This document shows, in pieces, positions 1 to 64,000 of a stretch of 64,000 nucleotides of DNA (the stretch's first letter is position 1; every line of letters starts with the position of its first letter). The stretch is from Leptotrichia massiliensis (GTDB taxonomy: Bacteria > Fusobacteriota > Fusobacteriia > Fusobacteriales > Leptotrichiaceae): assembly GCF_900104625.1 (NCBI RefSeq), contig NZ_FNVZ01000005.1, positions 1,426,001 through 1,490,000 on the forward strand, given 5' to 3'. The notes under the pieces are model-generated. The model made no database searches and had not been told where the DNA came from. It worked only from the letters and a program-made list of their open reading frames with translations. The translations under genes and the position numbers were made by a program.

Positions 1-1
1 G

Positions 2-211
2 GTAGCCGCACCTGGAGCACCTGGAGGAGCAATAATGTCAGCACTTCCATTTCTAGGAATGGTTGGAATTGCCGCAAACAGTCCTTTAGCTTCACTTCTA
101 ATTGCTCTTTACATAACACAGGACAGCTTTGGAACAGCGGCAAATGTATCTGGGGATAATGCAATAGCTATTATAGTTGACTGGATTTATCATAAATTTA
201 TAAAAAAATAA
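2..211 (+). CDS. Sodium:dicarboxylate/amino-acid symporter, C-terminal fragment
   Basis: The open frame enters from the left edge and gives the last 69 residues of an integral membrane carrier. It contains GAPGGAIMSALPFLG and, near the end, GTAANVSGDNAIAIIVD. The latter matches the conserved NxxGD-type substrate/cation motif of the DAACS (GltT/DctA) family, followed by a short basic tail. Members import acidic amino acids or dicarboxylates with Na+ or H+ across the inner membrane. The 5' part and start are outside the window, so substrate and operon context cannot be judged. A terminator hairpin follows at 295-332. Confidence 0.75.
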   Translation, partial: VAAPGAPGGAIMSALPFLGMVGIAANSPLASLLIALYITQDSFGTAANVSGDNAIAIIVDWIYHKFIKK

Positions 212-294
212 AAATTATATGATTGAAAAATAAAAAATTTGTGCTATAATTAGCAAAATAATTGAATTCGTCCATATCAGACTAAACAGGGAGA

Positions 295-332
295 AAAATA
301 CTCTTATCTATTATTGATTGGGGTATTTTTTT
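295..332 (+). terminator. Intrinsic terminator after the symporter gene
   Basis: AAAATAC (295-301) pairs with GTATTTT (323-329), extended by G-T/G-C pairs at the loop side and followed by a T-run. It ends the symporter transcript. The complementary strand also ends in a T-rich stretch, so it may work both ways. Confidence 0.55.
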
Positions 333-342
333 ATGTTATAAT
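314..342 (+). promoter_or_regulatory. Promoter for the 494-979 membrane protein
   Basis: TTGATT (314-319) and TATAAT (337-342) are separated by 17 bp. The expected start is near 349, which leaves a leader of about 145 nt before the next gene. The -35 element lies inside the loop of the preceding terminator. Confidence 0.5.
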
Positions 343-348
343 ATTTTT

Positions 349-490
349 TGAGGTTCGCCTCCTCAAGATTGTATCTGATCTTTAGCAAACAGATGACAAA
401 TTACCATTTTATACCTCCAAAAATCTGCAGGAGACTACAACCTGAAGGTTTTTCCATGACAATAAAATTTTTGAAAGGAATACACTATAC
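349..490 (+). other. Long, structured 5' leader (possible cis-regulatory RNA)
   Basis: The predicted transcript begins with a perfect hairpin, TTGAGG-TTCGCCT-CCTCAA. A second hairpin (ATCTG...CAGAT) follows, then a later AACCT that can pair with the early AGGTT. I could not match it to a riboswitch class I know, and it lacks the SRP RNA core motif. On the other strand GGAGGTATAAAATG could start a 14-codon peptide. Function unknown. Confidence 0.3.
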
Positions 491-493
491 TCA

Positions 494-979
494 ATGAACA
501 AACTTATACAGAATTTTAATTATAAATTTAAACAAATCCTATTTGGATTGTTAGGTGCAATTCTATTTTCGTTGATAGGAATTATAATATATTACATCGC
601 TTTTTATTTTAATAAAAATTTTATTTCCTTGATTTTTAGCATTTCCATTCCAATCGCATCTTATATTGGATATATGTTTTTTTCAAACAAAATAAATGGA
701 TTCAATAGATTTGAAGCTGATGATTTCTCTTTTTTTGATGCCTTTTCATTATTTATCGTTACATTTTCAATAGTTTATATAATAAATACTTTTGATGTCA
801 CAAATATGCTTTACAAGGAATATCGTAGCGAATTTAACTATTTTCAGCTTTTTGCAAAATGTTTTCCAAGACTAGTTGATTTAGAATGGGTAAGTTTTAG
901 AGTTGTTGTGAGTGAAATATTTGTTATGCTTTTTACTCTTTCAAATTATTTTCGTGGCGGTTTTTTCTTTATTCCATAA
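494..979 (+). CDS. Small integral membrane protein, unknown function
   Basis: The 161-residue product is very hydrophobic, with about four membrane segments: residues about 15-37, 42-62, 78-100 and a C-terminal stretch from about 135. The loops are short and aromatic-rich. It starts after GAAAGGAATACACTATACTCA, so the ribosome-binding site is rather distant. No catalytic motif is recognisable. It stands alone behind its own promoter and a 145-nt leader, which hints at regulation at the RNA level, but nothing shows its role. The family is not recognised. Confidence 0.6.
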   Translation: MNKLIQNFNYKFKQILFGLLGAILFSLIGIIIYYIAFYFNKNFISLIFSISIPIASYIGYMFFSNKINGFNRFEADDFSFFDAFSLFIVTFSIVYIINTFDVTNMLYKEYRSEFNYFQLFAKCFPRLVDLEWVSFRVVVSEIFVMLFTLSNYFRGGFFFIP

Positions 980-1178
980 TTATATTACTTCTAATAAACT
1001 GGAATCAGATAATAAAAATGAAAAAATATATATAAGTAACTGAAAAATTTTCAAGCTGAATAAAAATATTTTATAAAAACCAAATAATTTTTAAAATTCT
1101 CATAATTCTTTAATGATAATATGATAATATTGAATTAACAAAGGAAAAGAGAAAAAATAATGAAAAGAGGTTTTTAAA

Positions 1179-2375
1179 ATGAAAAAAAGATTTTTTTTAG
1201 TTGGAATTTTTACAATGCTTCTTTTATGCTGTGGTTTTTTGAATGCGGCTGTGAAAAAAAGAGACTCTGTTAGCACTAATTTGAATGGAACTTCATGGAA
1301 ATTGACAGAAATCAAGAAAAATGGACGGAATTCCCGTATTCCAGAAAAAGCAAATGTTACTATTAATTTCTTAAAATATAATATCAACGGATTTGGAGGA
1401 ACTAACGGATATTCAGGAAGTTATAAATTAAACAGTAATTCTACTCTTTCTGCCACAGTAAGTTCAACTTTAACAGGAGGTGCTCAAGATCTAATGAATC
1501 TCGAACAGGATTTCTTTGATATTCTGCAATCCAACCCTGTGATTAAATACAACAAGGATACTTTAACTTTAACTAACAAGCGAGAGATTTGGACTTTTAA
1601 AAATCCTGATACAGTTAATCAAACAGACAACGATTCACTTCCTCTTTCAAATTTAAATGAAACTTCATGGAAGTTAACTCAAATTAAGAAAAATAGATTT
1701 AATTCTTATATTTCAGAAAATACAAGTGTTACTATTAATTTTTCAAAAAATAAGATTAATGGATTTGGTGGAATCAATGAATATTCAGGAAATTATAAAA
1801 TTAACAGAAATTCTACTCTTTCTGCCACAGTAACTTCAACTTTGATGGGAGGTTCTCTAGATTTAATGAATCTCGAACAGGATTTCTTTGATATTCTGCA
1901 ATCCAACCCTGTGATTAAATACAACAAGGATACTTTAACTTTAACTAACAAGACTGGCGATATTTGGACTTTTAAAAAGTCAAATACAGTTAATCAGAAT
2001 GACAAGGATTCACTTTCTCTTTTAAATTTGAAAAAAAAATTATTGAATACTAGCTGGAAACTTATTGATATTTCTGACACAAAAATGAGAAAGATATTGA
2101 CAACAAATAAAATAAGAATTACTCTTAATTTTTCAGAAGACAGAATACATGGCGATTCAGGAGTAAACAACTATTTTTCAAATTACATAATGGCATCAGA
2201 TAATATTATGGTTGGACCTATCGGCTCTACAAAAATGGCAGGTCCAGATAACTTTATGAGACTTGAAAACCAATATTTGAATATTTTACAAAATTCAAAA
2301 AAGATTAAATTAGATAATAATCGTTTGACTTTTATGACAGATGATGGAAAAACATTGACATTTAAAGAAATGTAG
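1179..2375 (+). CDS. Secreted protein with three tandem META (HslJ-like) domains
   Basis: A signal peptide (MKKRFF plus a hydrophobic core ending around FLNA) precedes three repeats of about 110 residues. Each begins with a W in a TSWKL motif and continues with INF, an INGFGG/NxY block and an LExxFxxIL helix. This is the META/DUF306 pattern seen in heat-inducible HslJ-type envelope proteins. Repeats 1 and 2 are nearly identical in sequence; repeat 3 (TSWKLIDIS onward) has diverged. An LLLCC stretch in the signal could allow lipid attachment, but it is not a canonical lipobox. It is probably periplasmic or surface-located. The molecular role of META domains is poorly defined. Confidence 0.7.
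   Translation: MKKRFFLVGIFTMLLLCCGFLNAAVKKRDSVSTNLNGTSWKLTEIKKNGRNSRIPEKANVTINFLKYNINGFGGTNGYSGSYKLNSNSTLSATVSSTLTGGAQDLMNLEQDFFDILQSNPVIKYNKDTLTLTNKREIWTFKNPDTVNQTDNDSLPLSNLNETSWKLTQIKKNRFNSYISENTSVTINFSKNKINGFGGINEYSGNYKINRNSTLSATVTSTLMGGSLDLMNLEQDFFDILQSNPVIKYNKDTLTLTNKTGDIWTFKKSNTVNQNDKDSLSLLNLKKKLLNTSWKLIDISDTKMRKILTTNKIRITLNFSEDRIHGDSGVNNYFSNYIMASDNIMVGPIGSTKMAGPDNFMRLENQYLNILQNSKKIKLDNNRLTFMTDDGKTLTFKEM
1492..1580 (+). repeat. 89-bp perfect direct repeat, copy 1
   Basis: Identical to 1864-1952, offset by 372 bp. It covers the helix and following strand of META repeat 1. Perfect DNA identity amid more diverged flanks suggests recent duplication or gene conversion inside the gene. Confidence 0.85.
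1864..1952 (+). repeat. 89-bp perfect direct repeat, copy 2
   Basis: Second copy of the repeat at 1492-1580, within META repeat 2. Recombination between the copies would delete or add exactly 124 codons, keeping the frame. Confidence 0.85.
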
Positions 2376-2386
2376 TATTTTATGTT

Positions 2387-2461
2387 TGTGCTATTTACTT
2401 TTAACTTATATTTTTTATTTGGAATGAAAAATATTTGTTATGAAATAAATAGCACATTTTT
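2387..2461. terminator. Terminator between the convergent META gene and tgt
   Basis: TGTGCTATTTA (2387-2397) pairs perfectly with TAAATAGCACA (2446-2456) and is followed by T5. The loop is long (48 nt). Its position between convergent genes suggests it serves both strands. Confidence 0.6.
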
Positions 2462-2483
2462 ATTGCATTTTATTTTCTAATTG

Positions 2484-4456
<1,973 letters not shown>

Positions 4457-4527
4457 TTTAACAAGATAAAGTTATTCCAAAATTTCAGAATAACTTCATT
4501 TCCTTTCTAAATTTAATTTTTTTGATT

Positions 4528-5130
4528 TTACTGTTTTACAATCCTATGAAATGTCCATTCTTTATTTACTTTTTTCAAACTTATTGTTGCATTTTGATAA
4601 GTAAATATTTTTGTAGTCTTAACTTTTTCTATTGTAAAATCACTCATTAGTTGGAATAATGTTGAAACCCATTCAGGTTTTATATTTTTCTTTGGTGTAG
4701 TTTTTAAAATTTCTATTGGTTTCCCAGTTTTTTCTTTAAACCTTTTAGAAACTACTCTCATCATTTCATCTTCACTAAAGTTTCTACTATCTAATTCAGG
4801 AATCTTTATTTCAAGATCTAAATTAACAATGTCACTTGAAATATATTCAATTTTTTTTATAGAATATTGCGTATCATAAACAAGCTGTTTTGCCATCCCG
4901 TCAGTTAACGCCATTCCAAGTCTTTGACTGCTTTGTGTAGTTAATTCTGCCTCTCTAATACCCTCAGCCTTCTGTTTTTCCACAAATTTTTCAAAAGCCT
5001 TTTCTATCCCTGCATTATTTTTCTCAATTTCTTCTTTTTGAATTTTCACATTTGGCTTAACTTCCACCTTATAATTCACAGAAAATCCAAGACTTGTTGT
5101 TAGCAAAAATAATATTAATATCTTCTTCAT
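4528..5130 (-). CDS. Secreted protein of unknown function, copy A
   Basis: The 200-residue product has a clear signal peptide (MKKILILFLLTTSLGFS) followed by a soluble, lysine- and glutamate-rich domain with no recognised catalytic motif. The mature start YKVEVKPNVKIQKEEIEKN is mirrored in the decayed copy at 6049-6358. The C-terminal end (ISLKKVNKEWTFHRI) resembles the NxxW ending of DUF4878/DUF5105-like proteins that fold like NTF2. Its 30-bp spacing from the next gene upstream suggests a shared transcript. Probably periplasmic; role unknown. Confidence 0.65.
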   Translation of the reverse strand: MKKILILFLLTTSLGFSVNYKVEVKPNVKIQKEEIEKNNAGIEKAFEKFVEKQKAEGIREAELTTQSSQRLGMALTDGMAKQLVYDTQYSIKKIEYISSDIVNLDLEIKIPELDSRNFSEDEMMRVVSKRFKEKTGKPIEILKTTPKKNIKPEWVSTLFQLMSDFTIEKVKTTKIFTYQNATISLKKVNKEWTFHRIVKQ

Positions 5131-5159
5131 TTACTCATACCTCTTCTAATTTATTCACA

Positions 5160-5849
5160 TTATTTTCCAAAATTTTCAAACATAGAATCAAAAATATCAA
5201 AACCATCGCTTTCTAATGTTTCTTCATCTTTATATTCCCATTTTTTCTGATTTTTTTCCAAAATCATTTTTCTCTTTTCAGTTTCATATTCAAATTCATT
5301 ATTATCCAATCTTTTTATCATTTCATTTTGAGATTCAGACAAAATTATTACATTTGCTTTCAATTTTTCTTCATTGGACAATTTTTTGATTTTTTCCTTA
5401 TCCAATTTATATCCCAATTCTTTTGAAACTTTATCTTCAAGTTTTTTGTTAAATTCTTCAGAGAACATAATTTCAAAAATATTCGGAGATTTTTCAGTAT
5501 AAATTATTTCCACTTTGTTTTTTGAAATAAAATTAATTTTTTCAATTTTATAAATTGTTTTTTCATAAACTTTGTTATTCATCAAAACATTTGGCATATT
5601 CACTTTAAAATTTTTTTCACCTGTTTCCAAATCAGCATTTTCCGAATATCCAATACCCTTATTTTTACTTTCTATCCTATCTGAAATTTCTTTATTAAAA
5701 ACTTCAACAACTTTTTCACTTTGATTTTTCATTTCCTCTTCTGATAATTTTAAACTCTTATTTTTCGTAATTTTAAAATTTTCTTTTTTTAATTCAAATG
5801 AAAAACTTAACGAAAAAATAACCAAAAATAAAATCAGTATTTTTTTCAT
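5160..5849 (-). CDS. Secreted protein of unknown function, copy B
   Basis: A 229-residue protein whose signal peptide (MKKILILFLVIFSLSFS) is almost the same as that of the neighbour at 4528-5130. The mature region is Lys/Glu-rich and ends with a KKWEYKDEE segment comparable to the KEWTF ending of copy A, so the two look like old paralogs. No enzyme motif is visible. Likely exported to the periplasm and co-expressed with copy A. Confidence 0.6.
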   Translation of the reverse strand: MKKILILFLVIFSLSFSFELKKENFKITKNKSLKLSEEEMKNQSEKVVEVFNKEISDRIESKNKGIGYSENADLETGEKNFKVNMPNVLMNNKVYEKTIYKIEKINFISKNKVEIIYTEKSPNIFEIMFSEEFNKKLEDKVSKELGYKLDKEKIKKLSNEEKLKANVIILSESQNEMIKRLDNNEFEYETEKRKMILEKNQKKWEYKDEETLESDGFDIFDSMFENFGK

Positions 5850-5880
5850 AAAACTCCTTTTTTTATATTAAATTTTTAAA

Positions 5881-5970
5881 TTAAATTTTATTCAACTTCA
5901 ATTCCACATCAAAATCTTCTGCAAATTGCTCATCGTAAATGTGTGTATGTGTGTCTATTATTTTTGCCAT
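5881..5970 (-). pseudogene. Truncated duplicate of the tatD 5' end
   Basis: The translation MAKIIDTHTHIYDEQFAEDF matches the TatD start MSKIIDTHTHIYDKQFEEDF, then diverges and stops after 29 codons. It keeps the metal-binding HxH but cannot form a barrel. It marks a tandem duplication of the tatD/secreted-protein block. Confidence 0.75.
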
Positions 5971-6048
5971 TTCAATCCTTCCTTTGTTACAAAAAATTTT
6001 TAATTTTTATGTTAAAAAATTCCAATCTTATTAATTTTCTAAAATGTT

Positions 6049-6358
6049 CTATTTTAAATTATTCATTATAATATTCCATTTTCCATTAATTTTTGTTGCT
6101 TCTACAGTTCCTTCTTTTTCATCAAATTCTTTTATATTTTTAATTTTATCTGAAACCGTTTTTGATACTATATCTATCAAGGTTGGCATCCATTTCTTTT
6201 GAAAATCTTCCCCTGAAACATTTGACAAATATTTTATTGATTTTCCAGTTTATTTTTTTCCGATTTCTTCTTTTTGAATCTTCACACTTGGCTTAGTTCT
6301 CACCTTATAATTTAAAAAAAGTTAAGATAATAAAAATATTGTTAAAAATTTTTTTCAT
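6049..6358 (-). pseudogene. Decayed third copy of the secreted-protein gene
   Basis: A signal-peptide-like start (MKKIFNNIFIILTFF) is followed by a frame disruption, then YKVRTKPSVKIQKEEIGKK (compare YKVEVKPNVKIQKEEIEKN of copy A), a stop, and a C-terminal remnant ending INGKWNIIMNNLK. Stops and frame changes make it non-functional. Confidence 0.7.
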
Positions 6359-6375
6359 TTTATCACTTTTGTCTA

Positions 6376-8160
6376 CTAAAGTTGCATTTCTAACAATTCT
6401 AAAGCACGTGATCTTCCTTTTGATAAAATTTTATAGTCAATTTGTTTTTTTATCATAGCATTATACTCTAAACCATATTTTTCTTTATACTCCTCTATAT
6501 AATAACTACTTACAAGTCTCGATATTTTTATAATCTTTTCTATCTTAGAACTACTATCAAGATTTTCTTTTATCTTATTAATCTGTCTATTATCACATTC
6601 AAATTTAGCAAAAGAATCTATTGCATAATATAAAATAGGAATCCTACCATTTATATCCTCTTTTTTTACTTCTTCTAATTTTTTATATAATAAATATAAA
6701 TTCAATATATCATCATTTGTTGTTTGTTTTATAAAATCTACTGCTCTATTGTATTCTTTTTTATCTAATTTTAACATATTTTTCTTTTCAGTATATGCAT
6801 TATAACCACTTTCTACAAAAGCATTTATTACTTGTAATAATTTCTCCAAATTAATATGTAGATCATTCAGTTTTTTAATTTCTTTTAATTTAAATTTTTT
6901 AATGTTTTGATTATTTGAATCTATTAATTTAGAAATTGTTTTATATTTCCTTTTAAATGATTCTTTATCACTTTGTTTAATTAAAAGTAAAAAACCTTTT
7001 TTTTCAAATTCTACCTGTAATCTTCTAAAAATTTCATTATTTGCTATAAAATTTTTTTCATTAATAGAATTTTGTGAATTGTTATATTTCACTATATCAT
7101 TGTATAATTCTTCTTCTTCAAAATTATTTCTATCAATTTCTAAAATTTTTACCATAACAAATGTATTTTTATATTCTTCTTCTACATTCATTTCATTACT
7201 ATTTTTTAAAGCTTCATATATAGAGTTCACCGTTTGACATCCATTTACTATTTGTGGATTTTTAATTTCAATACTTTGTAATAATTTATTTTTATCTTTT
7301 AAAGATTTAAAAGTACCAATTTTATCGCATATTATTGTTATTCCATTATTATAGTAGAAAAAATTATTTCTATCTTTCTCATCCATAAGTGTATTATAGA
7401 TTTTTTTATTAATTTTATTATTTCCTAAATATTCTCTTATATTTTTATCAAATATTGGATATCCTTCATTTTTAGATTTTTTATATATTTCAAATATATT
7501 TGAAACTGGTGTTAACACATACTTAGCATTTATAATATTTTTTAAATTGTAGGCTTCTGGATTTATATTCAATGCTGTACCTTTATTTACAGTTTTTATT
7601 TGAACTTTTAATTCTTTTCTATTTTGTTCACTTTCTCCATAATATTTTTCTTTTATATCTTTTAAGTAATATACTTTAGAAATGTATTTAGAATTTCTTT
7701 TATTAAATTTTTTTATATATTCTTCTATTTCTACTGATACCAAATCGTTTGTTACATAAAGCTCTAAATAGACAGTAAATTCTGGGTCATTTTTATATTT
7801 ATCAAATATATTTTGTAACTCTTCAGATCTATTATATGTTCCATTTTCTAAAGCCGTTATACCTCTTAATAAAAAATCATTTTTTACATAATTTATATTT
7901 AATTTAGTTTTATCTGTATAATATTTATTTTGTATCAAAAATAACTCTTTTGTATCTTCATAAAATTCATACGCGTCTATTCCCATGTCATTATACTCTA
8001 TTATTTTTTCTTCGATTAATTCTTCTTCTTCATAAAAAAGTTTATCTAGTACCCAATAATTAAATGCCCATTCATCCTTTTTTATATTTCTAATATTTTT
8101 GAAATCTTCTTGATACTTTTCGATATCTTCTTTAATTTGTTTAAAAAAATTGTTATCCAT
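6376..8160 (-). CDS. AIPR-family abortive infection / phage resistance protein
   Basis: A 594-residue cytoplasmic protein with the AIPR signature. IREYLGNNKINKKIYNTL lies near the middle, followed by FFYYNNGITIICD and NPQIVNGCQTVNSIYEA. The family is linked to abortive infection and restriction-like defence; the biochemical activity of stand-alone members is not settled. The N-terminal part carries a D/E...QxK-like stretch (IDAYEFYEDTKELFLIQNKYY) that could be nuclease-like, by inference only. The ATG at 8160 is chosen because GGGAG lies five bases upstream; an in-frame GTG sits six bases further out. It is a single gene inserted between luxS and duplication debris, strongly AT-rich, consistent with acquisition by transfer. 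Confidence 0.75.
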   Translation of the reverse strand: MDNNFFKQIKEDIEKYQEDFKNIRNIKKDEWAFNYWVLDKLFYEEEELIEEKIIEYNDMGIDAYEFYEDTKELFLIQNKYYTDKTKLNINYVKNDFLLRGITALENGTYNRSEELQNIFDKYKNDPEFTVYLELYVTNDLVSVEIEEYIKKFNKRNSKYISKVYYLKDIKEKYYGESEQNRKELKVQIKTVNKGTALNINPEAYNLKNIINAKYVLTPVSNIFEIYKKSKNEGYPIFDKNIREYLGNNKINKKIYNTLMDEKDRNNFFYYNNGITIICDKIGTFKSLKDKNKLLQSIEIKNPQIVNGCQTVNSIYEALKNSNEMNVEEEYKNTFVMVKILEIDRNNFEEEELYNDIVKYNNSQNSINEKNFIANNEIFRRLQVEFEKKGFLLLIKQSDKESFKRKYKTISKLIDSNNQNIKKFKLKEIKKLNDLHINLEKLLQVINAFVESGYNAYTEKKNMLKLDKKEYNRAVDFIKQTTNDDILNLYLLYKKLEEVKKEDINGRIPILYYAIDSFAKFECDNRQINKIKENLDSSSKIEKIIKISRLVSSYYIEEYKEKYGLEYNAMIKKQIDYKILSKGRSRALELLEMQL

Positions 8161-8223
8161 TGTCACTCCCTGCTCTTTTAATTCTTTTTATTTTAAAAAT
8201 ACTCTACTTATCTCATATTATTT

Positions 8224-8703
8224 CTATTCAGGATAAACCAAATTCGCTTCCGTCAAATTCTCCAAAGTTTCTTCCAAAAATCTTTTCGACTCAAAATTAG
8301 CCATCGCCAAGTTTTGATCCAAATAGTTTCCACATTCAATTGCAGTTGCTCCTGGGATTGCTCCTTTAAATTCTGCCATAAATTTGTAAAGTTCCTTCAT
8401 TAAATCAACAATGTCCTTTGATTCCAGTTTTCCTTTTAAGATAAGATAAAATCCTGTTCTGCATCCCATAGGCCCAAAATATACGATTTCATCTTTCCAA
8501 GTTGGATGATTTCTCAAAAAAGTTGCTCCCAAATGCTCCATTGTATGAAGTTCAGCAATGTTTATTACTGGCTCCCTGTTTGGCAATTTCATTCTTATAT
8601 CAAAACTTGTTAAATAATTTCCATTAACTTCGTCTATTCTTGAGACATAAATTCCTCTGTTTAATCTGATGTGATCCACTGTAAAACTTGCTATTCTTTC
8701 CAT
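8224..8703 (-). CDS. luxS: S-ribosylhomocysteine lyase
   Basis: Cleaves S-ribosylhomocysteine to homocysteine and DPD, the autoinducer-2 precursor, in the activated methyl cycle. Family landmarks are MERIASFTVDH at the start, the zinc ligands HTMEH, GPMGCRTGFY with the catalytic cysteine, and a late Cys in IECGNY. The length (159 aa) is normal. The ATG at 8703 gives the usual N terminus; an in-frame GTG lies nine bases upstream. No other methyl-cycle gene is adjacent. Confidence 0.95.
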   Translation of the reverse strand: MERIASFTVDHIRLNRGIYVSRIDEVNGNYLTSFDIRMKLPNREPVINIAELHTMEHLGATFLRNHPTWKDEIVYFGPMGCRTGFYLILKGKLESKDIVDLMKELYKFMAEFKGAIPGATAIECGNYLDQNLAMANFESKRFLEETLENLTEANLVYPE

Positions 8704-8760
8704 ACTTTCCACTTCCTTTTTATATTTTTATTTTCTATATTTTTCAAATTTTTAAGTTAT

Positions 8761-9687
8761 TTATCTTTCCACTTTTATTGAAGATTCTATTAATAAGTCC
8801 AATGTCTGTGAATAATCATAACCTTTTGAAGCTGTACTTTTTGGCAATAGACTTGCAGATGTCATTCCAGGCGATGTGTTTACTTCCATAAAATATGGCG
8901 TTTCTTCATTTACCACCATAAAGTCTATTCTTGCAAATCCTTCACATTTTAGCCCGTAATAACTGTCTTTTGCAAATTTATTAATTTCAGCCTGCACTTT
9001 TTCAGGAAATTCAAACACATATTCATTTGCTCCGCCTTTTGCATATTTTGATTCATAGTCAAAGTAATCTCCTGCAAGAGCCTCAATTCTTAGTGTTGGA
9101 AAAACTTCCCCATCAATCACAGGTACGCTTATTTCCACACCATGCAGAACTTCTTCAATCAATGCCTCCTTATCCATTCCAAAAACAAGTTCCAGCCCTT
9201 TTTCAAGTTCTTCCTGATTTTCCACAAAACTTACTCCAATGCTTGAACCACCGTTATTTGGCTTTACTACAACACGATTTCCCAATTCTTTTTTTATTGT
9301 TTCAAAGTCAACAGTTTCGCCTACACGTACACTTTTCCATTTTGCAATTCTAACTCCATATCCAGCCACAATTCTTTTTGAAAATTCCTTATCCATACAA
9401 ACTGCACTTGACATCACTCCAGGCCCGCTGTAAGCCACTCCCAGACTTTGCAAAATCGCCTGTATTCTCCCATCTTCTCCAAATATACCGTGTAAAGCAA
9501 TATAAACAAAATCCAGATTCAAATCTTTTACTTTTTCAAAAACTTCCATTTCTGAATCAATCACAATATCAAAAACCTCATATTTATCTCTATTCAAATT
9601 TGCTACAATTTCACTTCCTGTCTTTAAAGAAACTTCTCTTTCAGTTGAAACTCCCCCACGTATTACTCCTACTCTTAATTTTGACAT
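8761..9687 (-). CDS. ddl: D-alanine--D-alanine ligase
   Basis: An ATP-grasp ligase that forms the D-Ala-D-Ala dipeptide for peptidoglycan. Visible blocks are GGVSTEREVSLKTG at the N terminus, the ALHGIFGEDG motif, NNGGSSIGVS in the ATP-grasp core, and ARIDFM...YFMEVNTSPGMT with the metal ligands. About 308 aa from the ATG at 9687, which has GGA seven bases upstream. The outermost in-frame ATG (9738) would add an odd 17-residue leader. Confidence 0.93.
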   Translation of the reverse strand: MSKLRVGVIRGGVSTEREVSLKTGSEIVANLNRDKYEVFDIVIDSEMEVFEKVKDLNLDFVYIALHGIFGEDGRIQAILQSLGVAYSGPGVMSSAVCMDKEFSKRIVAGYGVRIAKWKSVRVGETVDFETIKKELGNRVVVKPNNGGSSIGVSFVENQEELEKGLELVFGMDKEALIEEVLHGVEISVPVIDGEVFPTLRIEALAGDYFDYESKYAKGGANEYVFEFPEKVQAEINKFAKDSYYGLKCEGFARIDFMVVNEETPYFMEVNTSPGMTSASLLPKSTASKGYDYSQTLDLLIESSIKVER

Positions 9688-9941
9688 TTTCTCTTCCTTT
9701 CCAGTTTTTTTATTATAATAAATCTGCATCATAATCAAATAACTGTTTGCTTTTTATAAAAATTTAAAATTTCTAACAACTACAATGTTTTTATAAATCT
9801 AATTTTTATCATTTTTTTCCAATATTTTTACAATAAAACTTTTATATTTTAGATTAAAAACACTGTATTCAGTTTGATTTCTGCATTATTAATTCTACAA
9901 TTACCTAAAACAGTATAAACATAATTCCAAGCAAATCTATT

Positions 9942-10880
9942 TTATAAATTTTTAAAATCTTCTTTTCCAAAATCATATTTTTTACCGCAAAAATGGCATT
10001 CTACCTGAATTTTACCTTCCTCTTCCAGAATTTTATCAATTTCTTCTTTTCCAAGCGTGATTAATCCCTTGTAAAACTTGTCTTTAGTGCAATTACATCT
10101 ATATTCCAGCTCTGATTTTTCCAAAATTTCAAAATCTTCCACATAAACCTTTTTATGAGCACCATCAACATCTGTCTCTTCCTCAAATACCGAAATATCC
10201 TCATAAAGCAGTTCCACAATCTGCTCAAGGCTCATTCCACCTTCCAGAAGTTCAGTAATCGTCCTAATCTGCTGTAATTTATTTTCCAGTTTATCAATAA
10301 ATCCGTCTTCCACACCTGGCAACAGCTGTATCAAATAACCTCCAGCCCTTTTTACTTCTCCATTTTCATCCAGTTTTACACCGAGTGCAATAACTGATTT
10401 TATCTGTTCTGACAAAAGAAAATAATGAGCAATTATATCTGCAATATCCTCTTCATTTATTTTTGTAACGCCAGAAAACGGATCACGCAGCCCCAAGTCC
10501 TTTATAACTTGCATCGTCCCATTTCCAATAAATCTCACTTGCCCAGTCTCATCTTTTATAAAATTTCCATTTTCATCAATTATCTGATGAAACTTTTCTT
10601 CAGGATTTCCAATATAACCTTTTACTTCCCCTTTCATATTCCCAGTTGCAAGCATATTTCCATAAGGTCCATCTCCATTTACTTTAACTGTCACTAAATC
10701 CTTCTCATTTTTCAAATCTTTCCCCATCATAGCTGTCGCTGTCAATAGTTTCCCAAAAACAGTTGTCGCTATCGGATCAAGTCCATGTACTTTCTTGGCC
10801 TCTTTTACAAGTTCTGTAGTATCACAAACAAAAAACCTGGCACATTTGCTTGTCCCTCTAATTATTTCTGATTTTCCCAT
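9942..10880 (-). CDS. hslO: Redox-regulated chaperone Hsp33
   Basis: A holdase chaperone activated by oxidation or heat. The 312-residue product has the typical N-terminal domain (GKLLTATAMMGKDLK, VKVNGDGPYGNMLATGN) and the C-terminal redox switch with four cysteines as CNC and CHFC separated by about 33 residues, which bind zinc in the reduced form. It is monocistronic, with about 200 bp of gene-free AT-rich sequence on either side. Confidence 0.93.
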   Translation of the reverse strand: MGKSEIIRGTSKCARFFVCDTTELVKEAKKVHGLDPIATTVFGKLLTATAMMGKDLKNEKDLVTVKVNGDGPYGNMLATGNMKGEVKGYIGNPEEKFHQIIDENGNFIKDETGQVRFIGNGTMQVIKDLGLRDPFSGVTKINEEDIADIIAHYFLLSEQIKSVIALGVKLDENGEVKRAGGYLIQLLPGVEDGFIDKLENKLQQIRTITELLEGGMSLEQIVELLYEDISVFEEETDVDGAHKKVYVEDFEILEKSELEYRCNCTKDKFYKGLITLGKEEIDKILEEEGKIQVECHFCGKKYDFGKEDFKNL

Positions 10881-11068
10881 ATTTTTTCTAACATCCTTCT
10901 TTATTTTAAAATTATAATTATTCTACTTAAATCCAAATTTGCTTAATTTCATCAATCCGATTTCAATTTAATTCAAGTACATTTTTAAAAATTACATTAC
11001 TAGAATATCACATTCTATACAAAAAAACAAGATAATTCATTTTTCATCAAAATTCAAAAATTTTAACC

Positions 11069-11107
11069 AAAAAAAATACCACTCTTTAAATCAACAGCAG
11101 TATTTTT
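11069..11107 (-). terminator. Terminator after the GNAT gene
   Basis: AAAAATAC (11072-11079) pairs with GTATTTTT (11100-11107). On the minus strand the hairpin is followed by eight T residues, directly downstream of the stop at 11116. Confidence 0.65.
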
Positions 11108-11115
11108 CATCCAAA

Positions 11116-11703
11116 TCAATTTTGCCTATCCAATTTCATCATCATAACAACCAACCCATCTTTAGAAATAAAATTATCTATCTTCTCAAAGCCAAATTTT
11201 TTATAAAAATCTATAAGTTTCTCTGAATTTCTACATTCCAGCCAAACATATTTTGCATTTATCAATTCCTTTGCTTCTAATACTACATTAAATGCAGACG
11301 TAAGCAAATCTTTTCCTCTTATATGTTTTTTACTAGATAAATTATAATTTTTCCCTAATTGCCCAATTAAATAACTATTTACAATTATATGCCCATTTTC
11401 AAGTATTTGTCCACTTTGCATTAATTTTTTTCTTCTACTGTTACTTAATTTATCAACTCTTTCTTTAAATAAAATCAAACTTTTATTTGAAACAGCAAAA
11501 CATCCCAATAATAGATTATCATTATTAAAAATTAAATGTGTTGTTGAAATTGAATTTTTTTCAAAAAATGTAGCTTTATTATGTAAAAAAATTTCTATAT
11601 CCGTATTTCCCCTACTTTTAAATTTGCTTAAAACTTTATCTTGTAAATATTCTTCCGTATTATATTTTAACAAATCACTTATTGATAACCTCAATGTTTC
11701 CAT
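11116..11703 (-). CDS. GNAT acetyltransferase, possible TacT-like toxin
   Basis: A 195-residue protein with the GNAT fold in its second half. It has a strand YLIGQLGKNY, the acetyl-CoA loop KKHIRGKDLL, a helix of the SAFNVVLEAKEL type, and the terminal NSEKLIDFYKKFGFEKI signature. The order and spacing resemble TacT-type toxins that acetylate aminoacyl-tRNA, but the first 80 residues are atypical for them. Its start codon overlaps the stop of the small upstream gene (TAATG), a translational coupling common in toxin-antitoxin pairs. An ordinary acetyltransferase with a regulatory partner is the alternative. Confidence 0.6.
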   Translation of the reverse strand: METLRLSISDLLKYNTEEYLQDKVLSKFKSRGNTDIEIFLHNKATFFEKNSISTTHLIFNNDNLLLGCFAVSNKSLILFKERVDKLSNSRRKKLMQSGQILENGHIIVNSYLIGQLGKNYNLSSKKHIRGKDLLTSAFNVVLEAKELINAKYVWLECRNSEKLIDFYKKFGFEKIDNFISKDGLVVMMMKLDRQN

Positions 11704-11867
11704 TATTTCATCCCTAATATTTTCTTGATTCTTTTCTCATCGGTTATTTTCGTCACTTTAATATCTGTTAAATTCGGTTTTCTGTCATTCTCCAATGCTT
11801 TTATTAAACCATCTATCTCCTTATCAGTCTTAAACTCTGGCAATCTTAAAAAACTTGATGTAGCCAT
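11703..11867 (-). CDS. Small partner of the GNAT protein, possible antitoxin
   Basis: About 54 residues starting MATSSFLRLPEF at the ATG at 11867, behind a strong GGGAGG. The charged product ends in TDEKRIKKILGMK. It shows no clear HTH or ribbon-helix-helix, although the short N-terminal strand followed by helices could fit a mini DNA-binding antitoxin. It overlaps the downstream GNAT start by one base. The role is inferred from the gene pairing only. Confidence 0.55.
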   Translation of the reverse strand: MATSSFLRLPEFKTDKEIDGLIKALENDRKPNLTDIKVTKITDEKRIKKILGMK

Positions 11868-11977
11868 TTTTATTCCTCCCTTTTTTATTTTTACACTACA
11901 ATTATACAATAAAAATCTTTAAAAATCAACTTTTTTTAATTCTATTTTAATTAATATAAAAAAATTTTTGTAAATAA

Positions 11978-12021
11978 AAAACAACCAGACTCACTTATAA
12001 AAGTAAAAGAATGATTGTTTT
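11978..12021 (-). terminator. Terminator after the lipoprotein gene
   Basis: AAAACAA (11978-11984) pairs with TTGTTTT (12015-12021). On the minus strand the stem is followed by TTTATTT. It lies just past the stop at 12045. Confidence 0.45.
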
Positions 12022-12044
12022 ATTTAATAATTAAATTATTTTAT

Positions 12045-12689
12045 TTATTTATTTTGATTTCTAAGTTCTTCGGGTTTTTGTGTTAATCCAGTTGATGGTC
12101 CTGTCTCTGGTAATTCTACCGCTGTTTCTTCTTCAGCTCCACCAAGTGTGTTTAAGTTTGATAATGTTGTGTTTAATTTACCAAGTAACACATCAATATT
12201 TTCTGCTGTTAAAACTATTTTTTCTCCATTAGCTGTTTTCTTAACTACAAATTTTGTGACATTTTTTGATTTTGGTTTATCTTTTGCTTCAAGTTCTTCT
12301 TTAAATCTGTCATCAACTGACATTAAATGAGAACCGTTTCCTGAAAAAGTTTCTTGTGTCATTTTTTTGAAAACTTGTAAAAATATTTTTTCAACATCCA
12401 CATTTGTTACTTCTACTGTTACAATTGTTGTTTCATTATCTTGTTTTTCTGTCTTGACAATTTTATATTCAAGATTTTTTAATAATGTCTTGAAAAGTAA
12501 TTCTTGAATTTTATTGTTATACTTAACATCCAAGTTCCCCTCAAAACTATCATCAATCGCATATTTTGCCGCCTCTTTCATTTTTTCAGCTTTTACACTC
12601 TCAATAAATTTTGACACTGTTTTGTCAGGTCCTGACCCACAGCTAACTATGCACAAAAGCATAAAGATACCTAAAAGTATTTTTTTCAT
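12045..12689 (-). CDS. Lipoprotein of DUF4878/DUF5105 type
   Basis: The signal peptide ends in a lipobox (CIVSC), so the mature 195-residue protein should carry an N-terminal lipid. GPDKTVSKFIESVKAEKMKEAAKYA is typical of NTF2-like DUF4878/DUF5105 lipoproteins. The tail from about residue 185 (TAVELPETGPSTGLTQKPEELRNQNK) is Pro/Gly-rich and unstructured. It follows lpxD on the same strand with a gap of about 125 bp. Function unknown; an envelope role is likely. Confidence 0.65.
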   Translation of the reverse strand: MKKILLGIFMLLCIVSCGSGPDKTVSKFIESVKAEKMKEAAKYAIDDSFEGNLDVKYNNKIQELLFKTLLKNLEYKIVKTEKQDNETTIVTVEVTNVDVEKIFLQVFKKMTQETFSGNGSHLMSVDDRFKEELEAKDKPKSKNVTKFVVKKTANGEKIVLTAENIDVLLGKLNTTLSNLNTLGGAEEETAVELPETGPSTGLTQKPEELRNQNK

Positions 12690-12815
12690 CTATAACTCCC
12701 TTCTCTCTCTATTTATAATATTTTTTATTATCTGTTATTTATTCTACATCATTTGAATTAATAAGTCAAGGAAGTTTTCAAATTTCACAACTTTGATGTG
12801 CAAAATTTTATATTT

Positions 12816-13832
12816 TTATTTTTTTGCTTCCGTTTTTTCCAATTCTTTTTCCAGCTTTTTTATTCTTTTTACAAGTTCAGGAACTTTTCCCATCGCCATT
12901 TTTATTCTCAAGTCTTCTATATGTTCACGAAGCGGATAACCTGACATTTGCTTACCATCCGGCACATCATTAGTTACTCCAGATTTTGCGGCAATCACTA
13001 CATTGCTTCCAATTTTCAAGTGTCCTGCCACTCCAACCTGTCCTGCAAGAGTCGAATTATCTCCCACTTCCACACTTCCAGAAATACCAGTCTGAGCCAC
13101 AATCAGACAATTTTCTCCAATTATGTCATTATGGGCAATATGAACAAGATTATCAATTTTTGTACCTTTTTTTATAATTGTATCTCCAATTGCTCCTCTG
13201 TCAACACACGAATTTGCTCCAATTTCAACTTCTTCTCCCAATATTACGTGTCCAATTTGCTCAATTTTTACATTGTTTCCGTTAATTTTTACAAATCCAA
13301 ACCCGTCAGATCCTATCACAGCTCCCGGCTGCAAGATTGTACCTCTTCCAACTTTTGTAAATTCCCGTATTGTTACATTTGAATAAATTATACAGTCATC
13401 ACCTATTTCAGTTCCTTCAAAAATTGAAACATTTGGATAGATAACAACATTTTTTCCAATTTTTACATTATGTCCAATATAAGTGTTTATTTTTGATACA
13501 TTTGCACTTTCATCAATTTTTGCAGAATTTTCTATCTGATTTTCAAACGGTTGTAATTTAGGCTTAAAATAATTTAGCAATATCGGCATTAACTCTCTAG
13601 GATTACCTTTTACAACAATAAAAGTCTTATTTGCAGGTAAATTTGGCAAATTAGGAATAATCACAGCTCCTGCACTACATTTATCCATATTTTTTAACAT
13701 CTTTTCATCTGCCGCAAACGTTAATTCTTTCTCATTTGAATGAAAAAACGGAGCAATTCTTGTAAAACTTAACTCAGTATTTCCTTTTATTTCTCCATTT
13801 ATCAATTTTGCAATTTCTTTTATATCATACAT
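12816..13832 (-). CDS. lpxD: UDP-3-O-acylglucosamine N-acyltransferase
   Basis: Third step of lipid A synthesis: N-acylation of UDP-3-O-acyl-glucosamine. The first 100 residues form the uridine-binding domain. A left-handed beta-helix of hexapeptide repeats ([20 protein letters not shown] and similar) follows, with [12 protein letters not shown] holding the catalytic His, and a C-terminal coiled coil ([17 protein letters not shown]). The length (338 aa) fits. It lies downstream of bamA, the classic bamA-lpxD neighbourhood, and shows that the organism makes lipid A. Confidence 0.93.
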
Positions 13833-13881
13833 TTTGAACCTCTCCTTGCTTTGATTGTTAACAGTTATGAAATTTTTATAA

Positions 13882-13916
13882 AATTATAGGGATGAAATTA
13901 ATCACCCCCTATAATT
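13882..13916 (-). terminator. Hairpin between bamA and lpxD
   Basis: AATTATAGGG (13882-13891) and CCCTATAATT (13907-13916) form a perfect 10-bp stem followed by a T/A-rich tail on the minus strand. It may attenuate read-through from bamA into lpxD. Confidence 0.45.
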
Positions 13917-13950
13917 ATTTTTAGTTTATATTTTAGTTAGTCTGAAAAAA

Positions 13951-16278
13951 CTAGAATGATTGTCCAAAGCTAAAGTAGAATTTACCTTTATCTTTTTTCT
14001 CACCTTTTTTCTCAGGATCCATTGGCCAACCATAATCAAATCTTAATGGCCCAATTGGAGTATTCAATCTTACCCCAACTCCATAACCTTTTTTAAGATC
14101 TTTAAAGTCATGAGCATCTTTTCTGTTTGGTTTATAGATTTTTTTACCTGTAATTGGATCTCTTGAATCTTTTTGCCAAGCATTTCCTATATCAAAGAAT
14201 GCTACTAACTGCAATGTATCGTTAATTTTTGTTCTATTTTCAATAGTTGCATGGAATTTATCAAATCCATCAAACGCACTATAATCATATCCACGTACAG
14301 ATTCAGCTCCACCTATGCTAAATCTTAATGCTTCTGGAGTTCCACTTCCTGTTGTTCCCCAAGCTGCTCTATACGCCATTACATTTTTTTCACCAAAGAA
14401 TGTTGGATGGTAAGCTCTTAAATCTGTTTCAAACTGATCGTATTTTCTAGGATCTTTTATAAGTTCTCCTCTTTCATACGACATTGTTGCATACAATCCT
14501 TTTGTAGGGCTGAACTTATTATCTCTTGTATCTAAAGTAATTGTTGGTCCCATTGCAAACAATTTATATTTATCATTTACTTTTTTATTTCCAAACAATT
14601 CTTTATAATTATCATATCTTGCAGAGAAACTTACTCCAATATCTTTATTAAGACCCTTACCAATTGTCCAACGAGTTCCGTATTTCTTAACTTTTTCTAC
14701 TTCATCAGCTTCAGCATTGTCATCTACTGATTGAGTCCAATAAACTGCTCCTCCAAGTTGAACTTGCTCAGTTCCTTTTAACCAAGGATCAAACCAGCTA
14801 AGTTCAAATGTCTTATCTCCTTTATTTGAAGCTGAAAGTGTAAGTGAAGCATCTTGTCCTCTTCCTAAGAAGTTTGAATCTGATAATTTAAGTTCTCCTA
14901 CTAATCCAACTGAAGTTCCGTAAGAAATAGTTCCATTAATTGACGTAGTTGGACGTTCTTCCACAAGTAATTTTATAACTCTTGCATTTGGATCATTTTC
15001 TTTTCCTTCAATTGACGGTACTATCTTAGTAAACATTCCTGTTCTATAAAGTTCTTTTACTGTACTTTCAATATTTTTCTCTTGGAAAATTTGCCCTGGT
15101 TTTAATTCTTGATATCTTTCAAATACATAAGGTTTTGTTCTTAAAGTCGAACGTTTTGAGGATTGTCTTTCGTTATCATTTTTTTCTGGTGCTTTTTCAA
15201 ATGTAACAGAATCAACAACTCCTTCTGTCAATCCGATATTTACAACTCCTTCATTTGAAACATTTATTGTTTCAACTCTCGCTAAAGAGTATCCATCTTT
15301 AGCATACAATTTAAGAATTCCATTATCGTCTGGATTCAATAAATTACCATTTAAGATTTCTCCTCTTTTTATACCTAATGCTTTTTCTAGCTCTTCATCT
15401 TTATAAAGAGTATTTCCTTCAAAATTTATACTTTGTACATCTGGATTTTCTTGAACTTGGTAAACTATAGAAACTGTATTATCAGCTTTTCTGTCAATTT
15501 TTGGTTCAACTGTTGCAAAATATCCTGATTTGAATATTTTTTGTGCTCCATCCACTGCTCTTTGCGGTATAAAAATATCTCCTGCTTTAATTGGTAAATC
15601 TTTTAAATGTTCTGCCTTATCACGTTTGTTTGTACCTTCAATATCTACATTTGCTACTGTATATTCTGTTTCTTTTTGCATTTCTTCTTGCATTCTTTGT
15701 CTTTGCAGAACTGTTCCAGCATTTTCTACTTCTGCAACTTGAACTTCTATATTTACCACATTTCCACGAATTCTTGGAATAACATTAGCTTCTGCTACAT
15801 ATCCCAATCTTTTAAGTGCTAAATAAATATCACTTAAAGTTTTATTTGAATAAGTATCTCCTGTTTTTACAGGCATTTCAGGTATTAAAACATCTGGTGT
15901 AATTTCATTCAATTTTGTAAATTGAATTGCTCCAATTGTTAAATCTTCTCTTGCCTGTTCCTGAGCTTCAAAGATGTTGTTATTTTTTCGATTTCTTCTT
16001 GCTTCTTTTCTTTTTTCTTTTTTTCTTTTTTTCTTCACTTTTTCTGATAATTGATTAGCCATATCAATTTCGTCTTGACTATATCTAATTTTAACATCTG
16101 ATATCTCATCATTTTGCTCTTCAGTTCCAGTAGTACTTGTTGTTGTACTGCTATCGGCTAACTCTTTTCCAATTATCCCGCTTTTTTCTTCAGCTTGCGA
16201 CAAATTATTTACAGATACAAATAATGTTACCGCAATAATCAAAGCATAAATTTTATTTTTTACTTTTTGTTTTGACAT
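13951..16278 (-). CDS. bamA: Outer membrane protein assembly factor BamA
   Basis: Omp85-family insertase of 775 aa. Order: signal peptide (IYALIIAVTLFVSVNNLSQA), a Lys/Arg-rich linker near residues 75-100 unusual for the family, a string of POTRA domains up to about residue 430, then a 16-strand barrel with the conserved loop-6 motif AESVRGYDYSAF. The protein ends in FSFGQSF with the terminal Phe of outer-membrane barrels. It lies nine bases downstream of the TamB-like gene, so the two are very likely co-transcribed as an envelope-biogenesis operon with lpxD behind. Confidence 0.93.
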   Translation of the reverse strand: MSKQKVKNKIYALIIAVTLFVSVNNLSQAEEKSGIIGKELADSSTTTSTTGTEEQNDEISDVKIRYSQDEIDMANQLSEKVKKKRKKEKRKEARRNRKNNNIFEAQEQAREDLTIGAIQFTKLNEITPDVLIPEMPVKTGDTYSNKTLSDIYLALKRLGYVAEANVIPRIRGNVVNIEVQVAEVENAGTVLQRQRMQEEMQKETEYTVANVDIEGTNKRDKAEHLKDLPIKAGDIFIPQRAVDGAQKIFKSGYFATVEPKIDRKADNTVSIVYQVQENPDVQSINFEGNTLYKDEELEKALGIKRGEILNGNLLNPDDNGILKLYAKDGYSLARVETINVSNEGVVNIGLTEGVVDSVTFEKAPEKNDNERQSSKRSTLRTKPYVFERYQELKPGQIFQEKNIESTVKELYRTGMFTKIVPSIEGKENDPNARVIKLLVEERPTTSINGTISYGTSVGLVGELKLSDSNFLGRGQDASLTLSASNKGDKTFELSWFDPWLKGTEQVQLGGAVYWTQSVDDNAEADEVEKVKKYGTRWTIGKGLNKDIGVSFSARYDNYKELFGNKKVNDKYKLFAMGPTITLDTRDNKFSPTKGLYATMSYERGELIKDPRKYDQFETDLRAYHPTFFGEKNVMAYRAAWGTTGSGTPEALRFSIGGAESVRGYDYSAFDGFDKFHATIENRTKINDTLQLVAFFDIGNAWQKDSRDPITGKKIYKPNRKDAHDFKDLKKGYGVGVRLNTPIGPLRFDYGWPMDPEKKGEKKDKGKFYFSFGQSF

Positions 16279-16286
16279 TTTTCCTC

Positions 16287-19200
16287 CTATTTTTTTAATG
16301 TATCAAGTTTTTTCTTCCTAAATATTTTTCTTAAAATATCTCCGAATGTATTATCTCTAGTTGAAAAATCAATTCCAAAATAATAATTTACTCTTGCTCC
16401 ATTGCTCATATTAGTGCTGGCTCTACTTCTATTAATACTCTCTCCTCCAAGCCGTAAATCTAAGTTGTTTGTAACACTATAGCTTAACCATGCGTTATAT
16501 CCCATTGGTTTTTTTTCCTCAGATTTTGAAGTCTGGTATGGAAATTTAAATGAAGCATTCCAGAATAACTTGTCTTTATAAATATTATCCTGAAGTGTAA
16601 CTGTTGTTGCAGCACTATATTCTCCTGTTCTGTTTGAATGATCCACATTTGTTGAAACAGAAAATTTTGATATTCCAAGTGCCTCACTAATTTTACCAGT
16701 TACTGACGAAAAAATCAACTCATTTAATGCACTATTAACAAGAGAACCTGCAACTACTAATCCGTCAGCTGAATTTTCTTCAGTAGCTCCTCCTTTTTTT
16801 TCGCCATTTCCAACTACAGTATTAAATGCGAGCAATGACACAATTTCTTCTTTTGATTTCCCTGATGATGATGAAAATTTAATATCAGGTTTACTTACAT
16901 TTCCACTTACATTTATTTCTATTCTATCTCCGTTTATTACTGTACTTGCATCAAATATTACAAATGGATCCGATACGGAGCTCGCTGCACCGTTAGTAGA
17001 TGGAGCAAATCTTATTTGTGCACCATCTATTTTGAAATCATTTCCATTTACAGAAAATGATCCTCTTGTAATAGAGTAATCTCCATCTATTCCAACTTCA
17101 CCACCAGAATATGAAACTTCTGAAGAACCTCTTATCGTTCCTTTTATATTTCGTACAATACTTACATTTGGAATTTTTAGTTTAACATTATTTCCAGCTA
17201 TTACATTCAAACTAACTGTATACTGTTTTAATATTTTATCAATAACTTCTTCTACAATTCCCTCAACAATTGTCTTATCTTGAGCTTTCTTAGTTTTAGC
17301 TTCCTCTGATAAGTTTTCTGTTTCAGATTTTGAATTAAAGTCTGGTAATTCTCTTATTTCGGCATCATCTACAACCAAATCTCCAAACAATCTATTTTCT
17401 GTAAATATCAAGTTTCCTGTAAGTGCAAAGTCAATTCCTTTTCCGTAATGAAGTCCAACTTTATTAAGTGCAGCATTTAATTCAAATTTTCCTAATTCTA
17501 GACGTTTTGTCTGCATAAAATCAGCAGGAATCGTTGGAACATCTAAATCTCCTGTCACTTTAAAAGTTCCTCCATTGTATCCACCATCAAGACGATTTAC
17601 AACAAATTTATTATTTTGTAAATCAATATTGGCATTTACATTATCCACAAGTGTTAATTTATCTTTTGTCTTATAATTAAAATTATCTAGTAAAATATGC
17701 CCTGTTGTAGAATTATTTGAGAAAATTGCATCTATATTTGCAATCCCTCTCGCCTGCTCAACATCTTTATTAACTCCTAAGAAGTCCAAATTAAAGTCTT
17801 TAGCAAGCATCGAAACATTATACTGTATAGGTGTAAATTGAATATATCCGTTTAACAACAATGGATTGTGTTCATATTCCAAATAAAACTGCCCAATGTT
17901 TAAAGCTTTTTCATTGGCTTGTAAATCAATATCCACTTTATTCACTGGAAAACCACTAAGTTTTATTTCATCTGACTGTATTTGAAGACCTGTTGTAAAG
18001 TTCTCAAAATTTCCACGATACATAAATCCGATGTCTATATCTCCACTGTATCCCTTATTTTTCAAATCCTGCACTGAATCAAGCGAAAACTTCTGTTTTT
18101 CCAACTTATAATCAATATCTACATTTGCCAAATCAAATTTAGTCTGTGTTTCAAATAATGTTTCTTCATTATCTCCAACAAATCTAAGTTTTTGCAAATC
18201 GAATGTCCCATATTTGAATAACTTGTCTACATTTCCATTAGAATATTCAAGTTCTGCAACAATCTGCGGAATTTTATAAGTTTTAAAACTCATATTCCCA
18301 AGAATTACTTGTCCTGCCAGATTAAAATTATTCAAATCTCCTTTTAAACTAAGATTTGATTTTGTTCCAAAAGTCAATTCCTTCATTTCCAAAAGTTTTG
18401 GAATATCAGGTTCGTTTAAACTAAGTCCAATATCTGAAATTCCAGTTTTCAAATCATATGTTCCATACAGGCTATTTTCACGTAAAGTTACATTTTCGAA
18501 ATTTACAACCCCATCCTTTATTCTAAGATATGCATTTGTGTCACCTACATAATTTGAATTTATTGATGTTATTGCAGATGGCATTGTTATTTCTCCTGAA
18601 AGTTTGTCAATTGTTCCTGATAAATTAGCATCCAATGTTCCAACTTTCAAATTAACCTTAGGCCCTGCAGTATTATAAATCATATAATCTCTTAATCCTG
18701 CATTTACATTGATTTTCCCAGTTTTCATATCAAATTTTCCACTAGCATTCAAATTTTCATTTTGGATACTTGTAATATTTACAACGTTATCTTTTATTCT
18801 CAAGTTTCCACTGACATTTTTAAGTCGCTGGTAACCAAACCACAGTTCATCCATATTTGTATTAACTGTTATATCCATATTTGCCAAATCATTGATTTTT
18901 CCACTTGCATGAAGATTTTCATATTCTCCAATATATTCTCCATACGGACTGTAAAGTTGATATGATCCAGAAATTTTATCTCCACTTCCACTAATTCTAG
19001 CTGTAAGTGTTGCAGGCAATTTCGCTTTATCTAATCCTTTGAAATTATAACCATTTGCTCTTAACAATTTTGCAATATCTATATTTTTAGGTAATTTCAA
19101 TGAATAAGAATGTTTCATATTCGAACTTGTAGTTCCCGAAATATTTACTATTCCACCACCTTTTATCCCAGCTGTTCCACTTATATTGTAATTCCCGTTA

Positions 19201-20885
19201 TGAATTTTTACATTGGCATTAATAGTATTTACAAACGGCATTGACAAATCCTTTATTTTCGCATTAATTTGTCCTGAACGAAGCATATTTTTTTCATTAA
19301 ACTTCACAATTAAATTACTAACATCAGGATTAACTGTATAAGTCTTTCCACCATAATTTACAGTGAAATAACCACTACTATTGGCATTTACCACAACTGT
19401 CTGTGTATGTGGATTTACTGTATATCTTCCATTTAAAACATTGGATCTTACTGTTCCTGTTACAATATTTTTAGAAGATATATCAGCCCTTCCAGTAACT
19501 TTCTTGATACTAAAATCTGATCCTAGATTATTTAAAACATAATCTCCTGTTCCAGTTTTCTTTTTCAAATCATACACAAATTTTGAAACTTTAATATCTT
19601 CATTCACTTTAAATCCTGAAAAATTTTCATTAAATACAAATGATGTATCAGTTAAAGTCAATTTTTCATCAGCAATTTTCATAGCAGTTTTTATATTCTG
19701 AAAATTATAGTTTGAAATTTTTATGTTATCTGAAGAAAATTTTCCATCAAGTGTAGCTTTCTTACTTTTGGTATTAACATTTACTTCAAGATTTCCAGTA
19801 ACATTACCTTGTGCTGTAAACTTACTATCTTTAATTATCTTATATCTTGCAACTTCTTCAAAAGGTAAATTCTCAGTAACAAGTTTTAAATTTATCTTCT
19901 GATCTTGAACGAGATAGTTTAATACTAGAGATACTGGACTTTCGCTTAATTTTGTGTCAGCATTTACCGTAATTTTGTCTTTTTTCAAATCAATTAAGGC
20001 ATTTACCCCTTCAATATCGCCATCCAAGTCAACATATTTTAGTTTTCCATTTCGGATTTTCAGATTTCCTAAAGCGTTCATTGTCTTTTTAGCTTTATCA
20101 TTTTCCAGTTTCAGTACACCATTTAATATTCCAGATTTTGCACTAATCATATCAAGTGGCACATACTGCCCCAGTTCCTCTGTTATTGCAACATTTTCAA
20201 AACCAAAATTCAGACGAAATTCCTTTCTTCTCTCATCACTGTTCTTCATCTTATCAAACATCGAATAAATCGACTGTTTTGACTTGATAAGCTGTTTTAA
20301 TTCAATCTTTAATGTTTCCACTGTTCCATCTTCATTTTTATTTCCCAAACCTTTTGCAAAAAGTGAAAAACCACGAGATTTTGTAGCTTCCAGCCGTCCA
20401 TTTACTTTTGTCAGTTTTTTTGATATTTTTTTATTAAAACTTATATCTGTATAATTTAAAGTTGCATTATGAATATGAAGCTTTCCAATTCTACTCGTAG
20501 GATCAAATGTTTTTGGTTTTTTCGGTTGTGGCTTTATAACGTGAAAAATATTAAAATCATTATCTTTTCTACGCTCCAAATTTACAGTTCCATTGTAAAT
20601 ATCAATCCTATTAAGCCGTGTTGGCATAAGAAGACTTATTCCCGCAGTAGTTTTTTTCCCGTCAATAACAACATTTCCAGCCATATCTTTAACTTTAAGA
20701 TCATTAACCTGAAGTTTATTAAATCCTATCAGTTTAACATCTTTAAACTCAACATTTAATCCGCTACTTTTCAAAATCGAAGTCAGCATACCCTTAAAGT
20801 TTTTGGTAGAGATATAAAACTTTAATGCAAATAAAGACAATAGAAGAAAAATAAATATAATTAAAGATTTCTTTATGTATTTCAT
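16287..20885 (-). CDS. tamB: TamB-type translocation/assembly module protein (AsmA-like)
   Basis: A giant periplasm-spanning protein of about 1,530 aa. An N-terminal signal anchor (KYIKKSLIIFIFLLLSLFALKFY) is followed by very long beta-rich repeats typical of lipid-transport grooves. The C-terminal TamB/DUF490 domain includes the GDYSITRGSFSVNG and SLLAFNTVVG-type motifs. It partners an Omp85 protein; here that is BamA next door, as no separate TamA is seen. The start is uncertain: the ATG at 20885 opens directly into the anchor and has GAGGAGG 14 bases upstream, while an ATG at 20939 has a poor site and adds 18 residues. Confidence 0.88.
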   Translation of the reverse strand: MKYIKKSLIIFIFLLLSLFALKFYISTKNFKGMLTSILKSSGLNVEFKDVKLIGFNKLQVNDLKVKDMAGNVVIDGKKTTAGISLLMPTRLNRIDIYNGTVNLERRKDNDFNIFHVIKPQPKKPKTFDPTSRIGKLHIHNATLNYTDISFNKKISKKLTKVNGRLEATKSRGFSLFAKGLGNKNEDGTVETLKIELKQLIKSKQSIYSMFDKMKNSDERRKEFRLNFGFENVAITEELGQYVPLDMISAKSGILNGVLKLENDKAKKTMNALGNLKIRNGKLKYVDLDGDIEGVNALIDLKKDKITVNADTKLSESPVSLVLNYLVQDQKINLKLVTENLPFEEVARYKIIKDSKFTAQGNVTGNLEVNVNTKSKKATLDGKFSSDNIKISNYNFQNIKTAMKIADEKLTLTDTSFVFNENFSGFKVNEDIKVSKFVYDLKKKTGTGDYVLNNLGSDFSIKKVTGRADISSKNIVTGTVRSNVLNGRYTVNPHTQTVVVNANSSGYFTVNYGGKTYTVNPDVSNLIVKFNEKNMLRSGQINAKIKDLSMPFVNTINANVKIHNGNYNISGTAGIKGGGIVNISGTTSSNMKHSYSLKLPKNIDIAKLLRANGYNFKGLDKAKLPATLTARISGSGDKISGSYQLYSPYGEYIGEYENLHASGKINDLANMDITVNTNMDELWFGYQRLKNVSGNLRIKDNVVNITSIQNENLNASGKFDMKTGKINVNAGLRDYMIYNTAGPKVNLKVGTLDANLSGTIDKLSGEITMPSAITSINSNYVGDTNAYLRIKDGVVNFENVTLRENSLYGTYDLKTGISDIGLSLNEPDIPKLLEMKELTFGTKSNLSLKGDLNNFNLAGQVILGNMSFKTYKIPQIVAELEYSNGNVDKLFKYGTFDLQKLRFVGDNEETLFETQTKFDLANVDIDYKLEKQKFSLDSVQDLKNKGYSGDIDIGFMYRGNFENFTTGLQIQSDEIKLSGFPVNKVDIDLQANEKALNIGQFYLEYEHNPLLLNGYIQFTPIQYNVSMLAKDFNLDFLGVNKDVEQARGIANIDAIFSNNSTTGHILLDNFNYKTKDKLTLVDNVNANIDLQNNKFVVNRLDGGYNGGTFKVTGDLDVPTIPADFMQTKRLELGKFELNAALNKVGLHYGKGIDFALTGNLIFTENRLFGDLVVDDAEIRELPDFNSKSETENLSEEAKTKKAQDKTIVEGIVEEVIDKILKQYTVSLNVIAGNNVKLKIPNVSIVRNIKGTIRGSSEVSYSGGEVGIDGDYSITRGSFSVNGNDFKIDGAQIRFAPSTNGAASSVSDPFVIFDASTVINGDRIEINVSGNVSKPDIKFSSSSGKSKEEIVSLLAFNTVVGNGEKKGGATEENSADGLVVAGSLVNSALNELIFSSVTGKISEALGISKFSVSTNVDHSNRTGEYSAATTVTLQDNIYKDKLFWNASFKFPYQTSKSEEKKPMGYNAWLSYSVTNNLDLRLGGESINRSRASTNMSNGARVNYYFGIDFSTRDNTFGDILRKIFRKKKLDTLKK

Positions 20886-21095
20886 CTCACGTTTTTTTAC
20901 CTCCTCTTCTAGTATTTTGAAAAGGATAATTATTTTCATTGTCCTAATTTTCCATTTTTTTTAACATTTCTTTCTAATTTTTATAATCAAAAGAAACTAT
21001 CCTTTTTATTTTACCACAATTTTACATAAAAATCTATTATTATATGTGTTTTTTTAACTTAGAGTTTTGTTTTTTTAATTTTATTAAAAAACAAA

Positions 21096-21124
21096 AGAGC
21101 TATCTCAAACTTAAAGATAACTCT
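21096..21124 (-). terminator. Terminator of the pxpBC-accB operon
   Basis: AGAGCTATCT (21096-21105) pairs with AGATAACTCT (21115-21124) with one G-T pair. On the minus strand it is followed by a T-rich tail. It closes the operon after the biotin carrier protein. Confidence 0.65.
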
Positions 21125-21161
21125 AAAATTGTTACTTTTTTATAATATTCTTATTCTAAAA

Positions 21162-21578
21162 TTATATTTTTTTTACTCTAAATAACGGCTGACCGTATTC
21201 CACTTTCTGTTCATTGCTCACGAGTACAGCTTCTATTTCACAGTCAAAATCACAGTTTATTTCATTCATTAGTTTCATTGCTTCTACAATACATACTGGT
21301 TGCCCTTTTTTTACAGTATCGCCTACTCGCACGAAAGCTGGAGTTTCTGGAGAAGCTGCTGAATAAAAAGTTCCTACTATTGGTGAAGTGATAAAACTTT
21401 CCTCATCTGGCTCTTCCACAATTTCGACTTTTTTTTCTATATTTTTTGAAATACTTTGAATTTCTATATTATTTTCACGCTTTAAATTGATTTTTAAATT
21501 TCCTTCTTCAACTGTAATTTCTTTAAGCGTTGATTTTTCTATAATTTCTACTAATTTTTCAATTTGTTCTAAATCCAT
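21162..21578 (-). CDS. accB: Biotin carboxyl carrier protein (AccB-like)
   Basis: A 138-residue carrier with the biotinylation motif VEAMKLMNEI and the usual lipoyl/biotinyl fold (FITSPIVGTFYSAASPE, VRVGDTVKKGQPVCIVEAMK). The N-terminal part (MDLEQIEKLVEIIEKSTLKEITVEEG) is standard for AccB. The ATG at 21578 follows AAAGGA. It is the last gene of an operon with pxpC and pxpB, so it may serve the carboxyltransferase-like PxpC rather than, or in addition to, acetyl-CoA carboxylase. No accC lies next to it. Confidence 0.9.
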   Translation of the reverse strand: MDLEQIEKLVEIIEKSTLKEITVEEGNLKINLKRENNIEIQSISKNIEKKVEIVEEPDEESFITSPIVGTFYSAASPETPAFVRVGDTVKKGQPVCIVEAMKLMNEINCDFDCEIEAVLVSNEQKVEYGQPLFRVKKI

Positions 21579-21673
21579 TTTTATTTTCCTTTCTGAAAAT
21601 ACGCTCAATTCGTTTAACAAAATAATAAATAAAACAGGATATTGAGCTAAATTTTTAACTTTTAAACAATAAA

Positions 21674-22678
21674 TTAATCAAATAAAGTCTCAAGTCTTTT
21701 GGACACAAATCTCACATCCAGCACTTCCTTACAAGGTGCATGAATTTTTTTTCTAAATTGTGTAAATTCATTCATTTCTTCAATTAAAAGATTTTGTGCT
21801 TCTTCTACACTGATTGCTTTGAAACGAATTTTATGATCTGCTTTTCTTTGTACCAATTTTGGCAAATCCACTGTTACAACTGTCGCTATTTTGGGATATC
21901 CTCCTGTTGTCTGTCTATCTGCTAGTAAAATAATTGGTTTTCCATGCGCAGGAACTTGTATTGCTCCTAATGCTATTCCATCTGATATTATGTCAGCCGA
22001 TTCTTTATGTGCAATATAAGGCCCTTCTATTCTACAACCCATTCTATCAAAATCATTTGTAATTGTAAATTCACTGTTTAAAAATGTTTTTTTCCCTTCT
22101 TTTGTAAAAAGATTATCTTGCGGTCCCATTATTACACGAAGCACTTCATCTTCCTGATTAAATTCATCCAGATCAAGCGTTCTTGAAAGAAAATATGGCA
22201 AATACCGCCTTCTTATTCTAAAAGAAATATAATCTCCTTCTTTTAAATTACGTCCTTTAAATCCACCAATCCTGCATTTCATATTTGTAGAACGACTTCC
22301 CATTATTACTGGTATATTTAAGTAGCACGAAAAAGCTATATAACCTCTTACACCTGTTCTTGCACCTTGAAATTCAAGCACATCGCCTTTGTTAATATAG
22401 ATTGCAGTGTACATTGGGGCAGGCTTTTTATTAATTAATGGCTGAAAATCACCACCTGTTATTGCAATTATTGTTTCGCTTGTAAATTCAAGTGTCGGTC
22501 CAATCATTGTAAATTCAAGAACAGCCTCATTTTCAGGATTGTCAATAAGCATATTTGCAATTTTAAAGGAACGTACATCCATAACTCCAGATGTTCCAAA
22601 ACCTTGACTCTGATACCCTGTTCTTCCAATGTCCTGAACAGTTGTTAAAAGTCCGCCTTTTAAAACTCTAAAACCCAT
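21674..22678 (-). CDS. pxpC: 5-oxoprolinase subunit C / biotin-dependent carboxyltransferase family protein
   Basis: A KipA/PxpC-type protein of about 334 aa. Characteristic segments are GLLTTVQDIGRTGYQSQG at the start, NPENEAVLEFTMIGPTL, and GIALGAIQVPAHGKPIILLADRQTTGGYPKIATV. With PxpA and PxpB it forms the ATP-dependent 5-oxoprolinase that opens pyroglutamate to glutamate. The ATG at 22678 overlaps the pxpB stop (TAATG) and follows GAGGAGG, showing translational coupling. No pxpA is found in the window. Confidence 0.88.
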   Translation of the reverse strand: MGFRVLKGGLLTTVQDIGRTGYQSQGFGTSGVMDVRSFKIANMLIDNPENEAVLEFTMIGPTLEFTSETIIAITGGDFQPLINKKPAPMYTAIYINKGDVLEFQGARTGVRGYIAFSCYLNIPVIMGSRSTNMKCRIGGFKGRNLKEGDYISFRIRRRYLPYFLSRTLDLDEFNQEDEVLRVIMGPQDNLFTKEGKKTFLNSEFTITNDFDRMGCRIEGPYIAHKESADIISDGIALGAIQVPAHGKPIILLADRQTTGGYPKIATVVTVDLPKLVQRKADHKIRFKAISVEEAQNLLIEEMNEFTQFRKKIHAPCKEVLDVRFVSKRLETLFD

Positions 22679-23424
22679 TATTTCACCTCCTCTATATACA
22701 CAACACACTCATACTTATCCTCATTTACTTCTTTTTCAATTTTTTCAAATTCTTCTTGTGAAATTGGTACAAAACGTATGTAATCTCCTGCTTCAAATAA
22801 AATTGGAACTTTCCTGTCAGGATTATATGTTTTTACTGGGGTTTTACCTATTAATTGCCAGCCTCCTGGTGATTCCAGGGGATAAATTCCAGTTTGAGCC
22901 CCACCAATTCCCACGCTTCCAGCAGGAATTTTTATTCTTGGATTAGCCAGACGCGGAGTATGAATTTTCTCATCAAGTCCACCTAAATAGGAAAATCCCG
23001 GTAAAAATCCAAGCATATAAATCAAATAATCTTTTGAACTATGGATTTTTATAACTTCCTCAACCGAAATATCTGCGTTTTTTGCTACAAACTCCAAATC
23101 AGGTCCGTACTCTCCACCATAGCAAACTGGTATTTCATATATTTTTTTAGTTTTTACCTTTGTATCTACGTTTAATTTCATTATTTTATTCACTCTATTC
23201 AATAATTTTGCATATGTAATAACACGTGGGTCATAATGTATAAGAAGTGAACAAAATGCTGGTATCATATCCATTACCCCTTCTATATGTTGTTCCTTTA
23301 TCAAATACGCAAGTGATGTAATTTTTCTATTAATTTCAGGCGATATAGCTTTTGGAAATTCAATTAAAATAGCTGAATCTCCTTCGGGAAGTATTTTTAC
23401 TTCTTGCACCTGTTTTCCTGTCAT
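22678..23424 (-). CDS. pxpB: 5-oxoprolinase subunit B
   Basis: KipI/PxpB-like cyclophilin-fold subunit of 248 aa. The signature region runs from YLIYMLGFLPGFSYLGGLD through PRLANPRIKIPAGSVGIGG to TGIYPLESPGGWQLIGKTP. Partner of PxpC, with which it is translationally coupled. In bacilli the homologous pair (KipI/KipA) was first described as modulators of the KinA kinase, but the metabolic role is the likely one here. Confidence 0.88.
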   Translation of the reverse strand: MTGKQVQEVKILPEGDSAILIEFPKAISPEINRKITSLAYLIKEQHIEGVMDMIPAFCSLLIHYDPRVITYAKLLNRVNKIMKLNVDTKVKTKKIYEIPVCYGGEYGPDLEFVAKNADISVEEVIKIHSSKDYLIYMLGFLPGFSYLGGLDEKIHTPRLANPRIKIPAGSVGIGGAQTGIYPLESPGGWQLIGKTPVKTYNPDRKVPILFEAGDYIRFVPISQEEFEKIEKEVNEDKYECVVYIEEVK

Positions 23425-23445
23425 TCCTATACCTTCTTTCTGTTT

Positions 23446-24663
23446 TTAACTAAATAATTTTGCTAAATTTCCTAACGAGGCTATTCCTAAATATGCTGTA
23501 ATTAATACAACGATAATTCCCAATATTAAAAGTACTTTCGGATGTTTATAATTTTCTCCCATAATTGATTTTTTTTGTGAAGCAATCAAACAAATTCCCA
23601 AAGTTACAGGTAAAATAAGTCCATTTAATGAACCTGCCAAAATTAACAATGTTGTAGGATTTCCCGCAATTGCCATTATAATTGTTGAAATTATAATAAA
23701 TCCTATTATTACCCATTTTTCATGTTTTTCAATATTTTTATTAAATGTTTTTAAAAAAGATACTGAAGTATATGCTGCTCCAACTATTGAAGTGATTGCC
23801 GCACTTAACAGAACTAAACCAAAAAATCTATATCCAATTTCTCCAGCTCCTTTACGAAATGCATCTGCTGCAGGATTTTCAGCCGCCAAAGTTACACCCT
23901 TAATCACTACTCCCAACACTGCTAAAAATAATAGAACCCTTACAAGTGTTGCAATTCCTATTCCCATAATTGAGCTTCTATTTATTTCAGCCAGATTCTC
24001 TTCTTTTGTGATTTTTGCATCAATCAATCTATGTGCTCCTGAAAAAGTAATGTATCCTCCAACAGTACCACCAAGTAATGTCAAAATTGCAGGAATCAAG
24101 TTTGAAATACTTTCACTTGGGACAAAAGTATCTTTAACAGCCAACCCTATTGGCGGTTTAACAATTAAAATAACAATAAATATTACAACTATCATACATC
24201 CACCAAGCACTTTTGTAAGCATATCCATAGCTTTTGTTGCATTTTTTAATAAAAATATTGTTATCGCAACACCACCAGAAATAAAATATCCAGCCATTTT
24301 AGGAATACCAAGCAAAGCATTAAAACCTAACGCACTTCCACCTACATTTCCAATATTAAACACAAGTCCACCTAACGCTACAAGAAACGCTACAAAATAT
24401 CCAAGTCCTGGAAGTAATTTATTTGCCACATCCTGTCCACGCAGTTCGCTCACACACAAAACACGCCACACATTAAGCTGCACGATCATCGCAAGTAAAA
24501 CAGATACCAATATTACAAATCCAAAATTTGCCTTCACATCATTCGTAAATTTAGCTGTTTGTACTAAAAATCCTGGTCCAATAGCAGATGTTGCCATAAT
24601 AAATGCTGCTCCCAGTAGTACACTGCTATTTTTTGACTTTTTCTCTACATTGTTTTTACTCAT
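23446..24663 (-). CDS. NRAMP-like transporter lacking metal-site residues
   Basis: About 405 aa with eleven or so membrane helices. It matches the NRAMP fold (SAIGPGFLVQT in helix 1, VGGYITFSGAH in helix 6). The canonical DPGN metal-binding motif of helix 1 is replaced by roughly TNDV, and the helix-6 MPH motif is also absent. It heads the pxpB-pxpC-accB operon, like ycsG beside kipI/kipA in bacilli. It is therefore more likely to import 5-oxoproline or another organic substrate than metal; that is inference from context. The ATG at 24663 has AGGTGG eight bases upstream. Confidence 0.8.
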   Translation of the reverse strand: MSKNNVEKKSKNSSVLLGAAFIMATSAIGPGFLVQTAKFTNDVKANFGFVILVSVLLAMIVQLNVWRVLCVSELRGQDVANKLLPGLGYFVAFLVALGGLVFNIGNVGGSALGFNALLGIPKMAGYFISGGVAITIFLLKNATKAMDMLTKVLGGCMIVVIFIVILIVKPPIGLAVKDTFVPSESISNLIPAILTLLGGTVGGYITFSGAHRLIDAKITKEENLAEINRSSIMGIGIATLVRVLLFLAVLGVVIKGVTLAAENPAADAFRKGAGEIGYRFFGLVLLSAAITSIVGAAYTSVSFLKTFNKNIEKHEKWVIIGFIIISTIIMAIAGNPTTLLILAGSLNGLILPVTLGICLIASQKKSIMGENYKHPKVLLILGIIVVLITAYLGIASLGNLAKLFS

Positions 24664-24776
24664 AGTCTTTACCACCTTTACTAAAATTTTTCCTTCAACC
24701 TAATTTTCACATTGATTCGTTCTAAAATTTAAGTTTTTATTGTGAAATTGGTTTTAGAATACTTATCTATGCTATA

Positions 24777-24805
24777 ATTATAGTATATAAATTATATATT
24801 GTCAA
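24777..24805 (-). promoter_or_regulatory. Consensus promoter of the NRAMP-pxpB-pxpC-accB operon
   Basis: On the minus strand TTGACA (24805-24800) and TATAAT (24782-24777) are spaced 17 bp, a perfect sigma-70-type promoter about 115 bp before the gene. The palindrome CTATAATTATAG covers the -10 element and could be an operator. Confidence 0.7.
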
Positions 24806-25222
24806 AGGTTTAATCATATATTTTTTTTATGTTTCGATATTTTTTTATAATGCTTAATTTATTTTACAAAAAATTTTATTTATGTATAAAATCCATTTAA
24901 AAATAAACTTATACTAAATCCCATTTAAATAACGAACTTAATTATAAACTTTTTTAATAAAGGATATAAAACTAGTATTTGCAAATAGTTAAAATCTTAA
25001 AAATTCTATAATAAATATACAAAAAATAATAAAAATCAATTTAGTTGAATAAATATGAATTAGCTATTATACAACCCTATTATAAAAATTTATTCCTATG
25101 TTTAACAGGGTTTAGTATTATAAATTACAACTATTCTTTTAATCTTAAATTTGACTAATTTTTATAAATTCAACGTAAAAAAATAGAATATATTTATATA
25201 ACTTATATACTAAATAATTTTG
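24806..25222. other. AT-rich intergenic stretch without recognisable genes
   Basis: The divergent intergenic region between the NRAMP and FadL-like genes. I see only scattered A/T tracts and no open frame, RNA gene or strong hairpin apart from the two promoters at its ends. Confidence 0.5.
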
Positions 25223-25251
25223 TTGACTTTTTATATAACGCATGTTATATT
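25223..25251 (+). promoter_or_regulatory. Promoter with palindromic operator before the FadL-like gene
   Basis: TTGACT (25223-25228) and TATATT (25246-25251) are 17 bp apart. The spacer holds a perfect inverted repeat ATATAAC-GCAT-GTTATAT (25233-25250), ideally placed for a repressor to block polymerase. The regulator is not in the window. Confidence 0.6.
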
Positions 25252-25325
25252 ATTATGTACTTAGATTTTTATTATTATAATTTAAAGTATAAAAATAAAT
25301 TATTAATACAAAAAGGAGAACTTTT

Positions 25326-26618
25326 ATGAAATTAAAAATAGCAATTATGTCAATTTTATTTACAATTTTTGCAAATGCAGCAAGTATTGACTATTTATCA
25401 AATAACTCAGCATCATACTTTCAAAATCCATCTCAAACTGGACAAATTTCTATAGAAGGTGTATTTTACAATCCAGCAGGAACTGTATTTTTAGACGATG
25501 GAACTTATATTAATGCAAATTTACAAAATTCATTAATTGAAGAATCAATGACATTAAAAGGAAAAAAATTTAAATCAGACAGATATGCAGGAGCACCATC
25601 ATTTAACCTTTTACACAAAAAAGATAACTACTCTCTTTTTGGAAACTTAAGTGTTATTGCAGGGGGAGCTACTCTTCGTTATAAAAGCGGTGTAGCAGGA
25701 ATTGAACTCGCTGGTGAAACTTTTAATAACTTAACAGGTGGTAAACTTGGAGCAACTGTTGTAAAAAATCGTTTTACTGGACAAAACCGTTACTATCAGC
25801 TAATGCTTGGAGGAGCATATAAAATTAATGATAATTTCTCTATGTCAGGAGGATTAAAATATGTTTATGCTCACAGAAAACTTGATGGAGAAGCTCAATA
25901 TGACTACAATACTCGTGTAGGTTCAGCAATTGGACTTAGCAAAAACTATTTATCAATGAATTCAAAACGTAATGCCAAGGGTATTGGAGCAGTTATTGGA
26001 TTTGACTACAAACCAACTGACACATTAAACTTTGCCATAAAATACGAAACTCCTGTAAAATTAAAATTTAAATCAAAAGCACAAGAAGACAACAAAATGT
26101 TACTTGCAAGACGTTCTCTTGGAATTTCATTCTTTTATCCTGAATATGCAGACGGTGTACATTCAAGACGTGATTTACCAGGAGTATTGGCTTTAGGAGT
26201 ATCAAAGGATATAAATAAATGGACTCTTTCCAGCGGATATACACATTACTTTAACAAAGCCGCAAAAATGGATAGATTCAAGTACAACGACGGATATGAA
26301 CTAAACTTCGGAGTAGATTACAGAATAAACGACAAATTCACTTGGCACGCTGGATTCAATTACGCAAATACAGGAGCCAAAAGAGAATCATTCTCTGATG
26401 TAGAATTTGCAATAAACTCCCAGATTTACGCAACAGGAATAACTTATAAACCAACAGAAGCTTCAGAATGGAAATTCGGAATTGCCCATGTAAACTACAA
26501 TGCTGCCAATGGAAAACGTGAACAAACTTCACTTCCAGGAATTTATATTGATAAATCAAAAGTAAAATATGACAAAAATATAAATGTATTTACAGTTGGT
26601 TACACACATAAATTCTAA
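25326..26618 (+). CDS. OMPP1/FadL-family outer membrane transporter
   Basis: A 430-residue beta-barrel with a signal peptide ending NAAS. The N-terminal plug region (SIDYLSNNSASYFQNPSQTGQISIEGVFYNPAGTVFLDDG) has the NPAG motif of the FadL family. The remainder is alternating strand sequence ending in FTVGYTHKF with the terminal Phe. FadL-type channels take up long-chain fatty acids or other hydrophobic compounds by lateral diffusion. It is monocistronic, with an excellent ribosome-binding site (AAGGAG) and a terminator after it. The substrate cannot be told from sequence. Confidence 0.85.
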   Translation: MKLKIAIMSILFTIFANAASIDYLSNNSASYFQNPSQTGQISIEGVFYNPAGTVFLDDGTYINANLQNSLIEESMTLKGKKFKSDRYAGAPSFNLLHKKDNYSLFGNLSVIAGGATLRYKSGVAGIELAGETFNNLTGGKLGATVVKNRFTGQNRYYQLMLGGAYKINDNFSMSGGLKYVYAHRKLDGEAQYDYNTRVGSAIGLSKNYLSMNSKRNAKGIGAVIGFDYKPTDTLNFAIKYETPVKLKFKSKAQEDNKMLLARRSLGISFFYPEYADGVHSRRDLPGVLALGVSKDINKWTLSSGYTHYFNKAAKMDRFKYNDGYELNFGVDYRINDKFTWHAGFNYANTGAKRESFSDVEFAINSQIYATGITYKPTEASEWKFGIAHVNYNAANGKREQTSLPGIYIDKSKVKYDKNINVFTVGYTHKF

Positions 26619-26643
26619 TTTAAAAAATTTATCAATTTTATAA

Positions 26644-26687
26644 AACTTTAAAGACAAACTAAAAAAATTTGTTTTTAAAGTTTTTTT
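26644..26687 (+). terminator. Terminator after the FadL-like gene
   Basis: AACTTTAAA and the facing TTTAAAG(TT) form a long A/T stem reinforced by ACAAA/TTTGT, followed by seven T residues. Confidence 0.7.
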
Positions 26688-26804
26688 ATTGTATAATCTA
26701 TTTAAAACCTATTTTTTTAAAATCAACAATTAAGTTATTTTCTAAATTTTCTTCAGTTTTTTTGTTAATAACGATTTTTACTATTTTTATTATGTTCCTT
26801 CTCT

Positions 26805-26945
26805 TTATATTTTCGCAGGATTGCTCATTGCCGCAAATCCTGCACCTATGGCTAGACTACGACTTTTATTTGCCCAACTCCGAAACTCCTCCTTATAGTC
26901 GTCAAACAGTCGTAGTTGAACAAATAAAAGCTCCGTCGATTTATT
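26805..26945 (-). repeat. Structured intergenic element, probable dispersed-repeat fragment
   Basis: GC content and structure stand out from the flanks. Perfect arms are GCAGGATT/AATCCTGC (26815-26822, 26836-26843), ACTACGACT/AGTCGTAGT (26856-26864, 26908-26916) and CTTTTATTTG/CAAATAAAAG (26863-26872, 26921-26930). The last two pairs interlock. The minus strand is open without a start codon and reads LRLFDDYKEEFRSWANKS, then SLAIGAGFAAMSNPAKI and a stop, so it may derive from coding DNA. No second copy is in the window. Confidence 0.45.
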
Positions 26946-27170
26946 AAAATTAAAAAAGTTTATTTTGTTATAATTTAAACTTTTTTAATGAAAATTAATC
27001 AAAATTTTTTAAAAATAATATTTGTTATAAATTTCCGAGATTTTTGTTTTAGTTAAATTAACCATTACAATTAAACTAAAAAGTGTCGTGATTTTTTTGG
27101 AATGAAATTGATTGTTTGAGCTTTTTCAAAACATTTAAGTTATAATTAGTTTAAGAGTTGATAATAACTT

Positions 27171-27262
27171 TTATTAAAAAGCGAGTTTCAATTTCATTTC
27201 GAAAAAATGCTTAGACGAGCCAGGGTTGCAAGGGAAATGGCGATTGATTTCCCTTGCTTTAA
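27171..27262 (-). repeat. Hairpin-bearing intergenic element, probable dispersed-repeat fragment
   Basis: GCAAGGGAAAT (27228-27238) and ATTTCCCTTGC (27247-27257) form a perfect 11-bp stem with an 8-nt loop. The minus strand is open and reads EINRHFPCNPGSSKHFFEMK before LKLAF and a stop, without an initiator. Like the element 250 bp away it looks like degenerate coding-derived repeat DNA. The rest of the 26,688-27,338 stretch shows nothing else. Confidence 0.4.
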
Positions 27263-27338
27263 AAAGATAAAAAACATAAAAATAAAGGAAAAACCATTAT
27301 TAACTAAAATAATTAAAAAAATTTAGAAAATAACTTAA

Positions 27339-27366
27339 TTGAATATTTAGAAAAAATTTATATAAT
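27339..27366 (+). promoter_or_regulatory. Promoter of the 27391 gene
   Basis: TTGAAT (27339-27344) and TATAAT (27361-27366) are separated by 16 bp, just upstream of a GAAGGA ribosome-binding site. Confidence 0.5.
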
Positions 27367-27390
27367 TAAATAAAGAAAGAAGGAAAAAAG

Positions 27391-27774
27391 ATGATTTTTT
27401 TAGATAAGGCTATTTTGTACTTAACCCAAAATATTGAAAAACCACGTGAAATAATTGAAGAAGAACTGGAATTTGTAATAAAACAAAGTATTTTGAACTA
27501 TTTAGTGAATGAAAAAGGAATTGATATTAGTGAACTTTCTGATTTGAATGTGACACTTGTTATAGATTTTGAAGATGATTTGACTAACAATCGAAAAAAG
27601 ATGATTGTGGAAGAATATATGTTTGAAGTAAATCATAAAAATAATCCGCTGGTTCGTACTTTTAGACTTGGAACTGACAATGAGCATTATGTCCGAAGTG
27701 ATTTAAAGGAACTGGAAAATGAAATTGATATGTTTGAAAATGGAATTGGAGTTTCAAAAAATAAAGGGGAATAA
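27391..27774 (+). CDS. Conserved-looking hypothetical protein
   Basis: A 127-residue acidic, soluble protein without a signal peptide or membrane segment. It has an N-terminal helix pair, a central VTLVIDFEDD strand region and an acidic helical C terminus. A good ribosome-binding site and promoter and a shared terminator with the convergent radical-SAM gene support it as real. The family is not recognised and no function is proposed. Confidence 0.6.
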   Translation: MIFLDKAILYLTQNIEKPREIIEEELEFVIKQSILNYLVNEKGIDISELSDLNVTLVIDFEDDLTNNRKKMIVEEYMFEVNHKNNPLVRTFRLGTDNEHYVRSDLKELENEIDMFENGIGVSKNKGE

Positions 27775-27787
27775 TACCCCTTTTTTA
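27763..27787. terminator. Bidirectional terminator between convergent genes
   Basis: AAAGGGG (27763-27769) pairs with CCCCTTT (27777-27783). T6 follows on the plus strand and the reverse strand also ends in A/T-rich sequence. It overlaps the stop codons of both convergent genes. Confidence 0.75.
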
Positions 27788-28489
27788 TTGTACATATACT
27801 CCAAAATCTTTATTGTCCACTAAAATTTCAATATTCTTCTTTTTATTTAACTTTGGATAAATTTCTGTCAAGAACCATTTTACAAGTTCTTCATCCCGCT
27901 CCACTTTTGTATCATTATTCACAAATACACTTAAGGCTATTTCATCAAAATACTCCTGAGCAAGTTCTATATCTCGTAAAATCATTTCTTTTGTCTGCCC
28001 TTTTATACAAATCATAAAAAGTCCCATCTTATATTCTTTTTTTATTTTTTCCAAAACTTTATCATTTGTAATAAAATTTTTTGTAAGCACTTTTGTTCTA
28101 AATTCATTATCAAAAGTTTCCATTCCAATAGCAAACCGCACTTCCTGCTCACTAAAATATTCCCTAATTTCATTAAGTCTGTTTATATACCCAAAATACG
28201 CTTCAAAATACAATATTTTTATATTTTTCTCACAACAAACTTCCTTAATTTTAGAAAGCGTAAAATCATTCAGTTCAAAAACAGAGCCAGAGTTTATAAC
28301 CTGTAAAACTCCTTTTTCACCAGTAATCTGATTAATCGCCTCCAAATTTACTCTGTTCATTTCCTCTTCATCATCTGTATTGTCCAAAATATAATTACAA
28401 AATGCACATTTTCCATATGCACAGCTGAATCCTTTTAAAAGTACTATTTCTCTAGGATTTTTTTCTTTTATTACACTATATCTTATCAT
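27785..28489 (-). CDS. Radical SAM protein, probable queuine lyase QueL
   Basis: A 234-residue protein with an N-terminal iron-sulphur motif GFSCAYGKCAFCNY. Its cysteine spacing is C-x4-C-x2-C rather than the standard C-x3-C-x2-C. A short barrel follows (VLQVINSGSVFEL, ILYFEAYFGYINR, VRFAIGMETFDN). It is encoded 15 bp behind a YhhQ-type queuosine-precursor transporter. Queuine lyase QueL, described in gut bacteria, recovers preQ1 from queuine so that Tgt can use it. Context and size point to that role; another small radical SAM enzyme cannot be excluded. Confidence 0.65.
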   Translation of the reverse strand: MIRYSVIKEKNPREIVLLKGFSCAYGKCAFCNYILDNTDDEEEMNRVNLEAINQITGEKGVLQVINSGSVFELNDFTLSKIKEVCCEKNIKILYFEAYFGYINRLNEIREYFSEQEVRFAIGMETFDNEFRTKVLTKNFITNDKVLEKIKKEYKMGLFMICIKGQTKEMILRDIELAQEYFDEIALSVFVNNDTKVERDEELVKWFLTEIYPKLNKKKNIEILVDNKDFGVYVQ

Positions 28490-28504
28490 TTTTATTCCTT
28501 TTCA

Positions 28505-29224
28505 TTAATCTTCACTTACTTTTCCGTTATTTTTCCAAATTGTCGCAATATATACAAACGGTGTATCCAATAATGCAATTACTACTTTTAGGAAATAAGT
28601 TGAAAATATAATTATAATTATTTCTTTCATTGAATAAACTCCTAAAAATGCCATAAACGAGAATACTATATTATCAAGTATTTGACTTAACATTGTGCTT
28701 GCATTATTTCTAATCCAAATATCTTTAAAGTCTGGACGCAATTTTCTGATTGCCTGATAAGACCAGATGTCAAATGCCTGTGAAGCTGCAAATCCAGTTA
28801 CGCTCGCAACTGCTAATCTCGGCATAAACCCAAATACTTGACTTAAAGCCCCTTGCATAGTGTCAGACGGCGCTACCTGTATTTTTAAGACAATTTGCAT
28901 AATAAAAGTTGTAAACAGCATTGAGGCAAATCCCAATGAAACCACTTTTCTAGCATACTTTTTCCCTTCATTTTCAGAAAGAATATCTGATGCTAAATAA
29001 ATTCCGCCAAATGCAATATTTCCCATTGTCGTATCGACACCAAACAAGGTCATCATCTTCCCAACCTGAATATTTGCAATAACTATTGAAAGCGGTACAA
29101 TTGAAAGCAATCCTGCCTTTCCCCAAAATCTATAAGCCAAGATAACCGCTGTAAAATTAAGTAGCAAATATCCTAACCACATTAATTCATTTACTCCAAA
29201 CTGAAAGTTTCTAAAAAATTCCAA
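28505..29224 (-). CDS. yhhQ: YhhQ-family queuosine precursor transporter
   Basis: A 239-residue membrane protein of the VUT/DUF165 family with six or so helices. Diagnostic segments are NIQVGKMMTLFGVDTTMGNIAFGGIYLASDILSENEG and the late FAASQAFDIWSYQAIRK, NNASTMLSQILDNIVFSFMAF. The family imports preQ0, preQ1 or queuine. It heads a two-gene operon with the radical-SAM protein, behind a strong promoter and a 180-nt leader with a pseudoknot. Together with tgt this makes a salvage route, since no de novo queuosine genes are in the window. Confidence 0.88.
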   Translation of the reverse strand: MEFFRNFQFGVNELMWLGYLLLNFTAVILAYRFWGKAGLLSIVPLSIVIANIQVGKMMTLFGVDTTMGNIAFGGIYLASDILSENEGKKYARKVVSLGFASMLFTTFIMQIVLKIQVAPSDTMQGALSQVFGFMPRLAVASVTGFAASQAFDIWSYQAIRKLRPDFKDIWIRNNASTMLSQILDNIVFSFMAFLGVYSMKEIIIIIFSTYFLKVVIALLDTPFVYIATIWKNNGKVSED

Positions 29225-29293
29225 AATTTTTCCTCCTTATAATTTTTATTTTTTGCTTAATTAAAATTTTCCCTATTTTTTTAGACAAATAAA

Positions 29294-29335
29294 AAACACA
29301 CACTATCCTTTTGAATAATATGTGTTTCCAAAAGG
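29294..29335 (-). promoter_or_regulatory. H-type pseudoknot / attenuator in the yhhQ leader
   Basis: In the leader RNA CCTTTTG pairs with CAAAAGG, and AAACACA, located between them, pairs with the downstream TGTGTTT. The two perfect 7-bp stems interlock, with connecting loops of 1, 7 and 6 nt. The second stem is followed by TTTATTT, so it could act as a terminator. All three known preQ1 riboswitch classes fold as pseudoknots, and the downstream genes handle queuosine precursors. The sequence does not match the preQ1-I consensus I know. Confidence 0.5.
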
Positions 29336-29413
29336 TTTTTTTTAGAGATGGATTTTCCCAAACATCATTATATTTTTTATTACTATTATTTATAGTTATT
29401 TTTACTGGCTTTT

Positions 29414-29442
29414 ATTATACAAGCATTTAGCAAAAAATGCAA
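29414..29442 (-). promoter_or_regulatory. Promoter of the yhhQ-queL operon
   Basis: On the minus strand TTGCAT (29442-29437) and TATAAT (29419-29414) are spaced exactly 17 bp. Transcription should start near 29407, giving a leader of about 180 nt that includes the pseudoknot. Confidence 0.7.
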
Positions 29443-29487
29443 GAAAATAATAATTTTAAAAAAATTTGCCCCTTTTTTGCCCCCTAA

Positions 29488-29567
29488 TTGATAAAATAAA
29501 AATTCTCTATCAATACCACAAATATCAATAGAGAATAACATAATCTTTTGTAAGTTTATTTTATCAA
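29488..29567. other. Nested inverted repeats at the host-prophage boundary (candidate attachment or recombination site)
   Basis: The outer arms TTGATAAAATAAA (29488-29500) and TTTATTTTATCAA (29555-29567) are a perfect 13-bp pair. The inner arms ATTCTCTAT (29502-29510) and ATAGAGAAT (29528-29536) are a perfect 9-bp pair. ATCAATA is also repeated directly in the core. The layout resembles arm-and-core sites of tyrosine recombinases and lies exactly where host genes give way to phage genes. The matching site, if any, is outside the window. Confidence 0.4.
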
Positions 29568-29596
29568 ATCCTTACTAAAAAATCAAGGAGTGATAA

Positions 29597-29749
29597 ATGA
29601 AAAATTTAAAAATCAAAAACTTAGATGAAAAAGATATTCAAAATTTGAAGAAAATTAAAATAATTGAGCTGGAAGAAATGAGACTTCAGGATTTGAAAAT
29701 TCTGAAAGTTAAAATTGAAACAGCTATTAAAAATACAGAAAAAGAATAA
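29597..29749 (+). CDS. Small phage-edge protein, coiled-coil
   Basis: A 50-residue Lys/Glu/Leu-rich helical peptide (MKNLKIKNLDEKDIQNLKKI and onward). The AAGGAG ribosome-binding site is six bases upstream of the ATG, and a strong terminator overlaps the stop. It could be a short coiled-coil regulator. No homolog recognised. Confidence 0.55.
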   Translation: MKNLKIKNLDEKDIQNLKKIKIIELEEMRLQDLKILKVKIETAIKNTEKE

Positions 29750-29774
29750 GAGCCTTGTGTGGCTCTTATTTTAT
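29745..29774 (+). terminator. Terminator of the small coiled-coil gene
   Basis: A perfect 10-bp stem AATAAGAGCC (29745-29754) / GGCTCTTATT (29761-29770) with a 6-nt loop, followed by TTAT-rich sequence. Confidence 0.7.
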
Positions 29775-29818
29775 ATTTTATTAGACATGATGTATTCAAA
29801 ATTTCTAGTTTTTCATAG

Positions 29819-30019
29819 TTATCGCTCTTCAAATCCTAAAATTTTCAACAAAGCTTCAGATTTACTTCCGCCAATTTCGTTAAGTTTTTTGTTTATAAAT
29901 TCAAATTCAGTTTCTGTAAACCTTATAGTTAAGGCTCTATTTCTCTTTAATCCTGTCGCCTTTCTTCCAACGTTCCAAGTTGGACTTTCCCCCTTTTTTA
30001 AACTCCTTGGCTTTGTCAT
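29819..30019 (-). CDS. Small ribbon-helix-helix-like DNA-binding protein
   Basis: A 66-residue basic protein. ALTIRFTETEFEFINKKLNEIGGSKSEALLKIL has the strand-helix-helix rhythm of ribbon-helix-helix (MobC/CopG-like) regulators, behind a basic N-terminal tail. The ribosome-binding site TAAGGAG is well placed. It sits alone between the two convergent elements at the prophage edge and is probably expressed in the lysogen; its target is unknown. Confidence 0.6.
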   Translation of the reverse strand: MTKPRSLKKGESPTWNVGRKATGLKRNRALTIRFTETEFEFINKKLNEIGGSKSEALLKILGFEER

Positions 30020-30136
30020 ACTTATCTCCTTACTAGATAAATTATTATAGCTATTATGATTATTGCTATAAAGAAATTTATCTTTTCTTTTAAAGTCGTT
30101 TTTTTTACTTCAAAAGTAATTTTTCTTTTTTTTAAT

Positions 30137-30166
30137 TTGATTTCTTTTTTCATTTTGTGATATAAT
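30137..30166 (+). promoter_or_regulatory. Promoter of the candidate small RNA
   Basis: TTGATT (30137-30142) and TATAAT (30161-30166) are spaced 18 bp; the next 100 bp hold no open frame but end in a strong terminator. Confidence 0.55.
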
Positions 30167-30172
30167 AGGTTA

Positions 30173-30274
30173 TAGGATAGGGCTTAAAGCCCCAGAGCCT
30201 ATTCAAAATAAATTTTGATTTTGAAGATTAAGAAATTGAATTCGACCTCAAGCTTTTTAATCTTCAATTTTTTT
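30173..30274 (+). ncRNA. Candidate prophage small RNA
   Basis: A transcript of about 100 nt is predicted from the promoter at 30137-30166. It begins with a compact fold, where ATAGG pairs with CCTAT around GGGC-TTAAA-GCCC. It ends with the terminator TTGAAGATTAA (30221-30231) / TTAATCTTCAA (30257-30267), an 11-bp perfect stem followed by T7. There is no plausible start codon with a ribosome-binding site. It may be an antisense or trans-acting regulator of the lysogen. Nothing else is seen between 30,020 and 30,404. Confidence 0.5.
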
Positions 30275-30379
30275 ATTTTACCTATCATATATTTCCACCT
30301 CCTTCCTACACATATATAGTACCATACTTTTATAAAAAAAGCAAGCATTTTTTATAAAATAATTACTTTTTTTGAAAAC

Positions 30380-30407
30380 AAAAAAATAGGATACACAAAG
30401 TACCCTA
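30380..30407 (-). terminator. Terminator of the late (structural/lysis) operon
   Basis: On the minus strand TAGGGTAC-TTTGT-GTATCCTA (one G-T pair) is followed by seven T residues. It overlaps the stop codon of the last late gene at 30405. Confidence 0.75.
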
Positions 30408-30971
30408 ATTCAATAAATCTTTTATTTTGTTATACATTCTATTTTCAAAATGTTCAAAATGTGTTTCTACACTTCTTTCTGCCGTTACATAGAGTGATTT
30501 ATCATGTTTGCCATGCTCTTTTAAGTCTTCAAGTAGAGCAATTATAAGATTTTTAGTTTCAGTAAGTTCTTCATCTAAAATTGTCATAAACACTTTTAAT
30601 ACAGCTTTGTCAATTATATCTCTTAAATCCGTATATATTTCATGTTTTTTTTCCTCAATCTTCAAATCTATTTCTCTTAATATTATAATCCAGTTAAGAC
30701 TGATATTATTGTCTATTATATACTGTATTATTCTTTTTTGCAAACTCCATCTTAGCCCTTGAGATGTAAAGTTTAATACCATCTCAAGCCCTTTTCCTCT
30801 CATAGTATTCATGTTCATACTCTGCATAAACTTCTTCATTTCTTTCTGTGTTTCAAGAGCTTCTTTCATGAAAGGAACTACAGAACGGTAAAGTATAATT
30901 ATTGTCAGACACATGAATACTATTGAAATCCCATGGTTTTCTATGTACAATATAAGCTCCTTTAACTGCAT
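30405..30971 (-). CDS. Phage membrane-anchored protein at the end of the late operon
   Basis: A 188-residue protein with one N-terminal membrane segment (ISIVFMCLTIIILYRSVVPF), then a long helical, charged domain rich in Lys, Glu and Met. It lies downstream of the holin- and endolysin-like genes, so a role in lysis (for example an accessory holin or spanin-like tether) is possible. No outer-membrane lipoprotein partner is seen. It could equally be a lysogenic-conversion protein. Family not recognised. Confidence 0.55.
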   Translation of the reverse strand: MQLKELILYIENHGISIVFMCLTIIILYRSVVPFMKEALETQKEMKKFMQSMNMNTMRGKGLEMVLNFTSQGLRWSLQKRIIQYIIDNNISLNWIIILREIDLKIEEKKHEIYTDLRDIIDKAVLKVFMTILDEELTETKNLIIALLEDLKEHGKHDKSLYVTAERSVETHFEHFENRMYNKIKDLLN

Positions 30972-30979
30972 TGCTATTC

Positions 30980-31174
30980 CTACTTTCTGCCAAAATAATA
31001 AACGAACCCAGCTCTGGCAAGCAATTCTCTGTCTCCTCTGAAATTATCCCGGTAATTTATATCAGCATATATATTACTTCGACTGTAGTCACGCTTATAA
31101 TCAATCACATTGAAATTCAGTTTATTGTTGTCGGTAGCAGAGAGTTTTCCACTCTCCACTACTTTTTCAATCAC
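30980..31174 (-). CDS. Small protein in the lysis cassette, start uncertain
   Basis: The conservative start is a GTG at 31174 (64 aa), but the frame stays open upstream to about 31,280, overlapping the holin-like gene in another frame. The extended N terminus (VGEKIEKVTEQATEKAIDKVIEKVVES) is a regular amphipathic heptad-like helix. The C terminus ends RELLARAGFVYYFGRK, resembling the last strand of an outer-membrane barrel. A coiled coil plus an envelope-seeking tail would suit a spanin-like disruption protein, but this is inference. The lack of a clear ribosome-binding site keeps confidence low. Confidence 0.4.
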   Translation of the reverse strand: MIEKVVESGKLSATDNNKLNFNVIDYKRDYSRSNIYADINYRDNFRGDRELLARAGFVYYFGRK

Positions 31175-31239
31175 TTTGTCAATTGCTTTTTCCGTTGCCT
31201 GTTCAGTTACTTTTTCTATTTTCTCTCCGACAGTAGCTC

Positions 31240-31638
31240 TTATTCTTCTTCTACTGCTGTCGGCTTCACTAAACCCTCTTGCTTGTCCTCGTTAAGCTGT
31301 CTTTCTATCTCTCTTGCAATCGCTTTTTCATCAAACAGCTTATCGACTGTTGGTCTCAGTCTTTCAGGAAACATTTTTAAAACCAAGTTCTGAACTGTCA
31401 ATACAGCCTGCACCAGCCTTTCCTCATTGGGCTTGACTCCCTTCAGCAGTTCTCCGAATGCAATCCCGTTTGGTATAAACTGTGTTACGTATCTTGCCAT
31501 TTTCTTTTTAAGCAGATATCTGTATCCTTTTACAAGATATGTTGAAATTCCCTTTACTACAAATCCAGCTAATGCTACTGCCACTAGATTTATTACATTT
31601 CCTCCAAATTGATTTAATACTGTTGTTATCACGTTCAT
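31240..31638 (-). CDS. Holin-like phage protein (LLH type)
   Basis: A 132-residue protein. It has an N-terminal hydrophobic helix (VINLVAVALAGFVVKGISTYLV), a basic segment (KGYRYLLKKKMARYV) and a soluble charged C-terminal half. This resembles phage holins of the LL-H family, which open the inner membrane to release endolysin. It sits immediately downstream of the amidase gene, separated by one base, the expected place for a holin. Confidence 0.6.
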   Translation of the reverse strand: MNVITTVLNQFGGNVINLVAVALAGFVVKGISTYLVKGYRYLLKKKMARYVTQFIPNGIAFGELLKGVKPNEERLVQAVLTVQNLVLKMFPERLRPTVDKLFDEKAIAREIERQLNEDKQEGLVKPTAVEEE

Positions 31639-31639
31639 T

Positions 31640-32221
31640 TTACATCACTCCTTCAAAATATTCTTTTATAGATTTTTTTATCGCTTCCACATATTCCCGT
31701 TTTTTCTCTTTACCAATTCTTAAATCTCCATCATTGTCTATAAAAAATGGCTCAATAATATTACAAGGTGCATTTGTCTTATAAAGCAAATAACTTCCCC
31801 TTGTTTCCATATCTTTGAATTTAATAGGATTCCGTTTCTTAATTTCATTTGTAACTCTTGGTTTCGCTCCTCTGTTGTGGATTCCAAAAGTTTCAGAAAT
31901 ATTTTTACTTAATAGCTCTGCTAATTTTTTAGATTTTTCACTTGAATGCCAGTAAAGTGCCTCTGTTCCTGAAGCAATTCCATCAAATGAATTACAATGC
32001 AGTGATAAAATCAAGTCTGATTTGTAGCCGTTGACTATCCCAATATTTTCAACCTTGTTATATCCCCTGTTATATTTTACGACTTCATACTCATTTTTTA
32101 ATGTTTCCATAAGCATATCAGCAAGTTCGGTATTATAAGCAAGCTCAGTCTCTTTTGTATGAGGGTTAATTGCTCCGCAATCGTTTCCGCCGTGTCCAAT
32201 TATTATACAAAGTTTTTTCAT
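31640..32221 (-). CDS. N-acetylmuramoyl-L-alanine amidase (Amidase_3), phage lysin
   Basis: A zinc amidase that cuts the bond between muramic acid and the stem peptide. Visible motifs are IIGHGGND at the N terminus (first zinc His), KETELAYN (Glu ligand), LILSLHCNSF (second His), and NIIEPFFIDN near the end (catalytic Glu). At 193 aa it is a bare catalytic domain without a cell-wall binding domain. It lies next to a GH108 muramidase gene, so the phage carries two enzymes with different bond specificities. Confidence 0.88.
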   Translation of the reverse strand: MKKLCIIIGHGGNDCGAINPHTKETELAYNTELADMLMETLKNEYEVVKYNRGYNKVENIGIVNGYKSDLILSLHCNSFDGIASGTEALYWHSSEKSKKLAELLSKNISETFGIHNRGAKPRVTNEIKKRNPIKFKDMETRGSYLLYKTNAPCNIIEPFFIDNDGDLRIGKEKKREYVEAIKKSIKEYFEGVM

Positions 32222-32222
32222 C

Positions 32223-32759
32223 TTACACCATCTCCTTTAAGTATTTTTCTTTTTTATCAACACGATTTAGCCATCCTTTTAAAAAATCTTTTTGTGTTGG
32301 ATTGTATTCCACAACAGAGTGATAAAATTTTCTTTGTAAATTATGATAATTTTTTAAAAATTCTTCAGATTTTCCCTGCTCTTCTACTTCATTTAAAGCT
32401 TTTATAGTTTTGATTCCAAAAATACCATCTACAACTAGATCATAACCAAAAAATTTATTTAATGTCACTTGTGCTTTTTTAGTTGCCCATTTTCCCGAGT
32501 TAAAACTCCAGTCACATATTGAAAGTGCAACCTTATCATTTCTTACTTCATTCAAACAATTTTTTAGATAATAATCCTTTTCCAGTATTCTTTTTGCAAA
32601 ATCTTGTGTTAAATTTTTCATAGAGCCATTGTATCCGTTTCTTCTTGCTTCCTCTTTTGTAACTCCCCATGTTGTTTCTCCACCCTTATCATTCTTATCG
32701 TTAGTATAACCACCCTCGACAGCCAACATAAAGTTGAAAATTTTGTCAAATCTATTCAT
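32223..32759 (-). CDS. GH108 N-acetylmuramidase endolysin
   Basis: A 178-residue lysozyme-type enzyme. The N-terminal motif VEGGYTNDKNDKGGETTWGVT has the catalytic Glu and the glycine-rich loop typical of glycoside hydrolase family 108. The C-terminal half (FGYDLVVDGIFGIKTIKALNEV) is the PG_binding_3 peptidoglycan-binding domain. It hydrolyses the glycan strand. It has no signal peptide, so export depends on the holin. It ends one base before the amidase start. Confidence 0.9.
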   Translation of the reverse strand: MNRFDKIFNFMLAVEGGYTNDKNDKGGETTWGVTKEEARRNGYNGSMKNLTQDFAKRILEKDYYLKNCLNEVRNDKVALSICDWSFNSGKWATKKAQVTLNKFFGYDLVVDGIFGIKTIKALNEVEEQGKSEEFLKNYHNLQRKFYHSVVEYNPTQKDFLKGWLNRVDKKEKYLKEMV

Positions 32760-33338
32760 CTATGCCACTTCCTTTTCTACTTTTTTAATTTCTTTTGTTA
32801 ATTTTGCTATTTCAGTTTTCAATAAATCCATTTCGGACTTTATCTCTGTTATCCTTTCCTCTGTTTCGGTTATGTCAAAGCCTATATTTTCAAATTCCTC
32901 TTTTTCCTCTTCCTTATTTTCCAATTCTTTTTTGAATTTGATATACTCTTGCTGTTTTTTATATCTTGTATCTTTTAAATACTGTAATTTCTCAGCATTA
33001 TCCTCAACCCAACTCTTAGTATCTTTATCCCATTTACTGTACTCATTCGGTTTAGCTACTGTTACGATAGTTTTGTTTGATTCATCAAGATAACTTCCAT
33101 CATCTAGTATTCTTTTTCCAGCCTTAACTTTTTCAAATTCAGTCATTTCCCTCAATTCTCCAGTTTCAATATCCACAACTGGATTTACAAGTAACACGGT
33201 AGAATATTTCATTGTTTCCTCATTCCAGTCAGGATAAAACGTTGTCGGATTTTCCTTAAAATGCTCAAGTCCAGTAGTTACTGGCTGTGCGATATTTTCC
33301 ATTGTTGCTATCAAGTAAATAAATATTACTGTTGTCAT
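32760..33338 (-). CDS. Tail-fibre-associated protein (possible assembly chaperone)
   Basis: The 192-residue protein has an N-terminal domain with segments such as NPVVDIETGELREMTEFEKVKAGK and KTIVTVAKPNEYSKWDKDTKSWVEDNAEKLQYLKD. These are typical of genes next to tail fibres, with a DUF4376 or fibre-assembly flavour. A long coiled coil follows from about residue 115. It is separated from the fibre by the recombinase gene. If it is a chaperone it must cope with both versions of the fibre tip. Confidence 0.55.
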   Translation of the reverse strand: MTTVIFIYLIATMENIAQPVTTGLEHFKENPTTFYPDWNEETMKYSTVLLVNPVVDIETGELREMTEFEKVKAGKRILDDGSYLDESNKTIVTVAKPNEYSKWDKDTKSWVEDNAEKLQYLKDTRYKKQQEYIKFKKELENKEEEKEEFENIGFDITETEERITEIKSEMDLLKTEIAKLTKEIKKVEKEVA

Positions 33339-33383
33339 TTTTTATCACTCCATTTCTTTTTTATGATTTTAATTCTGTGATAG

Positions 33384-33563
33384 TTTGGGAATTTTTACAG
33401 ATTTTAAAAATTCATTTGTTAATTTTCTTAACTTTGAACGTTTTACCGACTTCGGTAATTTGATAAAAAACAAAAGTTGGCCCAAAATAAAATTACTTCA
33501 AAGTCCCTAAAAATCGGCGTAAATTTTTTTAAAACGTAATAACAATTCTTGATAATTCCCAAA
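33384..33563. repeat. 10-bp inverted repeat in the gap downstream of the recombinase
   Basis: TTTGGGAATT (33384-33393) and AATTCCCAAA (33554-33563) flank most of the 243-bp gap, which also holds the small palindrome TTACCGA-CT-TCGGTAA (33443-33458). No open frame is seen. Significance unknown; it does not match the 19-bp sites of the invertible segment. Confidence 0.3.
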
Positions 33564-33581
33564 TTTCTTTCAATTTTTATG

Positions 33582-34517
33582 CTAAAATCCCGCTTTTTTG
33601 CGAATTTCTAGCAATTTATTTTTCCTATCTTTTGCAGTAGTTTTCTTGATGTAATGTTTCTTTGTAACATCAATCCCAGAATGATTTGCAAATTCACTTG
33701 CTAATTCAATTCCACCGACTTCCGCCAATAAATTAATACTAGTTTTCCTTAACGTGTGAGGATATAAATTATCTATTCCTACAAGTTTTCCTATTTTTCT
33801 AACTCGATCACGTATAGTTGATTTGCTCATTTGCTTAAATACTCCGTTGTATTTAGTAACAAATAAGTATTCTATGTTGCCTTTCCTACATTTCAACCAC
33901 TCCTTTATCAAATTTAACGTGTTTTCAAATATCACAAATTCCACAATTTTTTGTTCTTTTTCTACAATTCCATTTATTATCCCATTTTCTAAATCTAAAT
34001 TACTCATTTTAATTGAATGTAATGCCGATATTCGACATCCAGTATCAATAATAAGATTGAATATTATCTGATCTTGCAAATCATATTTTTCAGACAATTT
34101 CATTTTCACTTGTATTTCCACTATTTCCTTACTGTTTAAATAATAGCTTTTTCTCCTCTTTTCCACATCTGTAACTTTTAATCTGTCTAGTTTATCCCGA
34201 AACGGATGCACCTCCACTAAATCTCTTTTAACAGCCCATATATAGAAGCTACTTATTGCTGTTATTTTGTTGTTGATAGTACTTGCATTGTTTCCTTTTA
34301 CTTCCCTGCAGTATCTTATGTATCGTTCTAAAATAACCACCATGTTTTTGGAATTTTTTCTGTTCAATAAATAACAATTATTTTCATATCGTCGTAAATA
34401 CTCAACAAATTGTTTCATACTGTTTGTGTAAGTCCTATATGTTGTGTTTTTTACACTTTCATTTCTCACTATACAACTGTTCAGATATTCCTTGTAGATT
34501 TCCCAATTTTTGTTCAT
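33582..34517 (-). CDS. Tyrosine recombinase, probable tail-fibre DNA invertase
   Basis: About 311 aa with an N-terminal SAM-like core-binding domain (residues about 1-105) and a C-terminal catalytic domain. The active-site set is visible: Arg in DTGCRISALHSI, HTLRKT (His-x-x-Arg), FANHSG (His) and the nucleophile in KKHYIKK. The ATG at 34517 has AGGAG eight bases upstream and is preferred over a GTG at 34526. It starts 45 bp from one of two 19-bp inverted repeats bounding the fibre 3' end, as expected for a dedicated invertase. It may instead be, or also be, the prophage integrase, since no other integrase is in the window. Confidence 0.85.
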   Translation of the reverse strand: MNKNWEIYKEYLNSCIVRNESVKNTTYRTYTNSMKQFVEYLRRYENNCYLLNRKNSKNMVVILERYIRYCREVKGNNASTINNKITAISSFYIWAVKRDLVEVHPFRDKLDRLKVTDVEKRRKSYYLNSKEIVEIQVKMKLSEKYDLQDQIIFNLIIDTGCRISALHSIKMSNLDLENGIINGIVEKEQKIVEFVIFENTLNLIKEWLKCRKGNIEYLFVTKYNGVFKQMSKSTIRDRVRKIGKLVGIDNLYPHTLRKTSINLLAEVGGIELASEFANHSGIDVTKKHYIKKTTAKDRKNKLLEIRKKAGF

Positions 34518-34535
34518 TTGAATCACTCCTATACT

Positions 34536-34575
34536 TTTATTTTAAGTATAGCTTTTTTGAGTAAATTGGAAAATT
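34536..34575 (-). promoter_or_regulatory. Recombinase promoter overlapping an inversion site
   Basis: On the minus strand TATACT forms the -10 element about 25 bp before the start codon. A weak TTTCCA -35 lies 16 bp upstream, inside the left 19-bp repeat. The small palindrome TATACTT-TTATTTT-AAGTATA sits in the leader. Recombinase bound to its site would therefore cover its own promoter. Confidence 0.4.
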
Positions 34576-34581
34576 TATCCA
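34563..34581 (+). repeat. Inversion site, left 19-bp repeat
   Basis: AAATTGGAAAATTTATCCA, the exact reverse complement of 35202-35220. The first 18 bases are codons for KLENLS in the frame of the silent cassette. Confidence 0.9.
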
Positions 34582-34898
34582 AAGTCCAACAAGCGAAACT
34601 TTACGTTCATGCAGAAGCAATTGGTGCTGGAAGAACTACATGTAATATTGTAGAAAAAGTTGGGAATATAGTAACTATAATATTTGATAGTGGTAATGCT
34701 CTCAAAAACATTAATGATAATACTGTAATATTTCAAATTCCAGATGGTTTTAAGCCCAAGACTTTCCTTTCAGTTAATGCTTCTCAGTACAATACTTCGA
34801 ACGGAACGGTATATATTGAACCTAGCGGAATTGGTAAATGGAAAGGTGCAACAGTCAATTCTGCCAGCATAATATTTTCAGTCAGTTATATTGTTTAA
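34563..34898 (+). CDS. Silent alternative tail-fibre C-terminal cassette
   Basis: The cassette encodes KLENLS followed by 105 residues and a stop, with no start codon or ribosome-binding site of its own. It aligns in pattern with the expressed fibre tip: K-x-GN-I, F-x-IP-x-x-F-x-PK, I-E-x-x-G and W-K/R-GA occur in the same order, while the rest differs strongly. The longer open frame extending back to 34410 runs across the recombinase start region and has no translation signals. After inversion the cassette would be read in frame as fibre residues 222-332. Confidence 0.85.
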   Translation, partial: KLENLSKVQQAKLYVHAEAIGAGRTTCNIVEKVGNIVTIIFDSGNALKNINDNTVIFQIPDGFKPKTFLSVNASQYNTSNGTVYIEPSGIGKWKGATVNSASIIFSVSYIV

Positions 34899-34905
34899 AC
34901 TAAGT

Positions 34906-35883
34906 TTATTTAGCTAAATATACCGCATTGATATATAACGCGGAGCTTGTTCGTGCCCCACGCCACACTACATTACCGTTTGTTTCTATGTGAGCCGCTC
35001 CACCACTGGCAGAATTAATTATTCCAACGCTGACTGGAGTTAAGAACTTTGGACGAAATTTTTCAGGGATATTAAAAAGCACTTCTCCGTAATTCCGACC
35101 GTTGTAAACTTCGTTGGAATCTACAGTCAGAATACAAATATTTCCAATTTTGTGAATTACTCCGACCGTGAGCCTTGAATCTATCGCATAGCTTTCAACA
35201 CTGGATAAATTTTCCAATTTGTTTGCAGTTTGATAGTCTGAAATAGGAATAAATTTTGTACTTTCATAATAAGTCAAATCATTTTCTATTTTTGGCACTA
35301 CCATTTGTTTATTTGCGACATCATAATATGCCACTCCCACTTTTTTAGTTCCTACTGTCCCTAATAATCCACCAAAATTTGTCCCTAAAAATTGATTATA
35401 TTCCACCATTTCAAGTGGAATTACAAATCTTACACCGTCAAAAATAACTTTGTAGTATCTATTCTTTTGTAATTCTCCAACGGTTAAATTAATAACTGTT
35501 TCCCCATCTTCCTTTGTTAAATTATATTTATCTCCAGAAATTCTTAACATAACTACATTTGTTGTATTTGCTTCAGTTATTTTAATATTAAATGTTAATC
35601 CGTCAAACAATTCTAACCCATTCAAATTATTTGTTCCCTTTAATCCCTCTATGTCTAATTCGTAAACATCTGTGCTATTTTCTACTGCATGGACTGTTCC
35701 GACAGTAAAATTAAGTCCCTCCTGCATTGGATTAAATAAATTCTTATCCAATGGAGTTCCAGCTACATTAATATTATTAGGAATATCAGTAATTATTGCT
35801 GTGCCGTCACTATTATTTACAATATTATATTTATTGGCAACTGTTCTTCCTCTATCTATCACATTTGTGAATTTTTTTGACAT
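34906..35883 (-). CDS. Phage tail fibre with switchable C terminus
   Basis: A 325-residue fibre. The N-terminal 221 residues are constant, with TPLDKNLFNPMQEGLNFTVG for baseplate attachment and a beta-rich middle (FDGLTFNIKITEANTTNVVMLRISG). KLENLS (222-227) is encoded by the inversion site, and the last 98 residues form the exposed tip ending RGARTSSALYINAVYLAK. It is the last gene of the tail module, after gpI. The strong AAAGGAG site supports the ATG. Phase variation of the tip should change which host surface structure is recognised. Confidence 0.85.
   Translation of the reverse strand: MSKKFTNVIDRGRTVANKYNIVNNSDGTAIITDIPNNINVAGTPLDKNLFNPMQEGLNFTVGTVHAVENSTDVYELDIEGLKGTNNLNGLELFDGLTFNIKITEANTTNVVMLRISGDKYNLTKEDGETVINLTVGELQKNRYYKVIFDGVRFVIPLEMVEYNQFLGTNFGGLLGTVGTKKVGVAYYDVANKQMVVPKIENDLTYYESTKFIPISDYQTANKLENLSSVESYAIDSRLTVGVIHKIGNICILTVDSNEVYNGRNYGEVLFNIPEKFRPKFLTPVSVGIINSASGGAAHIETNGNVVWRGARTSSALYINAVYLAK
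35202..35220 (-). repeat. Inversion site, right 19-bp repeat
   Basis: Reverse complement of 34563-34581, lying inside the expressed fibre gene and encoding KLENLS there. The identity stops abruptly on both sides, as expected for a recombination core. Confidence 0.9.
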
Positions 35884-35885
35884 TT

Positions 35886-36545
35886 TTATCTCCTTTCAAA
35901 ATTTATTAGATCATCTGATAAGTAAATTTTATCTCCAGCATTTATTTCTTTTGAATACGGTATATCATCAAAATTGAAATTACAATCTGCTTTTCTTGTA
36001 TAATGCAATGGAAATAAAACATCTCCAGCAAATATATCTCCTGAGTAATACGCTTGGTTATAATTTTCTAGGCATTTTCTCGTGTTTATTTTTATACCTC
36101 CACCTATGATACTTTCTAAGTCTATTACATCTATCAATGAAAAGTTATAATTTTTTTCAGCTATAAAATCTATATCATATCGTCCAGCTTCACCGTCAAC
36201 TTTCCAGCCTTCACGAATTTCAGGAAATAATCCTGTAAAACTTTTAATTAAATTTAGAATATTATCAAGAGTAGGCACTATATCCAACGCTTGAAATTTT
36301 AATTTGATTCTTTTTCTATAATTATCATCTACATCATTGTTTCTTTTTTCTTCAACTAAAGCTCCCAAATCATCTAAAAATTCGCCTTTTGCTTTATCAA
36401 TTAACCAATAATTGTCAAGCATATCAATATATTTATCTATCAAGTCAAAAACTTTAGCAATACTTTGAATAAATAATTGATTTATTTCTGTGGCTTGCAA
36501 AATATATGGAATCTTACTTGTTAAATATTTATAGTTGTTATACAT
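35886..36545 (-). CDS. Baseplate wedge protein gpI-like (DUF2612/YmfQ type)
   Basis: A 219-residue protein. The start (YLTSKIPYILQATEINQLFIQSIAKVFDLIDKYIDML) and the DDLGALVEEKRN...YRKRIKLKFQALDIVPTLDNILNLIKSFTG region match the family that caps the baseplate and carries the fibre. Its start overlaps the end of the baseplate J gene by 8 bp and it ends 3 bp before the fibre, fitting the order J-I-fibre of P2/Mu-like tails. Confidence 0.75.
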   Translation of the reverse strand: MYNNYKYLTSKIPYILQATEINQLFIQSIAKVFDLIDKYIDMLDNYWLIDKAKGEFLDDLGALVEEKRNNDVDDNYRKRIKLKFQALDIVPTLDNILNLIKSFTGLFPEIREGWKVDGEAGRYDIDFIAEKNYNFSLIDVIDLESIIGGGIKINTRKCLENYNQAYYSGDIFAGDVLFPLHYTRKADCNFNFDDIPYSKEINAGDKIYLSDDLINFERR

Positions 36546-37656
36546 TCAACTCACCTTTTTCCCTAATTTTTAGCTGTAAATTTGTTGAATATTCACTATC
36601 AGAAGCAAGTTTGAATGATAAATCTAAATGTTTTAAATCAATTTCTGGTATATTTGGCCTTATGCTTTCTATAAAACATTCATAGGCACTTATAAAACCA
36701 TTTACCCCTTTAGATTTTATATAGTTATTAATCAAATTATCTATTTTTGCTTTATTATCAGTTGCATAATTTGCTGGAATAGATGTATATTTTGCATCTA
36801 TCTTTATTATTTTAGGTCTATAAAAATAAATTTCCCTTTCAACTCCTGAAGTATCTTTGGCTATCCCTTTTATATCCCCTACTGATTTTATTGCTTGGTC
36901 TTTCTTTTCAAATATTGTCTGTGCTATTTGTGAATTTATACCGCCGTCAACAACTATAATTACACTTTTCTGTTCAATTCCATTTACAGTTATTGGCTCA
37001 TGATTTTCATTAACATAAACACTTTCTACGCCGTCCAAATCCATTAATGCTGATTTTATACCATCAATATTCCAATAACTTCTAAATCTCGAATTAAACC
37101 ATCTATCCCTATATTTAATATCATTTTCCCTGTCTTGTCCCCCTTCTCCTGCTGTATTAGAATTTATTGACAATATTCCTGAAACAGTAGTTATAAATTT
37201 AGTTATTTCATTACTTGCAATGTTTCCAATACTTCCAGCTGTTTCACATTCAAATTCTAATGTGATCGTATTATTAGTTGCTGTTGCTGTGTTTATATTA
37301 AAAAATTCAATGCCACTAACTGTCTTAACTCCTAATTCTCCAATATCTACTGTCGTTCCATTTACAGCATTCAAAGTTACGAATGCTTTTGAAAAACTAG
37401 GCTGTTTTCTAGGAAAATTGAAATTTCCATTTAAAATATCGTCTAATTCTTCATTTTCAGCTTTATATATATTTGCTTTATCCGCCAAATATTGTATTTT
37501 ATATAATTTTTGTTGAGCCAATCTTCCAACTGGGTAACCTATCATCATATACCAAATTGTTCTTTTATCTCCTGAAAAATCAACATTACTTTCTTTTATT
37601 CCAGAACTCATAGTTTCTATTATTTCATTTAAACTTGGTATTTCTATTCTTGCCAT
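36538..37656 (-). CDS. Baseplate assembly protein gpJ-like
   Basis: A 372-residue wedge protein of the baseplate_J family. Typical features are the N-terminal PVGRLAQQKLYKIQYLADKA region, a beta-rich centre (ETAGSIGNIASNEIT, then AGEGGQDRENDIKYRDRWFNS), and a C-terminal part YIKSKGVNGFISAYECFIESI...I. It joins gp25 and gpI to build the six wedges around the hub of a contractile tail. Confidence 0.85.
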   Translation of the reverse strand: MARIEIPSLNEIIETMSSGIKESNVDFSGDKRTIWYMMIGYPVGRLAQQKLYKIQYLADKANIYKAENEELDDILNGNFNFPRKQPSFSKAFVTLNAVNGTTVDIGELGVKTVSGIEFFNINTATATNNTITLEFECETAGSIGNIASNEITKFITTVSGILSINSNTAGEGGQDRENDIKYRDRWFNSRFRSYWNIDGIKSALMDLDGVESVYVNENHEPITVNGIEQKSVIIVVDGGINSQIAQTIFEKKDQAIKSVGDIKGIAKDTSGVEREIYFYRPKIIKIDAKYTSIPANYATDNKAKIDNLINNYIKSKGVNGFISAYECFIESIRPNIPEIDLKHLDLSFKLASDSEYSTNLQLKIREKGELNV

Positions 37657-37657
37657 T

Positions 37658-38014
37658 TTACACCTCCAAATCTAACGAATATGTCCGACTGTTAATATTT
37701 AATGAAATAGATACGTCTAATTTTCTTCTGTCTTTATCATTGAATTTGGAAGTTATGGAGTTAATCCTTTCAACTTCCTTGAAATAGGTTGATATTTTAT
37801 TTCTAATATCCTCTTCTACCAATTCTTTATTTCCAGTTTCAAAATACAGCCAATTCAATCCATAATTAGTATCATATTCTAGTTCCCCAGCCCTTATCTT
37901 TAACATAACGGCTATTTGTTGCATTATTTCTATATTTTTATCCAAAACTACTGATAAATCATTATTGCTAATTTCTAGTTCTCCGTGATTTATGTTTCCT
38001 AGTCTTAAATCCAT
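37658..38014 (-). CDS. Baseplate wedge protein gpW/gp25-like
   Basis: A 118-residue protein with the DLSVVLDKNIEIMQQIAVMLKIRAGELEYDTNYGLNWLYF block and a C-terminal LDVSISLNINSRTYSLDLEV strand pair typical of DUF2634/gp25 proteins. It ends one base before gpJ. Acts with gpJ in the baseplate inner ring. Confidence 0.75.
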   Translation of the reverse strand: MDLRLGNINHGELEISNNDLSVVLDKNIEIMQQIAVMLKIRAGELEYDTNYGLNWLYFETGNKELVEEDIRNKISTYFKEVERINSITSKFNDKDRRKLDVSISLNINSRTYSLDLEV

Positions 38015-38023
38015 TTTTCACTC

Positions 38024-38494
38024 CTATTCAGGCTTTTCTGTTTTATCTCCACCTTTTGTAATTCCACTATGAATATGGGTTGTCAATGCTATTCCGTTGC
38101 TTATTGTTTCATCATTAGCAAGTTTCCCACTTTGCTCTATATCTGCATTTATAGTAACTGTTTCAGCACTTATTGGATTAGCAGAGGTTGGAATAACAAA
38201 AGGAAATGCTATGCAGTCTGAAAAATCATTTGTTGTATCGCTATCTAAGTCTTTATCTTCTTCTGCTTCTAAATAGTTTGATTGAGAAAAAGACAAAAAA
38301 GCAATAGGAACTATATCGCCAACTTTAAACGGAAAAATTTGATTGATGTCAAAATTTCCAAGCTGACACATCGGAACTCTCGGAATAGGAGCAAAAGCAA
38401 CTCCTTTAATTGTTCCTATAGGTTGTATTGCATAAAAACCATCACCGTAGCTTCTTGTTATTTTTCCTAGTGTTGTTGTTGGTATTACTTCCAT
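38024..38494 (-). CDS. Membrane-puncturing spike (Gp138/gpV-like)
   Basis: A 156-residue protein with an OB-like N-terminal domain (VAFAPIPRVPMCQLGNFDINQIFPFKVGDIVPIAF) of the Gp138 type. A short repeat region follows and the apex sequence LTTHIHSGITKGGDK. The H-x-H near the tip is the classic iron-binding motif of phage spike apices. The spike tip crosses the host outer membrane when the sheath contracts. Confidence 0.78.
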   Translation of the reverse strand: MEVIPTTTLGKITRSYGDGFYAIQPIGTIKGVAFAPIPRVPMCQLGNFDINQIFPFKVGDIVPIAFLSFSQSNYLEAEEDKDLDSDTTNDFSDCIAFPFVIPTSANPISAETVTINADIEQSGKLANDETISNGIALTTHIHSGITKGGDKTEKPE

Positions 38495-39476
38495 TTTTTT
38501 TCACCTCATTTAATACTTTTACTTTAAGTTCCATTTCAAAATTTTTAATTGACAATGCCACTATTTTGGCTTTCCCATTAAATGTCTGACTTTCGATAAT
38601 CACATTATCTGTTTTTTTCAAATAATGTATCAATAAACATTTCACGGTATAATCATATTCAACCTTTTTATTTTCACTACTTGTACTTTTAGTTTTTGTA
38701 GCTTTAGTTTTTTTCTTTCCTTTCTTACTGCTTTTTTTATTCTCACTTTTGTTAGTTTTTTTCCCTCTATTTTTTGACGCTGATTTTTCAGGCTTAACAT
38801 ACTTCTTAGGTTCATCAATCAAACCGCTTTGTCTATTCAATACGATTTTTTCTGTATCATCATTTTCTTTTGAATAAATATACAGTTCATCATACTTTAT
38901 ATTAATTTTACTATCACAATCATTAACAACTTGTATTATTCGCCTCAAAGGAACATCAAAAGGCGACATATAAAAACCGCCCCTGTATTCCTTATCTATT
39001 TTTAATTGGCACTTTTTTACGCTAAAACCTATACTATCAGCAAGCTGTTTTATAACTTTACTCGCTTTTGTAGGTTCTAATCCTAATGCTATTCTGTCGT
39101 TAAATGCTATATGTGCTTCTATAAACTTGATTTTCAACTGATAATCTATTTGCACAACTTCCGTTATTGTTCCAGTAAATACCTCGCCTATATCCTTTCC
39201 ATATCCCATTTTGACATTTATAGTATCTTTTTCCCTTATTAAATCTATATCTGATTGTGCCAAATTAAATATAACTATTTCTCCACTACTCAGCTCATTG
39301 TTTTCACTATCTTTATAATCAACTGAAATATCATAACCTCTTATTTCTTCGGTTTGAGTGCCATCATTTGGATTCCAATATTGATATGGTACTTCTATAT
39401 CTTTTCCAGAAGTTCTTATTGTTATTAATGCACTTTCATTAAATAATTCTCCTATTATCATTCTGTTTTCAGCCAT
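38442..39476 (-). CDS. Baseplate hub protein (gpD/gp27-like) with lysine-rich insert
   Basis: About 344 aa. The beta-rich N-terminal part (SGEIVIFNLAQSDIDLIREKDTINVKMGYGKDIGEVFTGTIT) and the domain around FYMSPFDVPLRRIIQVVNDCDSKINI fit phage hub proteins that trimerise to hold the spike. Residues about 225-272 are an extremely Lys/Ser-rich low-complexity insert. The ATG at 39476 follows AGAGGAATA and overlaps the previous stop (TAATG); an in-frame ATG 24 bases upstream lacks a site. Confidence 0.7.
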   Translation of the reverse strand: MAENRMIIGELFNESALITIRTSGKDIEVPYQYWNPNDGTQTEEIRGYDISVDYKDSENNELSSGEIVIFNLAQSDIDLIREKDTINVKMGYGKDIGEVFTGTITEVVQIDYQLKIKFIEAHIAFNDRIALGLEPTKASKVIKQLADSIGFSVKKCQLKIDKEYRGGFYMSPFDVPLRRIIQVVNDCDSKINIKYDELYIYSKENDDTEKIVLNRQSGLIDEPKKYVKPEKSASKNRGKKTNKSENKKSSKKGKKKTKATKTKSTSSENKKVEYDYTVKCLLIHYLKKTDNVIIESQTFNGKAKIVALSIKNFEMELKVKVLNEVKKNGSNTNNNTRKNNKKLR

Positions 39477-39477
39477 A

Positions 39478-39852
39478 TTATTCCTCTTCTTCCAACTCAA
39501 TAAATTCTATAAATACCGTGTTATTTAAGTTTTCATAACTCACTTCTCTTTCAATCTTATCTTCGGAAAATGGGAAAATATAAGCATAAGGAAATGATAA
39601 ATTTCTATTATTACTTCTATCTCTTGAAAGATAAAGTCCAACAGGAACTCCAAAAACAAGTTTTTCATTTTTTAGCAATAAATTTTCATCCTCATCAAAA
39701 ATATCCAAATAAATACGACTTTTGTATATCGGATTCAATTCATCGTCATTTATAAGCATTCTATGTTCCTTAAATAACAATTTAAAATTTTTATCTAATA
39801 TCCTAAGTGTGAATTTTAACGGAAATAATGTTTTGTCTATATTTATTCTCAT
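39478..39852 (-). CDS. Putative baseplate plug / small baseplate protein
   Basis: A 124-residue beta-rich protein (FTLRILDKNFKLLFKEHRMLINDDELNP, VFGVPVGLYLSRD) with an acidic tail ELEEEE. Size and place between the Dit-like protein and the hub match the plug protein of several contractile tails. Family assignment is by position; the sequence itself carries no clear motif. Confidence 0.5.
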   Translation of the reverse strand: MRINIDKTLFPLKFTLRILDKNFKLLFKEHRMLINDDELNPIYKSRIYLDIFDEDENLLLKNEKLVFGVPVGLYLSRDRSNNRNLSFPYAYIFPFSEDKIEREVSYENLNNTVFIEFIELEEEE

Positions 39853-40433
39853 TTTAAGTAGCCTCCTGAAACATTGCTTGAAGTTACCCCTTGTGTACCT
39901 ACCGTTGTTGTTTGATTTACCTGTGTGGCTTCACTTCCCGCAACTTCTCCAGTTGAAACTATTTTAGCTGTTTGGTATTGCACAATATTCAATTTAAAAC
40001 TATAATTATCTGAATTAACGTCTCTTGATATTCCAGTTATAAGTAAATTTTCAAATATCTCATCTTTAGTTATTATTTTTACTTGTTCTTTTTTTCTAAA
40101 AAGTTCTTTTATTTTTTGATAAAGTTCCTTTTTTTCTTTATTATTGAAGTTAAACATAATATCTAAACTAAACTCTTGATTACCAATTCGTAAATTCGTT
40201 TGAATTTGGTCTGGAACAGAAGATGGATCTAACGGATATTCCTTTAAACTTCCCTTTTGATTTTCAGAAATTTTAACCCAATCAAGTGGAATATCATTCA
40301 AATATACTCCTTTTTTATATTTATTGAGATATTTACCAATATAATCATCCAGCTTACTTTTAGCCTGTCTACCATAGTCTTTAATTTGATTTTTATAACT
40401 ATCAAATTGTCCTACATAACTATTTAAATCCAT
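39849..40433 (-). CDS. Tail/baseplate protein after the tape measure (Dit- or LysM-module-like)
   Basis: A 194-residue protein: a helical N terminus, then GVYLNDIPLDWVKISENQKGSLKEYPLDPSSVPDQIQ, where a strand domain begins. It has the domain pattern of proteins that dock the tape measure to the baseplate (DUF6046-like). The Thr/Ser/Gly-rich C terminus is flexible. Its start overlaps the tape-measure stop by one base. Confidence 0.5.
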   Translation of the reverse strand: MDLNSYVGQFDSYKNQIKDYGRQAKSKLDDYIGKYLNKYKKGVYLNDIPLDWVKISENQKGSLKEYPLDPSSVPDQIQTNLRIGNQEFSLDIMFNFNNKEKKELYQKIKELFRKKEQVKIITKDEIFENLLITGISRDVNSDNYSFKLNIVQYQTAKIVSTGEVAGSEATQVNQTTTVGTQGVTSSNVSGGYLK

Positions 40434-42844
40434 TAAATATCACCCCATTTGTAGCTTCTTTCGCTTTCTTTATCACTTAAAACATTTTCAACTATTGACA
40501 TAATAATTGGCCTTAGTTTGTTAAGTTTTTCTACCTGTTCTTGAGTAACATTTGCAATATTTATGGGCATTTCTATTGCAATTTTATTTTCGCCATTAAC
40601 TATTTTTTGCTCAGAACCTTTATTATTAAATATATTTTTTGCCATATTTATTATTTTTTGTGTTTTCTTATTACTAAATATTTGAGTTCCTTTTGGCAAC
40701 ATCATTTCAGCTCTTGAATTTGGCGATACTCCAAGCATTCCGCTAGGTGTGGCAAATAATTCTTTTCCTTGTTCAGATATGGTTGTTGTTCCACCTGAAA
40801 AATTATCATCTCCCAATGCCTTTTTTGGCTTATTTCCTCCACCTAAGAATCCAGCCAATGCACTTGCACCTTTTGAGATTCCGTCAAAACTTACCTTTCC
40901 TATCCAACCAACTAAATCAGATACTAAACCTATCGCTTTTTCTAATATTGGTTTAATTACACTCCAAGCAGTTTGCAATACTTTTCCTATTCCACCGAAT
41001 ACAGCACCTGCTATTGTACCTAAATCTTGGAAAAAACTTTTTAAATCTTCACTCGAAATTCCCATTTTAGAAAGTGTATCAATAACAAACTGCCCAGCCA
41101 TTCCAGCGACATCCATTATTATTGAAAATGTTGAATTAAACAAAGTTCCCAATCCCTCTACTACTGGTTTAATAATTTCAACATATGTGATTATTCCGTC
41201 AAACATAGATTGAAATACTTCCCCAAAATTAATATCATCAATATTAAAATCCCCAAAAAGATTGCTGAATACTTCATTTACTTTTTCTTGTATAGGTTCT
41301 ACAAAACTTGACATAAAAGCGTCAAAAACTCCTCCAAAGGCTTCTTGTAGTTTAGGTAATGCTTCTGAAAATGCCGAACCAAACGCTGATGAAATTTCAT
41401 CAAATTTCGACTTAACTTGTGATAATGGTTCAATAAGATTTCGCACTTCTGGCGAAAGTTCTTTTAATGCTTCTTGTGCTTGATTTTGATTTTCAAATTT
41501 ATTGTTTAAAAATCCCCAAGCCTCTTGTAAATTTCTAATTGGTTCAAGAACCTTATCTATTCCTTGCCCAAGCAAATCAATAGATGGGGTTACAAGATTT
41601 AATGCTCCGATTAATCCTGTTCCTATCAATTCTGCTACTGGTGCAATTGCATCTCCAAAACTAATCATTGTATCTTGAAATCCAGCCTTTAATCTTCCTG
41701 AAGCAGCGGCCCAACCTCTGTTCATTTTTTTATAGGCTTCATCAGTTGCTCCAGCTACATTCTTAAATTCTTCTAAATTTTCATCAAAAACTTTTTTATT
41801 TGAAGTAAGAATATTTACAGCCTTTTTTGACTCAACAGAAGTAAACATATCAGCCACTGTTTTCCCAGTTGATTGTGCTTTTTTCTCAATCATTCCCAGT
41901 GCATCTGATACGTTTCCACCATTTTTCATAAACGTTTTAAAATCAACTCCACCATTCAACTGTTTAAACATTTTGTACGTTTTACTTCCTGAGTTATTTA
42001 ATTCTTCAAACATTGCTCTCATTGATGTTCCAGCTTTAGCAGTTGAACCTTTACCCATTGTAGCTGTCAACGTTGCCATTGTGGCCGCAACTTGTTGAAA
42101 TGATACATTAGCTGCCGCTGTTGTTGGCAGTACATCTCCAATACTACTTGCTAATTCTGGAAATGATGTTACCCCTTTTTTTATCGTAGCAAATAATAAA
42201 TCAGAAACATTCATTACATCTAAATTATCATTTCTGTAGTTATTCATTATAGTGTTAAGTGTTGCTGTTGCGTCACTCAAACTTGCCATACCAGCCTTAC
42301 TTGCCTTTACTCCTGTTTCAACAAACTTGAAAACATTATCTTCGGATACTCCAGCAGATAAAGCATTATACACAGCATCTGTTGCGTCCGCCATTTCAAT
42401 ACCATACGTTTTAGCCATATTTCTCACTCTAGTTCCCATTGCTTTTTCAGCTTCCGCTGATTTTTTAGGTAATAAAGTAAAAATTGCATTCATACCTTTT
42501 TCAAATTCTCCGAACACTTCCAACGACTTCTTTACAAAACCTACAACTGCAGCCGCACTTAAAACAGGAAGCATTGATGCCATTAAACTTTTAAATCCTC
42601 CGGCTAAAACATCAACACCTTTTTTAGCGTCCTTTGCTCCTTTTCCAACTCCACCTAAACCATCTTTCACTTTGTCAAGTTCTGATTTACCTCTACCTGC
42701 TTTTTTCACTTCATTTCCAAGTTCATCAACGCTTTTACCCGCTTTTTTTGAAGAAGAGGTTAAATCCTCAACAGCTTTATCAACAGCGTCAATTCCACTT
42801 TTATCAGCCGTAGATTTAATATTTATAATCATATCATTTGCCAT
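40433..42844 (-). CDS. Tail tape measure protein
   Basis: The 803-residue protein starts with long helices and a Lys/Gly-rich segment. A TP901-type core follows (MATLTATMGKGSTAKAGTSMRAMFEELNNSG), then hydrophobic helices between residues about 590 and 680 that may insert into the host membrane. Its length would correspond to a tail of roughly 120 nm at 1.5 angstrom per residue. It lies directly after the chaperone genes, as in nearly all long-tailed phages. Confidence 0.88.
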   Translation of the reverse strand: MANDMIINIKSTADKSGIDAVDKAVEDLTSSSKKAGKSVDELGNEVKKAGRGKSELDKVKDGLGGVGKGAKDAKKGVDVLAGGFKSLMASMLPVLSAAAVVGFVKKSLEVFGEFEKGMNAIFTLLPKKSAEAEKAMGTRVRNMAKTYGIEMADATDAVYNALSAGVSEDNVFKFVETGVKASKAGMASLSDATATLNTIMNNYRNDNLDVMNVSDLLFATIKKGVTSFPELASSIGDVLPTTAAANVSFQQVAATMATLTATMGKGSTAKAGTSMRAMFEELNNSGSKTYKMFKQLNGGVDFKTFMKNGGNVSDALGMIEKKAQSTGKTVADMFTSVESKKAVNILTSNKKVFDENLEEFKNVAGATDEAYKKMNRGWAAASGRLKAGFQDTMISFGDAIAPVAELIGTGLIGALNLVTPSIDLLGQGIDKVLEPIRNLQEAWGFLNNKFENQNQAQEALKELSPEVRNLIEPLSQVKSKFDEISSAFGSAFSEALPKLQEAFGGVFDAFMSSFVEPIQEKVNEVFSNLFGDFNIDDINFGEVFQSMFDGIITYVEIIKPVVEGLGTLFNSTFSIIMDVAGMAGQFVIDTLSKMGISSEDLKSFFQDLGTIAGAVFGGIGKVLQTAWSVIKPILEKAIGLVSDLVGWIGKVSFDGISKGASALAGFLGGGNKPKKALGDDNFSGGTTTISEQGKELFATPSGMLGVSPNSRAEMMLPKGTQIFSNKKTQKIINMAKNIFNNKGSEQKIVNGENKIAIEMPINIANVTQEQVEKLNKLRPIIMSIVENVLSDKESERSYKWGDI

Positions 42845-43028
42845 TTTTTTTAACCTCCTTTATCCAATCTTCTCTTGCAATTTTCATTTCCAAAAATGTA
42901 TCGTTATCCATATTTAGAATTTCATTTATACTTCCCATTTTATTTTCAAAAATTATTGCCCATCTATTTCTTCTATCTCTAGCTCTTTGTTTGACTCGAT
43001 CATATCTTCGTTGCCAAATTTCAACAAA
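42834..43028 (-). CDS. Frameshift extension of the tail assembly chaperone (T part of GT)
   Basis: This 64-codon stretch, open in the -1 frame, begins at the CCCTTTT slippery site and encodes FVEIWQRRYDRVKQRARD, continuing to WIKEVKKNGK before TGA. It has no start codon of its own and overlaps the tape-measure start by 11 bp. Translation of the slipped product yields a 154-residue GT protein next to the 114-residue G protein. This arrangement is conserved in long-tailed phages, where GT recruits tail tube subunits to the tape measure. Confidence 0.7.
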   Translation of the reverse strand, partial: FVEIWQRRYDRVKQRARDRRNRWAIIFENKMGSINEILNMDNDTFLEMKIAREDWIKEVKKNGK

Positions 43029-43297
43029 AAAGGGAGTAACCTCTGTGTAATAGCAGCCGCATTTTTCCCAAAATTCTTATGTTCTTTAAATTGCTCTGGG
43101 GAAATTATCATATCTTCAGCTAATGCGTCATAAGTATCCAATACATCTGCTCTTCCCTCTGTATAAGCCGATACTATTTTTGCAAATTTTTCATCATCTC
43201 CATTATCCTGATACTCAACTATTACTTCATCATATTTTTTATATCCCTTACCTGTTTCATCTTTCATATATATGTTTTTTAATTTTAAACTTGGCAT
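42953..43297 (-). CDS. Tail assembly chaperone (G part)
   Basis: A 114-residue helical acidic protein (IVEYQDNGDDEKFAKIVSAYTEGRADVLDTYDALAEDM) located between tube and tape measure, as phage G proteins are. Codon 90 sits on the slippery heptamer CCCTTTT at 43034-43028 in the correct X-XXY-YYZ phase. Confidence 0.72.
   Translation of the reverse strand: MPSLKLKNIYMKDETGKGYKKYDEVIVEYQDNGDDEKFAKIVSAYTEGRADVLDTYDALAEDMIISPEQFKEHKNFGKNAAAITQRLLPFLLKFGNEDMIESNKELEIEEIDGQ
43028..43034 (-). promoter_or_regulatory. -1 ribosomal frameshift site CCCTTTT
   Basis: On the minus strand the in-frame reading is C CCT TTT; a slip to CCC TTT opens the 64-codon extension. Six T residues in a row add to slipperiness. 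Confidence 0.65.
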
Positions 43298-43319
43298 TTT
43301 TTATCCTCCTATAAATATT

Positions 43320-43736
43320 TTATATTGAACGTCTTTCCACATTCTCAACTAATATTGAGAATGTTGCGTCTACATTTGAATTATCATGTTGCCCACTTTC
43401 TTTTTGTGCTACTGAAACTCCACCAAGTACGTGTACTTCTGGACTTCCTTTTTTAGATGTATTTTTAAATAATCCAGTTCCCAAAGAACTTTCATCCATA
43501 CAGTCCTGTATAAAGTTATTTAAAAAGTTAAAATGTCCACTATTCTGTCTAACTACTACTTCATAAGCTGAAGCTGTGGATCTTGTCAATATTGTTACTA
43601 CATCTCCATTCATATCTGCATCTGAATGTGCAAAATTAGGATTATTTTGTGCTGGATTTATTGAAACAGCTGTTATTACTCTTGTTCTCCCAGTTGGAGA
43701 TGTTAAGGTTATGCTAACCTTGTTTACATCTTTCAT
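43320..43736 (-). CDS. Tail tube protein (DUF3277-like)
   Basis: A 138-residue protein of mostly beta structure (VSITLTSPTGRTRVITAVSINPAQNNPNF, GDVVTILTRSTASAYEVVVRQNSGHFNFLNNFIQDCM) ending in a strand-rich tail. It immediately follows the sheath gene, the usual order in contractile tails. It should form the inner tube through which DNA passes. Confidence 0.8.
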   Translation of the reverse strand: MKDVNKVSITLTSPTGRTRVITAVSINPAQNNPNFAHSDADMNGDVVTILTRSTASAYEVVVRQNSGHFNFLNNFIQDCMDESSLGTGLFKNTSKKGSPEVHVLGGVSVAQKESGQHDNSNVDATFSILVENVERRSI

Positions 43737-43750
43737 TTTCCATTACCTCC

Positions 43751-44926
43751 CTATACTAATGTTGTTTTCCAATTTAGTCTTAAATTCAAGTTTTCAATCT
43801 GTCCTGCAAGTGTAAAGTCTATTGATGTATCATTCAGAACTCTGTCAGCCACATTTTGATTTGGCACATTTATACGTTCTGGAACTTTTACAGTATAAGC
43901 GTAATCGTTTGACTTTGCACTTCTTGAAGCCAACCAACCTTTTTGTCCTACCGCTTTCATATTATCATTTAATTTACTTTCTATAATTGAAATACCTTTG
44001 TCATCATAAGGTACTCCAATTTGCGAGTTCCACAACTTATGAATTGAACCTGTATTAGTAAATATTATGTAGTCTATTGCAATTCTTTCGTCTGCAAATA
44101 AATCTCCGCCCAAAGTTCTTGAACTTGATACCATTCCATCGCCCCAAGCCTTTTCATATGTTGCTATGTTGTTGGATTTATAAGTATTTAATTTTACATT
44201 TGTCAAAGGAACATTATTTAAATATAATGGTGTATTATATGTTCTTATTCCTTGTAATGTCTTATGTTTAATACGCATTCCAAATCCCTCTGTCGCCAGT
44301 CTGGTAAATATTCCACCACCTAATGCTGACACCAATGTTCCTTTTGGGTTTAAATATTCTTGCGTTTCTGTATCATTTATTTTTACATTTACTTTTGGAT
44401 TAGCAATGGCAAATAATCTATCTGTTTTTTCCAAATCACTTACCGTTTCCTCTCCTTTTTCAATAAGAGCAAAGTTATAATTTCTAGTTACAAACGACGC
44501 TAGCCATTCATTAAATGATTTGTTTTGAATGTCAAAAATCCAAAAATAATTGTCTGCATCGTCTTTTGAATTTTCCAGTTTATCCGTCAATGCAAGTGTC
44601 AAATCATCTGACTGCGGATTAAATTTAATCCCTTGTATCCAAAAATGGTCTGAAGCAATTGTTGTCCCTCCGCTTTCAATTGTTTGCGACAAATATTTTT
44701 CAACCATTTTATAAATATTATCTGTACTTTCCAATCCCAATCCACCCTCATTGGTTGGAGATACCATTGTTTTTAAAGCCGTTTTAGGCTCTAATTTAGT
44801 AAGCGGTATATTCTTTTCAACGGTTACCAGTCTGTGAACAGCCAAGTCCACATTATAATTACTTATGTATTCTCTTACTACAGTAACATTAACGTCATTA
44901 ATATTCTGTGATAAAATGTTACTCAT
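43751..44926 (-). CDS. Contractile tail sheath protein (DUF3383-like)
   Basis: A 391-residue protein. Segments such as YFWIFDIQNKSFNEWLASFVTRNYNFALI and NPKGTLVSALGGGIFTRLATEGFGMRIKHKTLQGI match sheath proteins of the DUF3383 type. The C terminus (IDFTLAGQIENLNLRLNWKTTLV) is a sheath-like strand used for subunit linking. It shows the phage is a myovirus. Confidence 0.82.
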   Translation of the reverse strand: MSNILSQNINDVNVTVVREYISNYNVDLAVHRLVTVEKNIPLTKLEPKTALKTMVSPTNEGGLGLESTDNIYKMVEKYLSQTIESGGTTIASDHFWIQGIKFNPQSDDLTLALTDKLENSKDDADNYFWIFDIQNKSFNEWLASFVTRNYNFALIEKGEETVSDLEKTDRLFAIANPKVNVKINDTETQEYLNPKGTLVSALGGGIFTRLATEGFGMRIKHKTLQGIRTYNTPLYLNNVPLTNVKLNTYKSNNIATYEKAWGDGMVSSSRTLGGDLFADERIAIDYIIFTNTGSIHKLWNSQIGVPYDDKGISIIESKLNDNMKAVGQKGWLASRSAKSNDYAYTVKVPERINVPNQNVADRVLNDTSIDFTLAGQIENLNLRLNWKTTLV

Positions 44927-45428
44927 TTCTTATTACCTCCTGTTTATTTTTTATATCTGTTTTTACTGTTTCAATTGATTCAATTATTCTATCCTCAATA
45001 ACATCAAAGGAAATTTCAACATCAAATGAATAACAGTAATTCCATTTTCCACCCTCAAAGTCATTTAGACTTTTTATATTTGACATATCTTTTATTCCAA
45101 AACCATTATTATTAATTATTTCTCTTTTTACATAGTTAATAATTTTAAATAGTTCATTAGCTAATGCAACGGATTCTGTCAAACTTTTGTGTCTACAATT
45201 AAGCTGAAGTGTTGCATTATGTGTTTTTATATTCTGTTCTACTAAAGTTTTGTTTTCTTTTTCTACAACTTCTACACTTTGATTATGAAAGTCTGGACTG
45301 TAATTTATTATAAACATTTCAATATATGGATAGTTTGGAGTTTGAGCCAATATATCTCCATTGATTATTTGCCATTTGTTATCACTAAAACTATTCAACA
45401 ATTTTCTAAAATCTTCAATCTTGTCCAT
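44919..45428 (-). CDS. Neck / tail terminator-like protein
   Basis: A 169-residue mixed alpha/beta protein lying just before the sheath. Its length, the pattern of a central HNATLQLNCRHKSLTESVALANELFKIINYV segment and its place fit the LIC_12616-type tail terminator family. Overlaps both neighbours by a few bases. Confidence 0.55.
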   Translation of the reverse strand: MDKIEDFRKLLNSFSDNKWQIINGDILAQTPNYPYIEMFIINYSPDFHNQSVEVVEKENKTLVEQNIKTHNATLQLNCRHKSLTESVALANELFKIINYVKREIINNNGFGIKDMSNIKSLNDFEGGKWNYCYSFDVEISFDVIEDRIIESIETVKTDIKNKQEVIRNE

Positions 45429-45768
45429 CTTTTAACCTTTCCAAATAACAAATTATCAAATTTGCGTGTCCATTCTGTCTATAATCTTTTTTCCCTACAA
45501 CCCTAAATTTATTTCCCAAATGGTCTATAACTTCATCTTTTATATCTATCTTGATATTTTCAGTTGTATAAAGTTTTCTATCTTCAAATCCAAGTGTAGT
45601 TCCTTGTGATTGGAATTTAATATAATCGGAATTTTTTAAATCAAATAATGCTCCTTTAAATTTTTTTCCTATTGTTTCGGGTATAAGTTCCCCATTCACC
45701 CATTCAGGTGCGGTTCTTGATAATGTCAATTCCTTAAAAAAACGGCTTGGTATTTTTACACTATCCAT
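45415..45768 (-). CDS. Head closure / minor capsid-like protein
   Basis: A 117-residue beta-rich protein (FKGALFDLKNSDYIKFQSQGTTLGFEDRKLYTT, FRVVGKKDYRQNGHANLIICYLERL). Position between the gp10-like and terminator-like proteins matches a head-tail connector ring component. Function assigned mainly from gene order. Confidence 0.55.
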   Translation of the reverse strand: MDSVKIPSRFFKELTLSRTAPEWVNGELIPETIGKKFKGALFDLKNSDYIKFQSQGTTLGFEDRKLYTTENIKIDIKDEVIDHLGNKFRVVGKKDYRQNGHANLIICYLERLKDGQD

Positions 45769-45776
45769 AAATTCAC

Positions 45777-46223
45777 CTACTCTATTTCAAATCTTACTGA
45801 AGAAATCATAGTTCCTGTATCTACAAGTGGTTTACTTCCTTTTTTTCTTTTTAATGTACTATCTTTATTTGCAGCATAACCGCCTTTATTTATACTTTGC
45901 TGTATAAGTCTTACGGTTTCAACTCCTATTGTATTTAGTACAGTTGTTCCATCTGATCCATTTGTTATTGCCTGCATTATCACAGGCTTTAAAGTTTTAT
46001 TTAAATAATCCTCAATATCTTTGGTAGCATTTCTAAAAAATGGACGTGGAACATTACCCTTACCACAGCCAAATTCAACATAAAAAGCATACTCAGATAC
46101 TTTTGTTCCATTATTACTTTCTCCACCTATAAAACCAACTTTTATTGTATGGCTTGTTAAGTATTCAAGTATTTCTTTCATTTTTTCAAATTCTTTTAAA
46201 TTAAGTTTTATTTCTACACCCAT
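45777..46223 (-). CDS. Neck protein, HK97 gp10-like family
   Basis: A 148-residue protein with HTIKVGFIGG, YAFYVEFGCGKGNVPRPFFRNATK and a C-terminal LVDTGTMISSVRFEIE, the standard series of motifs in gp10-like/virion morphogenesis proteins that complete the head-tail junction. Confidence 0.78.
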   Translation of the reverse strand: MGVEIKLNLKEFEKMKEILEYLTSHTIKVGFIGGESNNGTKVSEYAFYVEFGCGKGNVPRPFFRNATKDIEDYLNKTLKPVIMQAITNGSDGTTVLNTIGVETVRLIQQSINKGGYAANKDSTLKRKKGSKPLVDTGTMISSVRFEIE

Positions 46224-46796
46224 TTAAATCAACAACCTTTTCAATATTGGTACTATATGTTTCATAAAAGTTTCATTATCCTTGTAATTATAAGCAATGT
46301 CATCAATTTTATAACTTGAATATTTTTGTGCTTCATCATCCTGACTAAGCAAAAACATTGACTTAACAAGCATTGCTACATAATACTGTAAATCATTTGG
46401 AACTGTCCCATTTTCTCCAAAAATAAATCCTGAATTGTAGTTAAGAACAATTTTGTCTTTAAATGAAAATGAACATCCACAGTTACAGGAACAGAACATA
46501 TCTGTAAACTCTATTTTCTTTGTTGTATTCATATAGTCGTCTTCTGATATTGCTTTATCATTTATAGTTATAGATTTTATTTCATTCATTGGAGGATAGG
46601 CAACCCATAATCTACTGATATTTATTTTCTTTTGGATTATTTCTTTCCTATCCTGTTTTTCCAAATCATAACCAATATAACTTTCAATCATATCAGACGC
46701 TGCTTTTATAAGAGTTTCGATGAAGCCAGACTGTTCCTGCTCCACCGTTACTCCTGTTAATTTTTCATATTGTCCTAATGTAATTATTGCTTTCAT
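46224..46796 (-). CDS. Head-tail connector protein (gp6-like)
   Basis: A 190-residue mainly helical protein with the phage gp6 pattern: EKLTGVTVEQEQSGFIETLIKAASDMIESYIGYDLEK near the start and DLQYYVAMLVKSMFLLSQDD in the second half. The unusual CSCNCGCSF stretch in the middle (four Cys in seven residues) could bind metal. It attaches beneath the portal. Confidence 0.7.
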   Translation of the reverse strand: MKAIITLGQYEKLTGVTVEQEQSGFIETLIKAASDMIESYIGYDLEKQDRKEIIQKKINISRLWVAYPPMNEIKSITINDKAISEDDYMNTTKKIEFTDMFCSCNCGCSFSFKDKIVLNYNSGFIFGENGTVPNDLQYYVAMLVKSMFLLSQDDEAQKYSSYKIDDIAYNYKDNETFMKHIVPILKRLLI

Positions 46797-46806
46797 TAGT
46801 TTTCTC

Positions 46807-48549
46807 CTATGCTTTCTTTATTGGCACAAAGGCTTCAGGCAACATCACATTTCCACCAACCATTGTTTCAAAGTAATATCCTGTAAATCCTTTATTTGTA
46901 ATATTGTCAGCAATCTTGATATTATAATTTGTATGTGTTACACCTAAATATTTTGATAAATCAGCAATTAATACAACTACATCTCCAGTATTTGCAGTAT
47001 CGAATACTGGTAAAGTATCATCATAAATAATTGGCAAATTCCCTAATCTATCTTGTTTTGCTTCTCCGTATGCCTCTAAAAATAAAGGTCTTCCTGTTGT
47101 ATCTTTCAACAAGAAAAAGTTTGGTGCTGATTCTCTATTCATTACAATTACGGCCCTGTCAGCATATTCTTGTTTTAATTTATATTTTGCTTTTGCTATT
47201 GTGTCATAATCTCCATTAGCTCCTGTAAAAGTCAATGCCCTTGCCGTTACATTTGAATCTATCAATATTCCAAATGGCTCTCCAGTTCCTGTTCCAAACA
47301 TTATTTTTTCAGAAATCTTTTTAGTAAAGTTCTCAGCAACTCTTTCTAATACCAATGCCACAAATCCAACTACATCTGTTGCGATTAATTTATTTGAGAA
47401 AATTGGCAAAGCATAGATTTGGTGTAATTCTAATTCAACATTATCCAAAAGATTGATATTAGTTTCAGTTCTGTTTGCTGTTTCTCCAATAAATTTAACT
47501 TCCGTAGTTCCTATTGTTTCTCTAGGTACTTTTATAGAATATTCAGACATTGACATTTTAGAAACGTATGCCCATATATTTTTAACATCTTGAGCTCTTC
47601 TTAAAATTGTTCTGCTTAATTGTTGCAATACTGCTGGAGCTACTCCACTTGTTTTAGTATTTGTTGCTTTTTCAATTTCCAAGTAATCTAAAAAAGTTTT
47701 AACTGTGCCTTTGGAATCCGTATTAACCGACTTCATAAATCCTACAATTTCTTTTTCCAAGTCCGCTTCTGTCAATTCTTTTTCAGTTTCCTTTATTGAT
47801 TTGAACTCTCTAGCAAATTCATTTAATTTGTCCTCAATTGATTTTTCAAATCCCTCTTTGTAATCTTCCAATGATTTTTCAAAATCCTCTTTAACAGTTT
47901 CAAGCTGCTTTTTTACCTCAGCACTTATATTTTCTTTTTTCAAAGTTTCATTAATCACATCTATTTGTTTCTGCACATTTTTTTCATATTCTACAAAAAG
48001 TTTCATTAATTCTTCTCTATCCATATTTTCCTCCTTAAAATTTTTAAATGTTGATACACTACTTCCTGGTACTGCTCCTTTGATAACCATTGAGCCTTCC
48101 CAAACTTCAAATTCTTTTATAAGATATGCTCTAACCTGTCCTTTTTCAGTTTCAACATATCCCATTTCGCCTTTTAGAATTCTACCACCGACTGACATAT
48201 CATATTTTGCACCTAATTTCATAAGTGAATATATTTTTGCAGCCTCTTTATTAAGATAATTTCCATTATCATCTTTTTCTAAATCCAGTTTAGCTCTAAA
48301 TTTTAAATCTCCATTTTCAGCCCATAACTCCATTACTCCCAATTCACTGTCTTTTTTGTGCTGATGTAATAGAAAGGCTGTTTTTGAATTATCTTTTGTC
48401 TTAAAATTATTAATGGATTCTTCCAAAAAGAAATCTCCGTAACTATCCAAAACTTTTCCTTTTGTGAGTATTCCCTCAATAATTCCTTTTTCCATATCAG
48501 ACTTTTCTATAATTGTTCCAACATCCTTTTGGAATATCCCTTTTGGCAT
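46807..48549 (-). CDS. Fused prohead protease and HK97-type major capsid protein
   Basis: A 580-residue fusion. Residues about 1-175 are an S78-type protease (SYGDFFLEESINN, FLLHQHKK with the His, KYDMSVGG with the Ser). Residues about 178-270 are a scaffolding coiled coil (MDREELMKLFVEYEKNVQKQIDV onward). Residues about 285-580 are the HK97-fold capsid (VPRETIGTTEVKFIGETANRTE, EKIMFGTGTGEPFGILI, NRESAPNFFLLKDTTGRPLF). The protease is expected to cleave away the scaffold during maturation. Confidence 0.9.
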   Translation of the reverse strand: MPKGIFQKDVGTIIEKSDMEKGIIEGILTKGKVLDSYGDFFLEESINNFKTKDNSKTAFLLHQHKKDSELGVMELWAENGDLKFRAKLDLEKDDNGNYLNKEAAKIYSLMKLGAKYDMSVGGRILKGEMGYVETEKGQVRAYLIKEFEVWEGSMVIKGAVPGSSVSTFKNFKEENMDREELMKLFVEYEKNVQKQIDVINETLKKENISAEVKKQLETVKEDFEKSLEDYKEGFEKSIEDKLNEFAREFKSIKETEKELTEADLEKEIVGFMKSVNTDSKGTVKTFLDYLEIEKATNTKTSGVAPAVLQQLSRTILRRAQDVKNIWAYVSKMSMSEYSIKVPRETIGTTEVKFIGETANRTETNINLLDNVELELHQIYALPIFSNKLIATDVVGFVALVLERVAENFTKKISEKIMFGTGTGEPFGILIDSNVTARALTFTGANGDYDTIAKAKYKLKQEYADRAVIVMNRESAPNFFLLKDTTGRPLFLEAYGEAKQDRLGNLPIIYDDTLPVFDTANTGDVVVLIADLSKYLGVTHTNYNIKIADNITNKGFTGYYFETMVGGNVMLPEAFVPIKKA

Positions 48550-48558
48550 TATTACCTC

Positions 48559-49293
48559 CTATACTTTAAATTTATATGTTGTTATACAATAACAATTTAT
48601 AACCTCTTTAGCCTTGGCACCACTTTCGTGAGCATACATCAAATCATTTGAAAAAGGTTTGTCAATAGGCTTTTCCTCCCCATCCATTGCCAAATGATTT
48701 TCCCTGTGATGTTTCCCACCACCTACGTGTATCCAAACCTTAGTATTTACCAAAGTTTCCTTTGCTAATTCGTGCATAGAGTAACCACTTGCTTTAGATG
48801 TTTCTGTTCTTGCTATTGTCAAACTTCTGTCTTTGGTCATTCCTTTTACATTGTCCTTAACCTCCTTAGCTATAGCCTTAGCATTCAAGCCTTCCGCCTG
48901 TCGCTCAGTTATTATTTTATTTATTTTATTTTTTGTTACTTCATCAATTTTAGTTACTGTTTCAGCAGCCTTTTTTTTATTAAAATCATTCAATCTTTTG
49001 TCTACAATATCATTGAAATTTGGTACTTTTTTACTTAGCCCATACATTTCATCTACTGCATTTATTGACTCTTCAGTTGCTCGTTTATGAGTTTCAATTA
49101 ATATTTTTCCAATATTTTTTTTGAAAGTTTTAAAATCAATTGTTATTGTTTCCACATTTGCTTCAACACTATCAGCCAAATCATTAAAAGCTAAATCTGT
49201 TTTATTCTTGATATACTTAGTTACTCGTCCTCTAACAGTTCTCAATGCTTTTGCCTGTCTTAGCATTTCTTTTTTATTCACTTTCTTAGCCAT
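48559..49293 (-). CDS. MuF-like head morphogenesis protein
   Basis: A 244-residue protein. The helical N terminus is followed by the conserved MuF/SPP1 gp7 C-terminal domain: ARTETSKASGYSMHELAKE, then KVWIHVGGGKHHRENHLAMDGEEKPIDKPFSN and INCYCI. Present inside procapsids, often required for infectivity. Follows the portal gene with 3 bp between them. Confidence 0.85.
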   Translation of the reverse strand: MAKKVNKKEMLRQAKALRTVRGRVTKYIKNKTDLAFNDLADSVEANVETITIDFKTFKKNIGKILIETHKRATEESINAVDEMYGLSKKVPNFNDIVDKRLNDFNKKKAAETVTKIDEVTKNKINKIITERQAEGLNAKAIAKEVKDNVKGMTKDRSLTIARTETSKASGYSMHELAKETLVNTKVWIHVGGGKHHRENHLAMDGEEKPIDKPFSNDLMYAHESGAKAKEVINCYCITTYKFKV

Positions 49294-49296
49294 TTC

Positions 49297-50544
49297 CTAT
49301 AAATCCTCCGTACTTGAATTATTGTCAATTGGTTCTTTTTCTCCATTTATAACTTCATCAAAAGTTACTGGCATACCTTTTATTAAAATAACATTACCAT
49401 TTGGAATAGAATCCAAATCCAATTTTTCCCTTTTTTCATTAACGGTGTGAATTTCAGAAGCATTTAAAGTATTTATCAATTCTAATTTGTTATCTTTTAA
49501 AACTTCAATATCTTCAGTAATAAAGTCAATTCTTTCAGAATTTTTAAAATCATTTGAAAACAACCGATTTATAGTAGCTTTTATTTGTTTACAGGCTGGA
49601 ATAATATTTTCCGTATAAAGTGCTTCTTTTGCTTCTTTCATATTATTGTATTTTGCATTATCCTTACCACCTATAAGCAAATCAGGAACATTTAAAACAT
49701 TTGATGTTATATTCCTTATTTCAACTAAAGCATTCATATAATCAAAATCAGTTGGTGCAAAATCCAACATTTGTATTTTTGAATTTTCATCAAATCCAGT
49801 TAATACTATTGGTTTTCCTATTGCGTCAGAGCCACTACTTTCCATTATTCTATCCTGAACCTTTTCAACAGTTTCTCCTGTTGCCAGCTGATCTAACAAT
49901 ATTAAAAATTGTCTTTTTCCACTATTTTTCAATATACTGTTATTCCAACGACTTATAAGACAAAAATAATCGTGTAATAATACTAATGATGTTATACGGT
50001 TTAGTCCTCTTTTTTTGCTGTATAGATTTGGTATTCGCTTATAGGCAAAGTTTTCCAAATCTTTTCCGGAATACTTTATTCCATTTATTTCTATGTTTTT
50101 TATTCCAAGCAAAATATTGTCATAAAATTCTATTGTGTACTCGCTCGGAGCATATACCCATAAATCATATTTGTTGAAAAGTTTTTGCTTATGGATTAAA
50201 AACTCTCCATAAATAGTCCAATACAAATAACAATAATATAAAAAGTCATTCGTATCCATTGTAATGTTGGGACTTGTCAAACTTCTGTAAACTATATTTT
50301 CTTTCTTTTCCTGTTTTTCCTTTTTCTCCCCTTCAAATACGCTCCAGTCTATTGCATAAAATCCTTGTTGCATTTTGTCCAATGCTGAACTTATAAATGG
50401 ATTTTCTGGCAATTGCGTTAATAATTTGTTGACGTTAATATTGTAGGGACTAAGATTGAATGATTTATAATATTGAAGAAAATCATTAAAATCAAACGAT
50501 TTATTTACATTTCTCTTAAAAACTTTTTTAAAAAAACCAAACAT
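49297..50544 (-). CDS. Phage portal protein
   Basis: A 415-residue protein of the HK97-type portal family. It contains the YLYWTIYGEFLIHKQK stem-adjacent region, SRWNNSILKNSGKRQFLILLDQLA, and PDLLIGGKDNAKYNNMKEAKEALYTENIIPACKQIKATINRLF near the C terminus. It forms the dodecameric DNA channel at the capsid vertex, working with TerL upstream of it. Confidence 0.9.
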   Translation of the reverse strand: MFGFFKKVFKRNVNKSFDFNDFLQYYKSFNLSPYNINVNKLLTQLPENPFISSALDKMQQGFYAIDWSVFEGEKKEKQEKKENIVYRSLTSPNITMDTNDFLYYCYLYWTIYGEFLIHKQKLFNKYDLWVYAPSEYTIEFYDNILLGIKNIEINGIKYSGKDLENFAYKRIPNLYSKKRGLNRITSLVLLHDYFCLISRWNNSILKNSGKRQFLILLDQLATGETVEKVQDRIMESSGSDAIGKPIVLTGFDENSKIQMLDFAPTDFDYMNALVEIRNITSNVLNVPDLLIGGKDNAKYNNMKEAKEALYTENIIPACKQIKATINRLFSNDFKNSERIDFITEDIEVLKDNKLELINTLNASEIHTVNEKREKLDLDSIPNGNVILIKGMPVTFDEVINGEKEPIDNNSSTEDL

Positions 50545-50554
50545 TTTTCACCTC

Positions 50555-51871
50555 CTACAATTTATTTCTGTATCTGCTTTTCAAATCTCGCTGTTTATAT
50601 CTGGACAAAGCATAATCCAATGCGTCTTTAGTATGTGGGTCAAAGTTAAACATTTTCTTTTTATCCCCTATGATTGCTACACCATTTTCATCTTTTTTAT
50701 ATTTTAAATTTTTTAATTCCCTATAAGTATTTAAACACCTATCAGCAATCACAATTTCATTAAAGGATTGAAGTTTACCAATACGTCCTAACACATTACC
50801 AACCATTTTATCCGCTTTTTTCATCAATATTCCATTCATCTTAAATTCTTGAATTGTTTTTGGTTCTGCATAATCAGCAAATATTATTATCCCTTCTTCA
50901 GCAATATCATACAAAAAATCTTCCTGTAATATCTGAGCATTTGTCATTCCTTTGTTATAAAACTCATCATAAACATAAAGGATATTATTATCATAATCAA
51001 TGGCCGCTCTTATTACAGCTGTGTATGAAATTTCAAATCCAAAATCCATTCCAGCAATATGCCATTCAATCCCTAATCGTGCAACTTGTTCATCAACATA
51101 TTCATTACTTGCTTTTTCTATATTGTTATAAACAAAATCACCGTGATAGCCAAATCGCCCTTTCTGTGCAATTTCTACTAAATACGGATCTTTTTCCATA
51201 TTAAGTTCTGCAATCGCACTTTTGGGGAGAAATTTATTTTCCTTATAAGTTGAATGATTGACATAAATTCTTTGAATATATCCTGTTTCAGAATCCTTTA
51301 TTTTTTTTATAAATTCTTTTTTTTCATATAATACTTCCTCAGATACTTTTAAATATTCTGTTAAAAACCAATATGTCCAGTTAATAGAACTATCAGGCTC
51401 TGCTGGATTTGTACTTATATACATATTCATTTTTATATTTGGCGTTCTAAGTCTATATCTTAATTGCTTAAAATCATTCCTGTTGCATTGATTTGCCTCT
51501 TCTATCCATATATCTGTAATACCTTTTATTGATTTTAAACGTCCAACTTCATCTAATCCCCTGAAAATAAATTTAGTTCCTGTTATTTTATTTTCTATTT
51601 CTAGCCGTCCTGTTTTAATAATAAAATAATCATTCAATTCAAGTTCATTTATAACATCGACTAAATCAGCAAATACACTATCTCTTATATCTCTATATAC
51701 TTTTCTTATTCCTAATATTCTTCTTTTCTCTCTAAAGCTATTAATAATAAGCCTGGTTGCTACATTGTAACTTTTACCACTTCCATAACTACCAATAAGA
51801 AAATAAATATCCGCTGTGCTTTCTGTTATAAATCTTTTAAAATGATTATTAATATCTAACTCAACTTTCAT
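50555..51871 (-). CDS. terL: Terminase large subunit
   Basis: About 438 aa. The ATPase domain has Walker A GSYGSGKSYN near residue 28, adenine/arginine region GIRKVYRDIRDSVF and Walker B-like DIWIEEANQ. The nuclease domain has GMDFGFEIS and FADYAEPKTI with acidic metal ligands, and a final ALDYALSRY. It packages and cuts concatemeric DNA; PBSX/Terminase_3 type. The ATG at 51871 has GGAG five bases upstream. Confidence 0.92.
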   Translation of the reverse strand: MKVELDINNHFKRFITESTADIYFLIGSYGSGKSYNVATRLIINSFREKRRILGIRKVYRDIRDSVFADLVDVINELELNDYFIIKTGRLEIENKITGTKFIFRGLDEVGRLKSIKGITDIWIEEANQCNRNDFKQLRYRLRTPNIKMNMYISTNPAEPDSSINWTYWFLTEYLKVSEEVLYEKKEFIKKIKDSETGYIQRIYVNHSTYKENKFLPKSAIAELNMEKDPYLVEIAQKGRFGYHGDFVYNNIEKASNEYVDEQVARLGIEWHIAGMDFGFEISYTAVIRAAIDYDNNILYVYDEFYNKGMTNAQILQEDFLYDIAEEGIIIFADYAEPKTIQEFKMNGILMKKADKMVGNVLGRIGKLQSFNEIVIADRCLNTYRELKNLKYKKDENGVAIIGDKKKMFNFDPHTKDALDYALSRYKQRDLKSRYRNKL

Positions 51872-51873
51872 CA

Positions 51874-52131
51874 TTACTCCAGAATTATAAATTCTTGATG
51901 TGGATGCAGTTCCTTGAAATGATTTATTAAAGGATTGTCATTTATAAAATAATTCCTATCTACATCTTTATAATCAACTTTCAATTCTTTTCCACCATCT
52001 CTAAACCTAAAGCCTTTGACTAATCTAAAATCCCCTCTTTCAATTCTTTCATCAAGCATTGCTTTAGTAATTTTATTTGAGGGAATTTCAACTACTTCTG
52101 TTTTTTCTTCTACTTCTGTTTTTCTTGCCAT
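51874..52131 (-). CDS. Small phage protein between terminase subunits
   Basis: An 85-residue charged protein (MARKTEVEEKTEVVEIPSNK; later GFRFRDGGKELKVDYKDVDRNYFI). Its stop overlaps the terL start, so it is translated with it. No family recognised; perhaps a packaging accessory. Confidence 0.6.
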   Translation of the reverse strand: MARKTEVEEKTEVVEIPSNKITKAMLDERIERGDFRLVKGFRFRDGGKELKVDYKDVDRNYFINDNPLINHFKELHPHQEFIILE

Positions 52132-52134
52132 TTT

Positions 52135-52533
52135 CTACACCTCAAACTTCTCTCTAGTTCTTTTTACTTTTCCATCTCCCACAATTTCACTATCCGATTT
52201 ATATTTAACTACAAAATTTTCACCTTTTTTAGTTATCACTCTATACTGGAATTTAACACCTGATGTATCTTGTGTTTTGATGTTGTGTAAAAAATCTACT
52301 TTTTTATTAAACTCTTCTTCATTTAAATCTATATCATATAAAATGTTATTTGTTCCCAATCCAAATCTCATTTCTTCTCCACTAATTTTAAGAGTTACAT
52401 TTTTATCAAAGCTAAATCCGTCTAAATATTTTTCAGCAAATTCATCTAATAATTTTTCAACTTTTTCATTTACTTTTGTTTCCTCATTTGGCATTTGAGT
52501 AGTAGTATTTTGATTTTCATTTTGGTTACTCAT
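52135..52533 (-). CDS. Hypothetical phage protein upstream of terL
   Basis: A 132-residue acidic protein with a Gln/Asn/Thr-rich N terminus followed by a helical and strand domain (FDKNVTLKISGEEMRFGLGTNNILYDIDLN). Its start overlaps the terS stop by 8 bp. No function recognised. Confidence 0.6.
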   Translation of the reverse strand: MSNQNENQNTTTQMPNEETKVNEKVEKLLDEFAEKYLDGFSFDKNVTLKISGEEMRFGLGTNNILYDIDLNEEEFNKKVDFLHNIKTQDTSGVKFQYRVITKKGENFVVKYKSDSEIVGDGKVKRTREKFEV

Positions 52534-53257
52534 TTTCTTTATCCTCCATTTCTTCTATTGCGTTGTCTTCTTTAAAATTGAATTCTATTTTTGCATCTTG
52601 TACTGTTTCATCTTCAAGTTTCAATTTTTCAATTTCAACTTTTTCAGACTGTATTCCCTCGTTTACTAACTGTGCCTCAACTTCAAGAAGTTCATAGTTA
52701 GTTAATAGTTTTCCAGTCCGCATTATTTCCTTTTCTGTTTTTACAATTAAACTTAATTTCTTTTCGAGTGCTGCAACCTCTTTTTCAGAATTTTCTTTTT
52801 TATTGATTATTTGTATAATCCTTATCGCTGTATTCCTTTTTGCTATTGCTATATTTCTTAAAAAGTCAGGCAAATCATAATAGACTTCATCTATAATCTT
52901 CTGTGCCTGTTTTTCGGTTGCTTCTAATCTCATTTGTCTTATACTTCTGGCTTTTCTGTAGTATGTAACTTCTGAAATATCATATTTTTTCATTACTTCA
53001 TCTTTTGGAACATCGTTAATTATGTCTGATTTTATTTGTGTTTCTTTATTGTTTGCAACCTTTTGCAACTGGTTGCGTTTTGCGGTTGCATTTTTCTTCT
53101 TGATGGTTGCACTATTTTCTTTTTTTTTAACCCACTTTTCTCTACTAATCCAACTTTTGATAGTTCCTACTTTTTGATTATATTTTTCAGCCAATGCCCT
53201 TATGCTTGTTCCATTCTCATATTCGTACTTAATCAGTTCTTTTATGTCATTTGTCAT
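52526..53257 (-). CDS. terS: Terminase small subunit
   Basis: A 243-residue protein with an N-terminal HTH (YENGTSIRALAEKYNQKVGTIKSWISREKWVKK). A central helical block (KYDISEVTYYRKARSIRQMRLEATEKQAQKI) and a long coiled coil follow; the acidic C terminus would contact TerL. It recognises the phage packaging site. Strong site AAGGAG before the ATG. Confidence 0.85.
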   Translation of the reverse strand: MTNDIKELIKYEYENGTSIRALAEKYNQKVGTIKSWISREKWVKKKENSATIKKKNATAKRNQLQKVANNKETQIKSDIINDVPKDEVMKKYDISEVTYYRKARSIRQMRLEATEKQAQKIIDEVYYDLPDFLRNIAIAKRNTAIRIIQIINKKENSEKEVAALEKKLSLIVKTEKEIMRTGKLLTNYELLEVEAQLVNEGIQSEKVEIEKLKLEDETVQDAKIEFNFKEDNAIEEMEDKENE

Positions 53258-53270
53258 TTCTCCTTGTCCT

Positions 53271-53939
53271 TTAATTCAAATCTAGTTTTTCATATTTTCT
53301 TATTACAACACCCTCATCAAATCGTTTTGGATATTCTTGTTTTATTTTTTCCAATTCCTTTTTTACTCTTTTATTTAATGGAAAGGCATATTTATGTTTT
53401 CCTTTTGTATAATATTCACTTGCATTTGAATCTATCTTTTTCAAAAATGTCAAACTTTGAGAGCCTTTACCATATTTACTATGAATTGATTTTGGATGCG
53501 TCTTTTTGCCATTTAATATAAAATATCTTTCTCCAACTGTTCTTCCTAAATAAATCCAGTTTGTCGCCTGATATATTCCGCCTTTATGATTTTGTTCCGT
53601 ATCAGCATAGGAAATAATCACATACAAGTCTGGACATTTATTTTTAAGAAATTTAATTGCCTTAGCCAATATTTCACTTACGAAATGCTTATGATTAGTT
53701 AATGCAACTCTTGTGAGTTCACAAATCCTATCTTGTTTCAATCCAAATTGTGTTCCCAAATTTACATTTGCACCTCTTGAGAAAATAACACATCCTATAT
53801 ATTTCCCATTTTCCCAAGCGCCAACTTTAACTGTCTTACCTGCTGGCATACATTTTGAATAATGCCAGTTCTTACAGGCATATTCCGCTGCTTTAAAATC
53901 ACACCAGTCTATTTTTAAATCATTCCTGTTCTCTTGCAT
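53271..53939 (-). CDS. mom: Mom-family DNA adenine modification protein
   Basis: A 222-residue GNAT-fold protein. NWHYSKCMPAGKTVKVGAWENGKYIGCVIFSRGANVNLGTQFGL at the start, then ICELTRVALTNHKHFVSEILAKAIKFL and IISYADTEQNHKGGIYQATNWIYLG match Mu Mom homologs. Mom turns adenine into N6-methylcarbamoyladenine and shields phage DNA from restriction. The start lies inside the end of the ParB-like gene (20-bp overlap), with the GGGGAGG ribosome-binding site in that gene's zinc-ribbon codons. This is strikingly like com-mom of phage Mu. Confidence 0.82.
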   Translation of the reverse strand: MQENRNDLKIDWCDFKAAEYACKNWHYSKCMPAGKTVKVGAWENGKYIGCVIFSRGANVNLGTQFGLKQDRICELTRVALTNHKHFVSEILAKAIKFLKNKCPDLYVIISYADTEQNHKGGIYQATNWIYLGRTVGERYFILNGKKTHPKSIHSKYGKGSQSLTFLKKIDSNASEYYTKGKHKYAFPLNKRVKKELEKIKQEYPKRFDEGVVIRKYEKLDLN

Positions 53940-54429
53940 CGAACACCTCCCCGCAATGTGGACAAGTTATATATTTTGGATCAAGTTTATCAAGTCTTGG
54001 CTGTTCCTCTTCAGATACTGGTTGAAAATCAATCTCTTTTACCAAATCCTCTAATTCCTTTTCTTCAAAACCTAAAATAGAAATATCAAAATCCAAGTTT
54101 TTTAATTCCATTAGTTCTTTTTGAATTTTATCCCTGTCAAAATCGGTTGCAAGTGTCAATTGATTGTCTGCTATTATATAAGCTCTTTTCTGTTCCTCAG
54201 ATAAGTGAGAATGCCTTATTACTTCTACTTCGCTATATCCTAATTCTTTCAAGGCACATAGCCGTCCGTGTCCTGCTAACAGCATATTATCCTCATCTAT
54301 TAACAGCGGAAGCATAAAATCAAAATTTTTAATAGAATTTTTTATTTTCTCTATATGCTCTATATCGTGTTGCTTTGCGTTATTCTCATATTCCTTTATA
54401 AAATTAATGTTTATTTTCTCTATTTTCAT
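53920..54429 (-). CDS. ParB-like protein with C-terminal zinc-ribbon motif
   Basis: About 169 aa. The N-terminal domain carries the ParB/sulfiredoxin-type core: NAKQHDIEHIEKIKNSIKNFDFMLPLLIDEDNMLLAGHGRLCALKELGYSEVEV. The C terminus ends KYITCPHCGEVFDAREQE, a lone CxxC that recalls half of the Mu Com zinc finger. The ATG at 54429 has GGAG seven bases upstream; an earlier in-frame ATG at 54459 does not. It probably cooperates with the overlapping mom gene as its translational or targeting partner (inference). Confidence 0.72.
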   Translation of the reverse strand: MKIEKININFIKEYENNAKQHDIEHIEKIKNSIKNFDFMLPLLIDEDNMLLAGHGRLCALKELGYSEVEVIRHSHLSEEQKRAYIIADNQLTLATDFDRDKIQKELMELKNLDFDISILGFEEKELEDLVKEIDFQPVSEEEQPRLDKLDPKYITCPHCGEVFDAREQE

Positions 54430-54513
54430 AAAATCACTCCATTTTCTGAATCCCACCAAATCCCAACCACCTAAAAGGCTACACTATATATAAAATCAAG
54501 AGGAAAATTAAAC

Positions 54514-54569
54514 AAAAAAAGCCGACTTATAAATAGACTATATTTCTATAGTTTATCTATAAATCGGCT
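54514..54569 (-). terminator. Strong terminator between the early replication operon and the late genes
   Basis: AGCCGA (54520-54525) and TCGGCT (54564-54569) close a long, nearly continuous A/T stem with only small internal mismatches. On the minus strand it is followed by T7. It separates early from late transcription, so late genes need their own promoter or antitermination. Confidence 0.8.
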
Positions 54570-54593
54570 CACAAGTTCTAAGTTTTTGCCAAC

Positions 54594-54761
54594 TTATTCT
54601 ATTCTATCTTTCAAAAAAAGTTTTCTTACTACTTTTCCATTTTCTATTATCGCTCTTGCTTCTGTCTTTTTGTTATTCTTTTTTAATTTTAAAATATCTA
54701 TTATAAAAAATAACAAATTTCTATCTTTTTTTATTTCTTCTATCTGCTCTTTAGTAAGCAT
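54594..54761 (-). CDS. Small basic protein at the end of the early operon
   Basis: A 55-residue protein (MLTKEQIEEIKKDRNLLFFI onward, ending KLFLKDRIE). The ATG at 54761 has GGAG seven bases upstream, and the terminator follows directly. Lys/Ile-rich, helical; role unknown. Confidence 0.55.
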   Translation of the reverse strand: MLTKEQIEEIKKDRNLLFFIIDILKLKKNNKKTEARAIIENGKVVRKLFLKDRIE

Positions 54762-54820
54762 TCCATCACTCCTTTATTATACCTTATTTTATTCATATTT
54801 TCAACTATTTTGATTGTTTT

Positions 54821-55045
54821 TTATACTCTAATTGCAAAAAAATTAATAAGCCAAATTAAACAATAAATTACAAATAAATTTATTGACATACCAATTAAAA
54901 ATGCTATTATGCTTGTTATTCTAAATTTTAATATTGCTATATTCTTTTTAAATTTTATTACTGAGCTAAAAATGAACCATATTAATATCAAAACTGTTGT
55001 TACAGTAAGTAGTACATTTATTGCTCTCATAATTATATCTAACAT
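54821..55045 (-). CDS. Small membrane protein, two helices
   Basis: A 74-residue protein with two membrane segments (AINVLLTVTTVLILIWFIF; IAFLIGMSINLFVIYCLIWLI) joined by a basic loop. Early-operon gene of unknown purpose; could be an exclusion protein. Confidence 0.55.
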   Translation of the reverse strand: MLDIIMRAINVLLTVTTVLILIWFIFSSVIKFKKNIAILKFRITSIIAFLIGMSINLFVIYCLIWLINFFAIRV

Positions 55046-55093
55046 TTTATCCTCCTAATTTTTTTCTAATAAAAATGACTTTCTGTGACTGAA

Positions 55094-55324
55094 CTATTTT
55101 AAAAACGAAATTCCACCTATTGCTAAAAAGCCTATTGATAGTATTTTAACTATACTTTTGATTGCTTTTTTTCTCGCATATTTTCTTTGAGTTTCTCTAG
55201 TACTAAAATCTTTAAACATTTGATCTTCGATTGCTTTGTACCAATTTTGTAGTTCATCTAATTCAAACCATATAAATAAAATTTCTAAAAAAATTGTTGC
55301 AACTAATAAATATATTTTTATCAT
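55094..55324 (-). CDS. Small membrane-associated protein
   Basis: A 76-residue protein with an N-terminal hydrophobic helix (IYLLVATIFLEILFIWF), a charged middle (NWYKAIEDQMFKDFSTRETQRKYARKK) and a C-terminal hydrophobic helix (ILSIGFLAIGGISFL). It overlaps the end of the HNH gene by 4 bp. Function not known. Confidence 0.55.
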   Translation of the reverse strand: MIKIYLLVATIFLEILFIWFELDELQNWYKAIEDQMFKDFSTRETQRKYARKKAIKSIVKILSIGFLAIGGISFLK

Positions 55325-56106
55325 ATCTCCTCCTTAAACGCATTAAAATGATTTTTATAAACCTTTTTCAGTTCCTTTATCTGTTCATTGTCTAAATAAA
55401 TACCCCTTACGTTGTATTTTCTTTCAAATGCTTCTACTCCAATATTATGCTTTTCGGTATGATGTTGCCTACAAAGTGAAATATATCTTCCTTGTCCTTT
55501 ATCATTAGCATAACCTCCCAAACTTCCAGCCGACTGCCAATGTTCAAAATCAACTGGAGTTCTATTGCATACTGCACAACGTTTATATTTTAATTTCGCA
55601 TAAATATATTTTTCCTCATTCTGCTGTTTATATAGCATTTGCATTTCTTCCCACATTGCTATATCATTTTGGAGAAAATAATCAAATAAATAATTAGTAA
55701 AGGCTATTGCTCCATTATTACTCATCATATCAAGTTTTAGACTGAATGTGCCTGTAAGAGTTAATAAAAATCTTTGCATTTCTTCCCGGACAAAATCTAT
55801 CAAATCATTTGTTACAATATTTATCTTGGTTTCCTTAGTATAATTCTTATCTAAAACTTCGTTCAGTCTGATTCTTAATTTTTCTTCTATATTTTTAAAA
55901 GGCTTGTAACCTTTCAAATTAATTCCGCTATGCTTAATATAAAGTTTTTTCAAGTCTTCCTTTGCCTTGTAAAGAAAATAATCAGAAATATTTGGTTTTT
56001 CCTTGCTACTTTTCCAGTTAATATCTACGCCTTTTAATTTATAGGCGTAACAATCTATAAACCAGTATATTAGTTTTTGATTTTCCCTTGACATTCTCTT
56101 AGACAT
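55321..56106 (-). CDS. Putative HNH nuclease of the phage replication module
   Basis: A 261-residue protein. The N-terminal part is mostly helical. The C-terminal nuclease domain begins at YKRCAVCNRTPVDFEHWQSAGSLGG and continues to ISLCRQHHTEKHNIG, giving zinc-type cysteines and the HNH His/Asn set (HNHc_6-like). Similar genes sit next to recU and the replication loader in many low-GC phages, where they take part in recombination or DNA processing. Confidence 0.78.
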   Translation of the reverse strand: MSKRMSRENQKLIYWFIDCYAYKLKGVDINWKSSKEKPNISDYFLYKAKEDLKKLYIKHSGINLKGYKPFKNIEEKLRIRLNEVLDKNYTKETKINIVTNDLIDFVREEMQRFLLTLTGTFSLKLDMMSNNGAIAFTNYLFDYFLQNDIAMWEEMQMLYKQQNEEKYIYAKLKYKRCAVCNRTPVDFEHWQSAGSLGGYANDKGQGRYISLCRQHHTEKHNIGVEAFERKYNVRGIYLDNEQIKELKKVYKNHFNAFKEEI

Positions 56107-56112
56107 TTTAGA

Positions 56113-56391
56113 TCAACCTTTCTTACCATACCTTGCTTTTAATATTGAGCCAAGTTTTTGTCTTTTTTCCCAGACTTCATCATTGGGAGCAAATTCTTTT
56201 CTTTTTTGAATATCCTGTCTTCTTTTGCAAAGAGTTACAACTGATATTTTCTCTTTTATGTCATTTATATTCCAGTTATGTTTTTCGCAAATTTTAACAA
56301 GCAAATGGGTATCTACATCATCTGCATTTTTTAATTCAGGATATTCCCTAAAAATTTCCTCAATTTCTTTAGTATGATTTATTTTTGCCAT
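56113..56391 (-). CDS. Hypothetical early phage protein
   Basis: A 92-residue basic helical protein with a C terminus rich in Lys/Arg (VTLCKRRQDIQKRKEFAPN; ILKARYGKKG). Could bind nucleic acid. No family recognised. Confidence 0.55.
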   Translation of the reverse strand: MAKINHTKEIEEIFREYPELKNADDVDTHLLVKICEKHNWNINDIKEKISVVTLCKRRQDIQKRKEFAPNDEVWEKRQKLGSILKARYGKKG

Positions 56392-56400
56392 TATTCCCTC

Positions 56401-56892
56401 CTAACTGAATAAATCATCTATCACATATCTAAAACTTTTTATTTTTTTATGTTGAAACAACTGTTTTCCAATCTGTCTTACTTCATTTATGCTGATACTT
56501 TTTTTATTCGTCATTTTGTAAAATTCGTCAAAATTATGAATATCTATTGCATAAGTCTCATTTAATTCCCTGAAATTTAAAATCATATAAGCTTTCACAT
56601 TGTTTTTTCTTGCTTCCAATCTCAAGTTATATAAAAACGTCTGCTGTTCATCAACTGTATCTTTAATGTTAGAAAATGGCATTGATTTTCCTAAAAAGGA
56701 TTTTAACTCAACAAGGACAAGCAAGCCGTCCTTGAAAAGTAAAAAATCACATAAGTTCTTGTTTTTAAATCTAACCATTTGCCCGTTCACAGTTCCCGTT
56801 GTTCCGTCTTTTAGCCTTTGTAAAAAGATTTCATCAGTATTAACACTATTTTTGAAATCTTCCTCAAATTTTTTCCCTGCGTTTGTTGCCAT
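56401..56892 (-). CDS. recU: RecU-like Holliday junction resolvase
   Basis: A 163-residue PD-(D/E)xK enzyme. Family blocks are GKKFEEDFKNSV at the start, KNLCDFLLFKDGLLVLVELKSFLGKSMPFSNIK with the catalytic Asp, Glu and Lys, then DEQQTFLYNLRLEARKNNVKAYMILNF. It resolves recombination junctions during phage replication. It starts at the stop of the MazG/wHTH protein gene. Confidence 0.85.
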   Translation of the reverse strand: MATNAGKKFEEDFKNSVNTDEIFLQRLKDGTTGTVNGQMVRFKNKNLCDFLLFKDGLLVLVELKSFLGKSMPFSNIKDTVDEQQTFLYNLRLEARKNNVKAYMILNFRELNETYAIDIHNFDEFYKMTNKKSISINEVRQIGKQLFQHKKIKSFRYVIDDLFS

Positions 56893-57956
56893 TACTCAAC
56901 TACCTCTGCTTCCTGAACAGTTGCAAGCGTTGCTCCGTATATTCCATCTTTTCCTCTTTTTGTAATCATTATTTTGCCCTCATCAATAAATTTTTCAACA
57001 ATTCTTGTACATTCCTTAGCCTGTATCTTGGTATTTAGCTGAATATCACGTGCTTGGTAATAATATGGCTCATTCTTTTTCACAAATTCAAAAACCTTGT
57101 TTTCCTTTTTTGTTTTCTCCTTTTCCTCACGGCTCTGTTTCTTGCTTTCTGCAACGCTAAATGATTTCGCTGGGGAATTTATTGGCTGTTCGTTTTTTTC
57201 TTCGCTCACGCCTTTCTGTGTCGCTTTAGTGGTTTTATATTCAATCTTGTATGTTCCGTATTGTCCTTTCTCAATTCTTTCAACTGTACGATTGATTTTA
57301 AACTTAACCATTCTTATGATTTTTTCAATCATTTCAGTCTTGAATATCTTAGTGTTGTCAACTAAGCCTTTAATAACGTTTTTAATCATTTTCACTTTAT
57401 TGATTTGTAAAGCTATAACAAAACAGTCGGCTATTTCTTCAATCATATTGCTGTTGTCTTTATAAAATGATTTACGCCAATTTTTGTGAGCTTCCTGTAA
57501 CTCTTCGATTTCTTCATACAATTTCAGCAGCTGCGGCTCTGCTCCGAAAAATCTTTTTATTTTTACAAGTTTTTCTCTATCTTCCCTATTCAATAATAAT
57601 TCCTTTGAATTTTCTCCAAACAATTTTTCTGAATTTATTTTTTTGATAATATTTCTTGAAATTTCATCAAGTTTATTCATATCATCAATATCCGTAATTT
57701 CAAGCATTTCATTTAATCTTGTGCAATATTCAGATTCTGTTACATTTTCTCTTTGTGAATCAGTTAAGAAATTATTATATATAATTCCTGAAATCTTATC
57801 ATTTGCAAATTCAATATTTAATTTTAAATCACTTCTCTTGAACACAAACTGAACTTTCTTGTCTTCCACGTTCTTTTTAATTAATTTTGCATTTTCTAAA
57901 TTGTATGCTCCTTTACAGCTGTTTATCATATAGTCTACTACGTTATTTCCTAACAT
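56892..57956 (-). CDS. MazG-like pyrophosphohydrolase region joined to a winged helix
   Basis: A 354-residue protein with three parts. Residues 1-130 are an unknown phage domain. Residues about 140-200 have LYEEIEELQEAHKNWRKSFYKDNSNMIEEIADCFVIAL, the Glu-rich metal site of MazG-like NTP pyrophosphohydrolases. After a Lys/Glu/Ser-rich linker, residues about 290-345 form a winged helix (VFEFVKKNEPYYYQARDIQLNTKIQAKECTRIVEKFIDEG). It sits between the helicase loader and RecU. Coupling nucleotide sanitation to a DNA-binding wing is unusual; the activity is inferred. Confidence 0.6.
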   Translation of the reverse strand: MLGNNVVDYMINSCKGAYNLENAKLIKKNVEDKKVQFVFKRSDLKLNIEFANDKISGIIYNNFLTDSQRENVTESEYCTRLNEMLEITDIDDMNKLDEISRNIIKKINSEKLFGENSKELLLNREDREKLVKIKRFFGAEPQLLKLYEEIEELQEAHKNWRKSFYKDNSNMIEEIADCFVIALQINKVKMIKNVIKGLVDNTKIFKTEMIEKIIRMVKFKINRTVERIEKGQYGTYKIEYKTTKATQKGVSEEKNEQPINSPAKSFSVAESKKQSREEKEKTKKENKVFEFVKKNEPYYYQARDIQLNTKIQAKECTRIVEKFIDEGKIMITKRGKDGIYGATLATVQEAEVVE

Positions 57957-57986
57957 TTTATTTCCTCCTGATTTTATATATTTTGT

Positions 57987-58181
57987 TTATTTTTCTTTCA
58001 TCTTAATTTTCAATATTTTCTCAATTTGCCTAATTCTCTTGCTGTTTCCCTCTATCTGAACACCATTTTGTTTTATCTTTTCAGATTTTTTCATCATCTG
58101 TTCATTCAAAATTTTGTTTTGTTCTTTCAGAATTTCATTGTTGCTTTCCAGCCTTTTCTTTTCTTCCTGTAATTTTTGCAT
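57987..58181 (-). CDS. Small coiled-coil protein
   Basis: A 64-residue protein that is almost all heptad repeat (ESNNEILKEQNKILNEQMMKK). It follows the DnaC-like gene with 8 bp between them, suggesting a partner of the replication proteins. Confidence 0.6.
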   Translation of the reverse strand: MQKLQEEKKRLESNNEILKEQNKILNEQMMKKSEKIKQNGVQIEGNSKRIRQIEKILKIKMKEK

Positions 58182-58189
58182 TTATCCTC

Positions 58190-58927
58190 CTATCCAAATA
58201 TTTCTTCAAAAATTTCTTTGTTTACATCCGCTCTTCGACTTTCCCAGTTAAATTTAATGCCTTGACAATTCTTTTTAAGTCTGTCGTATACAGCTGCAGA
58301 CCCTAATGTATCTGTATATTCCTGCATTTGTTCGGTATCTAAGTTAGTCGATATTATCAAACATTTTTGACTTTCTTCAAAAAAATTAAATACTTCAAAC
58401 AAATTACTTTTCCCCCAGCCTTCATTGATATGTTCCTTACCCATATCATCTATGATAATCAAATCAGACTCCTTAAATGCCTTGTACATTTCAATTTCAA
58501 TTTTTGAATCCTTAAATCCCTCCCATATTTGTTTCATTATCTGTTTTATCGAAGTTCTTAAAACTCTATATCCTCGTTTTTCAAGTTCGTTGAATACGCA
58601 TAAACTGTAATATGTTTTTCCAGCTCCTACTTTACCGTACATATATATACCTATGCCGTGTTTTAGTGCTTTGTCAAACTTTTTACAATAATCTTGGATT
58701 TGTTTTTTTATTTCTGCCTCTTCTTGACATAACACTTTTGCATTTTCAAAAGTACATTTATCATAATATACAGGCAATTTTAACAATCGTCGGAATCCAA
58801 CACTCTTTTCTTTAGGGAATTTATAAACATTAACTGTTTTGCTAAAATTCAAGGTCGTAGTTTGGTTTTCTTTGCTTGTTTGTAGTTTTATTGTCTTTTG
58901 CTTTACCATTTCTGCTATTGTTTGCAT
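58190..58927 (-). CDS. dnaC: DnaC-like helicase loader
   Basis: About 245 aa, AAA+ ATPase. Walker A YMYGKVGAGKTYYS lies in the middle, Walker B DLIIIDDMGKE follows, then sensor-1 CLIISTNLD. The C-terminal arginine region (YDRLKKNCQGIKFNWESRRADVN) fits DnaC/DnaI. Loads the host replicative helicase at the phage origin with the adjacent replisome organizer. The ATG at 58927 is eight bases from AGGAGG. Confidence 0.9.
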   Translation of the reverse strand: MQTIAEMVKQKTIKLQTSKENQTTTLNFSKTVNVYKFPKEKSVGFRRLLKLPVYYDKCTFENAKVLCQEEAEIKKQIQDYCKKFDKALKHGIGIYMYGKVGAGKTYYSLCVFNELEKRGYRVLRTSIKQIMKQIWEGFKDSKIEIEMYKAFKESDLIIIDDMGKEHINEGWGKSNLFEVFNFFEESQKCLIISTNLDTEQMQEYTDTLGSAAVYDRLKKNCQGIKFNWESRRADVNKEIFEEIFG

Positions 58928-59648
58928 TATCATTTCCTCCTGTTTTTATAAATTGTTTTCGTTTTAAATAATCTTCAAACTTATTTCCAAATAAAGTTTG
59001 TGGTCTTAAATATACTTCCCATTCTGTACCTTTCCAAGCCAAACACATATTATCAATAACTTTTTTAAAATCTTCCAGTTCGTAGCCTTCATTTCGCCTT
59101 GCTTTTATAAGTCGTTGTGTCTTAGAAGATTCTGGATTGTATTTTTCTTTTCCTGTACGTTCTGTTTTTTCATTTAAATATTCAATTACCGAAGTATATA
59201 TATTATTATTATTAATAATATTATTATCTTTATAAGATATAGTATCTTTATTTGTCGGATTTTTTTCCGATTTTTTTGGCTCTTTTTCGGATTTTTTTCC
59301 GAGATTGCTCGGATTTTTTTCCGAATTATCTTTTTGCTTTATGAAATTCCAACTTTTACCTTTTGCTGTAATTCTTATTAAATCTTTTTTACCTTTTTTG
59401 ATATATTCAATAAGCCCTTTTTCTTGTAAAATCTTTAAATTTCTATAAACTGTATCACTTTTTTCAAAAAACATAGGCAATTCTTCCATAATCAAGTTTC
59501 TTGATACAAAATAGTAAGTTTTATTTTCAATTATTTCTTCAACAGCCCAGTTATTTGCTTCATAAAGCAAAGAAAATAAAATGCCTTGTGTTGCGTTTAT
59601 TTTCCATTCCATACATTTCTGATTATTAAGGGTTGTTATAAATCTCAT
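58842..59648 (-). CDS. Phage replisome organizer (winged helix plus Phg_2220_C)
   Basis: The 268-residue protein has an N-terminal winged helix (residues about 15-115: FSLLYEANNWAVEE...DTVYRNLKILQEKGLIEYIKKGKKDLI). A Lys/Ser/Asn-rich linker follows, then a C-terminal domain ending YLRPQTLFGNKFEDYLKRK. That last block is a hallmark of phage replisome-organizer proteins. It binds the phage origin and recruits the loader. The 3' part overlaps dnaC by 86 bp. Confidence 0.85.
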   Translation of the reverse strand: MRFITTLNNQKCMEWKINATQGILFSLLYEANNWAVEEIIENKTYYFVSRNLIMEELPMFFEKSDTVYRNLKILQEKGLIEYIKKGKKDLIRITAKGKSWNFIKQKDNSEKNPSNLGKKSEKEPKKSEKNPTNKDTISYKDNNIINNNNIYTSVIEYLNEKTERTGKEKYNPESSKTQRLIKARRNEGYELEDFKKVIDNMCLAWKGTEWEVYLRPQTLFGNKFEDYLKRKQFIKTGGNDNANNSRNGKAKDNKTTNKQRKPNYDLEF

Positions 59649-59675
59649 TTTTACACCTCTTTACTTAACTTAACA

Positions 59676-59694
59676 AATTTGATATAATCAAATT
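59676..59694 (-). promoter_or_regulatory. Palindromic operator before the replisome organizer gene
   Basis: AATTTGAT-ATA-ATCAAATT is a perfect inverted repeat. It overlaps a TATATC-type -10 on the minus strand and lies 28 bp before the gene. It differs from the TCCGAT operators of the repressor region, so another regulator may bind here. Confidence 0.45.
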
Positions 59695-59736
59695 ACAATA
59701 CTTTTATTCAAGCACTTTTGAGAGTGCTTTTTTCAT

Positions 59737-59943
59737 TTACTTTTTAACTTGATAATTTTTATATCTAAATGTTTTTACTCTTTTCTTTTCGTTTTTGTTT
59801 CTATCTAAATAAAAATCTTTTAATGCTGCTCCAACTTTTAGGCTGAATATCTTTTTCTTCAATTCTTTATTCTTTTTTGTTAATTTTGCAATAAAATGCA
59901 CTAGAAAAAATATTATTAATATTTCTGAAATAATTAATAGCAT
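59737..59943 (-). CDS. Small membrane-anchored basic protein
   Basis: A 68-residue protein with an N-terminal membrane helix (MLLIISEILIIFFLVHFIAKL) followed by a basic cytoplasmic tail (KKNKELKKKIF and later RVKTFRYKNYQVKK). Encoded just before the replication genes. May tether a phage complex to the membrane; that is inference from shape only. Confidence 0.55.
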   Translation of the reverse strand: MLLIISEILIIFFLVHFIAKLTKKNKELKKKIFSLKVGAALKDFYLDRNKNEKKRVKTFRYKNYQVKK

Positions 59944-60017
59944 CTCACACCTCCTTTATTTCATTTTTACCTCCTTTTGAGTTATAATAATATTAATAAA
60001 ACTAAAGGAGATTAACT

Positions 60018-60443
60018 ATGTTAAGTGATATTGATATAAAAATATTAAAATATATCTATAAAAACAACAAAGTCCATAAATATGATATTCTAAAAAAATT
60101 CCCTCAAGAAAAATATTCCACTAATTTAAGATTAAAAGAAATGGAAGAGGAAGATTTTGAAATTTATGCACCTTTTGAAAGTAATAAATATATAATTTCG
60201 GAATATGAAATTATTCAAGATATTAATAAAATAAATACTTGGCATAAACTGGATATTTATTATCTTACTGATTATGGCAAAAAATTTATTCAAGATTATT
60301 GTCAAAACGTTAAAAATATCAAAAAAGATTTTTGGATAAAATTTCTTTTGGAATTTATGCGTTCTGTATTTTGTCCTTTAATTGTTGCTTTTATTACTAC
60401 AGTATTGACTTTATATGCCAAAAAATTTTTTCATATCCCTTAA
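60018..60443 (+). CDS. Winged-helix-like protein with C-terminal membrane anchor
   Basis: A 141-residue protein. MLSDIDIKILKYIYKNNKVHKYDILKKFPQEKYSTNLRLKEMEEE has the pattern of a winged helix, and FWIKFLLEFMRSVFCPLIVAFITTVLTLY near the end is a membrane helix. It is on the plus strand, opposite to its neighbours, with its own AAAGGAG and TATAAT (59983-59988). It may be expressed in the lysogen. A membrane-bound regulator or exclusion protein is possible. Confidence 0.6.
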   Translation: MLSDIDIKILKYIYKNNKVHKYDILKKFPQEKYSTNLRLKEMEEEDFEIYAPFESNKYIISEYEIIQDINKINTWHKLDIYYLTDYGKKFIQDYCQNVKNIKKDFWIKFLLEFMRSVFCPLIVAFITTVLTLYAKKFFHIP

Positions 60444-60563
60444 TATCAACACCAATATCCCGTGAATAATATTAAAATGTTTTGCTATATAGTATGATAC
60501 TATCCCTGCTGTAATGCTTGGTATTATCCAATTCAATATTACCCATTTATCAATTCTATTCAC
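60411..60563 (-). CDS. Very small hydrophobic protein, antisense overlap
   Basis: A GTG start six bases from GGAGG gives 50 residues with two hydrophobic stretches (WVILNWIIPSITAGIVSYY; IIHGILVLIL) and a basic end. Its last 33 bp overlap the 3' end of the plus-strand gene. Size and hydrophobicity would suit a holin-like or toxin-like peptide, but evidence is limited to the ribosome-binding site and open frame. Confidence 0.4.
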   Translation of the reverse strand: MNRIDKWVILNWIIPSITAGIVSYYIAKHFNIIHGILVLILRDMKKFFGI

Positions 60564-60635
60564 TTCACACCTCCTCTCTCTTCATTATCATCAAATAAAA
60601 TAATCATATCTTTTCAAAGAAAGGAGTGATTATTT

Positions 60636-60713
60636 ATGGAAAATAATGATAAAAAATTAAAAGAAATCATTGAACTGTTAAGAAAAATTATTAACAGCAA
60701 AAAAATCAATTAA
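60636..60713 (+). CDS. 25-residue peptide
   Basis: MENNDKKLKEIIELLRKIIN and five more residues, preceded by AAAGGAG. An amphipathic helix; could be a regulatory micropeptide. Real only if translated; no homolog known to me. Confidence 0.35.
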   Translation: MENNDKKLKEIIELLRKIINSKKIN

Positions 60714-60730
60714 TTACGATTAAATCGGAA

Positions 60731-60958
60731 TTAATGGTTAAAATTTAACCCTAAATCAATTTTTAATTCACGTTGAATATCTATTAAAAAATCTAATTTA
60801 GGGAAACTACCATTCGCCAATCTTGTCATATTATCAGAGAAAGTTTGCGGAGTCATATTTATTTTGCTAGCTATAACTTTCTGTGATAGCTTTTCTCTTT
60901 TAAGAGTAATATTTATTTTTGAATAAATATCTGTTGCTATTTTTTCCTTTTCTTTCAT
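60731..60958 (-). CDS. Small HTH regulator (Cro-like)
   Basis: A 75-residue protein with a lambda-type HTH: LSQKVIASKINMTPQTFSDNMTRLANG. It is transcribed toward the replication genes from a promoter bearing the same operator as the rightward early promoter. That makes it a good candidate for the Cro-type antirepressor of the lytic switch. Confidence 0.72.
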   Translation of the reverse strand: MKEKEKIATDIYSKINITLKREKLSQKVIASKINMTPQTFSDNMTRLANGSFPKLDFLIDIQRELKIDLGLNFNH

Positions 60959-60977
60959 TTCTACTCACCTCTAATTC

Positions 60978-61006
60978 ATTTTATCCGATAAAATCGGAAA
61001 TGTCAA
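60978..61006 (-). promoter_or_regulatory. Leftward early promoter with repressor operator
   Basis: TTGACA (61006-61001) and TAAAAT (60983-60978) are spaced 17 bp on the minus strand. The spacer contains TCCGAT-TTT-ATCGGA (60984-60998), identical to the operator in the rightward promoter. Expected to be silenced by the repressor in the lysogen. Confidence 0.72.
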
Positions 61007-61045
61007 GTTGTTTTTTAAAAAAATAAATATTACGTTATTTTTGTA

Positions 61046-61072
61046 CAAAAAAAGAGCCTTTTTTAAGCTCTT
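61046..61072 (-). terminator. Terminator of the repressor-membrane protein operon
   Basis: AAGAGC (61052-61057) pairs with GCTCTT (61067-61072); on the minus strand the stem runs into seven or more T residues. It lies 35 bp past the stop of the 61107 gene. Confidence 0.7.
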
Positions 61073-61106
61073 AAAATTTATTATCTTTTCGTATATCAAA
61101 ATATTG

Positions 61107-61892
61107 TTAGTTACTGTTACCACATTGTAAATTTGTAAATTCCTCTGTATTAATATTTTGTACTGCTATACAAAACATTCTAACTTTTCCACCAAATGAA
61201 TTATTTGCTATAAATTTTTGATTTATTGTTATAGTATCATCATCTCCAGTTGTTTTTATTGCTTCTGTATTTATATGCTGATAACTATTTGGATCCTTTA
61301 AATAATGTTTTTTTAAATAATCTTCCAAAGAAAATTGGGCTCTTTTCAATAAATCTTGAGTTCTTATTTCAAATTTTCTTTTTGCTTCAGCTATCTTTTG
61401 TTTTTCAATCATTTTTAATGCTTCATTTCTTTTATTTTCTATATTTTTTAATTCCTTAACTATGTATTTATTAACAAGTTCATTTTTTGAATACTGTTTA
61501 TTTAAGTTATTATTTTTCAAAGCATTGTATTCATTTTCTGTTAATTTTCCCAGCTCATAAAGGAAATCTATTTTCTTTGCTTTTTTTAATTCAATTCTTA
61601 AATTTATTCCCTCTTCATTTTTTTTAATTTTTTCAAGTATTGATAATGATTTATCAACATCGTTATTATTCAATGCCTGAACAGCCTCATTTGTTAAATT
61701 CTTATCAGATATTCCCTCTGAAACTGATATTGACGCTCCATATATAAACAATAAAATACAAACAACTGTTATTCCTATTTTTATATTTTTATTCCAATTT
61801 GTTTTAGTCCACACCAAATAAGGTACTAAAATATAAAAGAATAAAACACATAATATTATTCCCCACCAAGTTTTATACCATTCCTTTTTCAA
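61107..61892 (-). CDS. Membrane protein co-transcribed with the repressor
   Basis: About 261 aa. Two N-terminal membrane helices (WWGIILCVLFFYILVPYLVW; IKIGITVVCILLFIYGASISV) are followed by a long coiled coil (about residues 80-185) and a small beta domain ending VRMFCIAVQNINTEEFTNLQCG. A TTG at 61892, eight bases from GGAG, is the best start; a GTG at 61901 overlaps the site. Expressed with the repressor in the lysogen, so superinfection exclusion is plausible but unproven. Confidence 0.62.
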   Translation of the reverse strand: MKKEWYKTWWGIILCVLFFYILVPYLVWTKTNWNKNIKIGITVVCILLFIYGASISVSEGISDKNLTNEAVQALNNNDVDKSLSILEKIKKNEEGINLRIELKKAKKIDFLYELGKLTENEYNALKNNNLNKQYSKNELVNKYIVKELKNIENKRNEALKMIEKQKIAEAKRKFEIRTQDLLKRAQFSLEDYLKKHYLKDPNSYQHINTEAIKTTGDDDTITINQKFIANNSFGGKVRMFCIAVQNINTEEFTNLQCGNSN

Positions 61893-61907
61893 TAAAATCA
61901 CTCCAAT

Positions 61908-62330
61908 CTATAATTCTTCTATTTTTTCTTTTACTTCATTAATTAACCCTTCAACTTGTTTATAATTTCCATTTTTCAAACTCAAATATTCTACTTTCTC
62001 TGTTATAAGATTTAAAATACTTTTTTGTTCCTCAACTTCCACTAATTTTAAAAGTTCCAAAAGTCCATCTAAAAATTCATCGCTATCATCACCTAGCAAT
62101 CTTTTTCCAATATCTCTAGGTAACATACTAGCAAATATTTGTTCTCTTTCTTTTTTATTCAAGCCTAATGCTTTAGATAATGTATCTACTGTAGCAATTG
62201 TAGACTTATTTTTTCCTGTTTCAATATCTCCTATTGTTCCTCTTCCTAGTCCTGCTTTAGTTGCAAGTTCAGCAATTGTTAAATTTCTACTCTCTCTTAA
62301 TTTTTTTAAAGTTATACCTAAAGTTTCCAT
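61908..62330 (-). CDS. CI-type phage repressor (XRE family)
   Basis: About 140 aa. An N-terminal HTH (LKKLRESRNLTIAELATKAGLGRGTIGDIETGKNKSTIATVDTLSKALGL) is followed by a helical C-terminal half for oligomerisation; there is no S24 protease domain. The ATG at 62330 has GGAG six bases upstream, better than the ATG at 62342. It is divergent from the early operon and shares its control region, as phage repressors are. Confidence 0.82.
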   Translation of the reverse strand: METLGITLKKLRESRNLTIAELATKAGLGRGTIGDIETGKNKSTIATVDTLSKALGLNKKEREQIFASMLPRDIGKRLLGDDSDEFLDGLLELLKLVEVEEQKSILNLITEKVEYLSLKNGNYKQVEGLINEVKEKIEEL

Positions 62331-62362
62331 AATTTTCTCCATTCTATAAGGCTCTTTAATAT

Positions 62363-62392
62363 ATTATACTTTATTTTTTCAAAATTTATCAA
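62363..62392 (-). promoter_or_regulatory. Repressor maintenance promoter
   Basis: TTGATA (62392-62387) and TATAAT (62368-62363) are separated by 18 bp on the minus strand. It lies back to back with the rightward early promoter, whose operator is 16 bp away. Confidence 0.6.
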
Positions 62393-62399
62393 AAAAAAC

Positions 62400-62428
62400 T
62401 TGACATTTCCGATTTTATCGGATATAAT
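62400..62428 (+). promoter_or_regulatory. Rightward early promoter with repressor operator
   Basis: TTGACA (62400-62405) and TATAAT (62423-62428) with a 17-bp spacer, a perfect consensus. The spacer is the inverted repeat TCCGAT-TTT-ATCGGA (62408-62422). A weaker relative, ATCCG-ATTAAAA-CGGAT, is at 62478-62494. AGGCTCTTTAAT occurs on both sides (62349-62360 and 62450-62461). Confidence 0.75.
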
Positions 62429-62513
62429 ATATTTGTAAGATAAATAAATAGGCTCTTTAATTTTTTTTATTAAATTAATCCGATTAAAACGGATGAAAAG
62501 GAGATGATAAAAA

Positions 62514-62831
62514 ATGACTGAAAAAGAAAAAATAATTGAAAAATGGGCAAAAGAAAATTGCTTTGGTTACCCACAACAAGGCATAGCCAAAATGGAATAC
62601 TATGATAGTGGTTTCAAAGAGCTGAAAAAGAAAATTCCTGACATAACAGAAGACGAAATAAAAGGTTTTGAATACGACGGAATATACGATGAATACGAAT
62701 TAAGCCCATCAGAATATGGAAACGAAGATTTGGTAAAGATTATGAAAAAATCCGATATGATTCACAATGTATCGAATATAAAATGTGTAATTGTAGGAAG
62801 AAAACGAAAATTTAGTTTAGGAGAGATGTGA
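62514..62831 (+). CDS. First gene of the rightward early operon, unknown
   Basis: A 105-residue charged protein (WAKENCFGYPQQGIAKMEYYDSGFKELKKKIPDITEDEIKGFEYDG). AAAGGAG lies ahead of the ATG. Under the repressor-controlled promoter, so a lytic-phase or early regulator role is expected. No family recognised. Confidence 0.65.
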   Translation: MTEKEKIIEKWAKENCFGYPQQGIAKMEYYDSGFKELKKKIPDITEDEIKGFEYDGIYDEYELSPSEYGNEDLVKIMKKSDMIHNVSNIKCVIVGRKRKFSLGEM

Positions 62832-62832
62832 A

Positions 62833-63003
62833 ATGAAATACACTTTATACAAAAACGATAAGTTTATAATGCAAAGAAAACATTTTTATCCCATAAAAAT
62901 GTATCTTATAAAAACTTTGGGAATAAAAAATATTTATATACCATATACCAATTTAATGGATATGGCTAAGAAAAACAATTACAAAATGGAGGTAGAAAGA
63001 TGA
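62833..63003 (+). CDS. Small early protein, 56 residues
   Basis: A basic peptide with aromatic residues (MKYTLYKNDKFIMQRKHFYP onward, ending NNYKMEVER). It starts two bases past the previous stop and overlaps the next start (ATGA), so translation is coupled. Function unknown. Confidence 0.55.
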   Translation: MKYTLYKNDKFIMQRKHFYPIKMYLIKTLGIKNIYIPYTNLMDMAKKNNYKMEVER

Positions 63004-63107
63004 AATTTGAAGCGTTACAAATAGTAAACGAAAACAACAAAAAGGTTTTAAAGGAAAGAGAAAACAAAAAACTGAAAAACAGAATCAAAAAATTATTTAA
63101 AAAGTAA
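63000..63107 (+). CDS. Small early protein, 35 residues, very basic
   Basis: MKFEALQIVNENNKKVLKER then a Lys/Arg-rich tail ending KKLFKK. It overlaps the preceding gene by 4 bp, with GGAGG eight bases before the ATG. It might bind nucleic acid. Function unknown. Confidence 0.5.
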   Translation: MKFEALQIVNENNKKVLKERENKKLKNRIKKLFKK

Positions 63108-63141
63108 TTGATGTTTTACCAAGCTTATAACAATTACTGTT

Positions 63142-63276
63142 GTGGGTTTGGATAAGATATTAATAAACAAGATTTTTACAGCCTTTAAAAGCAAGTCTGG
63201 TAACAAAAAAAGCATATCAATATATCAAATTAAACTTATCTATAATGCTGTTAAAAATCTAAAATTAGGAGGCTAA
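63142..63276 (+). CDS. Small early protein, start uncertain
   Basis: A 44-residue basic frame from a GTG (GLDKILINKIFTAFKSKSGN onward), open upstream to 63112. No convincing ribosome-binding site is seen. The next gene's site lies in its last codons (TTAGGAGGC), typical of packed phage operons. Confidence 0.35.
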   Translation: MGLDKILINKIFTAFKSKSGNKKSISIYQIKLIYNAVKNLKLGG

Positions 63277-63525
63277 ATGGAATATAAAAAAGAAGAAAAG
63301 CAAGCAATAGAGGAATTTAGAAAACTTAGAGGAAATAATCCTCAAGTATCAGTTACAATCGAACTTACAAATTATGGATTCTGGCTAAGAGGATTTAAGA
63401 AAAAACAGAAATACTTTAAACCTGTTCGATATTCAGACTGTGAAGTTTCTTGTTTTTATGGAAAAGAAGATGTATTACAAAAAATTAAGGAATTTAAACT
63501 AAAAATAAAAGAATTAGGAGAGTGA
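63277..63525 (+). CDS. Early phage protein, unknown
   Basis: An 82-residue Lys-rich protein (EEFRKLRGNNPQVSVTIELTNYGFWLRGFKKKQKYF). A strand-rich middle and a helical end. A perfect AGGAGG lies ahead. Not recognised. Confidence 0.6.
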   Translation: MEYKKEEKQAIEEFRKLRGNNPQVSVTIELTNYGFWLRGFKKKQKYFKPVRYSDCEVSCFYGKEDVLQKIKEFKLKIKELGE

Positions 63526-63602
63526 TTAAAACGAATGAAAAATTAATAAAAGAATTGAACAGCTTAAAAGCAACTGAATTAATACAGATTGCAAAAAAGT
63601 AA
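63522..63602 (+). CDS. Short zero-frame product of a possibly frameshifted gene
   Basis: A GTG start overlapping the previous stop (GTGA) encodes 26 residues ending IAKK and TAA. The last three codons form the classical slippery sequence A AAA AAG (63593-63599) directly followed by the stop. AGGAG is close upstream. Confidence 0.45.
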   Translation: MIKTNEKLIKELNSLKATELIQIAKK

Positions 63603-63775
63603 AATCAATTTTCAGAAAATATTATTCTGTTGAGTCTTATACACTTGACAGGAATAAAAGAACACTGGAATTGGAAACAAAAGATAGAAATATAATCAAA
63701 GTTAAATTTAAAAAGATAACAAATAAAAATAAATTTAAAATAGTAAATTACAATATAGAAAGAGAGGAGATATGA
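63599..63775 (+). CDS. Minus-one-frame continuation of the preceding small gene
   Basis: A 58-codon frame without a start (VKSIFRKYYSVESYTLDRNK, ending YNIEREEI). It is reached by a -1 slip at A AAA AAG, and it ends in ATGA overlap with the next gene. Together with the zero-frame part it would give an 84-residue protein. Either programmed frameshifting or a lost A in the homopolymer explains it. Confidence 0.45.
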   Translation, partial: VKSIFRKYYSVESYTLDRNKRTLELETKDRNIIKVKFKKITNKNKFKIVNYNIEREEI

Positions 63776-63906
63776 GCATAAGAGAACAACTGGAAAAAGA
63801 AATGGATAAGGAAGAAATCAAGGAACTGGAGGAAGAAAATGCTAACAACAGCGAATGCAACAAAATGGATGATTTTGATACTGACATCAATTTGGATTCA
63901 GATTGA
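63772..63906 (+). CDS. Small acidic early protein
   Basis: 44 residues, strongly acidic (EKEMDKEEIKELEEENANNS, ending DTDINLDSD). GAGGAG is four bases ahead of the ATG, which overlaps the previous stop. May mimic DNA charge or be an adaptor; no evidence beyond composition. Confidence 0.5.
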   Translation: MSIREQLEKEMDKEEIKELEEENANNSECNKMDDFDTDINLDSD

Positions 63907-64000
63907 AGTAATTAGAGTTAAAGGGCATTGGATAGCAGGAGGCAATGTGGTATCTCCATTTTTGGTGGCTATGTTGCTGTGGTATATGCCTAATAGATTT
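63839..64000 (+). CDS. Hydrophobic protein, truncated by the right edge
   Basis: The ATG at 63839, six bases after GGAGG, opens a frame overlapping the acidic gene (MLTTANATKWMILILTSIWI, then GGNVVSPFLVAMLLWYMPNRF). It holds two hydrophobic segments and runs off the window. Probably a membrane protein; too short to classify. Confidence 0.45.
   Translation, partial: MLTTANATKWMILILTSIWIQIEVIRVKGHWIAGGNVVSPFLVAMLLWYMPNRF

Follow-up and report, generated by a model that had tools for sequence, protein, structure and literature searches.

A candidate two-state tail-fibre tip switch linked to a tyrosine recombinase in a Leptotrichia prophage

Introduction

Some phages change the ends of their tail fibres by DNA inversion. 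In Mu, P1 and p15B, the serine recombinases Gin, Cin and Min act together with Fis and an enhancer, and the outcome is a set of alternative fibre ends. A tyrosine recombinase, Rci, serves the shufflon of plasmid R64, where it acts at 19-bp repeats and swaps the C-terminal tips of the adhesin PilV; this is a plasmid pilus system, and its sfx site has one conserved arm. Closer to the locus described here are phage systems that use tyrosine recombinases. Rin of Bifidobacterium prophages was reported in 2018 and, consists of armless tyrosine recombinases that rearrange the C-termini of receptor-binding proteins (RBPs) (PMC6109161). Phage tyrosine invertases acting on receptor-binding tips were later reported in Eggerthella lenta clade 1 prophages (PMC8778435), and in the haloviruses phiCh1 and phiH1 the tyrosine recombinase Int1 carries out tail-fibre inversion (PMC6210493).

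Here we describe a locus in a Leptotrichia massiliensis prophage. It lies in a 64,000-nucleotide stretch of contig NZ_FNVZ01000005.1, hereafter called the window. We consider it to be, with a probability of about 0.93, a two-state tail-fibre tip switch run by the phage tyrosine recombinase encoded at 33582-34517. The locus would give the same outcome as Gin, Cin and Min, alternative fibre ends, but with a tyrosine recombinase, and it differs from R64 Rci in serving a phage tail instead of a pilus and in having a site with two palindromic arms instead of one conserved arm. Its layout is of the Rin type, with an armless tyrosine recombinase next to a fibre gene that has a constant part and a start-less cassette. 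Rin and the Eggerthella systems share with the window an XerD-like armless tyrosine recombinase adjoining the fibre or RBP gene, a separate integrase, a constant N-terminus, start-less C-terminal cassettes, short sites and rearrangements at these sites (PMC6109161, PMC8778435). Rin has several cassettes and an asymmetric 11-bp site, TTCCCTAACCC, whereas the window has two cassettes and a site with palindromic arms that is read KLENL; moreover, the window phage is contractile-tailed and fusobacterial and carries a second small invertible element, of which the Rin section consulted makes no mention (PMC6109161). No Bifidobacterium record is found among the phage matches listed for the recombinase. 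Int1 resembles the window enzyme in being an XerD-type tyrosine recombinase that serves two fibre genes, one of them uncoupled from its start codon, but Int1 is encoded between two fibre genes, within a larger invertible region (PMC6210493), whereas the window recombinase is encoded outside its 658-bp segment, and the alternatives there differ in the tips only.

Results

The fibre gene ends inside a two-tip segment

The prophage has genes for terminase, portal, head, sheath, tape measure, baseplate and lysis, and matches to sheath, baseplate J and tape measure proteins back a contractile tail, in agreement with the myophage originally proposed. The features of the fibre locus are as follows.

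34563-35220, no strand: invertible segment of 658 bp with both tips; the homologous 565-bp segment is inverted in genome G009
34563-34581, plus strand: outer inverted repeat; its crossover site, AAATTGGAAAATTT, spans 34563-34576 and reads KLENL in the silent frame
35202-35220, minus strand: inner inverted repeat, inside the fibre gene, with crossover site at 35207-35220; KLENL in the expressed frame
34906-35883, minus strand: gene of the expressed tail fibre (325 aa), with its constant part at 35221-35883 and its present tip at 34906-35220
34563-34898, plus strand: alternative tip of 111 aa, silent and lacking a start codon, read in frame from KLENLS at 34563 to the stop at 34896-34898
36538-37656, minus strand: baseplate J-like protein, tail operon context

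The two 19-bp repeats are perfect, and in first-order Markov versions of the 64-kb window only 0.017 inverted pairs of at least 19 bp within 3 kb are expected per window. Three such perfect pairs exist in the window in total, and this one alone adjoins a recombinase. The fibre ORF, which matches phrog_23632 and phrog_19961 (tail fiber), terminates within the segment; the fibre protein gave no match in the phage collection. The silent cassette has 111 codons, or 105 counted after KLENLS, and it is arranged tail to tail with the fibre gene, the two stops being 7 bp apart. Inverting the segment in silico yields an open 332-aa fibre with its junction exactly at KLENLS. The original prediction had placed these repeats around the 3' end of the fibre gene and an opposed start-less cassette in the matching frame; the ORF coordinates and the in silico flip agree with it at every point. 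It had also described tips that differ apart from a few motifs, and indeed the two are 36% identical, with K-x-GN-I, IPxxFxPK and W[KR]GA present in both. Structure prediction gave a pLDDT of about 55 for both tips, and because their fold is not predictable at this level, it is their position at the fibre C-terminus that suggests receptor binding.

In the proposed switch, the recombinase would bind the two oppositely oriented sites (AAATT-GGAA-AATTT) and exchange strands in their shared core. The 658-bp segment would then flip, and the constant N-terminal part of the fibre, some 221 residues ahead of KLENLS, would be fused in frame to either of two alternative tips of 104 or 111 residues, the unused tip lying reversed and without a start codon. 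Because the site doubles as KLENL coding sequence, the frame would be kept and no scar would be left at every exchange.

Three further features of the window can be mentioned here. A 28-bp perfect inverted pair containing CCGATAAAATCGG (60982-61009/62397-62424) flanks a Cro/CI-type repressor gene (61908-62342), and the pair likely represents duplicated operators. Perfect 24-bp inverted repeats (26727-26750/27318-27341) enclose about 615 bp that seem to lie beyond the left prophage end and may be a small mobile element. The prophage gene at 53271-53939 matches Pfam Mom (6e-45), the Mom DNA-modification family, and adjoins a ParB-like gene.

The layout recurs in fusobacterial relatives

The recombinase was found in 7 of the 33 family genomes (the window's own counted) at eight loci, the other seven being 76-98% identical to the window's, and all eight share one order, from baseplate/tail genes through fibre, site, reversed start-less tip and second site to the recombinase. 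Class-wide, the recombinase family was present in 20 of the 98 genomes searched. IMG/VR searches with the recombinase and the fibre returned only a same-orientation copy, L019, and one relative. L019 is the sole other copy of the exact window phage, and it probably comes from the same strain as the window genome; the relative, L020, has the same order from fibre through reversed tip to recombinase. The Fusobacterium phages Funu1 and phiRTG5 and an F. animalis plasmid also have this order with reversed cassettes, which are annotated as hypothetical proteins, the recombinase being annotated as an integrase. Larger cassette arrays occur as well, with 7 sites in the fusobacterial assembly G035, and with 15 matches to an ACAG-centred site in L067 (G051:C2), spread over some 4 kb on the upstream side of the recombinase. 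Among these relatives the fibre backbones vary and the recombinase and sites are common; between the window and G012, homology ends at the outer site. Homologous recombinases are also found outside fibre loci, one in Ilyobacter polytropus (44% identical) away from a tail locus and one on a Bacillus plasmid (38%) adjoining a tape measure gene, so being a homologue is not in itself proof of a tip invertase.

Opposite states in relatives and selection on the silent tip

The original prediction of an invertible tip cassette linked to a tyrosine recombinase was borne out in these relatives, which were caught in opposite or reshuffled states. In G009, a single Leptotrichia genome, one two-tip element is shared by two prophages. 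The copies match at 98.9% over 565 bp and are inverted relative to each other, with tip A expressed and tip B silent in one prophage, and tip B expressed and tip A silent in the other. G035 holds a 39-kb phage in triplicate; the copies are nearly identical, yet they show three cassette arrangements and three expressed tips. Aligned blocks have no more than 11 mismatches each, with small indels in addition, and they end at the KLENL sites; rearrangement is limited to the DNA between the sites and one small element. The copies may be three separate prophages or assembly variants within a single population; in either case several states of this DNA are present. Genome comparisons of this kind give good support to inversion in this family of elements, and the exact window prophage probably inverts in the same way.

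L. wadei (95% aa identity) and a second prophage in the window's own genome (73%) use as their expressed tip the one that is silent in the window, in both cases joined at K[VL]ENL. Where dN/dS against homologues was computable, it was 0.04-0.11, which is unexpected for a cassette that is never expressed.

The fibre end of the second prophage (L011:5663-6688; G000:C5 about 762662-763687) keeps the site. No reversed cassette adjoins it and no family recombinase was found there, so it appears to be a locked derivative; close relatives of this prophage include L. wadei plasmids of about 30 kb. In L018 (G013:C1:366650-367429) the recombinase is apparently frameshifted, possibly another locked switch.

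It might be considered that the window too holds a fossil, a switch that inverted once and is now locked. Although L011 demonstrates that a locked derivative with tip and site but no adjoining recombinase exists, and the G013 enzyme seems to be broken, the window still has an intact, conserved recombinase and two sites without a mismatch over 19 bp, and its silent tip shows strong purifying selection. We therefore regard a fossil as improbable, and a working two-state switch as the better account of the window.

The crossover site is matched within each phage

The common site is AAATT-NNNN-AATTT, of which the window has the version AAATT-GGAA-AATTT. In each of the 14 tabulated loci, the two sites of one phage have the same 4-bp centre and the same AATTT arm, while between phages the centres vary (GGAA, AGAA, AGAG, ACAG, GGAT) and the left arm is looser. 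Read in frame, the site gives K-L-[E/Q/D]-N-L with small variations, showing that the recombination site is at the same time coding sequence. In the G009 prophages the flank-side bases stay put and the cassette-side bases move, which places the exchange within a shared core ending in GAAAATTT. A core shared between the sites is what strand exchange by a tyrosine recombinase requires.

These sites also bear on another possibility, in which an inverted duplication gave rise to the two tips and homologous recombination or gene conversion is the sole means of their exchange. The tips are modular and move between different fibre backbones, as such exchange would allow, but they are only 36% identical to each other, the breakpoints fall in a 9-19-bp site whose centre is matched within each phage, and nearly identical phages differ mainly by flips at the sites. 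Exchange by homology alone is thus very unlikely, and site-specific inversion by the adjoining enzyme is preferred.

The adjoining recombinase and the separate integrase

Two features lie just outside the segment.

33582-34517, minus strand: tyrosine recombinase, 311 aa, Xer-like, without arm-binding domain, proposed tip invertase
34530-34550, no strand: dyad TATACTT-TTATTTT-AAGTATA, between the outer site and the ribosome-binding site of the recombinase

The recombinase gene begins outside the segment, with an ATG at 34517 that is 46 bp from the repeat, although an in-frame GTG at 34526 is also possible. Pfam finds Phage_integrase (2.9e-22) and SAM-like N-terminal domains and no other domains, in line with the tyrosine recombinase originally placed next to the segment. 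R162, K187, H254, R257, H279 and Y289, which we take to be the conserved tyrosine-recombinase motif residues R, K, H-x-x-R, H/W and Y, are invariant in seven aligned sequences, and the protein aligns to XerA/XerD structures. A housekeeping XerC/XerD identity was rejected, since the NCBIfam equivalog scores are far under the cut-offs (XerC 75.8 of 335 bits, XerD 69.6 of 330 bits). A serine invertase of the Gin/Cin/Hin type was likewise rejected, the tyrosine enzyme being the sole recombinase that domain searches found adjoining the segment.

The prophage has another candidate for integration: an integrase with Arm-DNA-bind_4 at window-equivalent 67088-68137, past the right edge of the window, whose neighbours, as judged from their translations, are presumably an exonuclease and RecT. 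Because this arm-domain integrase sits at the opposite prophage end, beside early genes, the segment-adjoining enzyme, which has no arm domain, is not the prophage integrase. That the latter enzyme is nevertheless the integrase, with the repeats as attachment-site remnants or chance, is hardly probable: it is annotated 'integrase' in relatives and matches phrog_1 (integrase), but it lies within the late operon between fibre and lysis genes, and its sites are inverted, not direct, and inside a structural gene.

The dyad is altered in relatives yet remains palindromic, its arms changing together from TATACTT/AAGTATA to CTATAATATT/AATATTATAG, and it may be an operator, the promoter of the recombinase or an accessory site. 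A weak promoter match, with the -35 in the outer site and the -10 in the dyad, occurs at background rate.

A second small invertible element

Downstream of the recombinase lie the following.

33381-33566, no strand: second small invertible element, 186 bp, with degenerate sites at 33381-33394 and 33553-33566, between the recombinase and the next gene
32760-33338, minus strand: 192-aa tail-region gene, conserved downstream of the recombinase

In 12 of 25 loci, a perfect inverted repeat of at least 12 bp bounds 149-202 bp right after the recombinase stop, against 0.8 loci expected and 0-1 in control regions; several other loci, the window included, have degenerate repeats with similar arms. The centre of the small element differs from that of the tip sites within the same phage (TGGG against GGAA in the window). 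In L015, the homologue of the window element is inverted and has perfect 17-bp repeats. Opposite orientations of the element are seen among the G035 phage copies (100% over 168 bp), in the two G009 prophages (91%) and in G014 relative to the window (80% over 182 bp). Elements of 150-200 bp were noted downstream of the recombinase in L015, L016/L017, L020, L024, L060-L062, L067-L070, L074, L075, L077 and L090.

It seems that the same recombinase may flip this element too. We lean slightly towards one phage tyrosine recombinase driving two independent switches with the same arms (AAATT-N4-AATTT), where unlike centres would keep each recombining with itself; the small switch, apparently non-coding, may set the expression of the recombinase or of downstream tail or lysis genes. 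Promoter and terminator matches in the element region are at background level and its RNA fold is not unusual (z -0.96), so while the element may be regulatory, we claim no mechanism for it.

Discussion

Tyrosine-recombinase fibre switching had been put forward at this locus as a distinct solution. It stands as a new fusobacterial variant; as a principle it is not new, given Rin, the Eggerthella prophages and Int1 of phiH1/phiCh1. An incomplete literature search found no published description of such switching in fusobacterial phages, and the novelty lies in the lineage, the site rule and the second element.

This mode of switching extends across Fusobacteriota phages, among them Funu1 and phiRTG5, whose enzyme carries the annotation of a plain integrase. 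Together they form a natural set that ranges from 2 tips to about 15 sites and displays the spacer-identity rule, making site choice and directionality testable. The second element raises the question of whether the phage ties tip choice to a regulatory flip. With a two-state flip, a lysogen or a burst would contain particles with two receptor specificities, and a tip swap probably alters which cells the phage attaches to, so that host range may change with it. In such phages, the host range does not follow from a single fixed genome sequence.

Follow-up and report, generated by a model that had tools for sequence, protein, structure and literature searches.

A CPxCG-tailed ParB-like protein encoded ahead of mom in a Leptotrichia prophage may form, with Mom, a phage DNA-hypermodification module

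What does a ParB-like protein do when its gene runs into that of a DNA-modifying enzyme? The window analysed here, a 64,000-nt stretch of the Leptotrichia massiliensis genome, raises this question on its reverse strand. There, the gene for a 169-aa ParB-like protein (P0001; 53920..54429) overlaps by 20 nt (53920..53939) a mom gene for 222 aa (53271..53939). A first-pass annotation had noted that mom starts 20 nt inside the end of the upstream gene and that the codons for C-G-E-V hold its ribosome-binding site, and the open reading frames (54429-53920 and 53939-53271) bear out both points: the Shine-Dalgarno (SD)-like GGGGAGG at 53946..53952 lies within TGC GGG GAG GTG, counted from C159, and 6 nt separate it (53952-53946) from the ATG of mom, the SD being found as GGAGGTG. 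By analogy with Mu com-mom, that annotation had gone on to read the end of the ParB-like protein as a Com-like tail and to tie the protein to adenine hypermodification. Packaging genes lie downstream of mom on the same strand (50555..53257), namely an HTH/terminase-small-like gene (53257-52526) and the gene of the terminase large subunit (51874-50555); the pair is therefore a module of a tailed prophage, placed just ahead of its packaging genes.

By homology, the mom product is a GNAT-fold DNA adenine modification enzyme. Pfam PF25680 aligned positions 2-202 of its 202 to residues 8-205 of the protein (E 6e-45; score 153.8 bits, cut-off 27.1), phrog_1384 matched with an E-value of 1.2e-63, and the Mu Mom structure 8bv8 was recovered by sequence (E 6e-8). 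The AF2 model (pLDDT 89.4) had 8bv8 as its best PDB fold match as well (E 1.8e-11) and thereby the GNAT fold of Mu Mom. Like the rest of the Mom family, the protein is predicted to add a group to adenine N6 in DNA; it is the one Mom match that a search of the window's genome returned. We considered, and dropped, a zinc site shared between the ParB-like protein and C22 of Mom (53876-53874, reverse strand): this residue does not vary across all 32 rows of alignment A5, but faces Ile in the Mu alignment and, while Cys in 88 of 93 clade-A rows, is Val in the other five (L048, L106, L107, L108, L167).

The ParB-like protein comprises a ParB/Srx-fold domain (residues ~1-122), a linker and a C-terminal CPxCG knuckle. 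Its residues 1-167, tail covered, matched phrog_620 (E 2.6e-49), and Pfam ParB_N gave a match below the Pfam cut-off (E 3.4e-4). In the AF2 model (pLDDT 92.8), the ParB/Srx domain is confident and the linker less sure (block means 77-79). Foldseek returned ParB-N 5k5d (E 1.1e-6), Noc, KorB, PadC, SerK and sulfiredoxin, and the P-motif (Box II) is GHGR (residues 53-56), whose G53 is invariant and H54 almost invariant in alignment A4; fold and P-motif together place the protein among the ParB/Srx (ParB-CTPase) folds. Its reading frame (54429-53920) ends in ...LDKLDPKYITCPHCGEVFDAREQE, the final residues being CPHCGEVFDAREQE, with CPHCG within the last codons. In the conserved CPxC pair, C156-P-H-C159 (53953..53964), C156, P157 and C159 were invariant across A4, an alignment picked to contain tailed ParBs, and the knuckle was modelled as a short beta-hairpin with strands at residues 153-155 and 162-164. 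This single CxxC supplies two Cys ligands per chain, and all zinc-ribbon Pfam matches fell below the cut-off. Linker residues 139-155 (SEEEQPRLDKLDPKYIT; 53965..54015) include the site that reads DQGxLD in most Mom-linked relatives; the window linker reads QPRLD there, which departs from the pattern Q[GS]xL[DG]. The nearest relatives of the domain in our survey were ParB-methyltransferase (MTase) fusions (L215, 59% identity). A second ParB, lying within a 522-aa frame of the same genome (L271; C5:657132-657557), shares 52% identity with residues 1-143 of the window protein and probably corresponds to the ParB-MTase fusion L226.

The pairing is not peculiar to this prophage. Among the viral Mom loci, taken as the best 80 of 589 relatives and including a copy of the window locus (L002), one sequence (L013) starts at the mom start; all 79 loci with upstream sequence had a ParB-like ORF directly upstream of mom (78 by phmmer, L043 by eye). 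CPxC was found near the ParB C-terminus in 78 of these 79, and L076 has CPCGC. Phage phiEf11 carries the same pair with an overlap of 14 nt. In 37 Mom loci from named bacterial genomes, a CPxC-tailed ORF was located immediately upstream in 20, a tail-less ParB in L292, L300, L301 and L302 (Clostridia/Selenomonadales), and in L280 the upstream ParB ends short of the tail. ParB went unrecognised in 14 of the 37; in two of them a CPxC-tailed ORF occupies that position, and 12 have neither (including L289 and L291, which have little upstream sequence). Mu has Com, with no ParB beside mom, so Mom is not always accompanied by a ParB. The pair is nevertheless real and conserved, and hence a functional link of the ParB domain to adenine hypermodification is likely; to this extent the first-pass reading stands, while its Com-like tail does not. 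One viral locus (L038:1-1049) has tandem ParB-like genes, both with a CPxC tail, ahead of a single mom.

The Com question can be judged against Mu itself, where, according to the available text of PMC6483171, Com has four zinc cysteines and mom is controlled through a hairpin at its start. Carried over to the window, the zinc tail of the ParB, or the overlap, would activate mom translation through binding of mom mRNA. In favour of such control, the window shares with Mu an upstream Cys-containing protein, and it combines the overlap with an SD in the tail codons. Across 92 tailed Mom rows (near-copies and two window copies included, start codons assigned by a heuristic), the genes overlapped in 81 and the SD lay within C-G-x codons in 41. 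Yet the tail was retained in the 11 rows without overlap, seven of which (two from one contig) place the mom start 167-217 nt past the ParB stop, and no SD was recognisable in 38 of the 92; in phage Martha, a 73-aa gene sits between the tailed ParB and mom. The survey of neighbours that the first-pass annotation had called for thus found the ParB-CxxC/Mom pair widespread, but the ribosome-binding site in the Cys-Gly codons in fewer than half of the tailed rows. Folding of the window mom start revealed no start-sequestering hairpin either, the region folding less stably than shuffled versions of itself (z +1.70; 197 of the 200 shuffles equalled or exceeded its stability), in contrast to the Mu control, whose GUG start lies inside a hairpin, albeit with an overall stability not above shuffles (z -0.52). 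Nor does the tail amount to a four-cysteine zinc finger, given one CxxC in the window ParB against two in Mu Com. It is not a mom-specific element: it also precedes C5-MTase genes (27 of 27) and DpdA-like genes (6 of 8), and is missing with Mu-type Mom, the clade that Com serves (0 of 7). Together with L292 and L300-L302, the Mu-type loci are cases in which the pair persists and the CxxC is absent, which the annotation itself had held to tell against its analogy. In view of the tail's non-Mom partners, the rows lacking overlap or SD and the unstructured start, we reject Com-like start-site control as highly improbable. The same tail on ParBs of quite different DNA-modifying enzymes argues for a general coupling part and not for a copy of the Mu Com switch.

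The distribution of the tail was established on 179 ParB rows, ascertained by ParB and pooled from three queries: a ParB without tail (best 80 of 597 relatives), a ParB with search patterns outside the tail (77 loci), and the window ParB (18 loci), for which one of six patterns covers the tail. For each ParB, the partner was defined as the longest reading frame close to its end and classed by phmmer with seeds, representatives being checked in Pfam and PHROGs; the DpdA-like (TGT/DpdA-like) class gave no Pfam match and owes its name to phrog_887, and 'Mu-type' is a class by score, since the seven best matches of Mu Mom are these seven proteins (88-112 bits) and the best of the 93 clade-A proteins reaches 63 bits. 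Counted as tail/no tail, the rows split 12/0 for Mom clade A (one row being the window's copy), 27/0 for C5-MTases, 6/2 for DpdA-like enzymes and 1/1 for PAPS reductases, as opposed to 0/7 for Mu-type Mom, 0/14 for TET-associated glycosyltransferases, 0/3 for ABC-GNAT, 0/2 for FkbM, 0/3 for separate N6/N4 MTases and 0/85 for ParBs fused to N6/N4 MTases; other partners gave 2/13, and one tailed ParB had no downstream frame (1/0). Collapsed into 78 clusters at 70% identity, the respective counts were 7/0 (Mom A), 7/0 (C5), 2/0 (DpdA), 1/1 (PAPS), 0/3 (Mu-type), 0/7 (glycosyltransferase), 0/1 (ABC-GNAT), 0/1 (FkbM), 0/2 (separate N6/N4), 0/36 (fused), 2/7 (other) and 1/0 (none). As exceptions, the tailed ParB of L211 precedes a terminase gene and that of L101/L194 an 81-aa orphan. 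The tail therefore marks stand-alone ParBs serving certain separate modification enzymes. The linker, too, differs between partners: Q[GS]xL[DG] occurred in 48 of 56 Mom-linked and in 0 of 12 C5-MTase-linked tailed ParBs.

A tree of 154 ParB domains, built with the tail excluded, has few columns and many open forks, so that the change and contrast counts drawn from it are rough. On this tree, the Mom-A label requires 31 changes, of which well-supported branches impose at least 8, and the tail state requires 39. In eight independent supported contrasts of tail state, the partner class agreed in 6.8 on average, opposed in none and was the same on both sides in 1.2 (sign-test p with a median of 0.016 and a range of 0.016-0.063), with the contrast class (Mom A/C5/DpdA) having been defined after the table was seen. 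Judged from the sequences, ParB domains have swapped partners repeatedly, and the tail goes with the partner class and not with the ParB lineage.

Several loci add to this picture of partners. Fusobacterium phage phiFN37 (L110:564-1849, L101:2950-3680) encodes two CPxC-tailed ParBs, one of which shares 4 nt with a TGT/DpdA-like gene, while the other overlaps the 81-aa orphan. At L099:2947-4688, a CPxC-tailed ParB overlaps a PAPS-reductase-like gene that is followed by another ParB-like ORF (seen by eye), possibly another modification system. Tail-less ParBs stand immediately ahead of TET-associated-type glycosyltransferases in L115, L122, L124, L125, L179, L222, L237 and L252, and further ones ahead of FkbM methyltransferases and ABC-GNAT proteins. 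Mu-type Mom (L121, L136, L161, L171, L209, L235, L086) is likewise paired with a ParB lacking the zinc tail, and several of these ParBs have a different C-terminus, ...ENSNGNA....

We favour, as a reasonably probable reading, a two-protein module for phage DNA hypermodification, formed by Mom and a DpdB-like accessory, a ParB/Srx-fold NTPase with a CPxCG tail for docking or as a zinc hook. GNAT-fold Mom would modify adenines of the phage genome and protect it against restriction. The upstream ParB, a putative NTP-binding protein of the ParB/sulfiredoxin fold, would couple NTP binding or hydrolysis, along with DNA loading, to base modification, as DpdB may do for DpdA. Its CPxCG knuckle and partner-matched linker would join an exchangeable ParB module to a separate enzyme (Mom, C5-MTase or DpdA-like), either by docking that enzyme or through a hook in which two ParB tails share one zinc ion; the latter is proposed because one CxxC contributes no more than two ligands. 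The tail is missing where enzyme and ParB form a single chain, as with the N6/N4 MTases. Overlap and SD in the tail would reflect gene packing, possibly with ordinary translational coupling in addition, and no Com switch. Some ParB-fold proteins bind NTPs (ATP, CTP or GTP as fusions), among them a bacterial acetyltransferase fusion described in the available part of PMC12704722. Against an accessory of this kind, DpdB is possibly dispensable in some clusters (PMC12839542).

Two further readings were weighed. Plain translational coupling would have the overlap do no more than match ParB and Mom levels and the tail be a generic zinc knuckle that contributes nothing to Mom function; it suits a compact phage operon and the frequent short overlaps at these loci, but gene packing leaves unexplained why tail and linker track the partner enzyme across repeated switches, and we regard this as unlikely. 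Alternatively, the ParB-like protein might be a nuclease or counter-defence protein that travels with modification genes and does not act with Mom. The sequence match of the window ParB to the ParB-domain nuclease 5k5a (E 6e-5) would agree with this, as would ParB/Srx domains, one of them fused to an adenine methylase, that act as nonspecific nucleases/nucleotidases in the accessible text of PMC5512222. Such a passenger would, however, hardly be expected in near-constant pairing with modification enzymes and with partner-specific tails, so that we hold it to be quite improbable.

The Mom alignment disclosed a further feature of these loci, as the C-termini of many Mom relatives proved to be one DNA segment translated in differing frames. 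ARAGORN reported almost no tRNA at the mom genes, and a Python finder with a T-arm test called an RNA in 0 of 93 rows, for which the T-arm test was blamed. An acceptor-plus-CCA test was positive in 55 of 93 rows versus 35 of 1860 shuffled regions, and in 3 of 59 regions at other partner genes, two of these being Mu-type Mom. Fifteen copies of 76-77 nt aligned as a full cloverleaf, with 96.5% paired cells against 32-45% for slid partners and 73 double-change cells against 21.5 in shuffles. The acceptor reads GCGnnnn/nnnnCGC, followed by U73 and CCA; the UCCA end, an NCC anticodon (UCC in 10, ACC in 5) and a bulged T-stem A were present in 15/15 copies, the D-loop GG in 3/15, and the T-loop started UG rather than UU in 12/15. 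In a shorter class of 27 copies (67-70 nt, below full D-arm length), RNAalifold recovered acceptor and T-arm but not the anticodon stem, though many single copies show one, and for a few (e.g. L042, L052, L067) the acceptor-plus-CCA finder placed no NCC in the loop.

An RNA model trained on the 15 full-length copies matched 69 of 100 Mom sources (the 15 training copies and near-twins included; L002, L082, L172, L220 and L224 left out) and none of 100 selected ParB loci (565 kb) that have no Mom partner. Six of the seven Mu-type Mom loci had a match (L086, L121, L136, L161, L171, L235). No match was obtained in the window, the Mu stretch searched, phiEf11 (L100), L003-L013, L020-L030, L044, L050, L060, L072, L073 or the Mu-type L209; L072 and L073 have an ordinary tRNA-like match at the element's place. 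Among the named-genome Mom loci, the model matched 16 of 37, and 15 of these copies (without L287, twin of L286) showed 95.0% paired cells and 75 double changes against 19.6, in an alignment made against the model and therefore leaning towards it. ARAGORN calls a tRNA-Gly in L289, in L298 and in Microbacterium phage Appa, in the last on the strand opposite to mom. Of 85 RNA matches, 75 overlap the mom 3' end wholly or partly (e.g. L019:3602-3677, L068:3604-3680 and L298:3105-3180, as placed by the RNA model), seven lie up to 133 nt downstream, and three, all from Chloroflexi, precede the Mom match or sit at its start; a TCCA end is seen in 77 of the 85. The element is identical in L061 (1113-1188), with a clade-A Mom, and L086 (4260-4335), with a Mu-type Mom. 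The identical stretch opens 2 nt before the element and extends for 160 nt beyond it; hence, exchange of the Mom core reached as far as the element. A role as recombination boundary is possible, and we retain it because the two loci become identical 2 nt ahead of the element. An attachment site is an unlikely explanation of the RNA, as all four helices covary and its position varies.

The glycine-tRNA-like RNA at the mom genes of relatives suggests glycyl-tRNA as the donor of Mom's group, and we tentatively propose, as possible rather than probable, that Mom is a glycyl-tRNA-dependent DNA glycyltransferase, often with a dedicated glycine tRNA at its gene. In Staphylococcus, non-proteogenic tRNA-Gly feeds the GNAT-fold Fem enzymes. 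A glycyl residue, C2H3NO, is an isomer of the group assigned to Mom's base, methylcarbamoyl or glycinamide, and the modified base could arise through acyl transfer to N6 and a subsequent rearrangement. The unusual features of the RNA—a D-arm reduced in the shorter class, the T-loop UG, few D-loop GG and the bulged T-stem A—would be expected to keep it from EF-Tu and the ribosome, Mom loci without the element, such as the window and Mu, would use host tRNA-Gly, and the ParB-CPxCG protein would load Mom onto DNA. Against a glycyl-tRNA donor, the 50 PDB fold matches listed for the window Mom consist of Mu Mom and further enzymes of GNAT type, CoA-dependent in many cases, and include no aminoacyl-tRNA transferase, and the element is absent from the window and the Mu stretch searched. 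The element would fit a function in mRNA 3'-end processing, regulation or recombination as well. A jumbo-phage review gives, in its available text, glycyl-CoA as an example donor (PMC7824862), and our literature search on Mom with ParB, DpdB or glycyl-tRNA returned no tie between Mom and glycyl-tRNA among the matches listed, although earlier publication is possible.

The tail distribution would come down to a simple rule, namely that stand-alone ParBs serving Mom, C5-MTase or DpdA-like enzymes bear a CPxCG plug, whereas ParBs fused to their enzyme lack it, and this offers a concrete test of how ParBs work with modification enzymes. If right, the link to tRNA-Gly would name the donor of Mom's group, show a tRNA employed in DNA modification and be testable by a single in vitro reaction.

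Set beside known systems, the locus resembles Mu com-mom in that a Cys-containing protein is encoded upstream of, and overlapping, a Mom that matches 8bv8. Unlike the 62-aa, four-Cys, RNA-binding Com, however, the window protein is a 169-aa ParB fold with a two-Cys tail; the annotated com/mom overlap is 80 nt in Mu versus 20 nt here, the window mom lacks the start-site hairpin, and the Mom clades differ (Mu Mom scoring 88-112 bits with the seven Mu-type proteins and at most 63 with the 93 clade-A relatives). The phrog_498 ParB-DNA methyltransferase fusions of phages and prophages share the ParB domain family and are nearest to the window ParB, yet carry the enzyme on the same chain and the CPxC tail in 0 of 85. 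A ParBc adjoining a modification enzyme has been described before: it is frequent beside CmoX-type C5-MTases, with its role called unknown in 2025 (PMC12783734), and in ssrA islands of Dehalococcoides, parB and mom share a module with a tRNA-Gly-like locus (PMC3146451, 2011), whereas the available passages of both sources describe no CPxC tail and no enzyme-linked role for ParB or tRNA. DpdB/DpdA, the 7-deazaguanine DNA modification system, offers a further parallel. Although the window partner is Mom, and the likeness drawn here is one of gene pairing, a ParB-superfamily gene (DpdB being an ATPase) is encoded with a base-modification enzyme in both, and similarly tailed phage ParBs precede the phrog_887 TGT/DpdA-like genes of phiFN37, L191-L194, L232 and L266.
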